IMG/VR virus record: IMGVR_UViG_3300046314_000158
Coordinates: 1-33,527 of that record
From: a virus
DNA: 33,527 bases
Strand: one strand, 5' to 3'
Below, one piece after another: positions 1 through 33,527 of the stretch. Under the pieces are notes generated by a model, which was not told the origin of the DNA, ran no database searches, and saw only the letters and a list, made by a program, of their open reading frames with translations. Numbering within the stretch: the first letter of the stretch is position 1; every line of letters starts with the position of its first letter. The position numbers and the translations under genes are program-made.

Positions 1-40
1 AATGAAAAGTGTAATACAAAATTGGGGTTTATTAGGATAA
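1..40 (+). CDS. C-terminal tail of an upstream gene (partial)
   Basis: An open frame enters from the left edge and stops with TAA at 38-40; the last readable residues are MKSVIQNWGLLG. The stop lies one base before the next ATG at 42, the tight packing seen elsewhere in the rightward block. Too little remains to assign a function, and it could be a chance open frame. Confidence 0.35.
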   Translation, partial: MKSVIQNWGLLG

Positions 41-41
41 T

Positions 42-212
42 ATGAAAAATTTACATAAAGCAATTACAGAATATAAATCTGTTAAAAAAAATAAAGGATT
101 TAATCCAATACTGACTTATAACTTTTTAAGTGATAAATACTATGTATTTTACTTTTACTCAACCCAATTTATAGAAAGTAGATTTAATAGAAGCCATGAG
201 GTAATATGTTAA
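42..212 (+). CDS. Small hypothetical protein, 56 aa
   Basis: ATG at 42 to TAA at 210-212. The product is lysine- and tyrosine-rich with an aromatic stretch (YYVFYFYS) near the middle. It has no signal peptide or recognisable domain. The A-rich start context and one-base spacing from the preceding stop suggest co-translation with the upstream gene. It is followed by the non-coding region at 213-378. I do not recognise the family. Confidence 0.5.
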   Translation: MKNLHKAITEYKSVKKNKGFNPILTYNFLSDKYYVFYFYSTQFIESRFNRSHEVIC

Positions 213-259
213 AATTGAAACTTTAGTAAAATAAATTAGGTTTATTCGTTCTTTATTTG

Positions 260-267
260 TAATTTCG
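260..267 (+). promoter_or_regulatory. Candidate promoter -7 element (TAATTTCG)
   Basis: TAATTTCG matches the Bacteroidetes -7 consensus TAnnTTTG at 7 of 8 positions. No perfect -33 TTG is present about 20 bases upstream (TTAG at 236-239 is the nearest). Initiation a few bases downstream would start the transcript at about 270, where the first hairpin of the structured RNA begins. Confidence 0.45.
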
Positions 268-270
268 CAG

Positions 271-366
271 TGTTACGGTCTGAAACCATAGGTAACAAAA
301 GAAACTTAAACAGGCTCTTATAATGAAAACGCTTCAGACCCGTTGGATTTATAGGAGCTTTTTTTA
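271..366 (+). ncRNA. Structured RNA: two hairpins with complementary loops, ending in a terminator
   Basis: Hairpin 1 pairs TGTTAC (271-276) with GTAACA (292-297). Hairpin 2 pairs 312-323 with 349-360, 12 bp including G-U pairs, followed directly by a T run through 365, as in an intrinsic terminator. A small inner stem (328-331 with 341-344) presents the loop. The loop of hairpin 1 holds GGTCTGAA (277-284), an exact complement of TTCAGACC (333-340) in the loop of hairpin 2, so an 8-bp kissing interaction or pseudoknot is possible. Together with the -7-like element just upstream this reads as an independent RNA of about 95 nt, or as a transcription-attenuating leader for the gene at 379, whose ATG is 13 bases beyond the T run. 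I do not recognise a known RNA family. Confidence 0.6.
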
Positions 367-378
367 TTAATAAAATTT

Positions 379-579
379 ATGAAAGAATTACAAACTATTG
401 AGTTTATAGCTAATAAGCATTACTCTGGTCATTACACTATTTTAAAATTTACAAATGGATTTAAGTTTTCATTTGGAACTGTTACAAAACGTGAAGAAAT
501 TTACGATCTTAATTTATACGATAATTTAAGAGATTCACTTATTAATGGTATTCAATTTCATATTTGTAAAGACTTATAA
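379..579 (+). CDS. Hypothetical protein, 66 aa
   Basis: The first gene after the structured RNA, two bases before the replication-initiator-like gene at 582, so the two are probably co-transcribed. The product has no signal peptide, membrane segment or cysteine pair, and reads like a compact alpha/beta protein. If the hairpin at 312-360 terminates transcription, expression of this gene and the replication genes depends on readthrough. Family not recognised. Confidence 0.6.
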   Translation: MKELQTIEFIANKHYSGHYTILKFTNGFKFSFGTVTKREEIYDLNLYDNLRDSLINGIQFHICKDL

Positions 580-581
580 CA

Positions 582-1211
582 ATGGCAAAAGAATTACCAT
601 ACTTTCGTTTTACAGTCCAGGATTGGCAGAACGGTAAAATTAGTTTAGAATCATTTGAAATACAGGGATTGTTTATTTCTGTATGTGGTTATTATTGGAT
701 TAATGACTGCAATTTAACTTTAGCAATACTACAAAAAAAGTTTAACAATGCTACAACTTTGCTTAAACAACTAATTGAACTAGGTATAATTAAGCACGAA
801 AATAGACACGATAAAGTAGAAATTGAGTTTTTAAATATACAGTATGATTTACTAAGTGAGAAACGTAAAGCTAGGCAGTACGCAGGTTCTAAGGGTGGCA
901 AAGCTAAAGCAAACGTTAAGCAAAAAGGTAGCTATAAAGATAAGGATAAAGATAAGGATAAAGATAAAGATAAAGATAAGGATAATTTAATACCTGATTT
1001 TTCTGATTTTAAAGTTTACGCTTTTTTACATAAACCAAATGTTTGTGAAACTGATTTGAAATTTAAATACGATAGTTGGATTGCAAACGATTGGAAAAAT
1101 GGAAATGATAAGAAAATAAAAAACTGGAAATCTTCATTACTAAACACATTGCCATTTATCAAAGATGGATTAAACTCAAACATAACAGCACCCTTAAAAA
1201 TGGTTTACTAA
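582..1211 (+). CDS. Phage replication initiator / replisome-organiser-like protein
   Basis: 209 aa. The N-terminal part (about 1-95) reads as a winged-helix domain with a helix pair ending LIELGIIKHE and a basic segment at 90-115, typical of phage replication proteins. A linker of eight Lys-Asp pairs (residues 119-134) separates it from a C-terminal part ending in NWKSSLLNTLPFIK, similar to the C-terminus of DnaD-like replisome organisers, which bind helicase or loader. It lies immediately upstream of the primase-helicase gene (one base between stop and ATG), which supports a role in loading that enzyme at the phage origin. Assignment rests on architecture and context, not on catalytic residues. 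A generic HTH regulator is the alternative. Confidence 0.6.
   Translation: MAKELPYFRFTVQDWQNGKISLESFEIQGLFISVCGYYWINDCNLTLAILQKKFNNATTLLKQLIELGIIKHENRHDKVEIEFLNIQYDLLSEKRKARQYAGSKGGKAKANVKQKGSYKDKDKDKDKDKDKDKDNLIPDFSDFKVYAFLHKPNVCETDLKFKYDSWIANDWKNGNDKKIKNWKSSLLNTLPFIKDGLNSNITAPLKMVY
936..983 (+). repeat. Hexanucleotide tandem repeat coding (Lys-Asp)8
   Basis: Eight consecutive 6-bp units of the form AARGAT, in frame within the replication-initiator-like gene. Changes in unit number would lengthen or shorten the linker by two residues without shifting frame. The K/D alternation gives a charged flexible or helical linker. Confidence 0.9.
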
Positions 1212-1212
1212 C

Positions 1213-3006
1213 ATGGCAGATTTAAAAGTTATAAACCTAGCGGATAAAAAAGAATACATCATTGATGCCCAAAAGATGGGAGAAAATACAATGACTTGCC
1301 CAGTATGTTCAGAAAGCAGAAAAAAGAAAACCGATAAATGTTTTGGTTATAATCTTCGTAAGGGAGCTGGGCGTTGCAATCATTGTGGGGTTGTTTTAGT
1401 GGAATTTAAAGATTTTGAGAAAAAACCCACACAAATTGAATATAAGAAACCTAAGCCTCAAAACGTTAGTAAGTATTCACCTGACTGTTTAAAGTTCTTT
1501 ACGAGCCGTAAAATTAGCGAAAACACCCTATTGCAGTTAAAAGTTTCAGAAGCGATTGAATGGATGCCAAAAGCACAAGGTAATATTCCAACAATTCAAT
1601 TTAACTATTTCCGTAATGGTGAGCTGATAAATGTTAAATCTCGTGGCAAAAATAAAGATTTTAAACTTTTCAAAGATGCTGAACTGATTTTTTATAACCT
1701 AGACTGTACAATCAATAATGAAAATATTGTAATTGTTGAGGGAGAAATGGATGCTTTAGCGGTTTATGAATGTGGTATAAAAAACGTTATATCAGTCCCT
1801 AATGGTGCAGGATTAGGTAAAATAAACTTTGAATATTTAGATAACTGTATTGATAGTTTTAGCGATAATACGACATTCATTTTAGCTTTAGATAATGATA
1901 CTGCTGGTCTTAATCTTCAAAATGAACTAGCAAGACGTTTGGGTTTTGAAAACTGCAAAAAGGTAACTTTCAAAGATTGTAAAGATGCAAACGACTGTTT
2001 AATAAAATACGATAAGCAAACGGTTATTAACTGTATTCAAGAAGCTAAAGAGTTTCCAATAGTAGGGGTTTTTAATGCTAAAGATATTGAAGCTGATATT
2101 TACAACTATTACAACAATGGTTTACCTAATGGATGCGGTATAAATATGGCTGAACTTGATATGCACATTCGATTTCAAGAGGGTTATTTAACAACCATTA
2201 CTGGAATACCCGGACATGGTAAATCTGAATTTTTAGACTTTATCATTTGTCGGTTAAATATTTCACATGGTTGGAAAATTGCAATGTATAGTCCCGAAAA
2301 TCACCCTTTAGAATTACACTTTAGCAAGTTTGCAGAGAAAATGATTGGTAAACCATTTGAAGGTAGCAACCGATTAAGCCCTATTGATTTATCTAATATG
2401 ATAGATTACCACGCAAACAACTTCTTTTTTATTAATCCTGAGAAAGATTTTAAACTTGAAAATATTTTAGATAGTGTTAGGCAGTTAGTACGTAAAAAAG
2501 GAGTTAAGGCGTTTGTTATTGATGCGTGGAATAAATTAGACCACCAATATACTACAAATGAAACAAAGTATATTAGTGAGCAGCTTGATAAAATTACACG
2601 CTTTTGTGAGGTTAATAAAGTTCACTGTTTTTTAGTTGCTCATCCGACAAAAATTCAAAAGGATAAATCAACTGGAAAATATGAGATTCCAAATTTATAC
2701 AGTATAAGCGGATCGGCTAACTTTTACAATAAAACGGCAAACGGTTTAACTGTTTATAGGGATTTTGATACTGGCATAACTGAAATTTATATCCAAAAAG
2801 TAAAGTTTAAACATTGGGGTAAAGTTGGATGTGTTCAATTTGCATGGGACTATACAAACGGTAGATACTACAAAGGAACTCCAAATTATGATAGCTGGCT
2901 AAATATTGAACAACCTCCATTACAAAACAATACTAGTTTCTTAAATGAAGCTGAACCAAAATTACCAGACCTAATAATATCCACCGATAACGATGAGGCG
3001 TTTTAA
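1213..3006 (+). CDS. Bifunctional DNA primase-helicase (T7 gp4 / Twinkle type)
   Basis: 597 aa with three modules in order. (1) An N-terminal zinc finger with Cys29-x2-Cys32 and Cys55-x2-Cys58, as in phage primases. (2) A TOPRIM domain with the VEGEMDAL glutamate motif near residues 174-181 and ALDNDTAG near 225-232, which supply the metal-binding acids for primer synthesis. (3) A RecA/DnaB-type helicase with Walker A GIPGHGKS near 330-337, Walker B FVIDAW near 433-438, and LVAHP near 473, the motif that couples NTP hydrolysis to DNA. Such proteins form rings that unwind DNA 5' to 3' and make RNA primers at the fork. Length and order match the T7 gp4 family. Its stop is only about 20 bases upstream of the first cassette boundary. 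Confidence 0.93.
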   Translation: MADLKVINLADKKEYIIDAQKMGENTMTCPVCSESRKKKTDKCFGYNLRKGAGRCNHCGVVLVEFKDFEKKPTQIEYKKPKPQNVSKYSPDCLKFFTSRKISENTLLQLKVSEAIEWMPKAQGNIPTIQFNYFRNGELINVKSRGKNKDFKLFKDAELIFYNLDCTINNENIVIVEGEMDALAVYECGIKNVISVPNGAGLGKINFEYLDNCIDSFSDNTTFILALDNDTAGLNLQNELARRLGFENCKKVTFKDCKDANDCLIKYDKQTVINCIQEAKEFPIVGVFNAKDIEADIYNYYNNGLPNGCGINMAELDMHIRFQEGYLTTITGIPGHGKSEFLDFIICRLNISHGWKIAMYSPENHPLELHFSKFAEKMIGKPFEGSNRLSPIDLSNMIDYHANNFFFINPEKDFKLENILDSVRQLVRKKGVKAFVIDAWNKLDHQYTTNETKYISEQLDKITRFCEVNKVHCFLVAHPTKIQKDKSTGKYEIPNLYSISGSANFYNKTANGLTVYRDFDTGITEIYIQKVKFKHWGKVGCVQFAWDYTNGRYYKGTPNYDSWLNIEQPPLQNNTSFLNEAEPKLPDLIISTDNDEAF

Positions 3007-3021
3007 CCAAATGTTTATTAT

Positions 3022-3033
3022 CTGCTGTTATAG
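3022..3033 (+). other. Left boundary of the cassette array (3'-half recombination site)
   Basis: CTGCT followed by GTTATAG (3027-3033) matches the 3' halves of the four complete attC-like sites, which read GTGCT, GTGGT or CACTT and then GTTA. No matching 5' half is found upstream, where the primase-helicase gene ends. Crossover is inferred between G3027 and T3028. This is either the primary insertion site (attI-like or a secondary site) or the remnant of an attC whose 5' half was lost. Confidence 0.6.
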
Positions 3034-3537
3034 GTAGTGCCTAAAGTAAAGACTAAAAGAATATTAATAATTAAAAAATAGAAACATGAAAAACAGAACA
3101 ATAGTAAGCGTAAGAAGTAATTGTGATTTTGGATTAAATTACGAAACAAGCAATTTGCATCCACAAACAGAAATTATATTGATAACTACAAGCCCACAAT
3201 ATACTATTAACGGTAAGGGTGACGCTTTAAAAAAATCAATTGGAGTAGATGAATTTAGGTTTAAAACTGATTTGGATGGGTTAAACAAATTGATTGGAGA
3301 GTTGCAAATTGCAGTAAATAATATTAATCACTTTAACCAATTGGCGGGTAGTTTAAACACAATTATAGAATCGCATAAAAAGCCAAAAGAGGAAGTTAAG
3401 TAGGCATTACCTATAACGTAACGGTGCTATACGATGTGGCGGGTTTTCAGAACGAAAGTCCAACACGAAGCACCACAGTTTGAATTAGTACAAATGTTTA
3501 ATCGAAGCACGTCAGCCGCCATATTGTATAGCACTTG
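3028..3537 (+). mobile_element. Integron-like gene cassette 1
   Basis: 510-bp unit: a leader, one gene (3086-3403) and an attC-like site. The start (3027-3043) and the end before the hairpin (3401-3417) are complementary over 17 bases with one mismatch, and the stop codon TAG is part of that repeat. This self-complementarity is expected if the circular cassette forms a folded R''/R' site and recombines between G and TT. The leader is about 58 nt, long enough for its own translation signals. Confidence 0.75.
3086..3403 (+). CDS. Cassette 1 protein, unknown, 105 aa
   Basis: The N-terminal half looks beta-rich (EIILITTSPQYTI) and the C-terminal half amphipathic-helical (LNKLIGELQIAVNNINHF), ending in a basic tail. 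No cysteine pair, signal peptide or membrane segment is present. An A-rich stretch precedes the ATG. It is the only gene in the first cassette downstream of the primase-helicase. Family not recognised; by analogy with other mobile cassettes an accessory function is likely but unproven. Confidence 0.65.
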   Translation: MKNRTIVSVRSNCDFGLNYETSNLHPQTEIILITTSPQYTINGKGDALKKSIGVDEFRFKTDLDGLNKLIGELQIAVNNINHFNQLAGSLNTIIESHKKPKEEVK

Positions 3538-3550
3538 TTAGCGGATGCCC
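3401..3550 (+). repeat. attC-like site 1
   Basis: R'' ends in TAAC (3414-3417), then a 9-nt spacer (3418-3426), a 16-bp stem 3427-3442 with 3516-3531 (two G-U pairs, L box CTATAC/GTATAG), a 5-nt spacer (3532-3536) and R' starting GTTA at 3537. The loop is unusually long, 73 nt (3443-3515), and contains a copy of a cassette-leader sequence. It has the same order and spacer lengths as sites 2-4. Confidence 0.75.
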
Positions 3551-3936
3551 TTCTTCACAAATCAAAATAAAAATGGAATACATAGACGATTTAAGTTTTT
3601 CAAACCTTGTCAATTTGATACAAGGCGAAGAAATCAAGGCTGCTGATATTTTGCATACAATAGCCTTAGAAATGGAAGAAAATAACAAGGTAATTGAAGA
3701 ATTGGAAAGTCAATTATCGAGAGCCAAAGGAAGAAAAGATACTTTGATTTATGGCACGCAAAGAGTAATGCAGCATATCAAAAAGGAATATCCTTTAGCT
3801 GTCAAAAGGCAAGATTACATAGTAGTAGTTACCAAAGAGAACATTTCAATTGAACGGAATGTCCTTTAGGGTTGCCGCTAACGGTTACAGCTATACGTCA
3901 GGTTTTGTTTTTCACAAAACTTGCGTATAGGTGGTG
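3538..3936 (+). mobile_element. Integron-like gene cassette 2
   Basis: 399-bp unit holding one gene (3573-3869). The start GTTAGCGGATGCCC (3537-3550) is complementary to the end GGGTTGCCGCTAAC (3869-3882) at 11 of 14 positions, again beginning inside the stop codon. This is the smallest cassette, with only about 35 nt between boundary and ATG. Confidence 0.75.
3573..3869 (+). CDS. Cassette 2 protein, small coiled-coil protein, 98 aa
   Basis: The N-terminal half contains a charged helical stretch (about residues 27-52, EMEENNKVIEELESQL) typical of a coiled coil, followed by a basic segment and a short beta-like C-terminus (YIVVVTKENISI). No zinc ligands or membrane segment. Function unknown; a dimeric cytoplasmic protein is the most that can be said. 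It sits alone between attC-like sites 1 and 2, so it was probably acquired separately from its neighbours. Confidence 0.65.
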   Translation: MEYIDDLSFSNLVNLIQGEEIKAADILHTIALEMEENNKVIEELESQLSRAKGRKDTLIYGTQRVMQHIKKEYPLAVKRQDYIVVVTKENISIERNVL

Positions 3937-3949
3937 TTATAGCCAGTAC
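3869..3949 (+). repeat. attC-like site 2
   Basis: TAAC (3879-3882), 8-nt spacer (3883-3890), L'' CTATACG (3891-3897) paired with L' CGTATAG (3924-3930), inner stem GTTTTG (3902-3907) with CAAAAC (3915-3920) around a 7-nt loop, 5-nt spacer GTGGT (3931-3935), and R' GTTATAG (3936-3942). The hairpin is short and compact like classical integron attC sites. Confidence 0.8.
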
Positions 3950-4915
3950 GATTTAATTAGCACAAAACTTTAATCGAAGAACTAAAAAAAAGAATTTAAA
4001 AAATGAGCGAGGGACAAATAGAATTATCATTTTGGGTTACGAATGTTGATGCTAAAATAGAAGCATTTAAGAACCGAGAAGCAAAAGCAAAAAACACTTT
4101 TGTATTATCTGAAATTGACAAGGCAGTAGCATACAAATTTATAGCACAATATCATTATTTAAAAGATGCTAAATTTTTTGCTAAATACTGCTACGGAATT
4201 TTTATAGATAATGTTTTGGTTGGTTGTGCAACTTACTCAAATCCGCAAGGAATAGTAGCAATGAAAAGTTGGTTTGGACTTGAAAATGATAATCAAGACG
4301 TGTTGGAATTGAGCCGACTTTGTATGTTGCCAAAGCTAAACGGAACAAATGCCACAAGCTACTTACTTGGTAACTCATTGAGATTATTAAAAACAAAACA
4401 AGTAAAAGCTGTTATAACTTTGGCAGATGATTCAAGGCACGTTGGCTCAATTTATCAAGTGTGCAATTTCAAATATTACGGTTTGACTGATAAAAAAACC
4501 GACTTTTATACTGCCGATGGAAGAATAAACCCAAGAGGACAAACGAAAGATATAAAAGGGGTTTGGCTACCAAGAACGCAAAAGCACAGGTATTGCTACA
4601 CACTTGATGAAAGTTTGATTTGCTTATTGAAAGAACAACCAAAACCAAATGTAGGAATGATAAATAATTACGAATGTTGCAACCAAAATAATAAAGTGTT
4701 TGATAAACGGAATAAGGAATGGTATAGTTGCCCAAAATGCACTACTTCTATTTCTTTTTTAGGAGGGGAAAATTTTTTAAATTCTTTTTCTCACGAAAGT
4801 TCAATTGAAGCACAAAAGTAGTATTGGCTATAACGTTTTGCGGCTTTGCTCGTCGTTTGCGTAATCCGCGTAAACACGTTTGAGCAGAAGCATCGCAAAT
4901 GCGGCAAAGGTGCTG
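3937..4915 (+). mobile_element. Integron-like gene cassette 3 (carries Mom-like gene)
   Basis: 979-bp unit holding the Mom-like gene at 4003-4821. The start GTTATAGCCAGTAC (3936-3949) and end GTATTGGCTATAAC (4821-4834) are complementary at 13 of 14 positions. The 66-nt leader contains an AT-rich sequence (3955-3982) that recurs in the loop of attC-like site 1. Confidence 0.78.
4003..4821 (+). CDS. Mom-like DNA adenine modification protein (anti-restriction)
   Basis: 272 aa. Reads as a GNAT-fold Mom family protein: HYLK near residues 51-54, a core with FAKYCYGIF (59-67) and LVGCATYSNP (72-81), the family signature ELSRL (102-106), NATSYLLGNSLRLL (116-129), ADDSRHVGSIYQ (141-152), and a closing LPRTQKHRY (189-197). 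In phage Mu, Mom converts adenine to an N6-carbamoylmethyl (acetamido) form and shields phage DNA from many restriction enzymes. A C-terminal extension (about 205-272) with C225/C226 and C243-x2-C246 may bind zinc. It is carried alone in cassette 3. The family assignment rests on recalled motifs; activity is inferred. Confidence 0.8.
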   Translation: MSEGQIELSFWVTNVDAKIEAFKNREAKAKNTFVLSEIDKAVAYKFIAQYHYLKDAKFFAKYCYGIFIDNVLVGCATYSNPQGIVAMKSWFGLENDNQDVLELSRLCMLPKLNGTNATSYLLGNSLRLLKTKQVKAVITLADDSRHVGSIYQVCNFKYYGLTDKKTDFYTADGRINPRGQTKDIKGVWLPRTQKHRYCYTLDESLICLLKEQPKPNVGMINNYECCNQNNKVFDKRNKEWYSCPKCTTSISFLGGENFLNSFSHESSIEAQK

Positions 4916-4924
4916 TTATGTTGG
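4821..4924 (+). repeat. attC-like site 3
   Basis: TAAC (4831-4834), 9-nt spacer GTTTTGCGG (4835-4843), L'' CTTTGC (4844-4849) paired with L' GCAAAG (4904-4909), an inner stem TTTGCG (4856-4861) with CGCAAA (4894-4899), 5-nt spacer GTGCT (4910-4914), and R' GTTATGT (4915-4921). The 32-nt apical part can fold further in more than one way. Confidence 0.78.
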
Positions 4925-5417
4925 TGTGTCGGAATGTGCGTGAGGCAGTTAAATATTTAATAAAACTTTTTGAGCGATGGAAAATAAAAAATACAGACCA
5001 AGCAACGGAACAGAAGGCGATTGCTTTATGAGTAACTTTTGTTATCAATGTATTCACGATAACCCTGATTACAATGCAAAAGCTCCACGTTGCGAAATAA
5101 TGACATTAACAATGTGCTTAGACTTAAATGATAAGGAATACCCGAAAGAATGGTGTTATGGTGAAGATGGAAAGCCTAAATGCACAAAGTTTGTGAAGTG
5201 GGATTGGGGAAATGATGGCGACCCGAATGACCCTGAAAATCCAAAAGCACCAATACCAGACGACCCGAATCAATTGTGTCTGCCGTTTATTGTGGAAGAA
5301 ATTGAACGTAATACCGTGCGCAGGGAAGAAAAAGTTTTATTAAATATTTAATTGAACATAACGTTTTGCAGCTAACCGATAGTTTTTGCTTTTCGCAAAA
5401 ATTTTGGTTAGGTGCTG
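4916..5417 (+). mobile_element. Integron-like gene cassette 4
   Basis: 502-bp unit holding one gene (4977-5351). The start GTTATGTT (4915-4922) is exactly complementary to the end AACATAAC (5355-5362). This is the shortest terminal complementarity of the five, close to the 7-bp R boxes of classical cassettes. Confidence 0.72.
4977..5351 (+). CDS. Cassette 4 protein, Cys-rich conserved phage hypothetical, 124 aa
   Basis: The N-terminus contains YRPSNGTEG followed by a cysteine-rich part: C16, C22-x2-C25, C39, C47, C60 and C69. The middle is acidic and Pro/Asp-rich (residues 76-97), and the C-terminus is helical and charged. This N-terminal pattern (RPSNGTEG, then FC-x2-C, then YPKEW) recurs in conserved hypothetical proteins of phages and mobile elements; no function is known to me. 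Metal binding by the cysteines is likely. ATG 4977 is chosen over the in-frame ATG at 5028 because the conserved motif lies between them. Confidence 0.7.
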   Translation: MENKKYRPSNGTEGDCFMSNFCYQCIHDNPDYNAKAPRCEIMTLTMCLDLNDKEYPKEWCYGEDGKPKCTKFVKWDWGNDGDPNDPENPKAPIPDDPNQLCLPFIVEEIERNTVRREEKVLLNI

Positions 5418-5433
5418 TTAGCGGTTAGTTGCA
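5353..5433 (+). repeat. attC-like site 4
   Basis: TAAC (5359-5362), 9-nt spacer GTTTTGCAG (5363-5371), L'' CTAACC (5372-5377) paired with L' GGTTAG (5406-5411), inner stem TTTTTGC (5383-5389) with GCAAAAA (5395-5401) around a 5-nt loop, 5-nt spacer GTGCT (5412-5416), and R' GTTAGCG (5417-5423). The spacers are nearly identical to site 3 while the L boxes and stems differ but stay paired, which is compensatory variation supporting a folded site. Confidence 0.82.
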
Positions 5434-5470
5434 CAGCAAAGGAATAGAAACAATTTAAAACTAAAAATAT

Positions 5471-5863
5471 ATGTTAATATACAAATGTGATGGACACCGT
5501 TTTGAAGATGGTAAAAAATGCGAACAAACCTATGAGGTTAATAATATTAAAGAACATCCCTTTAGGTGGATTACTATTAACGGTAGCATAAAAAATGATA
5601 GTACGGATAGCCATATTATTGAAAGTAATGGTATGCACCATTATTGCTCAAGAACTTGTTTGGAATACGCATTTTTTAAAAACCAAAATGCAAGGGATAT
5701 TTCAAAGCAATTCAATTTATTAAAAAACGCTCAAGAAACTATGAGGTGGATGTTTGATAATATGAAGGTAGAAAATCCCGACTTGCAAAGTGATGGTTTT
5801 AATATACCTGCAAATACATTAACCGAATTAGAGGACTATTTACAAATTCATAAAGAACTATAA
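5471..5863 (+). CDS. Cassette 5 protein, putative zinc-binding, 130 aa
   Basis: Cysteines C6, C17, C59 and C63 (the last pair in CSRTC, preceded by HH at 56-57) could form a treble-clef or zinc-ribbon site across the N-terminal half. The C-terminal half is helical (about residues 64-130, ending LEDYLQIHKEL). No membrane segment. It resembles small phage-borne hypotheticals with a Cys-knuckle, but I cannot name the family. It is the last cassette gene before ordinary phage genes resume. Confidence 0.65.
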   Translation: MLIYKCDGHRFEDGKKCEQTYEVNNIKEHPFRWITINGSIKNDSTDSHIIESNGMHHYCSRTCLEYAFFKNQNARDISKQFNLLKNAQETMRWMFDNMKVENPDLQSDGFNIPANTLTELEDYLQIHKEL

Positions 5864-5876
5864 CTGTGCGGTGGGG

Positions 5877-5892
5877 TGCAATTACCGCTAAC
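5877..5892 (+). other. Right boundary of the cassette array (5'-half recombination site)
   Basis: TGCAATTACCGCTAAC matches the R'' side of an attC-like site and pairs with the start of cassette 5. The following bases (AACTCGCTAAAACC) show neither the usual spacer nor an L box, and no GTTA half-site follows before the next gene. The array thus ends in a half-site, mirroring the 3'-half-only boundary on its left. Confidence 0.6.
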
Positions 5893-5927
5893 AACTCGCT
5901 AAAACCAACAAAACAATATCAATTATC

Positions 5928-6110
5928 ATGCAACTACTTAAATATAAAAAGGTTATAGGATTCACAGAAGTACAACAAAAAGCCTTTAAAACTTTAGAAG
6001 ATTATGGAGTTAATGTAAATAAATTTATAAGAATTGCAATTTCAGATAAGTTAAAAAAAGATTGGAAAAGTATTAAGGAATCTAAAAACAAATCTAAATG
6101 TCCGTTTTAA
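5928..6110 (+). CDS. Small ribbon-helix-helix-like protein, 60 aa
   Basis: A basic protein with a predicted helix-turn-helix arrangement (FTEVQQKAFKTLEDYGVN, then NKFIRIAISDKLKKDWKSI). The phrase VNKFIRIAISDKLK is like the second helix of ribbon-helix-helix or MobC-type DNA-binding proteins, although the N-terminal strand is not clear. It lies between the array end and the Nmad1 gene. Plausible DNA-binding protein, low certainty on family. Confidence 0.5.
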   Translation: MQLLKYKKVIGFTEVQQKAFKTLEDYGVNVNKFIRIAISDKLKKDWKSIKESKNKSKCPF

Positions 6111-6145
6111 AAACTAACCGCCTAATGGCATAAATAAAGAGAGAT

Positions 6146-6418
6146 ATGGCAAACATAACAGAAGTAAATAAATTGATTGAAGAAACTTGTAATGAGTTAA
6201 AAGAATTATTGCTACAAAAGAATATAGACTATAACAATAGCCTACAGAACCCTATCCAAGTGTTTAGTAAATCAGCTCCTATTGATGGTATTCTATCTAG
6301 GTTAGATGATAAGTTAAACAGAATTAAGAAGAAAGGTATTAACGATAAAACAGAAGATACTATAATGGATATTATGGGGTATCTAGTGCATTTAAAGATA
6401 GCTAAGAAGTTGCTTTAA
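6146..6418 (+). CDS. Nucleotide modification associated domain 1 protein (DUF1599/Nmad1-like)
   Basis: 90 aa, the length of a single DUF1599 domain. The series KNIDYNNS (24-31), a region ending in LSRLDDKLNRIK and TEDTIMDIMGYLVHL matches the DUF1599 pattern (DY-N-S, R-DDK--R, EDT--D--GY). Nmad1 proteins are found with genes that make or handle modified nucleotides; the biochemical role of this domain is not firmly known. Start ATG 6146 follows a purine-rich AAAGAGAG that could act as a ribosome binding site. It ends convergently, overlapping the leftward gene at 6415 by four bases. Confidence 0.72.
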   Translation: MANITEVNKLIEETCNELKELLLQKNIDYNNSLQNPIQVFSKSAPIDGILSRLDDKLNRIKKKGINDKTEDTIMDIMGYLVHLKIAKKLL

Positions 6419-6750
6419 TCTTCTACTATATCATTAGGCAAATTATCCAAATAATCATCTATTAAGTTATATACATCAGTAGGTTTAGCAGTTGCAAAAG
6501 CAAATGAACCATCGTTAAATATAACCTCTGTATAAAACTTCTTATTTGATTTGCCTTTTGGAATAAAACATTTAGGTAATAATGATTGTACGGTTGCTTG
6601 GCTTATGTTAAAATAAGCTATTCCAACTTCGTAACCCTCTACTATGCCAGCGCTTAACTTTTCAACTTCTGATAACTCAATATCAGCTTCAAATAAACTT
6701 GCATCTATTGGATAGTAAACCTCTATTTCAAACCATTTTAGATGTTTCAT
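6415..6750 (-). CDS. Hypothetical protein, 111 aa
   Basis: The last gene of the leftward block, converging with and overlapping the Nmad1 gene by four bases. The product begins with a beta-like stretch (WFEIEVYYPID) and ends in an acidic tail. No domain recognised and no transmembrane segment. Its start is 26 bases downstream of the exonuclease stop, so the two are probably one transcript. Confidence 0.6.
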   Translation of the reverse strand: MKHLKWFEIEVYYPIDASLFEADIELSEVEKLSAGIVEGYEVGIAYFNISQATVQSLLPKCFIPKGKSNKKFYTEVIFNDGSFAFATAKPTDVYNLIDDYLDNLPNDIVED

Positions 6751-6775
6751 TTTAGTGCCAAAATCTTAGTAAACA

Positions 6776-7504
6776 TTAAATAATCTTTTTTTTGGGCTCA
6801 GTAAAACTAAAGTTTTTTGAACAGTCATTACATCGACATCTTTGTTTTTTGGTTCCAGAAGGTGAGTAATAGAACCCCCACAATCTAACATTATCACTAC
6901 CACATTCTGGACAGTCTTGTTTTAATCCAGTTGTATGTGATTTAGGTTTAATGTATTTATTTAGTTTATTAAAAAACTGTTCAAGTAATACAACGTCTTG
7001 TTTACAGTATTTAACCATTCTCATTAATGCAGCTTGATTATTTTCACGCCAAACCTTTGCCCATAAATCGGTTTCATTCTCTAATTTTTGCCCTAAATCA
7101 AAATACTTACCAATACTATCTAAACGATTAGATGGCATATTTAATAACTGCCTAGCTTGCTTTAAAGTATCAATACTTTTATAATCAGGTATCATATCAA
7201 TATTGTGAAACATAGCACGAGTTCTTAACCACTTAGTATCAAAGCGATCAGAATTATGCCCGATAACCTCATCAGCTTTATCCATAACGGATATAAACTT
7301 TTCAAGTATCTTTTTATCACATTGAGATTTATCCCACTTTAGATAATAAACTTTATCTTGATGCGACCATTTATAACAAATACAAATTATTTTAGCGTTT
7401 TCAATTACATTACCGTAGTTAAGATTGGTTTGATAACCAGGTCGCCAAAACCACCCTAAACATGGCGAAGTTTCAATATCAAAAAATAATCTTCTTATTG
7501 CCAT
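6776..7504 (-). CDS. DnaQ/YprB-like DEDDy 3'-5' exonuclease with C-terminal zinc ribbon
   Basis: 242 aa from the ATG at 7504. The exonuclease core shows FFDIET with D9 and E11, IGHNSDRFD with D86/D89, and YCKQD with Y166 and D170, the four-acid DEDDy pattern of RNase H-like 3'-5' exonucleases. A C-terminal zinc ribbon (C198-x2-C201 and C225-x2-C228) probably guides nucleic acid binding. Likely roles are DNA proofreading, repair or degradation; the substrate is unknown. An in-frame ATG at 7540 exists, but a consensus -7 element lies between it and 7504, and 7504 directly precedes the conserved strand. It is transcribed with the late strand but separated from the lysis genes by that promoter-like site. 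Confidence 0.8.
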   Translation of the reverse strand: MAIRRLFFDIETSPCLGWFWRPGYQTNLNYGNVIENAKIICICYKWSHQDKVYYLKWDKSQCDKKILEKFISVMDKADEVIGHNSDRFDTKWLRTRAMFHNIDMIPDYKSIDTLKQARQLLNMPSNRLDSIGKYFDLGQKLENETDLWAKVWRENNQAALMRMVKYCKQDVVLLEQFFNKLNKYIKPKSHTTGLKQDCPECGSDNVRLWGFYYSPSGTKKQRCRCNDCSKNFSFTEPKKKII

Positions 7505-7519
7505 GCTTATAGTTTTACA

Positions 7520-7527
7520 CAAATATA
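7520..7527 (-). promoter_or_regulatory. Candidate leftward promoter -7 element (TATATTTG)
   Basis: On the minus strand TATATTTG fits TAnnTTTG exactly and lies about 16 bases ahead of the exonuclease ATG. The -33 TTG is not clear. Likely drives the exonuclease and the gene at 6415-6750. Confidence 0.45.
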
Positions 7528-7581
7528 ATAATAAAAACATAACGGTCAGCTAATTGCATATGTTAAATAATTGGTTTATAT

Positions 7582-8118
7582 TTACTTAACTATTAAAGCC
7601 GTTCCAAATAAAGCAGCACCGATAACAGAGCCGTGAAGTAAACCCTTCCAATATCCTTTGCGTTTAACTTTCGGTAAAGTATCAATTAACTGAACTATCC
7701 TAGTCGAATCTATCGTTATATGGCTTTGTTTTAATCCTATCTTATTAACCAACGCTTTTATAATAGTATCTTTATTACTGAGCAACGAATCATTAGCCGA
7801 ATTTAAGTTACCAAAGGCATTGTATAGCGTTATTAATGATTGTTGACATAATGTGTCAGTAATATATAAACTATCATAAACAGTCTTTACGCGCACTACA
7901 TATTTGATTTTAGTAACGGTTAATATAGAATCTTTGCGAAACGCTTGTTTTAATTTAACGTCCTGCTTTTTTTCAGCTTTGTAAATCGTATCGTGGTTTG
8001 GAGTAGTAACTTTTGGATCATGCTCACACCCCTTACAATTAGCAAATATGACAACCGTTACTAAAACAGTTAGTAAATACCATTTGATTGAATCCCAAAT
8101 TGATTTGATAATTTCCAT
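7582..8118 (-). CDS. Candidate unimolecular spanin (lysis protein)
   Basis: 178 aa. The N-terminus has a hydrophobic segment (about 13-26) followed by a cysteine at 28 (context FANC), resembling a lipoprotein signal. The middle (about 40-150) is charged, Ser/Thr-rich and helical. The C-terminus (about 158-177) is a glycine-rich hydrophobic segment. A lipobox plus a C-terminal membrane segment is the layout of u-spanins, which join inner and outer membranes in the last step of Gram-negative host lysis. Position after the holin-like gene (one-base overlap) and endolysin supports this. The residue before Cys is Asn, not a typical Gly/Ala/Ser, so lipidation is uncertain; a two-membrane-segment i-spanin-like protein is the alternative. 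Confidence 0.55.
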   Translation of the reverse strand: MEIIKSIWDSIKWYLLTVLVTVVIFANCKGCEHDPKVTTPNHDTIYKAEKKQDVKLKQAFRKDSILTVTKIKYVVRVKTVYDSLYITDTLCQQSLITLYNAFGNLNSANDSLLSNKDTIIKALVNKIGLKQSHITIDSTRIVQLIDTLPKVKRKGYWKGLLHGSVIGAALFGTALIVK

Positions 8119-8303
8119 TATTTCTCTTTTAATTGACTCATATACCCACCTATTGCAGGCATAGCAATAACAAATAATTTCATAATATCATTTGGATTCT
8201 GAAAGTTAAATGTATTAAAGTCAATTACTACTATTGCAGTTGCTACCGATGTTAATAAGCCTACTATTGTAGCTATTAAACTGTTTTGTTTTTTCTTTGT
8301 CAT
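8118..8303 (-). CDS. Holin-like small membrane protein, 61 aa
   Basis: A basic N-terminus (MTKKK) then two hydrophobic segments (about 8-27 and 41-54) separated by a short polar loop, ending in a charged tail: the layout of a class II holin. It sits between the M15 endolysin and the spanin-like gene, overlapping the latter by one base. Holins permeabilise the inner membrane to release endolysin. Confidence 0.6.
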   Translation of the reverse strand: MTKKKQNSLIATIVGLLTSVATAIVVIDFNTFNFQNPNDIMKLFVIAMPAIGGYMSQLKEK

Positions 8304-8313
8304 ATAATTTTAT

Positions 8314-8775
8314 TTAAGGTTTTACAAATTGAAAGTGCATCCAATCATAGTTCTTTTCACGTCCTAGTGAATACCAACCATGTTTATAGAAAATATCTAT
8401 CATTCTTTGATACTCAGGTTTAGCGAATCGAGCCGTTTTACTTGTTTCTTTTAATGTGTTTCTAGCAGGATCTAAATCAATAGCCAAAGCCCATGAGTGA
8501 ACGCTCCAATCCGTACCGCCACGCATTTGACGAAAATTATAAGAACCTCCAAATAAATCAATACCTAGTTTTTTAATTTCAGTAATGCCATAAGTTTCTA
8601 ATATCTCATTAAATATTTTAGTTAGTGAACTTGCAGCAGATTTATGAACTTGCATTTTAGTTACCGTTCTTTTTAAGTCCCACGCAATACGCATTTCGAA
8701 TGGCAAAATAATTGTAGTTAAATTCTTAACATCGCCAGGTTGACCGTAAAGTTTTATAATCTCGCTTGTTTTCAT
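8314..8775 (-). CDS. Endolysin, L-alanyl-D-glutamate-type peptidase (M15 / VanY family)
   Basis: 153 aa. The zinc-binding signature is clear: H93 and D100 in [13 protein letters not shown], and H147 in DWMHFQF, with D144 nearby. These match M15C/M15_4 phage endolysins that cut peptidoglycan stem peptides. No signal peptide, so release into the periplasm requires the holin. It is flanked by the coiled-coil membrane protein and the holin-like gene. Only the peptidase domain is present, no cell-wall binding domain, usual for Gram-negative phages. Confidence 0.88.
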
Positions 8776-8776
8776 A

Positions 8777-9016
8777 TTATCTCTCGTGTTCTAAATCCCT
8801 AACTCGTTTATCAATTTCCTTAACATCTTCTTTTAAATTAGTATGGTCGTTAACCAATACCTTAAAATCTCGTTCCATATTGCTCAAAGAGTTAGCGATA
8901 GTTTCCATTTTATTAACTCCTTTGTTTAATATCCATAAGACTACACTAAGGAATGCTGTAAATAATCCGCTTAATGTGGTTATTACAATAGCTGTTTCAT
9001 TGCTTGTTAGTATCAT
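8777..9016 (-). CDS. Membrane-anchored coiled-coil protein, XhlA/holin-associated-like, 79 aa
   Basis: One N-terminal transmembrane segment (about 7-30) and a C-terminal coiled coil (about 38-77, ending [15 protein letters not shown]). XhlA-like lysis proteins combine the same parts, although with the coiled coil first. It ends one base before the endolysin start, so translation is probably coupled. A lysis accessory or second holin is likely; exact role unknown. Confidence 0.6.
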
Positions 9017-9057
9017 TTTACTCCGTTTTCAAGTGTTATTAGTTCCTTTGTCATAAT

Positions 9058-10683
9058 TTATAAGCCATCTGTTATTATTAAATTACCTACTCCCTCTGCT
9101 ATTTGACGAATACCAGCATCGTCAAAGTGTACTAAGTCTGCAAATACTGTTGCACCATCTGTATTATACAATCTATAATTTGTTACATCAGTTGCTTGTG
9201 TTGTTGACTTAGCTGTGTTTATTGTTGACTTAAACGCTAAACTTGCAGAGGTTTGCAAAGAGCCTAAAGTAGTATCATACAATTTAGGTTGTACATAAAA
9301 AATACTCATTAACTTATTTGAAAACACAGAGTTTGATGCTCCTGTTAACCATAATTGCCAAACTGCTTGATATGCTGTTGCATCTGTTGATAATTGAGAA
9401 TCTGCTTCACCTTGCTGCCAGATGAATCTTAATTTAGTTATCGTAAATCCATTTGCTAACTCCCATTCTTTCATAGCTGTTATATCAGTAGATAACTGAT
9501 TAAACATAACTCCCAAAAATTGCCTTGACCAACTAGGCGTGGTATTTGCTAAATATGAAGCCCCTCTAACTACCTTAAAAATATATATTGTTTTTTTATA
9601 GTATCTATTTAATTTATCCCCTAAGTAAAATTCTATTCCATATTGATTAGCTGATACATCATCTTGATATTGATTATTATTTGTAGATGAATTTATATTT
9701 ACAAAGTTTGTCCCATCCCATATTTTTAACCATGATTTTGAGCCACTTAATCTTGATGGTAATGTAGACATAGGCACACGTCCAGAAGCGTTACTTTGTC
9801 CATGCTGTAATATAACAGATATTTGTTTAAGTGCTGGAGCATCTGCCACTTGGTCGCCACTAACCATATTAGTAGAAGTAAAAACACTACTACCTTTAGT
9901 ATCATTCCAAGTCCAATTAGTGCTAAATGTAGCTGATTTATCACCTACTAAATACATTACTAAATTAGTGTTTAATGTGCTGTTTGTTGTTATGTCAAAA
10001 GGAACTCTATTATTATGAAGTATTGCAATATTAGCAGCAGATAAATTAGTATTGAATAAAGCTATTTGACTAATTTTTAAAGTAGAAAAAACAGCAGTAG
10101 TTGAACGGGCACCAATCTCAATATTATTAGCAGTTGTATTATTTATTGTTGTAAAAGTTCCAGCTTGTACATTAGATCCAGCTTCTAAAATTCCATTCCT
10201 ATATACAGTAACTCTATTTGTAACTGTTCCTTGTGTGCCATCGTAAACAAATGTAAACTCATTCCATTCTCTTAATTCGGCAAATGAAGCAGTTGAAGTC
10301 CAAGTTATACTATTTGCACTAGTTGTATATAAAACAAACACTAATTTATTTGTAGTATTAAAGAATACTAACAGTTGTCTTACGGATGTAGTTGTATTAT
10401 CTCTACCAAATAAAACAGTAGTAGTAGCATTAATACCTTTTTTAACATACATGGATAAAGTAAACTGTTTGTTAGCTCCAACAATCGCATTATTTAAAAT
10501 AGTTGAACTTGCCGCATCTCCTGTAAATATGTTATCTGTTCCATCAAAAGAGAAACTTTTTAAATTCCAAGTTGCAGCAGTATAATCATCTGTAAAATTA
10601 GCCTGTTTAGGCATATAAGGAATAACAGATGTTTGAGCCTTACAGTAAATACCAATAAGTAATAAAAATACTATCTTTTTCAT
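9058..10683 (-). CDS. Secreted LamG-like plus SGNH esterase tail-associated protein
   Basis: 541 aa. A Sec signal peptide (1-17, ending in KAQ) starts the protein. Residues about 40-220 form a LamG/concanavalin-like beta-sandwich (WNEFTFVYDG, VTVYRNG). Residues about 285-535 are an SGNH/sialate-O-acetylesterase-like domain: GQSN with the likely nucleophile S297, a WQQGEADS block, and the closing D516-x2-H519. Such domains deacetylate surface polysaccharides; as the gene after the tail fibre it is probably a receptor-modifying or depolymerase-type virion protein. A signal peptide on a virion protein is odd, so it may be exported instead. Confidence 0.75.
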   Translation of the reverse strand: MKKIVFLLLIGIYCKAQTSVIPYMPKQANFTDDYTAATWNLKSFSFDGTDNIFTGDAASSTILNNAIVGANKQFTLSMYVKKGINATTTVLFGRDNTTTSVRQLLVFFNTTNKLVFVLYTTSANSITWTSTASFAELREWNEFTFVYDGTQGTVTNRVTVYRNGILEAGSNVQAGTFTTINNTTANNIEIGARSTTAVFSTLKISQIALFNTNLSAANIAILHNNRVPFDITTNSTLNTNLVMYLVGDKSATFSTNWTWNDTKGSSVFTSTNMVSGDQVADAPALKQISVILQHGQSNASGRVPMSTLPSRLSGSKSWLKIWDGTNFVNINSSTNNNQYQDDVSANQYGIEFYLGDKLNRYYKKTIYIFKVVRGASYLANTTPSWSRQFLGVMFNQLSTDITAMKEWELANGFTITKLRFIWQQGEADSQLSTDATAYQAVWQLWLTGASNSVFSNKLMSIFYVQPKLYDTTLGSLQTSASLAFKSTINTAKSTTQATDVTNYRLYNTDGATVFADLVHFDDAGIRQIAEGVGNLIITDGL

Positions 10684-10687
10684 ATAT

Positions 10688-12370
10688 CTAAAAATTATTA
10701 ATTAAACCTACACAATCCCATTTAGCATCTATCAAATTATAAATAAATGCTAAATACATTATTTTACTTAAAACGGTAGTAGTTGGTGCTGGCATATCTG
10801 AACTAAACCTAAAAATAGCATTGAATGTTAAAGCTCTTGCTGTTCCATTATCTTTAATCCTATAAATTAAACCTTGTCCCTCTGTTGGTGTCCCTGTTGG
10901 TACTGTAAATGTGGTAGCAGTTGAAAGTGTAGTAACTGCCACAAAATCAACAGCATCTGAATTGGCTGTAATTGTAGCCGTTGTAGTAACTGTATTTGTA
11001 CGTGGTGTCATTCTTTTATTGGTTAATGTTTCCGTTCCTGTTAATGATGCTTTTGTATTTAATTGAGTTTGAATAGCACTTGTAACCCCTGCTAAATAAG
11101 TTAATTCAGTTGTAGTAGTTGTAGAGCTTACTAATTGCCTTGATGCGTTAAATATTGGAACAGTTGAGGCAGTAGCGTAAGTAAAAGTTGCAGCCGTTGA
11201 AAATGTAGGGCTTGTTATAGTTTTATTAGTTAGTGTTTGAGTTCCAGTTGTTGTTACTACTGAACTTGGAACTGTCGCTGCGGTTAAATAAGTACTACCG
11301 TCAACCGTTCCATTTGCTTTTAAAAACTGAGTAGATGTTCCACTAGTTGTACTATAACCTCTTGCGCTTAATGTTCCCGTAACCGTAACGCTATTTGTAG
11401 GACTTACCGTTAAAGCCGCTACACTTGAACTATTTGCAGCTATTAAAACTGAGTTACTTGTTGTAGTTCCTAATACCAAATCTTGACTAGTTGCCGTTAA
11501 ATAAACATCTCCAGCCTTGCTAAAAACTGGTGTTCCTGTAAACGTTGAACTATTCATTCCAAACTCACCAAAGTTACTTGTAGCAGTTCCAATATCATTA
11601 CTTATAATAAAGTTAGTACTAGCTCCAACATTAGAACTAGAGTTTTGTAAAACAATTTGATTATAACCGTTTACGCTACTTGTAAACGCTGATAAAATAC
11701 CAGTATCAGTATAAGTTAAAGAGCCAGTACTTAATGAGCCAGTATAAGCAGGATTAGCAGAAGTTAATAATCCAATTGTATTTGTTGTAGAACTTATCGT
11801 ATAATTCGGACTAGCACCGCTTACTGTTATTCCAGTTGATGCTGTTAATACTGGTAATTGGTTTGTAGTTGCAATTTCTACACCATTTTTTAAAACATTT
11901 GTAGCTGTTAGATTTATAGTACTCGTTCCTGCAGCAGTTACACTATAAATATTTGCTGTTTTAGTTACATTTAATGAATTAGCTCCATCTGTTATATCTG
12001 TTAATTCACCTTCAAATGAATAGTTTATTGTATTTGATTTACCTAAACCATCTGAAAATAAACCTCCACCTAAACCTCCATTTGTAACTCCGAAATTTGC
12101 TAATCCATCTGAACTATTTAAATCAGTAATTCTAAATGTTGGATTAACAGATAAACTTTGAGTTGAACCGTTAATTGTTATTGATGTTGTTGATGGTAAT
12201 AAGCCTACACTACTTGTAATACTAGAACATGGAGTGTATGTTTGAACTCCTAATGAGTTTGTAATAACACAATATCCTGCACTTGGAGCGTACTCGATAG
12301 CCTTTAATTTTAGTAAGGTTTGACTATAACTAGCCGTTGTAATTAGTAATAATAATAGTATTTTTTTCAT
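10688..12370 (-). CDS. Tail fibre / spike-like protein with signal peptide
   Basis: 560 aa, very rich in Ser, Thr, Ala and Asn, with repeated short beta motifs and repeats of the type TLTNKTITSPTF and ETLTNKRMTP, common in phage side fibres. The middle and C-terminal parts (SGASPNYTISS, STATTFTVPTG) suggest a trimeric beta-structured fibre. The N-terminus is a Sec signal peptide (MKKILLLLLITTASYSQ) in Bacteroidetes style. It follows the connector-type genes and precedes the esterase by four bases, so both probably form the host-binding apparatus. No chaperone or intramolecular peptidase is evident. Confidence 0.7.
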   Translation of the reverse strand: MKKILLLLLITTASYSQTLLKLKAIEYAPSAGYCVITNSLGVQTYTPCSSITSSVGLLPSTTSITINGSTQSLSVNPTFRITDLNSSDGLANFGVTNGGLGGGLFSDGLGKSNTINYSFEGELTDITDGANSLNVTKTANIYSVTAAGTSTINLTATNVLKNGVEIATTNQLPVLTASTGITVSGASPNYTISSTTNTIGLLTSANPAYTGSLSTGSLTYTDTGILSAFTSSVNGYNQIVLQNSSSNVGASTNFIISNDIGTATSNFGEFGMNSSTFTGTPVFSKAGDVYLTATSQDLVLGTTTSNSVLIAANSSSVAALTVSPTNSVTVTGTLSARGYSTTSGTSTQFLKANGTVDGSTYLTAATVPSSVVTTTGTQTLTNKTITSPTFSTAATFTYATASTVPIFNASRQLVSSTTTTTELTYLAGVTSAIQTQLNTKASLTGTETLTNKRMTPRTNTVTTTATITANSDAVDFVAVTTLSTATTFTVPTGTPTEGQGLIYRIKDNGTARALTFNAIFRFSSDMPAPTTTVLSKIMYLAFIYNLIDAKWDCVGLINNF

Positions 12371-12371
12371 T

Positions 12372-13085
12372 TTAGTATGTGTATGTGATTCTTATAATTG
12401 TGCCATTTTCAACTATTGGACTAGTTGGAGTTATTATACTTGTTACCCTAGTGTAATCTGCTGTTTCAAATTGAACAGAAGCATCTGCAAATACTGTTAA
12501 TATATCAATAGGAGTGTTAGCTAAAGTTATCGGTGAACCTGCATAAGTAAATGTTTCTGTTGTAATATTCATTGTGCTTGTTATTGGTGTAGTATTTCCA
12601 TATACATATATGTAATTATTATCTAAAATAGTTCCTGTATCTATTGGTAAATTACAACTGTAATTACCTATATGCCCTGTCATTGTAAACTCAAAATAAA
12701 CCCCTGCTTCTTCGTCAACTCCTGCTTCTAAATAGTCAGTTAATTGAATATCAGTTGAACATCTAAAAGCTGGAAATGTACCATCTCTAACTATTTTCTT
12801 CATATAATAAAGAAAGTCATTAGCTACTTGTGAGCAGTCAGAAATAACGATATCTCTATTAGTTTTATCTTTGTTTACTAAATCAGATACAAACAGTCTA
12901 AACTTACAACTAAACATATCGCTTGTATTATCCATTGATTCCAAAACAGATTCAAACTTTGGATAAACTGGGCTGTCTACATTTTCCTCTAACTTATTTA
13001 TACCTTCGTGAAAATAGCTATTTAGACCTCTGTGTTTGGAAGTAAAGTTCTTTAAAATCTCTATTTGTTGGTTTAGAGTTATCAT
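12372..13085 (-). CDS. Virion-associated hypothetical protein, 237 aa
   Basis: An alpha-helical N-terminal half (about 1-110) and a beta-rich C-terminal half (TSTMNITTETFTYAGS, and a closing IIRITYTY). It lies between the head-tail connector gene and the tail fibre, so a neck, baseplate or fibre-attachment role is likely. No enzyme motif. I recognise the pattern as typical of Bacteroidetes phage structural genes but cannot name the family. Confidence 0.55.
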   Translation of the reverse strand: MITLNQQIEILKNFTSKHRGLNSYFHEGINKLEENVDSPVYPKFESVLESMDNTSDMFSCKFRLFVSDLVNKDKTNRDIVISDCSQVANDFLYYMKKIVRDGTFPAFRCSTDIQLTDYLEAGVDEEAGVYFEFTMTGHIGNYSCNLPIDTGTILDNNYIYVYGNTTPITSTMNITTETFTYAGSPITLANTPIDILTVFADASVQFETADYTRVTSIITPTSPIVENGTIIRITYTY

Positions 13086-13096
13086 CTTTTTTCTTT

Positions 13097-13672
13097 TTAG
13101 TCGATGATGATAATAGAACCGTTAGCACCTTTTTGACATTGATCGTTTTCTCCATAATTATTACGCATATAAATTCCGTTGGTATAATTTCTTTGTATCG
13201 GGTTCATTCCAGCCAAACTAGCCTCTGTATATTTTGGAAATAAGGCTTCATTTATAATCAAGTAATCGGTAAGCAATTGACTATAACGTTCTGCATTCAT
13301 GCGCCATTGATTCATTATATACTTTAAATCAGATGTTTGAACTGGCTGAGCATTTTCTCCACTCTTAGTCATTACCGCCTTGTTAGTATATTGGAATTGA
13401 ATATCCAGTGAACTTTCCATTTTAACGTACCAAACAACTACTTTAGCAATGTACTCATCAAGTAAAAGCTTTTCATTAGGATTAGTAGCAAGGGTAACGT
13501 CGGCTGTTAATTTTGTCTTTAAATCATTGTATAGATTAGTGCCTAAAATCTTTTGAATGTAGATGTCTTGAACTGCAATAATAGTAGGCTTTAATCTTTT
13601 AAAGTCCATGTTATCATCAACTCCTGAAAGTTCCTTTAACTTTGTTTCTGATATGAAAAATACATCTGCCAT
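13097..13672 (-). CDS. Head-tail connector-like protein, 191 aa
   Basis: The mostly helical N-terminus (TKLKELSGVDDNMDFKRLKPTIIAVQDIYIQKILGTNLYNDL) resembles the head-tail adaptors of Bacteroidetes phages (DUF6712-like). It overlaps the portal gene by one base and is translated right after it, the usual place for a head completion protein. The C-terminus has QRNYTNGIYMRNNYG. Assignment is by order and helical pattern; moderate certainty. Confidence 0.6.
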   Translation of the reverse strand: MADVFFISETKLKELSGVDDNMDFKRLKPTIIAVQDIYIQKILGTNLYNDLKTKLTADVTLATNPNEKLLLDEYIAKVVVWYVKMESSLDIQFQYTNKAVMTKSGENAQPVQTSDLKYIMNQWRMNAERYSQLLTDYLIINEALFPKYTEASLAGMNPIQRNYTNGIYMRNNYGENDQCQKGANGSIIIID

Positions 13673-15756
13673 TATTTCTTAACTAATCTTCTTTTTGTTA
13701 TAGCTTGCCATACGTGTCTGCAATCTGGAGTAGTTTCTTTAGTGTTTGGATTAGTGTAATAACCACCTCTATAATCAAAAACATTTGTACCTAAATCATT
13801 TTCCATCGCATCAATCTTTTCAAACGTCCAGTTTTTACCTTTTTTAATTGTGCCATTCTCTAAAGCATAACCATTTGTCAATCTCATTAAATCTTTACAG
13901 AATTGACGAGATGAACCGCCTTTTTTAAGTGTTACATTTTCATCATCTCGCAAAGCGTATTTATACACTGTGTAAATCTCGTATTGCTTTGGTGGTTCAG
14001 TATCTTTATTAATTCCTTTTATCGTTGGTTTGAAAGTATCAGATTCGATAAACCCACCACTTTTTAGACGTGTTAAACTTTCATTTACTTTTAAGTTATC
14101 GTAGTTTAAAGTCTTAGCAATTTCTTCAACTGTGATAGTAGGATTGCCTTTTAATAGGTTTAAAATAGCATCATCTAACTCTTTTACTGATATTGTTAAA
14201 GTATCGGCAAACTTCATTATTTGACGCTCATATTTTAAAGCATCTTTTGAATTATGAATGTGGGCTAATTCTGTTAAAATAACCTCATCATCGTTATCAT
14301 CTTGAGCAGATAATTCTAAGGCCATTAAAACTTTATCCACTTGGCTAGACATATTTACTTCTATTCCTAGCCATTTCTTAGCCTCAGAATCATCCAATCC
14401 AAACGCTTTTAAACGTGTAACAGCCATATGTTCATTCATACCGTTACGACCTTTTTGAAAGTCCCTAACAATACGAATCATATCAGCATTTTCAGAAGCC
14501 GTTAATCCTTTTAAATTATCATCTACTTCTTTAGCTACTACTGGCAAAGGTTTACCATCTACTCCAACTTGAATAGGATTTTTAGGTGCAAATCCTAAAG
14601 ATTCACGCTTTTCATCTTCTGTAAAATTCGGGTTGTTTTGAATATCAATACCTACTAATCCTAAAGGCTCAATCATTAAATCTAAATATTCACCTGTTTT
14701 TAAATAGGATAAAAAAGATATAAATTCAAGTAAAGCCTCTTGTCTGGGTTCGATATAACCTTTAATGTGCATTTCTTGAAGTGTTACTAAATCAGTACTT
14801 GATGAGAAAAAAGAATCATCAAACTTTTTGTTAAAAAACTCAGAAGGTATTTCGTGAGCTGCAAATATTTTTTGTTGAGATCTTTGCGCTGTGAATCTGA
14901 ATTTTTCAGCAAGTTCCTCAATACCTACATTAATTACTTCTGCTTTTGGAGTTGTAGGATCGCTATGTTGAATTAAAACCGTTTCTCCTTTTTCGCCTGT
15001 GTAAGTTCCTTTGAAAGCTCTATCTAATTTACCAACTACTTCATCGGGAGGCACTCCATTAAAGAACTGAATAATAGTGCCTACGCTAAACCCATTACTT
15101 ACATAATTTTCCATAAAGGTTGTTATGTCAATATCTGTGTTTATTTCTTTTACTGCACTTCTATAATTTTCAATTGGGTAAGTATCTGCTAAAGAATCAG
15201 AAGTTGGTACTTCATATTTCCACTCAATAAAATAAGTTCCTGCTTTCCCATTTTCTTCAAACTTTTCTAAAACCTTTATATCCTGTTCTCTAGTGTTTCT
15301 TTTCCACTTTTTAGAGTAGTATAGTTTAGTTTTACATTCCGATATTCTGCAATTAGCATTTTTAAGAAAGTAGAAATAAATAGGTCTACCCATTAAGTCA
15401 GTAATAACTTGAACGTAACAACCGTTAAATATTTCAGTATTTGGAGTAAGTTTTTTACCTGCTTGGTTTAAATCCTGCTCTTTATTAAAACCTTCAATAA
15501 AAGCATTTACTTTAATGTCATCAGTTGGATTCTTAGCTTTAATACCTTTACCCCAAATATAACGAGCCTTACGGTTAATGATAGCTCTATGCTCTGGGTG
15601 TTCATCGTATAATCTGATTAGTTCTTGAGGATAAAGATTATCTTTTCCGAAGTCAACCCATCCGTTTCTATTCTCTTTAAATTCAAGTTTCTGCATAGCT
15701 TTAAAAGCTAGCAAGGCATTGTTTTTATTATCTATAAACTTAAATTCTACTGCCAT
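13672..15756 (-). CDS. Portal protein with winged-helix and MuF-like C-terminal extension
   Basis: 694 aa, longer than a simple HK97-type portal (about 400-500). Residues 1-390 show the portal pattern: HRAIINRKARYIWGKG (56-71), NGFSVGTIIQFFNG (221-234), IPSEFFNKKF (303-312) and a helical barrel region. The portal is the dodecameric ring through which DNA is packaged. Residues 528-572 form a clear winged helix (TVEEIAKTLNYDNLKVNESLTRL region), and 591-690 a separate domain with SRQFC, DYRGGYYTNPN (661-671) and TPDCRHVW (676-683), resembling the C-terminal parts of MuF-like minor head proteins. The gene overlaps its upstream neighbour by one base. Confidence 0.8.
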   Translation of the reverse strand: MAVEFKFIDNKNNALLAFKAMQKLEFKENRNGWVDFGKDNLYPQELIRLYDEHPEHRAIINRKARYIWGKGIKAKNPTDDIKVNAFIEGFNKEQDLNQAGKKLTPNTEIFNGCYVQVITDLMGRPIYFYFLKNANCRISECKTKLYYSKKWKRNTREQDIKVLEKFEENGKAGTYFIEWKYEVPTSDSLADTYPIENYRSAVKEINTDIDITTFMENYVSNGFSVGTIIQFFNGVPPDEVVGKLDRAFKGTYTGEKGETVLIQHSDPTTPKAEVINVGIEELAEKFRFTAQRSQQKIFAAHEIPSEFFNKKFDDSFFSSSTDLVTLQEMHIKGYIEPRQEALLEFISFLSYLKTGEYLDLMIEPLGLVGIDIQNNPNFTEDEKRESLGFAPKNPIQVGVDGKPLPVVAKEVDDNLKGLTASENADMIRIVRDFQKGRNGMNEHMAVTRLKAFGLDDSEAKKWLGIEVNMSSQVDKVLMALELSAQDDNDDEVILTELAHIHNSKDALKYERQIMKFADTLTISVKELDDAILNLLKGNPTITVEEIAKTLNYDNLKVNESLTRLKSGGFIESDTFKPTIKGINKDTEPPKQYEIYTVYKYALRDDENVTLKKGGSSRQFCKDLMRLTNGYALENGTIKKGKNWTFEKIDAMENDLGTNVFDYRGGYYTNPNTKETTPDCRHVWQAITKRRLVKK

Positions 15757-16151
15757 TATCCGTTATAAACTACTTCTTCGTTTGTATTTCCTGCGTACTG
15801 TAAATCGGCAACTACTGTATCTTTTACTAATAATTTACCGTTATCAATTTCTGTTAACCCTATTGGATTTAAGTTTGTTGATCCGCTTGCTTGTTCGTAA
15901 ACCTTGTATTTATAAAATCCAGTTAACGGTAAACTAAACGTTCCATTTTGTAGGTTTTCAGTTGTGTTTTCAATAAAATCAAACTCATTGTAACGCTCTG
16001 GATTAATTGATGTATCAGCAGCTATAAAATATTTAACAGCTTTTGAGTTATCATTTGTAACCTCAAACAAATAGCAGGCATCAGTAATGCTTGTCTTTTC
16101 TGATAAGGTTAAAATCCTTGTATTAACTGAGTTTTTATTAATGAGTATCAC
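15756..16151 (-). CDS. Small structural-type hypothetical protein, 131 aa (GTG start)
   Basis: GTG at 16151 is chosen because the frame contains no internal Met, and this start lies just downstream of the late promoter element at 16157-16186. The product is beta-rich (FSLPLTGFYKYKVYEQASGS), suggesting an Ig-like or decoration domain. It overlaps the portal start by one base. The short distance from promoter to start implies a very short or absent 5' leader. Confidence 0.65.
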   Translation of the reverse strand: MILINKNSVNTRILTLSEKTSITDACYLFEVTNDNSKAVKYFIAADTSINPERYNEFDFIENTTENLQNGTFSLPLTGFYKYKVYEQASGSTNLNPIGLTEIDNGKLLVKDTVVADLQYAGNTNEEVVYNG

Positions 16152-16156
16152 TACTA

Positions 16157-16186
16157 ACTATAACCACTTTTTTTAAAGTTTTACAA
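16157..16186 (-). promoter_or_regulatory. Late promoter element, copy X
   Basis: Minus-strand TTGTAAAA, exactly 15 bases, then TTATAGT. The same layout occurs at 18820-18849 and 26617-26646. TTG would be the -33 element and TATAGTTA a degenerate -7. It drives the portal-to-lysis sub-operon beginning at 16151. Confidence 0.72.
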
Positions 16187-16194
16187 TTTTTTAC

Positions 16195-16202
16195 TATCTT
16201 AG
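16195..16202 (+). promoter_or_regulatory. Candidate promoter -7 element (TATCTTAG) for the moron
   Basis: TATCTTAG fits TAnnTTTG at 7 of 8 positions and ends five bases before the ATG at 16207. No clear -33 TTG. It would give a leaderless or nearly leaderless transcript for the rightward moron gene. Confidence 0.4.
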
Positions 16203-16206
16203 TAGA

Positions 16207-16362
16207 ATGGCTAAGAAAAAGAAGCAACCAAATGACACTTATTTTATGCAAGTAACGTTTATCCCCGAACCGTTATGGAAGCAATTGGGTTATGAATCAG
16301 AAGAAGAAATGATTGAGAATATTAAGTACATTGAGCCTAAAACAAAAAACCCTAACAAATAG
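16207..16362 (+). CDS. Moron-like small protein, 51 aa
   Basis: The only rightward gene inside the 23-kb leftward block. ATG at 16207, TAG at 16360-16362. The product starts with a basic patch (MAKKKKQ) and continues with a beta strand (YFMQVTFIPE), then WKQLGYESEEEMIENIKYIEP, like a small DNA- or protein-binding factor. It has its own promoter-like sequence upstream, and its stop codon lies in the loop of the terminator at 16344-16374. This autonomous one-gene unit on the opposite strand is what phage morons look like. Function unknown. Confidence 0.65.
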   Translation: MAKKKKQPNDTYFMQVTFIPEPLWKQLGYESEEEMIENIKYIEPKTKNPNK

Positions 16363-16375
16363 CTAGGGTTTTTTG
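16344..16375. terminator. Bidirectional intrinsic terminator
   Basis: A perfect 11-bp stem AAAAAACCCTA (16344-16354) with TAGGGTTTTTT (16364-16374) around a 9-nt loop. It has T runs in both directions, so it can end the rightward moron transcript and also the leftward transcript from the capsid/tube genes. Confidence 0.88.
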
Positions 16376-16396
16376 TTGTAATTAATTTAATTCTGA

Positions 16397-16900
16397 TTAA
16401 GGTAATAATAAAGCTGCTACGATTGATGAATCAACTTTTTTCATCTTAACACTTGAACGACCTTTGAAAGTTACTTTACTTCCTATAAAATCTTCAAACT
16501 TCATACCAGCATCAAAAGCATCGCCCGATAAACGGCAGCCATATTGACGTCCTAGCATCCAGTAAGTACCATCAACCATTTCAGCAATGATTAATAATTT
16601 ACATGGTGACATGATAGCAAGTTCTTCTTGATCTAATGTACTTAGATTATTAACATCAAAGTTACCTTCAAAATCATAACCTAAATTACCTTGTGCGCCA
16701 AAAGTTGCTGTATATTTGAAGTTAGCAGTTTCGGGCTCTTGAGCGTATGATTTAAAGGCTACTGTTTTAGTGATAGCTGTAACAATATTAGCTACACTTA
16801 AAGTAGATGCTGTTACGTTTGAGAAATCTGTTATTAAATAACGAACTACACCAGCTACTTGAGCGCAGTCTTTATTTACATAGTTTTGAGTTAATGCCAT
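16397..16900 (-). CDS. Probable major tail tube protein, 167 aa
   Basis: The beta-rich product has GQYGCRL-like and AFDAGMKFEDFIGSKVTFKG segments in its C-terminal half, as in tail tube proteins of Bacteroidetes phages. It lies directly downstream of the major capsid gene and upstream of the bidirectional terminator. Size and strand content fit a tube subunit. A decoration or other structural protein cannot be excluded. Confidence 0.55.
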   Translation of the reverse strand: MALTQNYVNKDCAQVAGVVRYLITDFSNVTASTLSVANIVTAITKTVAFKSYAQEPETANFKYTATFGAQGNLGYDFEGNFDVNNLSTLDQEELAIMSPCKLLIIAEMVDGTYWMLGRQYGCRLSGDAFDAGMKFEDFIGSKVTFKGRSSVKMKKVDSSIVAALLLP

Positions 16901-16926
16901 TTTGTATAATTTTTAGTATTAATAAG

Positions 16927-16949
16927 AAGGGCGGCTATTAACCGCCCTT
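16927..16949 (-). terminator. GC-rich hairpin after the capsid gene
   Basis: AAGGGCGG (16927-16934) pairs with CCGCCCTT (16942-16949) around a 7-nt loop, an 8-bp GC-rich stem unusual in this AT-rich genome. On the transcribed (minus) strand it is followed by CTTATTAA, not a strong U run, so it may be a partial terminator or stabilise the 3' end of the capsid mRNA. Confidence 0.6.
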
Positions 16950-16955
16950 TAATTT

Positions 16956-17993
16956 TTATCCTCCGTAAAGAGTAATATAACGTTGGTTAGTTACCCATGT
17001 AGCCATACTTTGTACGTTTTTAATGTAACGTTGCATAGCTCCATTAGCTACTTGTCCAATTTGTAAGCTGTTTACATCGCTCTTAGAATCCGTTAATACA
17101 ACTAAGTATTCAGGCATAGTAAACACCATGAAAGTTGCTCCTACTGGATGGAAGTTGATTTTGTGACCATTGTAAGAAATAGTTTCACTATCTCCACTTC
17201 CTTCAACTAAGAAGTTTACTTGTTGAGCAGCACCTACCGCATTATTAGCAGCTTTGATAAATTGTCTATGCGCAAGGGGCACAAAGAATTGAGCGTTTGG
17301 ATTATCAGTTACTTTTGAATCTGCTCCAGCATACAATAAGGCGTATTGTGCAGCAATATTAGCAGCTGTGATAGTTGTTCCAGTTACTTTAATATAGTTT
17401 CCTAAACCTGCACCCGGAACAGTTTTTGATTGAGAGTTATTGTATAAAATACGAGTAATGAAAGAATCGTATAAAGTTGTTGGCATTGCTGCTACTGCTG
17501 TTTGTGCTGCTGCTGTAATCGAACCTTGACCTGCACCTGGAGTCAATGCTGCTACCGCTGCTTTAGTTGCAGATGTTGCACCGTTCCAGAACTTAGTTTC
17601 TAAATCTGCACCAATAGCTGGAGTAATTTGAATTAATACTTTTTTATCAAACTCATCAGATACTACTTCAAAAGCACCTTTTTTCATTGATTTCTCAAAT
17701 CTAGTACCTTTTAAAGAGTTATCATTAATTAAGTCTTCGTAGTTAAATGTAGTTAATGTAACTGGGGTTGAGTTAAAACCTAAACCAATATTACCAGTTG
17801 CAGTTACTTCGCCTGTGTTTAAAGCAGTTTGAGTTACTGTTACTTTACTTTCATAAACATCAGTTCCAGACTTATGACCTTCGTCAATAGTAACTACTGC
17901 TTCTCTTAGTGTTTTGGAATCTTGGTATAATTCCTCTTGTATGTTTTCTAACTCCTCAAAGTTACGTGTTGCTCCTGTGAAATTTATTGCCAT
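16956..17993 (-). CDS. Major capsid protein (HK97-like fold)
   Basis: 345 aa. Position after scaffold- and protease-like genes, Ala/Gly-rich middle and a C-terminus with an extended beta region (PVGATFMVFTMPEYLVVLTDSKSD) all match phage major capsid proteins. The N-terminal helical region (about 1-40) corresponds to the N-arm region. It is flanked by a GC-rich hairpin after the stop. Codon content is typical of the neighbours. Confidence 0.82.
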   Translation of the reverse strand: MAINFTGATRNFEELENIQEELYQDSKTLREAVVTIDEGHKSGTDVYESKVTVTQTALNTGEVTATGNIGLGFNSTPVTLTTFNYEDLINDNSLKGTRFEKSMKKGAFEVVSDEFDKKVLIQITPAIGADLETKFWNGATSATKAAVAALTPGAGQGSITAAAQTAVAAMPTTLYDSFITRILYNNSQSKTVPGAGLGNYIKVTGTTITAANIAAQYALLYAGADSKVTDNPNAQFFVPLAHRQFIKAANNAVGAAQQVNFLVEGSGDSETISYNGHKINFHPVGATFMVFTMPEYLVVLTDSKSDVNSLQIGQVANGAMQRYIKNVQSMATWVTNQRYITLYGG

Positions 17994-18005
17994 GTTTTCT
18001 TTTTT

Positions 18006-18182
18006 TTATTTGTTTGTGTAATGTTTTAAATCTTCGATTAACCATTCTATTTGCTCTTTTGAACAAACATCTTTTAAATAGTCTTCAATTTTATTAGCAC
18101 CTAATGCTTCTAAGAATTCTTTATAGTTAACGCCTTCTGTAAATGGATTAACTACTTCCGTGTTTTTATTTTCTTTCGCCAT
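18006..18182 (-). CDS. Small protein between scaffold and capsid genes, 58 aa
   Basis: ATG at 18182, TAA at 18006-18008. The product is acidic and helical (KEFLEALGANKIEDYLKD, then KEQIEWLIEDLKHY), without membrane segment or cysteine pair. It sits five bases after the scaffold-like gene and 13 bases before the capsid gene, so it is probably a small assembly protein. Confidence 0.65.
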   Translation of the reverse strand: MAKENKNTEVVNPFTEGVNYKEFLEALGANKIEDYLKDVCSKEQIEWLIEDLKHYTNK

Positions 18183-18187
18183 TGTTT

Positions 18188-18787
18188 TTATAATTTACCT
18201 TTGTTAAATAACATTTTTTCGTGATTATTCATTTTGTCATAAGGCTTATCAATAGCCTTTTTAACTTTCTTTGAAGTGCTTTGTAATTCTAAAGAAACAC
18301 CTGCCGCTTGTGAACTAACTTCTTCCATTAATTCAAAGGCTTTAGCGATTCCTTTTTGAGTAGCTTCTAACTTAACCTCTAAAGATTTTTTTTCATCTTC
18401 TTGCTTTTTGAACTTTCCATCGAATGCCTTAACTCTTTCTGATAATTCTGATAACTTAGATAAAACAGTTGCCATATCTTCTGTTGGTGCTGGGTTCTCT
18501 ACTTCTTTAGGTTTAATTTCTGTAATTACACCACCTACGCAAACCATCATAGTACCATCTTCTGCTTCGTATGTTCCTTCTGCTGGAACTGGAATACCAT
18601 CTGCACCAGTAAATGTTGCATTTGCTCCTACTTCAATAGAATCTACGTTTAACATAGTACCATCTTTTAAAGTAACATCTTCTAATTTTACAACTGGAGT
18701 TTCAACTTTTTTAGCTGGAATAGTAATTCCTAAATCTAAAAACGCTGCTTTAATTCTTTCTGTTAATGTTGGTTTTGTATCTGACAT
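18188..18787 (-). CDS. Scaffold-like capsid assembly protein, 199 aa
   Basis: The ATG at 18787 is preferred over an upstream in-frame TTG. The product begins MSDTKPTLTERIKAAF and has a short beta-repeat region in the first half (LKDGTMLNVDSIEVGANATF) and a long charged coiled coil in the second (about 105-190). A helical, charged protein right before the capsid gene and after the protease is typical of a scaffold. The late promoter element (18820-18849) lies about 33 bases upstream. Confidence 0.65.
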   Translation of the reverse strand: MSDTKPTLTERIKAAFLDLGITIPAKKVETPVVKLEDVTLKDGTMLNVDSIEVGANATFTGADGIPVPAEGTYEAEDGTMMVCVGGVITEIKPKEVENPAPTEDMATVLSKLSELSERVKAFDGKFKKQEDEKKSLEVKLEATQKGIAKAFELMEEVSSQAAGVSLELQSTSKKVKKAIDKPYDKMNNHEKMLFNKGKL

Positions 18788-18819
18788 TTTATAATTTTTA
18801 GTTTTATTTACTTTCAATA

Positions 18820-18849
18820 ACTATAACAACATAATTTAGATTTTTACAA
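18820..18849 (-). promoter_or_regulatory. Late promoter element, copy Z
   Basis: Minus-strand TTGTAAAA, 15 bases, then TTATAGT, as at 16157 and 26617. It overlaps the 3' end of the protease gene. It would drive the scaffold, small protein, capsid and tube genes. Confidence 0.7.
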
Positions 18850-19477
18850 AACCTGCTTTTATAATTGTATCTACAATAGCTGAAACCTCCGTATCTGTAA
18901 GCTCTGTGTCTTGTTCTAAATCAAAAAAACCTTCTAAAGAAATTCCTTTAACTTCACCTTTTTTAGCTTTATTCCACACATCATCATTAGTTATTTTCAT
19001 AGAACAAAAGATAGTACCATCGGGTAAACTCTCTAATCCTTTTGGTGCAGATATACCTCTACTAACATCGGATATAAAAACCTCAAACACATTAACGCCT
19101 TTTACCAAATCAGTAGTATCATGAGTTAATTTATTTCTGTTTTGGTTTCCATCCTTCATATACTTTTGTAGGATTTTCATATTAGTTTCTTTTTTATAAA
19201 CCACATAGAACTCTTTAAAAACACCGCTTCCTTTAGGCTCTTCCATTTTACGATAAATGGGTAATTCAGCTACAATTACAGGAGCTGTAATGATTCTTTG
19301 TTCTTCGTTAATAGCTAACTTTAATTCAGTTGCTTTATGCTCCTCAAACATTAACCAATCGGTTAACATGGCAGGGCTTTCTACCAAAGCAATGTTTTGA
19401 ATGCCTTGTGTTTTTAATTCCATGCCGTTTAAATCTTCATTAATTGAGGCGTAGTATATTGGTAGTTTATTTTCCAT
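18836..19477 (-). CDS. Prohead protease, XkdF-like (S78_2-type)
   Basis: 213 aa. The region from about 55 to 200 carries the XkdF-like layout: IITAPVIVAELPIYR, then VNVFEVFISDVSRG, then LPDGTIFCSMKITNDDVWNKAKKGEVKGISLEGFF. XkdF-type proteins are putative phage serine proteases that mature capsid precursors. The position directly upstream of scaffold and capsid genes supports this. Catalytic residues cannot be fixed from sequence alone. Confidence 0.75.
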   Translation of the reverse strand: MENKLPIYYASINEDLNGMELKTQGIQNIALVESPAMLTDWLMFEEHKATELKLAINEEQRIITAPVIVAELPIYRKMEEPKGSGVFKEFYVVYKKETNMKILQKYMKDGNQNRNKLTHDTTDLVKGVNVFEVFISDVSRGISAPKGLESLPDGTIFCSMKITNDDVWNKAKKGEVKGISLEGFFDLEQDTELTDTEVSAIVDTIIKAGFVKI

Positions 19478-19481
19478 AATT

Positions 19482-21140
19482 TTAAAATGTTGATTGTTTT
19501 TCTAGTGTTTCTACTCTATTTGATTTATCCTTTACTTCGTCAATACCAATATTTGCTTTAACGTTTATTATTGGATTTGTTCTTTCTACTTCACCTATTT
19601 TTTTACCATCTTCATCAAACTTAGTTCCAGTTGTTTGTAGTTGAGTTGGAGCGGATAAACTTGGAGGTGCTGGAACTGGAACACTAGCCGCACCACCACC
19701 ACTTGGAGCACCGCCTCCTACGGTAAATTTTGTACTAGCTATTTTAGCTACGTTTACCGCTGCTGCTGCACCTATACCTACTGCTGTTACCGCTTTTAGT
19801 ATACTTCCAAAAGGTTCTGGAATAACTGATTGAGCAGATAAAGCATTTACAACCCCTTGTATTCCACTAATGACAGCACTTGTAATAGCTAAGGCTTTAT
19901 TAATTTTAAATTGTTGTTCTGCTGCTTTTAATTCTGCTGCCGTTCCTTTTTGTAAGTTTTTATTTTTTACTAAAAAGAATAAATCAGAAAGTGATTGTAA
20001 GGATTGAGTAGTTGTTTGGGCTATTTGTAATTGAGCGTTATAATTGTTTTTAAACGATTCAAGTTCTTGAGCTCTATTAGCATCTCTTAATTCTTTATCT
20101 AAATTTTGTGAGGTTATATTTTGAGCCGAAAAATTATCATTGTCTAGCTTTGCTTCTTCCATCCAAGCATCTTTAGCGACCTTATCTGCCGCAAGTTTTG
20201 CTACATCTTGCTCAGATAAAAGCCTATCATTATCAACTTTCATTTGCAATTCCCTTGCAAACTGTTCTTTGTATGCTTTATCTTTATCTTCTAAATATTT
20301 TTTGTCGCTTTCTAATCTTTTAGCGTTTTCTGAATTTACAGACTTTGTGTGTCCTATCTCTATTATCTTAATTTGAGCTAAAGCATCTTTGTTTGTTTCA
20401 AGAGCTGCGGTTAATTGCTTTTTCTTTTCATCGTTTAATTGTCCTCCAGCTCTAACATAAGCTTCAATCTGTTTAACAATTATACTATTTGTAAATATTA
20501 TTTGTTTTTGTTTAGCAATTTCTATATCTATGGTTTCTTTTCCAGCAGCCTTAGCAACTGCAATTTGCCTATCGTAATTATGAACCGTTTTATCGGTTAA
20601 CTCTTTAAACTTTATTATGTTTTCATTAATCAAATCCCCCATTAAATCCAATTGATGGTTCGTTGCACCAATAGCATCAGTAACAGCATATAAAGATTCT
20701 TTTACACCATTTAAAGCCTGCCCTACTACGGTTAGTATTTTTGCCAACACACCGCTACCTTTACTTAATTCATCAAAGTTTTCAATTAAATACTTTAAAC
20801 CTTCGACTATTAATAATATAGGTATTGCTGACATAGCAGATGCAATGCCTTTAAAAGCCCCTTTTATTTTTTCTCCATCAAAGTTGGATATACCTTCTCT
20901 TAATTGACCGAATGAATTAGTTAAACCTTCCACGCCAGAACCCTTTAAATTTTGGGTTGCATCAGTTAAATCTTCTGTTTTATCTTTAAGGTCTGCTAAT
21001 GCTTTTGCCGCGTCTTTATCGCCTCTAATAAAAGCATCGGTAGCATCTTTCTTTGCTTGTTTTAAATCCTTTAAAGATTTAATGTTACGCTCAATTCCAT
21101 CTATTTCAACGGAAAATCCTATACTTTCTTTATCTGCCAT
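19482..21140 (-). CDS. Tail tape measure protein, 552 aa
   Basis: Long helical, Ala- and Lys-rich protein. N-terminal coiled coil (about 20-100), a hydrophobic segment near 90-115 (AFKGIASAMSAIPILLIVEGL), a central charged coiled coil, and a C-terminal hydrophobic Ala/Gly region near 410-470 (SAVISGIQGVVNALSAQS, then AVGIGAAAAVNVAKI), then a Gly/Pro-rich tail. These parts are typical of tape measure proteins, which set tail length and pass into the host membrane. Its relatively small size suggests a short tail. Confidence 0.7.
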   Translation of the reverse strand: MADKESIGFSVEIDGIERNIKSLKDLKQAKKDATDAFIRGDKDAAKALADLKDKTEDLTDATQNLKGSGVEGLTNSFGQLREGISNFDGEKIKGAFKGIASAMSAIPILLIVEGLKYLIENFDELSKGSGVLAKILTVVGQALNGVKESLYAVTDAIGATNHQLDLMGDLINENIIKFKELTDKTVHNYDRQIAVAKAAGKETIDIEIAKQKQIIFTNSIIVKQIEAYVRAGGQLNDEKKKQLTAALETNKDALAQIKIIEIGHTKSVNSENAKRLESDKKYLEDKDKAYKEQFARELQMKVDNDRLLSEQDVAKLAADKVAKDAWMEEAKLDNDNFSAQNITSQNLDKELRDANRAQELESFKNNYNAQLQIAQTTTQSLQSLSDLFFLVKNKNLQKGTAAELKAAEQQFKINKALAITSAVISGIQGVVNALSAQSVIPEPFGSILKAVTAVGIGAAAAVNVAKIASTKFTVGGGAPSGGGAASVPVPAPPSLSAPTQLQTTGTKFDEDGKKIGEVERTNPIINVKANIGIDEVKDKSNRVETLEKQSTF

Positions 21141-21279
21141 TTTCTAATACTTTAATTAAATCTTCGTTACCAGTAGCGATAATGTCCATACAGAATTTTA
21201 TACAAAACAATCCATCAATAATTGATTGACTTGATTCGTTATTCATTAATGATTCTATTTCTTCTATTTTATTTATCAT
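21130..21279 (-). CDS. Small protein overlapping tape measure start, 49 aa
   Basis: ATG at 21279 overlaps the preceding stop as ATGA; the 3' end overlaps the tape measure start by 11 bases. The product is acidic and helical (MINKIEEIESLMNN, then FCMDIIATGNEDLIKVLE). It probably exists for translational coupling or as a small tail assembly factor. The frame is open upstream to 21390, but 21279 fits the ATGA junction. Confidence 0.65.
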   Translation of the reverse strand: MINKIEEIESLMNNESSQSIIDGLFCIKFCMDIIATGNEDLIKVLENGR

Positions 21280-24131
21280 TGTGTTATTTTTATAATATCT
21301 ACTACTACACTCCATTTTATATTTGTTGCAGCGATACCAGTGATGGCATAATCTAAAGACCCACCTATTGGCGAAATAGAAAATAAGCATCCAGTCATTG
21401 ATGTATCTGAAAATCCAGAAGTTGGAGCTAATGAATCGTCATAGCTTAAAATACCAAATGGGTACCTGGCCACGCCCGATGCGTGAAATTCTTTTGAATC
21501 TAATGTTACTGTATCGGTAGCAAGTAATCTTGTTTCTATTTTATAAGCGCAATCTGTATCTAAATCAAAATTACCACTAGTTGTATCAAATACTATTGAT
21601 GTAGGTGTTGCATTTGTTGTTGTGGCTTCACCTAATAAATTAATTGTTATAGTTGAATTATTTACAATTGACGAGTTACTTGTTCTTAAATTAACATCGT
21701 TTGTATTGATAATACTGCTATTACTTACCCCCTCATCAACCGTAATATTATTACCTATTACGGTTATATTACTACAACTCTCTGGAATAACGATATTATC
21801 ACCAATGGCTATACAATTACTGCCCCTGTTTTGAATATTACTACCAACATTTAAAGCACTATTTAATTTAGCAGATAAAACACCATTACCAGAGTTAATA
21901 TTTGGATTGCTACTAATTAAAAATGATGAAGGTGTGAACACATTACTTTCTAATAACTTAATCAATTCAACCTCCGTACTACTTTCTTCTAGTGGGTTGT
22001 AGTTATTAATCTTATTTACTATGTAATAAGCCCCATCTATAAACAAACGATTCCTAAAAGAAAATTTATAAATATCTTTTGGACTTAGCCATAAATTTTT
22101 TATAACAAATTTACCATCTCGATTAATCAAGTTGTTTAAATAGTCTTTATGGTATCTATTGTAAAGATTATTATTTGTAAAGTAAGCATTGATGTAATTA
22201 TAATAAACTTCTTTTGGTGTTCCGAAGTTTAAATCTATTGTTGGATTTAACGGATCATCTGTATGCCCTGCATATAAATAATCATTCGTTGTTAAATCAG
22301 ATAAACCGAATTGTTTATAGGTATATGGATTAGTAGATTGTTTAACACCTCCACAATATAACCACCTAACATTAGGTATAATAGATTTTTTAATACTGTT
22401 TTCTTCTACATAAATACGTGGGTGTACTATCCCTAAACCATAATTAGCAGCGTTTGGAGTTGCGCTAAATATCAACTCGTTTTTCTTTTCAGCTTTTATA
22501 AAATCATTCTCGACATCTATTTGTTCTGTTCCAAATACTTCGCCATGAGTTTCTTTATAGAGTTTATTAAATTTATCGTTATCTTCTTTGTAAGTAAATA
22601 TGTATCTTTTACCCTCTAATATATTTGGGTTAATAGATTGTTTTTTGTCTAAATCCGTTCTGTTTCCGTAGTCTAATGGTGGAGTTGTATTATAAAACCC
22701 ATCATAAGATTCAATAATTAAATTATTGCTATCATTGGGGTCAATGTCTATGAATAAATTTAAACCTTGTATAATTGATTTTAATAAATCCTTTTGTTTT
22801 AACTTTAGAGGTAGTGCATTATTAACTTCTATTGCATTACCTTCAAACAATGTCTTTTGAGTTGCTAACCCATAAAAAGCCGTTCCATTTATACCACTTA
22901 CTAATTCAATTGTATAAGTAGGAGTGCCAGTAGTTACTAATACATTTGCGGCGGTATAAAAATTAACCGCACCGTTTGCCGTTGGATTTAAAGCAGCTCT
23001 AGTCTTAAACTGCTCTCCTGAGTTTAAAACTATTTCTCCAGTTGCTACTTCATTTGTAATAGATTCAAATGTATTTAAGTTTATAGTTCTTGGCGTGAAC
23101 GCATTATTAACTACTACCGAACTTAATGGAACTTGTTTATCTATTGCATTATAGCAAGTCATTCCACTAAAAACACCATAAGCAACCGTAGCGTTTGAAT
23201 GGGTGAATTTAATTCTAAAAACTACTTTAGATGCTAGGTTATAATATCCAGTTGTGTTTAAAGTGACTATACCAGTTGTAGTGTTATTTTGTGCTCCAAC
23301 ATCAAAAAAAGGTGCTGTTTCATTATTATGTATTACAGTATATGGGAGTGCTGAAACTTGTGTAAAATCGGTATTCATACCAACATAAAACTGCCTATCT
23401 GCTAATTGACTTATTGATAAGGTTACTGTATTTATATTAGGGTATAATATTTGGTTTTTAAAATCGGTTGCGGAAAGTATCGAGCTTGTAAATGTTCTAC
23501 CAGTTTTCTCGATAATCTTTTTAATATACTCATACATTGAAAAGCATGGAATGAAGTTAGATACATTCCAAACCGTATCAGAACCGCCATTGCTTGCATT
23601 ATCTATAAATGGATATAAAACACCTAATCCAGTCCCTAAATTACTTCTAGTACTTCTTTGCGTATCTCTATCGTAATTATGATTGTAAGAACTAAAATCT
23701 AAATCATCTGCGCTGTCAGGATTGCCAGCTACGTATTTATCCCCAATGTCAATAAACAAAGAACCTCCTTCGCCTAAAATTGAGCATTCGTATTCAATAC
23801 TTTTATCGGCATTAATATTTACTTTTAATAATTGTAAATCCCCTTTAAAGTTTTCAATGCCATTAACAATGTATTTAACTGGGGTTTTTAGATTCTTATT
23901 GAAGTTTTGAGTTGTAACATTAAAACTAAAGCTGTTTTCAAACAACTTATTTATCTCGTTTGTTCCTAAAATTTTAATAGTTAAACTTCTGCTACCCTTT
24001 CTTTTGTCAGGTTCACGAACATCTGCTAATTGATAAGTAATATTTATAGGGGATTCTTTAGCAATAGGATAAGATACAAAGCCATTTGTTCCGTTATTTG
24101 CACTTATTAAAAGATTAGTTATTACTGCCAT
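21276..24131 (-). CDS. Tail-tip / baseplate hub protein with beta-roll C-terminus
   Basis: 951 aa, the largest protein of the window. The N-terminal third (about 1-170) resembles hub domains in which strands alternate with short helices; the middle carries repeated beta-sandwich-like regions. The part around 755-830 has repeats such as NCIAIGDN, NITVIGNN and NSSIINTN, typical of YadA-like or parallel beta-roll structures that sit at receptor-binding tips. Position between the distal tail gene and tape measure supports a tail-tip role. No peptidase motif was recognised. Confidence 0.65.
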   Translation of the reverse strand: MAVITNLLISANNGTNGFVSYPIAKESPINITYQLADVREPDKRKGSRSLTIKILGTNEINKLFENSFSFNVTTQNFNKNLKTPVKYIVNGIENFKGDLQLLKVNINADKSIEYECSILGEGGSLFIDIGDKYVAGNPDSADDLDFSSYNHNYDRDTQRSTRSNLGTGLGVLYPFIDNASNGGSDTVWNVSNFIPCFSMYEYIKKIIEKTGRTFTSSILSATDFKNQILYPNINTVTLSISQLADRQFYVGMNTDFTQVSALPYTVIHNNETAPFFDVGAQNNTTTGIVTLNTTGYYNLASKVVFRIKFTHSNATVAYGVFSGMTCYNAIDKQVPLSSVVVNNAFTPRTINLNTFESITNEVATGEIVLNSGEQFKTRAALNPTANGAVNFYTAANVLVTTGTPTYTIELVSGINGTAFYGLATQKTLFEGNAIEVNNALPLKLKQKDLLKSIIQGLNLFIDIDPNDSNNLIIESYDGFYNTTPPLDYGNRTDLDKKQSINPNILEGKRYIFTYKEDNDKFNKLYKETHGEVFGTEQIDVENDFIKAEKKNELIFSATPNAANYGLGIVHPRIYVEENSIKKSIIPNVRWLYCGGVKQSTNPYTYKQFGLSDLTTNDYLYAGHTDDPLNPTIDLNFGTPKEVYYNYINAYFTNNNLYNRYHKDYLNNLINRDGKFVIKNLWLSPKDIYKFSFRNRLFIDGAYYIVNKINNYNPLEESSTEVELIKLLESNVFTPSSFLISSNPNINSGNGVLSAKLNSALNVGSNIQNRGSNCIAIGDNIVIPESCSNITVIGNNITVDEGVSNSSIINTNDVNLRTSNSSIVNNSTITINLLGEATTTNATPTSIVFDTTSGNFDLDTDCAYKIETRLLATDTVTLDSKEFHASGVARYPFGILSYDDSLAPTSGFSDTSMTGCLFSISPIGGSLDYAITGIAATNIKWSVVVDIIKITQ

Positions 24132-25291
24132 TATATTCCTCTTTGTCTTGTTTCTGTAATACCTAAATCAATAGTCATTGTGTAACTAAATAGATTATCT
24201 AAAGCCTCTACTTTTTCATCGTATGGAGAATTGGCAGGATTGAATGATTTTAATGTAACGCCATCCCATAAGTAGCCAATAGGACTATCCCATAAATCCT
24301 TTAGTAAAGTACTTTGTTCCTGAGTTATCCAATTTGTGTTTAATGTAATTGATGATTCACTTGATGTACTTACAACATGAATTTCTCTATCATAAGAATT
24401 TGAGCCATAAGCTCCAGTAGTTGTATTTAAAACATTCTTATCTAAAGTAACCGTATTTGTTTTTTTAGTGTGGCTTTTAGTAGAAAGTTTATCAAAGTGT
24501 TTCATTTGAATAGCTCCATTTCTATCTAAGTAGTAAACTGAGTAATCTGTAAAATCCGTTTGATTATCTACTAAACTTAAAGTGAATCTTTTAATCAATC
24601 CACTAGCCCCATTAAAATTAACTCTTATGGTATATCCTGCAACTGCTCCCAATAGTTTACCTACATTTAAAGCTAACATATCATATCCAGTTATTGGAGT
24701 TGGGATTGAAGAACTAAAGCCACCTACAACGCTTGCACCATTTCTTAACTCAACTACCACACCTGTTATCGGGTTGGTTGTGCCATTAAAAAAGTGCAAC
24801 CAAATATTTTGATCAATTGTAAAAGTTGTATCTACTTCGTTTACACTTCCTTTGCTTAGTAAATATTTGTCTACATTTTCGCCAAACAAATAGTCGTTAA
24901 AATCATAGTTTCTAAAATCTTCATCCGTTAAGCATGCATCAAAAGCATTATAATTGATTGGAGTGGTTGACTGAATTATTCCAGTGTAATATTCTGAAAT
25001 TTCAACATCAACTGAAACTGATTTGTTCGTGGCAATAACAACATTAGTATCATTTGGGTTAAAGTAATGTTGAATGTAATTTTTAACCCATTCTTTAGCA
25101 TCAAACACTAGCCATCCATCGGGACGTTGTAATATATTTTCTGTGTAAGTATTGGCGGTATCGCCATTAACAGTAACGGTTACAATATATTTAAAATCTG
25201 CAATAGCTATTTGAGTAGATAAAGCGGTAAATATTTGCTCGTTATAAGCAGGAGTTAATGTTTGGGGTTGTTTATATACTGTTAATGCCAT
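24131..25291 (-). CDS. Distal tail protein-like, 386 aa
   Basis: Beta-rich with little helix; the N-terminal part (MALTVYKQPQTLTPAYNEQIF) and a galectin/jelly-roll-like middle fit a distal tail or tail-tip component. It overlaps the hub gene start by one base. Assignment relies on order and fold impression. Confidence 0.5.
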   Translation of the reverse strand: MALTVYKQPQTLTPAYNEQIFTALSTQIAIADFKYIVTVTVNGDTANTYTENILQRPDGWLVFDAKEWVKNYIQHYFNPNDTNVVIATNKSVSVDVEISEYYTGIIQSTTPINYNAFDACLTDEDFRNYDFNDYLFGENVDKYLLSKGSVNEVDTTFTIDQNIWLHFFNGTTNPITGVVVELRNGASVVGGFSSSIPTPITGYDMLALNVGKLLGAVAGYTIRVNFNGASGLIKRFTLSLVDNQTDFTDYSVYYLDRNGAIQMKHFDKLSTKSHTKKTNTVTLDKNVLNTTTGAYGSNSYDREIHVVSTSSESSITLNTNWITQEQSTLLKDLWDSPIGYLWDGVTLKSFNPANSPYDEKVEALDNLFSYTMTIDLGITETRQRGI

Positions 25292-25870
25292 TTATTTTAA
25301 TCCGCTTATTACTTCTATTCTTATTTCTGATTTAATTATCTCTTTTAATTTTGCGCTTAGTTCTTCAACCCTACCATCTTTTATAATCTCACTAAAGAAT
25401 CCGTTACCTTCAAAGCCTTTCTTCTTTAATTTCCTTGCAACTAAAAAGGCTATTGTTTTAGCGGCCTTGTCAAACGGCATCTTTACTAACTTCTTTTTAT
25501 TTTTACGAGTGCTTTTACCTTGCTTAGATAACCTTGTTTCTAAATCTTTCTTTCTGTAATTTTCAGCAACCCCTTGTTTTTTAGCCCAATCAATTAAACT
25601 TTCTTGTCCTTCTGAACTTACTCCATGAGCCTTACGTCCACTATCAATAGCTTCACCGTATTCATTCATTGACAAAACAAATGATATTGAACCACTTGAT
25701 TTTGGAAAAGAGAATTTAATAGAGTTTGATAAATCACTACTACTATTCCTTCTAGTTCCATACTTGCTTGACTTAGCACTTAACTTTGATTTTAAAGAAC
25801 GTTGTAAATCAGGTACAGTATCTTTACCAAACTCAGTTAATACTTTTACTATCTCATCAGTTATTGCCAT
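25292..25870 (-). CDS. Tail completion / HK97 gp10-like protein, 192 aa
   Basis: The N-terminal helix, a loop with YGEAIDSGRKAHG (about 72-84) and a basic middle (KQGKSTRKNKKKL) match the HK97 gp10-like family, which joins heads to tails or completes the tail. The start overlaps the end of the frameshifted chaperone gene by 14 bases. Confidence 0.65.
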   Translation of the reverse strand: MAITDEIVKVLTEFGKDTVPDLQRSLKSKLSAKSSKYGTRRNSSSDLSNSIKFSFPKSSGSISFVLSMNEYGEAIDSGRKAHGVSSEGQESLIDWAKKQGVAENYRKKDLETRLSKQGKSTRKNKKKLVKMPFDKAAKTIAFLVARKLKKKGFEGNGFFSEIIKDGRVEELSAKLKEIIKSEIRIEVISGLK

Positions 25871-26126
25871 TACTCCACTTATCTTTATCTTTTAAATAAC
25901 TTAGTTTGTTGTGATACCTTAGAACATTCCACTTTTCTATCAAATCTTCATTAAGCAATGTATCTTTAACTACTTCACTCATCCAATATTCATGTCCCCA
26001 TCTCTCAAAAAAATCTGGAACTCTTGGTCTTTCATCATCTTTTCCGTGTGGTCGTTTACTATCTTTTGGTTTTCCTCCAAACAAGTTTTTATATTTATCA
26101 TGTAGTTCTGTAAACAGTTTGAATAA
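25857..26126 (-). CDS. Frame -1 extension of the tail-assembly chaperone (gpGT-like T part)
   Basis: An open frame in the -1 register begins at the nine-T run (26125-26133) and reads 89 residues, from LFKLFTELHDKYKN onward to a typical chaperone end LSYLKDKDKWSNGNN. It lacks its own ATG near the run: the frame before GGKPKD starts with a TTG. The logical product is a fusion made by a -1 shift from the upstream frame, about 251 aa in total. In lambda and many siphophages G and GT proteins make the tape measure competent for tail assembly. Confidence 0.65.
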   Translation of the reverse strand, partial: LFKLFTELHDKYKNLFGGKPKDSKRPHGKDDERPRVPDFFERWGHEYWMSEVVKDTLLNEDLIEKWNVLRYHNKLSYLKDKDKWSNGNN

Positions 26127-26611
26127 AAAAAAACCGCTCCTAAAACATCTTTTAGTTTTGCCTGCTTAAATAGCTCCACATTTTCCTCAAAGTTTAATTC
26201 ATTGTAAACCCATTTATCATTGACTAACTCATGGTGGCTAATGAATATTAACTCAGCTAAACATGGTATATAATCTCCATTGTTAGCCTTTATGAACTCG
26301 TTAAAATCCCTATGTTGAGCAACTGAGTAAACAGTGTTCTTGGTAATAGCTTTGAACTTCTTTTTACCTATTGTGAACTCGTCAACTAATGGCATTGAAT
26401 GAATAGGAGATGTTAAGAATAACGCTAATGATAACGTATCGAATACTGCCTTTGGAGGTAGTGCTTCAATCTCATCCTCTGTTTTACCTGAAAGTATAGC
26501 AACCCTTTTAACGGCTCTGTCAATCAAATCAATATCTTCCAGCTTCTTTAATGCCTCAAGTTTAATGAATTGCTCAACTGTTAAATCTTCGTATCTTAAT
26601 GGTATAGTCAT
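25979..26611 (-). CDS. Tail-assembly chaperone (gpG-like), unshifted product
   Basis: 210 aa from ATG at 26611 (a GTG at 26614 directly precedes). The N-terminal pattern PLRYEDLTVEQFIKLEALKK and the IDRAVKRVAILSGKTEDEIEALPP region resemble chaperones of Bacteroidetes siphophages. Near residue 160 the frame crosses GG followed by nine T, where ribosomes can slip back by one. The gene follows TerL and the late promoter copy Y, so it heads the tail sub-operon. Without a shift the protein ends DGDMNIG. Confidence 0.7.
   Translation of the reverse strand: MTIPLRYEDLTVEQFIKLEALKKLEDIDLIDRAVKRVAILSGKTEDEIEALPPKAVFDTLSLALFLTSPIHSMPLVDEFTIGKKKFKAITKNTVYSVAQHRDFNEFIKANNGDYIPCLAELIFISHHELVNDKWVYNELNFEENVELFKQAKLKDVLGAVFFYSNCLQNYMINIKTCLEENQKIVNDHTEKMMKDQEFQIFLRDGDMNIG
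26125..26133 (-). promoter_or_regulatory. Slippery run for -1 frameshifting
   Basis: On the minus strand GG is followed by nine T and then A. In the gpG frame this reads V-F-F-Y; sliding back one base at TTT reads L-F-K. A T9 run can also cause RNA polymerase slippage, so the product ratio may have either cause. No strong downstream pseudoknot was identified. Confidence 0.7.
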
Positions 26612-26616
26612 CACAT

Positions 26617-26646
26617 ACTATAACCACTTTTTATAGGATTTTACAA
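26617..26646 (-). promoter_or_regulatory. Late promoter element, copy Y
   Basis: Minus-strand TTGTAAAA, 15 bases, then TTATAGT, identical in spacing to copies X and Z. AAAAAGTGGTTATAGT is shared exactly with copy X. It lies between the TerL stop and the chaperone start; the ATG at 26611 is so close to the -7 that the mRNA may be leaderless. Confidence 0.72.
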
Positions 26647-26648
26647 TA

Positions 26649-27815
26649 TTAGTGGATTATGAAGGTGGATTTTTTGAGGCGGTTTAGGGCTACATAACGA
26701 ACCCCATCCCAAAAATGGTTAAAGTCATCAATAGGTACGTTTAACTTATTCCCCTCTTTATCAGTAGCCCATTTATAGTTACGAGCTTCTTTGATTCCGT
26801 TTAATGAATCTTTAGTTATATATAACTCGTATTGTTGTAAAGTGTCGATTGAATTACGAATACTATCCGCCCCTTTATTAGCACCTTCAATTCTAAACCC
26901 TGCCCTTCTTAAATCTTCTATTGATTTAGGCTCTGCACTATCCGCTACTATCATTTGTTGATTAGTAACCCCTAATTGTTTTAGCCTGTCTATAATATCT
27001 GAATTGGTTAATCCTGTTTCATAAATCAATTCTTTTAAATACAAAGCCTTATCTAATCTATAAACAGCCGTTAAGGTTGTTGGATCATTTGTAAAACCCC
27101 AGTCCATTCCATAGGAAATAAACTGAGCATCTTTTGGTATATCTTCACATTGTTTCCAATTCTCAAATACTGCACCCTGTAACGAACCTATTAATCCTAA
27201 ACCATAAACATTATACCAATTAGCCCAAAAGGCAGAAGTAGCAGCTTTATCTTTTGCTTTAAGGATAAAGTTTTTTGCAGATTCTGGACACGCCTCATTA
27301 TGAGTATAATCAATAACAAGCATATCAACATCATTATCTGCTTGTAACTGCTCATGAAACCAAAATGGAGCAACTGGATTCCAGTCAAGATAAACCTTCT
27401 CTTTTGTTCTACTTGCTAACTCAGTATAAGCATGAAACGTCATATTATTAGCTTCATTCATATAAAGAATGTCACGCCTTGCACCTCTTAACTTACTGTC
27501 ATTATCAGCACTAAAGAACTCGATTGTAGTGTTATTACTAAATGTATAGGTGCTATCAGTAGAACGCCAATGGCTATCAATCCACCTACCTGTATCAATC
27601 ATAATCTTTTTAAAATCTTTGATGCAACCCCTACGTAAATGTGGGAATGATTCAGCAACTATTGAAATATCTTTGCTTGGATTCTTGGCAGCGTAATCAA
27701 TAAGTATAGGTAGTATTCCAAATGTTTTACCCGCACTTGTTCCACCTTGTATTCCACTACAAAATTTGTTTAGTTTCCTAATCTTAGATATTGCAGTAGT
27801 ATAGATAAATGCCAT
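26649..27815 (-). CDS. terL: Large terminase subunit (ATPase and nuclease)
   Basis: 388 aa, close to PBSX/SPP1-type large terminases. Walker A GGTSAGKT (24-31), Walker B-like ILYMNEAN (116-123) for ATP-driven packaging, and an RNase H-like nuclease with D238 (GMDWGFTNDP), D292 (VADSAEP) and D363/D364 and D370 (DDFNHFWDG). The enzyme cuts concatemeric DNA and pumps it into the prohead through the portal. The start overlaps the TerS stop by one base. Confidence 0.92.
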   Translation of the reverse strand: MAFIYTTAISKIRKLNKFCSGIQGGTSAGKTFGILPILIDYAAKNPSKDISIVAESFPHLRRGCIKDFKKIMIDTGRWIDSHWRSTDSTYTFSNNTTIEFFSADNDSKLRGARRDILYMNEANNMTFHAYTELASRTKEKVYLDWNPVAPFWFHEQLQADNDVDMLVIDYTHNEACPESAKNFILKAKDKAATSAFWANWYNVYGLGLIGSLQGAVFENWKQCEDIPKDAQFISYGMDWGFTNDPTTLTAVYRLDKALYLKELIYETGLTNSDIIDRLKQLGVTNQQMIVADSAEPKSIEDLRRAGFRIEGANKGADSIRNSIDTLQQYELYITKDSLNGIKEARNYKWATDKEGNKLNVPIDDFNHFWDGVRYVALNRLKKSTFIIH

Positions 27816-28231
27816 TAATCCATTTGTTTATCGTTACTAAATAACGGTTGTTCTGTTTTAATAGTGCTTTCTGATTTATCGGTCCAACCAAACTTATGTT
27901 TTATATATTGAACGCCTTTACCTTCATTCGCAACCACATCAATCTGAACAGCTTTAAATAATTTATCTATATTTTCTATTGCAGTTTGTTTACGTGTATT
28001 ATCCCAATTTAACCAACGGTAGTAAGTAGCCCTATGGATTGTCGCATTTTCTTTATAATTCTTTGGAATCCAATACATTAAGAAATAATCAATTGTTGGC
28101 ATTTTTCTATCTGCCACATCGACAACTTCTCCTTTATTTGACAGTTGTTCTTTTCGTTTTTGTTCGCACTCATCTACATACTTCCAAGCGTATTCTTGAA
28201 GTCTATCTATGAATACTTTATTCTTCGCCAT
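27815..28231 (-). CDS. terS: Small terminase subunit-like protein
   Basis: 138 aa with a helical DNA-binding part (ATIHRATYYRWLNW, about 63-76) and a C-terminal part containing GWTDKSESTIKTEQP, like small terminases that recognise pac/cos DNA. It directly precedes and overlaps TerL by one base. The assignment is mainly positional plus the HTH-like signature. Confidence 0.72.
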   Translation of the reverse strand: MAKNKVFIDRLQEYAWKYVDECEQKRKEQLSNKGEVVDVADRKMPTIDYFLMYWIPKNYKENATIHRATYYRWLNWDNTRKQTAIENIDKLFKAVQIDVVANEGKGVQYIKHKFGWTDKSESTIKTEQPLFSNDKQMD

Positions 28232-28379
28232 TTTCTATTTTAATAGGTAATTCTTTTTTATCAGATTCTAAATAATCCTTAACTTCTTTCATTCTATTAA
28301 CTAACCAATTGTACTCATCGACTGTTATTATTTTATAATCAGGAAATGAAAGTTTTTGTTTAATTTCTTTACTTATCAT
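28218..28379 (-). CDS. Small hypothetical protein, 53 aa, upstream of TerS
   Basis: ATG at 28379, TAA at 28218-28220, overlapping the TerS start by 14 bases, so translation is probably coupled. The product is helical and charged (DEYNWLVNRMKEVKDYLESDKK). Function unknown. Confidence 0.6.
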   Translation of the reverse strand: MISKEIKQKLSFPDYKIITVDEYNWLVNRMKEVKDYLESDKKELPIKIENGEE

Positions 28380-28416
28380 TATTCCAAAAGTTTATATGTT
28401 CGTATTCGTCTTTCAT
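28369..28416 (-). CDS. Possible 15-residue leader peptide
   Basis: The ATG at 28416 overlaps the preceding stop as ATGA, and the frame ends at 28369 within the start region of the next gene (28379). The product, MKDEYEHINFWNNDK, could be a translational coupler rather than a functional protein. It may be chance. Confidence 0.25.
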   Translation of the reverse strand: MKDEYEHINFWNNDK

Positions 28417-28613
28417 TTTAATAATCGTTCTAATTGTTTTGTTAGTGTTTTAGTTTGCCTACCCTTCTGTAATAATTTAACTGATTCATTTTCTCCATTA
28501 CTAGTATTAAGCCATATAATAAAATAGTCTTTTCCTAATTCATTAGAGATATTATCAATTGATTCTTGAGTAGGATAAGAATGTATTTTAAATACTAATA
28601 TAGGTTTTGCCAT
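28413..28613 (-). CDS. Hypothetical protein, 66 aa
   Basis: Begins MAKPILVFKIHSYPTQESID, with alternating strand and helix, and ends with a basic C-terminal helix (KTLTKQLERLLK). No membrane segment or cysteine pair. Lies between the 88-aa protein and the TerS-proximal genes in the leftward operon. Family not recognised. Confidence 0.55.
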   Translation of the reverse strand: MAKPILVFKIHSYPTQESIDNISNELGKDYFIIWLNTSNGENESVKLLQKGRQTKTLTKQLERLLK

Positions 28614-28689
28614 CAGTTCAATATTATTGTAAATGTTCTGTTTAGGAGTTTAGATTTAAAAGTGTTTATTCGCCACAAGGTTGTTATCA

Positions 28690-28956
28690 TTACTTATTTT
28701 TAGGTTTAGGTTTCAATTCTACTACCTTAAACCAATTAACACTTTCACAATAAGCCCAAATGATTTTAAATGAATCACGATAGATATTAGTACAAGTTGA
28801 GCACTCATATAGAACTTCAACCGTATTATCTATTTCGTTATAAGCTGCTAGTATTTCAGTAGCAACATCGTTTCCTTTAGATGGAATGATTAAATCTTTA
28901 GTGGTAGCCCAAATAAAGTCTTTATGCTTTAATAGTGTTAATTCGTGTGGTTTCAT
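28690..28956 (-). CDS. Hypothetical protein, 88 aa
   Basis: The N-terminus MKPHELTLLKHKDFIWATTK is followed by a strand-rich middle with CSTC (residues about 53-56), and the protein ends in a basic Pro/Lys tail. Only one CxxC pair is seen, so zinc binding is doubtful. The start overlaps the sigma-like gene by four bases (ATGA-type junction), so it is co-translated with it. Confidence 0.55.
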   Translation of the reverse strand: MKPHELTLLKHKDFIWATTKDLIIPSKGNDVATEILAAYNEIDNTVEVLYECSTCTNIYRDSFKIIWAYCESVNWFKVVELKPKPKNK

Positions 28957-29480
28957 CTTAAGTTTGCTTTAATTTTCTCTTTTACTTTATTAATCTGATA
29001 AATTACTACTCTTTGTTTAGTTCCTATTTGTTCTGATATTTCTCTTGTTGGTTTGTTTACTGATGCAAATAATAAAGCAGCGTGATACTTTTTAATACTT
29101 TTATCCTTTGCCATGTAATCCATTGTTTTGTTAAACTTATTATCTATTTCAATATCGTAACAATCATCTTCTATTTCATTATCTGTTGATCCAGACATAG
29201 GCACATCCCTACCAATTTTAGACAAATCATTTTTGCTATTAACCTTAACCATTGCCCTTAATCTATATTCATTAATCCTTCTAATAACAAAGCAGCAATA
29301 GCCAATGAATTGAATGTTATCGTATTTATCATTTAGTTTTTTCTCATCTTCTTTAAGCAAATGAATTAGAAACTCTTGAAACACATCGTTCCAAACATCG
29401 TTACCATTACATATCTTACTACAAAACCCTTGCAGTTGCTTTGATTGTGCGGCTAATATAACTAACTCATCTTTTTGCAT
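28953..29480 (-). CDS. Phage sigma-70-like factor
   Basis: 175 aa. The N-terminal part (about 27-75) resembles sigma region 2 (DVWNDVFQEFLIHLL, then QFIGYCCFVIRRINEYR), and the C-terminal helices (about 143-172, TREISEQIGTKQRVVIYQINKVKEKI) resemble a region 4 HTH that binds the -35/-33 element. Small sigma-like proteins of this kind switch host RNA polymerase to phage promoters. It is the first gene of the leftward block, next to the divergent control region, and may read the three late elements. A non-sigma HTH protein remains possible. Confidence 0.68.
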   Translation of the reverse strand: MQKDELVILAAQSKQLQGFCSKICNGNDVWNDVFQEFLIHLLKEDEKKLNDKYDNIQFIGYCCFVIRRINEYRLRAMVKVNSKNDLSKIGRDVPMSGSTDNEIEDDCYDIEIDNKFNKTMDYMAKDKSIKKYHAALLFASVNKPTREISEQIGTKQRVVIYQINKVKEKIKANLR

Positions 29481-29485
29481 TACAA

Positions 29486-29493
29486 CAAATATA
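29486..29493 (-). promoter_or_regulatory. Leftward promoter -7 element (TATATTTG)
   Basis: Exact TAnnTTTG on the minus strand, ending five bases before the sigma-like gene ATG at 29480. A TTG lies 15 bases upstream, short of the 19-21 typical. The short distance suggests a leaderless or near-leaderless message. Confidence 0.55.
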
Positions 29494-29561
29494 CAAATTA
29501 AATTAATACAAAAATAATCTATTTGATAATCAACACATTAGGCAATACTTTTAAAATACTT

Positions 29562-29592
29562 TTGGTATTACTAAATAGTATTACTACTTTTG
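29562..29592 (+). promoter_or_regulatory. Rightward early promoter
   Basis: TTG at 29562-29564 (-33) and TACTTTTG at 29585-29592 (-7, exact TAnnTTTG) with a 20-nt spacer match the Bacteroidetes promoter consensus well. It drives the rightward operon starting at 29621; the leader is about 20-25 nt. Confidence 0.75.
29565..29586 (+). repeat. Direct repeat overlapping the early promoter (possible operator)
   Basis: GTATTACTA occurs twice (29565-29573 and 29578-29586), 13 bp start to start, between and overlapping the -33 and -7 elements. Another repeat, ATACTTTT, lies just upstream (29546-29562). Repeats in a promoter spacer are a common operator arrangement. Confidence 0.55.
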
Positions 29593-29620
29593 ACGTATAA
29601 ACTAATAAAAACAATATAAC

Positions 29621-29755
29621 ATGAGTAATGTATTAACAATTAAAATGCCGCCAAATAAGTTGGATAAGGCAAAATTAAAGGATAAAGCGACTGTAAAAGG
29701 TTATAATAATATCAATGCTTTATTAGTATCAACAATCTTAAAACTTCAGAAATAA
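29621..29755 (+). CDS. Ribbon-helix-helix-like small protein, 44 aa
   Basis: First gene of the rightward early operon. N-terminal strand VLTIKMP followed by helices (LDKAKLKDKATV, then INALLVSTILKLQ) matches the strand-helix-helix pattern of Arc/CopG repressors. It ends with TAATG, overlapping the next ATG by one base. Because it lies right behind a promoter with direct repeats, autoregulation is a natural hypothesis. The helices are short and the family call is tentative. Confidence 0.55.
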   Translation: MSNVLTIKMPPNKLDKAKLKDKATVKGYNNINALLVSTILKLQK

Positions 29756-30069
29756 TGAAAATAGATAAACTATACATTGAAGGAATTGTAGATGCAACCC
29801 TATCAGATTTTGAGCAAAGAGATAACTGTATTAATCCCGATAAGGATCTAGAGATAAGTTATAACACGTTAACAAATTCTAAAGATGGTAAGGTAGATAT
29901 TGGATGTCAAGTTACATTTACTTGGATTACTAAATTAAGCCATGATGTTGATGATAATGTAAGAGATGAAAACTATATTAAGATCTATTCTAAGGATAAG
30001 ATAGCGGGGGTTGTAAGTGATGTTTACGATATATTTAGTGATATTAATAAATGTAAAATAGAATTATAA
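29755..30069 (+). CDS. Hypothetical early protein, 104 aa
   Basis: An acidic protein with strand/helix alternation (LYIEGIVDATL, then VDIGCQVTFTWITK). It overlaps both neighbours by one base, so it is translationally coupled to the RHH-like gene and the membrane peptide. No domain recognised. Confidence 0.6.
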   Translation: MKIDKLYIEGIVDATLSDFEQRDNCINPDKDLEISYNTLTNSKDGKVDIGCQVTFTWITKLSHDVDDNVRDENYIKIYSKDKIAGVVSDVYDIFSDINKCKIEL

Positions 30070-30164
30070 TGAAATTAACAGATAGTCAAGTAACGTTTTT
30101 ATACAAAGCAGTATCTTTTTTAGTAGGCTTTATAGGTTTAATCTTAATAATAATAAATTTATGA
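30069..30164 (+). CDS. Tiny membrane protein, 31 aa
   Basis: ATG 30069 to TGA 30162-30164. Residues about 13-31 form one hydrophobic segment (AVSFLVGFIGLILIIINL). The start overlaps the previous stop by one base and the 3' end overlaps the next ATG, a coupled series of small genes. Possible role in membrane association or superinfection exclusion; unknown. Confidence 0.5.
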   Translation: MKLTDSQVTFLYKAVSFLVGFIGLILIIINL

Positions 30165-30274
30165 CATTAACACAAACAGTATTAGCTATGATTGTAACAA
30201 TTATAATCTGCTTAGGAATAGTAATTTATTCAATAATTAACAACAATTATTTTTATGACAATGAAATGGAATAG
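30161..30274 (+). CDS. Tiny membrane protein, 37 aa
   Basis: ATG 30161 overlaps the preceding stop (ATGA). Residues about 6-26 are hydrophobic (TVLAMIVTIIICLGIVIYSII), followed by a short polar tail. The gene overlaps the next start (30255) by 20 bases. Confidence 0.5.
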   Translation: MTLTQTVLAMIVTIIICLGIVIYSIINNNYFYDNEME

Positions 30275-30614
30275 CGAAAAACTAAACGAGATACAAGCTA
30301 TTGAAGATAATTTGTTTCACAATCAATTAGGTGGTCAAGGTATAGTATTTACTAGTTTTATTCATAACAGTAGAGAATGGATCGACACCGAATGTAACGC
30401 TAAACAAATACACATTAGCCCATTTAAACGTGAATTGGATAAGTTAGTAGATACCGTTGCGTATTACATCGAATGTGGAGAGATAACAATTAAGGCTGTT
30501 GAATTAGCTGGTGCTTGTTTTAACACTTTAAAGCCTAAGCTAACCAAAACACATAAAGATATTTTAAACGCTGCAAGAAAAATAAGAATTAAAAATAAAT
30601 CTAAAAACAAATAG
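30255..30614 (+). CDS. Hypothetical early protein, 119 aa
   Basis: The start may be 30255 or the in-frame ATG 30261. The product is largely helical (KLNEIQAIEDNLFHNQ, KRELDKLVDTVAYYIE) with a basic C-terminus. It lies two bases before the single-strand annealing gene, so it may be a recombination accessory protein. Not recognised. Confidence 0.6.
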   Translation: MTMKWNSEKLNEIQAIEDNLFHNQLGGQGIVFTSFIHNSREWIDTECNAKQIHISPFKRELDKLVDTVAYYIECGEITIKAVELAGACFNTLKPKLTKTHKDILNAARKIRIKNKSKNK

Positions 30615-30616
30615 AC

Positions 30617-31153
30617 ATGGAAAAGGAATTAAAACTAAACACACCTCTAAGTATTGATGAAATTGATTTTAGAGTTCAATCAGTAAACAAAGGAGGTTTT
30701 GCAACTATATTAGCTTATAAAGACGCTAGGGTTGATATGAACCGATTAGATGCCGTTATCGGGTTTGAGTATTGGCAAAAGAAATACGACTTAATTGATA
30801 ACCATTTGTTTTGTTCTATTGGGGTTTATAATAAAACTATTAACCAATGGATTTGGAAACAAGATGTAGGAACTGAAAGTAATACAGAAAAAGAAAAAGG
30901 CGAAGCTAGTGATGCTTTTAAAAGAGCTTGTTTTAATTTAGGTATTGGGCGTGAGTTATATGATTATCCTTTGATACAAGTTTCATTAAGTGATGCTGAA
31001 TTTGATAAAGCAACTGGTAAACCTACCTTTGCATTTAAGTTAAAAGAATGGGTTTGGTGTTCTGATTTTGATGATAAAGGTAAGTTAGTGTTATTAGCTG
31101 CTAAAGATAATAATGGATCAGTAAGGTTTAAATTTGATAATCGTAAAAAATAA
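30617..31153 (+). CDS. Rad52-type single-strand annealing protein
   Basis: 178 aa. The core motif EKEKGEASDAFKRACFNLGIG (93-111 region) followed by RELYDYP matches the Rad52/22 family, as does the earlier segment RVDMNRLDAVIGFEYW. Phage Rad52-like proteins anneal complementary strands for recombination and replication. The flanking early genes and overlap with the following gene fit a recombination module. No exonuclease partner was identified directly beside it; the DnaQ-like nuclease is on the other strand at 6776. Confidence 0.82.
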   Translation: MEKELKLNTPLSIDEIDFRVQSVNKGGFATILAYKDARVDMNRLDAVIGFEYWQKKYDLIDNHLFCSIGVYNKTINQWIWKQDVGTESNTEKEKGEASDAFKRACFNLGIGRELYDYPLIQVSLSDAEFDKATGKPTFAFKLKEWVWCSDFDDKGKLVLLAAKDNNGSVRFKFDNRKK

Positions 31154-31368
31154 TGTCAAACCTAGCCAACATAACGATAAGTGAGGATAATTACAAGTCC
31201 TTACTTATCAATGGGGCTTTTACTGATATAAAAATTATATCCGTTAAAATACTTCCAGATGATTCCTATTTAAAAGAAAATGAATTGTATAAGGAATTAC
31301 AAAAGAAGTATAGCAAAGCCAGAAAAGAATTAGAAGATTTTAGATTTCAACAAACAACTAATAAATAA
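31153..31368 (+). CDS. Hypothetical protein, 71 aa
   Basis: Overlaps the Rad52-like gene by one base. N-terminal strand region (LANITISEDNYKSLLI) and a C-terminal charged coiled coil (ENELYKELQKKYSKARKELED). Possibly an accessory subunit. Not recognised. Confidence 0.55.
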   Translation: MSNLANITISEDNYKSLLINGAFTDIKIISVKILPDDSYLKENELYKELQKKYSKARKELEDFRFQQTTNK

Positions 31369-31372
31369 CAAC

Positions 31373-31549
31373 ATGGAAGCAGAAAAAACAACTATAGATT
31401 TACTAGCAGAATGTGAGTATAAAATATCACGTTTAGAAAAGTCTATTGAAGTGGTAAACAATCAGTTACTACTTGATAATTGCCTATTAGATAGGTTAAA
31501 AGAACAGCGTAAAAGTTTAATGAATTACTTAAATACAGATAACGATTAA
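31373..31549 (+). CDS. Small coiled-coil protein, 58 aa
   Basis: ATG 31373, TAA 31547-31549, one base before the next ATG at 31551. Entirely helical with heptad-like pattern (ISRLEKSIEVVNNQLLLDNCLLDRLKEQRKSL). No domain recognised. Confidence 0.6.
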   Translation: MEAEKTTIDLLAECEYKISRLEKSIEVVNNQLLLDNCLLDRLKEQRKSLMNYLNTDND

Positions 31550-31550
31550 T

Positions 31551-32195
31551 ATGGAAACTCTAAAATTTATCAAACTTTCAGATAATGAATTTACTATAAA
31601 TGGCAATATGAATATTTGTGAGCATTTTACAAAATCAGTTGAAATAGATGGAGAAACTTATTTTAGAAATACAATGAAAGAAGTTAGTAAAGATGTAACT
31701 ACTTTAAATAAACACTATTGGTTTGAACATATTTTAGAGTTTCCTTTTATTAATTCTAGTTATAAATTACACGATTATCAAGGTTTTGTATATGGAACTT
31801 TAATAGATAAATACTGTAAATATGGCGTTTCATCAAATCCAACTGTATCAGCATATCAATTACTGTTTTATGAAAAGGTTTTAGATAAAAGAATATTAGA
31901 TATTTATACATCAAATACTAGCGAAGTATCATTGTATTGGTTTAAAAGGCATTTTGATATTAATAGAATACCTATTTTATTACATTCATACGGATTTAAT
32001 AATAGTGTTTATTGTAGTATGAAATTAATAGATTTTTTATCAATAGAAAACAAACAGTTATTATTTGGGTATGAACATTATAAAAACTATTTTATGCAAA
32101 CTTATGATGTAAATATTGATGAAGAAATAAACTTTAAAATGGCAGATAAACTAATAAGAAAATTAATAAGAGATAAACAAAAACAATTAAATTAA
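31551..32195 (+). CDS. Hypothetical protein, 214 aa
   Basis: Unusually rich in Tyr, Phe, His and Asn (KHYWFEHILEFPFINSS, YQLLFYEKVLDKRILD), with no cysteine cluster or membrane segment. It is the largest unknown of the rightward early block and is followed by a short A-rich gap before the next gene. Family not recognised. Confidence 0.6.
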   Translation: METLKFIKLSDNEFTINGNMNICEHFTKSVEIDGETYFRNTMKEVSKDVTTLNKHYWFEHILEFPFINSSYKLHDYQGFVYGTLIDKYCKYGVSSNPTVSAYQLLFYEKVLDKRILDIYTSNTSEVSLYWFKRHFDINRIPILLHSYGFNNSVYCSMKLIDFLSIENKQLLFGYEHYKNYFMQTYDVNIDEEINFKMADKLIRKLIRDKQKQLN

Positions 32196-32213
32196 CAATT
32201 AAAACTTAAAATT

Positions 32214-32456
32214 ATGCAACCAGTAAACAACAAATCAATGTTAGATTTCATTTTCGGTCAAATGGAAAAATTAGATAAGAATGAAATAGATATACAAACG
32301 GCATCAGCTCAAGCAAACCTAGCTAAACAAGCAAATAATGCCTTAATGTATGAGTTAAAAAGGGCAGATGTTCAAATGAAATTAACACAACATAATGAAG
32401 TTTATAAAGATGGTTTAAAATTACGTGAAGCTGAATCTAAAAACTTTGATAACTAA
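32214..32456 (+). CDS. Small helical protein, 80 aa
   Basis: The sequence TASAQANLAKQANNALMYELKRADVQMKL reads as one long amphipathic helix. It belongs to a type often seen in Bacteroidetes phages and conjugative elements, without known function. An A-rich stretch precedes the ATG. Confidence 0.6.
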   Translation: MQPVNNKSMLDFIFGQMEKLDKNEIDIQTASAQANLAKQANNALMYELKRADVQMKLTQHNEVYKDGLKLREAESKNFDN

Positions 32457-32460
32457 CACT

Positions 32461-32814
32461 ATGCTAATAGCCTGCACACTCACAAACTACCGACCTAAAT
32501 CAGATAAATCATTTAGCATAACGTTTAATACCCTAGAACTATCTAAGGACCAGAAAACAGAACTAGATGATTTATTCCAAACTCACGGTATAATGTATTT
32601 CAAAGGTCAAGATAAGATTAGTAAATCAGAAGTTGAAGAACTCGATAAAATTGATTTGGATCTATACGATAATAAAAAAACCCAAAGCCAAAGGTTAAGA
32701 GGTGTTTTATACCTCAAATGGGAAAAAGATAAAAAAGGATTTAACGAGTTTAAAGATTATTACGCTATGGAAACTAACCGAATTATTGAACACTATAAAT
32801 CTAAATTAGAATAG
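32461..32814 (+). CDS. Hypothetical protein, 117 aa
   Basis: ATG 32461 is preferred over an upstream in-frame GTG (32425) that would overlap the preceding gene by 32 bases. The product has a strand-rich N-terminus (IACTLTNYRPK, KSFSITFNTLELS) and a helical, lysine-rich C-terminus with a pattern (SQRLRGVLYLKWE) seen in small phage proteins. Not recognised. Confidence 0.6.
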   Translation: MLIACTLTNYRPKSDKSFSITFNTLELSKDQKTELDDLFQTHGIMYFKGQDKISKSEVEELDKIDLDLYDNKKTQSQRLRGVLYLKWEKDKKGFNEFKDYYAMETNRIIEHYKSKLE

Positions 32815-32852
32815 GATTAGGATAATTGAATAAAATGTATTATATTTGTTTT

Positions 32853-33527
32853 ATGGATATAAATAAAATAATAAATGATTATTCTGAAACTAAAAGTGTT
32901 TGGAAAGTCGGTGAACTTAACGGTTTAACAGGTCAAAAAGTACATTCTATTTTAAATAAAAATGGTATTGATACAAGTAATAAAACTAAATGGACTGCAG
33001 AACAAGAATCTGAATTAATAAAAATTTATAATTTAGGATTTATGTTTGGGGATAATACTTTAGATTTATTTTGTTTAAAGCATAATAAGTTAAAACCTAA
33101 TGTTTGCAGAAAAGCTAAAAATTTAGGTTTACAAACTAGTAATAGTAGAGAGTTTACAAAGCAAGCTAAAGAAAAAACATCTATAAATGCTAAAAAATGG
33201 ATTAAAGAAAAAGGACATCCAAGAGGTTTTTTAAATGTAAAACATACAGAAGTTACAAAAAAAATAATGTCTGAAAGTTCTAAAAGAATGTGGATGGATA
33301 AAAATAGTATAGTTAATAGCGATAACCATAGACAAAAATTATCAGATAACGCATCAAAAAGTATGGATAAAAGATTAAGTAATAGCAATGGTAATATGTA
33401 CAGTAGAACAAAAAATGGTACTATTGAAATAGGTGGTAAAAAAATATTTGTTCGGTCTGGTTGGGAAGCTAATATTTGTGCTTATTTTGAGTTTTTGAAA
33501 ACAAAAGGTGAGATATTAGAATGGAAT
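32853..33527 (+). CDS. Homing-endonuclease-like protein (truncated at window end)
   Basis: 225 codons are visible, open to the last base. N-terminal region (about 20-75) reads as helix-turn-helix modules with KTKWTAEQESEL and IYNLGF; the middle is basic and helical. The part near residue 205 shows VRSGWEANICAYFEFL and ends EILEWN, matching the start of the Vsr-related (EDxHD) endonuclease domain of phage homing endonucleases, in which R-S-x-W-E precedes WEY-E-P. The catalytic remainder is beyond the window. ATG 32853 is chosen; an in-frame ATG at 32835 exists. Such genes spread between phages and are often near replication or structural genes. Confidence 0.55.
   Translation, partial: MDINKIINDYSETKSVWKVGELNGLTGQKVHSILNKNGIDTSNKTKWTAEQESELIKIYNLGFMFGDNTLDLFCLKHNKLKPNVCRKAKNLGLQTSNSREFTKQAKEKTSINAKKWIKEKGHPRGFLNVKHTEVTKKIMSESSKRMWMDKNSIVNSDNHRQKLSDNASKSMDKRLSNSNGNMYSRTKNGTIEIGGKKIFVRSGWEANICAYFEFLKTKGEILEWN

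Follow-up and report, generated by a model that had tools for sequence, protein, structure and literature searches.

What is the function of a short stretch of DNA that lies directly in front of the replication genes of a phage and can be folded as RNA into two hairpins with matching loops? The window analysed here is the 33,527-base IMG/VR virus contig IMGVR_UViG_3300046314_000158, and the original prediction, made for its positions 271 to 366, was that two hairpins with an exact 8-nt loop-loop complement, preceded by a -7-like element and followed by a T run, form either a phage small RNA of about 95 nt or an attenuator that decides readthrough into the replication genes, with the loop complement stabilizing the terminator or competing with it. 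We first asked whether these parts are present, and found all of them in the predicted places, on the plus strand and in the following order:

260..267 (+), -7 promoter-like box TAATTTCG, with one mismatch to the Bacteroidota consensus TAnnTTTG (PMC7366714)
271..297 (+), hairpin H1, stem TGTTAC 271-276 / GTAACA 292-297, close to the predicted RNA 5' end
277..284 (+), kissing strand S1, GGTCTGAA, in the loop of H1
298..311 (+), A-rich linker
312..360 (+), terminator-type hairpin H2, with the outer stem 312-323/349-360, the internal loop UGAA/GGAU 324-327/345-348 and the inner stem 328-331/341-344
333..340 (+), kissing strand S2, TTCAGACC, in the apical loop of H2
359..365 (+), U tract directly behind H2
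379..579 (+), first ORF behind the leader, 66 aa, without a family match, starting 18 nt behind H2
582..1211 (+), replication-region protein of 209 aa (phrog_29280, unknown function)
1213..3006 (+), TOPRIM DNA primase/helicase of 597 aa

The symmetric internal loop of H2 could form tandem sheared G-A pairs with a U-U pair; its UGA/GA is kept in several window-type relatives and might be a protein site or a bend. Elsewhere in the window, an in-frame run of GATAAG/GATAAA units (936-986) codes for Lys-Asp repeats inside the 209-aa protein, and matches to relatives often stop there, while the protein encoded at 4003-4821 (+) has a PHROG match to Mom-like DNA modification proteins (phrog_1384, E 4e-34).

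Is this arrangement more than a set of chance inverted repeats near an ordinary terminator? S1 and its complement occur nowhere else in the window, but taken alone the stretch is not striking, as nested folding gives z = -1.5 and a two-copy 8-mer arises in 6 of 100 shuffles. No match at or above the gathering score was found in Rfam release 15, either in the window or in eight member loci, and a permissive search gave only a chance Hovlinc match on the other strand. Exact DNA similarity in the phage collection was likewise not found. However, a DNA pattern scan of IMG/VR for the loop pair, together with loci found through the primase and the 209-aa protein, revealed the same design first with other stem letters and then with other kissing letters. 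A scan for a promoter box, H1, a loop-loop complement, H2 and a T-rich tail gave 70 hits at score 30 or more against 7 in shuffled sequence, although many of these loci are near-copies. A stricter catalogue, which required an ORF within 90 nt and at least 6 T in 12, comprises 51 unique elements with 33 different kissing sequences (one of the elements, L081, was discarded; numbers with the prefix L denote individual loci), whereas 14 hits came from shuffled DNA without the ORF condition; 33 elements remained after similarity was reduced. Matches at L113, L115 and L116, as well as that at L081, are due to chance or unsupported and were not used.

Since these scans demand complementarity, they cannot prove it. 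Therefore, we masked the kissing letters and searched for homologs with nhmmer. Among 31 listed comparisons with a changed kissing sequence, pairing was complete in 19, and we read the other 12 as the same pairs in a shifted register. MAFFT alignments, which know nothing of the structure, gave the same answer. In alignment A2 (9 sequences) the kissing helix is 97.2% and the outer H2 stem 87.0% paired, 7 of 12 outer pairs show double-sided changes, and the covariation score is 0.471 against 0.181 for shuffles, with 0 of 500 shuffles as high. In A3, a subfamily of 11 rows (10 distinct), the H1, kissing and inner H2 helices are 100% and the outer H2 helix 95.6% paired, with 33 double-sided changes, 0 of 500 shuffles as high and one kissing pair occurring as A-U, U-A, C-G and G-C. 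In A5, which replaced an alignment (A4) that included a wrongly placed row (L157), the kissing helix is again 100% paired. The H1-type stems of A3 and A5 are 100% paired with double-sided changes, and sliding the partner by 1-3 columns destroys the signal in all three alignments. A natural double swap is also found among otherwise similar leaders of cultured Flavobacterium phages, as hattifnatt and lillamy carry GTGAGACG:CGTCTCAC, while mymlan and snusmum carry GTGGAACG:CGTTCCAC. Sequence changes that break the pairing without compensation, which had been named beforehand as the condition that would speak against the structure, were looked for among the relatives and no clear case was found. 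Thus, the observation behind the original prediction is confirmed, and the covariation refutes the chance explanation, in spite of the unremarkable single-sequence fold.

How widely is the element distributed, and in front of which genes? The same architecture precedes primase, helicase and single-strand-annealing genes, as well as free-standing HNH and GIY-YIG endonuclease genes, in many phages of Bacteroidota. Among cultured phages, hattifnatt9-1 has three copies, before a helicase gene, a NUMOD4-HNH endonuclease gene and the primase operon; Tenacibaculum phage JQ has one copy with 9-bp kissing; Cellulophaga phage phi10:1 has one copy before the primase operon; and the element is also present in the Flavobacterium phages lillamy9-1, mymlan6-1 and snusmum9-1, in F. 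columnare phage FCL-2, and in elemoA 7-9A, where it precedes gp20-gp19-gp18, the last being the primase. The elemoA copy was missed with the settings of the promoter-anchored scan and was found by a scan that did not require a promoter, whereas no leader was found in Riemerella phage PJN03. A window-type model, R1, trained without the cultured members, finds the hattifnatt, snusmum, JQ and phi10:1 copies at E < 1e-3. Contigs placed in Lutibacter and Chitinophagaceae MAGs also carry the leader before a primase gene or in its neighborhood, and a contig assigned to a Rickettsiales MAG (L196, RXKF01000048.1), probably a misbinned Bacteroidota phage contig, encodes a primase 56% identical to that of the window and a leader-like element at 7699. 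To find out whether the element could be a host chromosomal regulator, we searched R1 against 249 genomes from the family of G021 (the genome behind locus L207, titled a Lutibacter MAG) and obtained one weak match, which is a plain terminator; the element therefore looks phage-restricted, within the limits of strict filters and a window-type model that would miss distant types.

Free-standing, homing-type endonuclease genes (GIY-YIG, NUMOD4-HNH) are often preceded by the leader, which suggests that it may travel with mobile genes. In L171, L177, L183 and L185, just upstream of position 1501, inspection by eye indicates a 9-11-bp pairing between the RNA 5' region and the loop of the terminator-like hairpin with a weak or absent H1, a possible pseudoknot-only variant. 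At the equivalent place (about 480-640), L024 has a different structured leader, with ACGAA/TTCGT and CTCTAAC/GTTAGAG complementarities, that does not fit the two-hairpin scheme. Leaders whose ORF starts 39-46 nt behind H2 (L119 after 399, L159 10348-10385, L161 14450-14490) carry a second short palindrome such as CGGTAACTTAAAACCG or GGTAATCTTTAAACC before a gene for a small protein of 65-78 aa, possibly a second control site.

Does the element act in cis as a leader, or is it a small RNA acting in trans? In 33 of 33 non-redundant catalogued copies H2 ends 5-22 or 39-46 nt before an ORF start, although an ORF within 90 nt was a condition of the catalogue. In the promoter-free scan, hits with a promoter box had an ORF within 60 nt in 23 of 27 cases, and hits without one in 24 of 148. 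A TTG lies 22-23 nt upstream of the box in 14 of 33 members, a feature the scan did not ask for, but in the window itself this element is weak. Copies within one phage have different kissing sequences, which argues for action in cis. A stand-alone RNA of about 95 nt acting in trans, with the following gene reached only by accidental readthrough, would be in agreement with the promoter, the terminator-type 3' end and the compact fold, but we consider it very unlikely, since there is no conserved single-stranded seed, the loop letters are consumed by the cis pairing and differ at each copy, and the position right before an ORF is fixed. A leader peptide was also considered, as an ATG inside H2 (323-325) opens a short frame in the window, but L054 reads ATG AAT TGA and L117 has ATTGA, so it is not conserved. 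With respect to an antisense RNA from the other strand, opposite-strand promoter boxes were not enriched behind H2 (0.12 against 0.09 per 150 nt).

Does H2 resemble a terminator? A hairpin directly followed by a U tract is present in the window (312-365), and in the family the sequence behind H2 is T-rich (0.76-0.85 at positions +0 to +4), with a run of at least five T in 30 of 33 members against 20 of 618 control windows at other ORFs of these phages; these U-tract and ORF statistics are partly shaped by the scan conditions. A few members have an interrupted U tract (L114 CGTTTCTATTT, L117 GCATTTTT). Linkers are mostly 10-22 nt long (two of 30-31) and 85% A+T. It could be argued that the compact kissing fold near +1, where H1 lies within a few nucleotides of the predicted start in most members, is a shield that keeps nucleases off the phage mRNA, and that the U tract is merely part of an A/U-rich translation start. 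However, the sequence behind H2 is T-rich first and becomes A-rich only from about +9, which looks like a terminator rather than a generic A/U-rich start region, and other ORFs of these phages lack such runs; this reading is possible but rather unlikely.

Taken together, the interpretation offered in the original prediction is partly supported. A structured RNA starting at a predicted promoter, a functional loop-loop pairing, a terminator-type second hairpin and a place directly before replication genes are supported, and of the two options offered a leader/attenuator fits better than a trans-acting small RNA. Competition of the loop complement with the terminator is disfavored, because the paired letters lie in the loop of H2 and not in its stem, and both helices are conserved together, so they can coexist. 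That the element belongs to a widespread family with private loop codes could not be seen from the single sequence.

We favor, with no more than even confidence, the following model. RNA polymerase would start at the TAnnTTTG-type promoter of the replication operon and make H1 first; as the ascending arm and loop of H2 emerge, the H1 loop would pair in cis with the H2 loop (8 bp here, 6-11 bp in relatives), forming a compact kissing complex at about the moment polymerase reaches the U tract. H2 and the U tract would then work as an intrinsic terminator that lets only part of the transcripts through, and the kissing would tune this decision, most likely by anchoring and speeding up H2 (favoring termination) rather than displacing it. 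The 3' end of S2 lies 20-31 nt (mostly 20-28) before the end of the U tract, from which we infer, assuming the usual polymerase footprint, that S2 leaves polymerase just before the termination decision. The kissing duplexes are worth about -5 to -14 kcal/mol as isolated duplexes. The structure, its covariation, the promoter and gene context, the U tract and the spread among phages are demonstrated by our analysis, whereas termination at the U tract, attenuation, the direction of the effect, any input that changes it and any binding partner, polymerase included, are inferred, as no transcript data for these phages were found. No mutually exclusive antiterminator was found, so a switch in the classical sense is not demonstrated, and the same anatomy would suit an RNA that acts on polymerase directly or protects the 5' end.

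A more far-reaching possibility, which we regard as unlikely but not excluded, is that the phage marks transcripts from its own replication and mobile-gene promoters with a sequence-free RNA tag, a cis kissing fold near the 5' end that polymerase or a phage protein reads to decide termination at the built-in terminator, so that own-promoter transcripts are told apart from readthrough transcripts, while the private pairing code of each copy prevents crosstalk. The leader would be a widespread RNA control element in phages of a major bacterial phylum, on whose phage gene regulation we found little. It is apparently undescribed, as the literature searched, limited to open-licence papers, contained no description, although an earlier one elsewhere cannot be excluded. 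As architecture and complementarity rather than letters are conserved, ordinary homology or Rfam searches miss it. Since cultured, sequenced phages carry it, including pairs with a natural compensatory swap, the mechanism is directly testable, and natural leaders with freely exchangeable kissing codes could be useful as orthogonal regulators.

How does the element compare with known systems? The HK022 put RNA (PMC9378689) is also phage-encoded and promoter-proximal, comprises two stem-loops in about 70 nt and lies in front of early-gene operons, with two sites per phage, putL lying just behind its promoter. It binds the beta' zinc-binding domain of RNA polymerase and suppresses downstream termination. 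By analogy, our leader might bind polymerase near the RNA exit and turn it into a form that passes its own and downstream terminators, with the kissing complex supplying a shape that polymerase or a phage protein reads; free drift of the kissing letters with strict complementarity suits such recognition. We consider this rival possible but rather unlikely, because put is not known to carry a terminator U tract, whereas nearly all members here have one, and because put copies share sequence, while these barely do: the hattifnatt9-1 copies differ in stems and in kissing sequences (GCTTCGAC, GTCGTCG, GTGAGACG). No kissing-loop pairing is mentioned in the description of put that we consulted. The pT181-type attenuators share the logic of a 5' leader with an upstream hairpin and an intrinsic terminator before a replication gene, with loop-loop contact as part of the mechanism, but there an antiterminator sequence takes the 5' half of the terminator stem and an antisense RNA supplies the kissing partner (PMC4878617), while here the partner is in cis and contacts the terminator loop, and the H2 stem and the kissing helix are conserved together. 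The leader qualifies as a member of neither system. The ColE1 RNAI/RNAII complexes, with the protein Rop, contain similar loop-loop helices of roughly 7 bp, and shape-specific recognition by a protein is possible in principle here as well, but the ColE1 kissing occurs between two RNAs, and here within one leader. Finally, riboswitches with docked hairpin loops, e.g. the purine riboswitch, also combine loop-loop docking of two hairpins in an mRNA leader with an expression platform; in our family no conserved ligand-binding core or consensus sequence is visible, and the genes downstream are phage replication and endonuclease genes.
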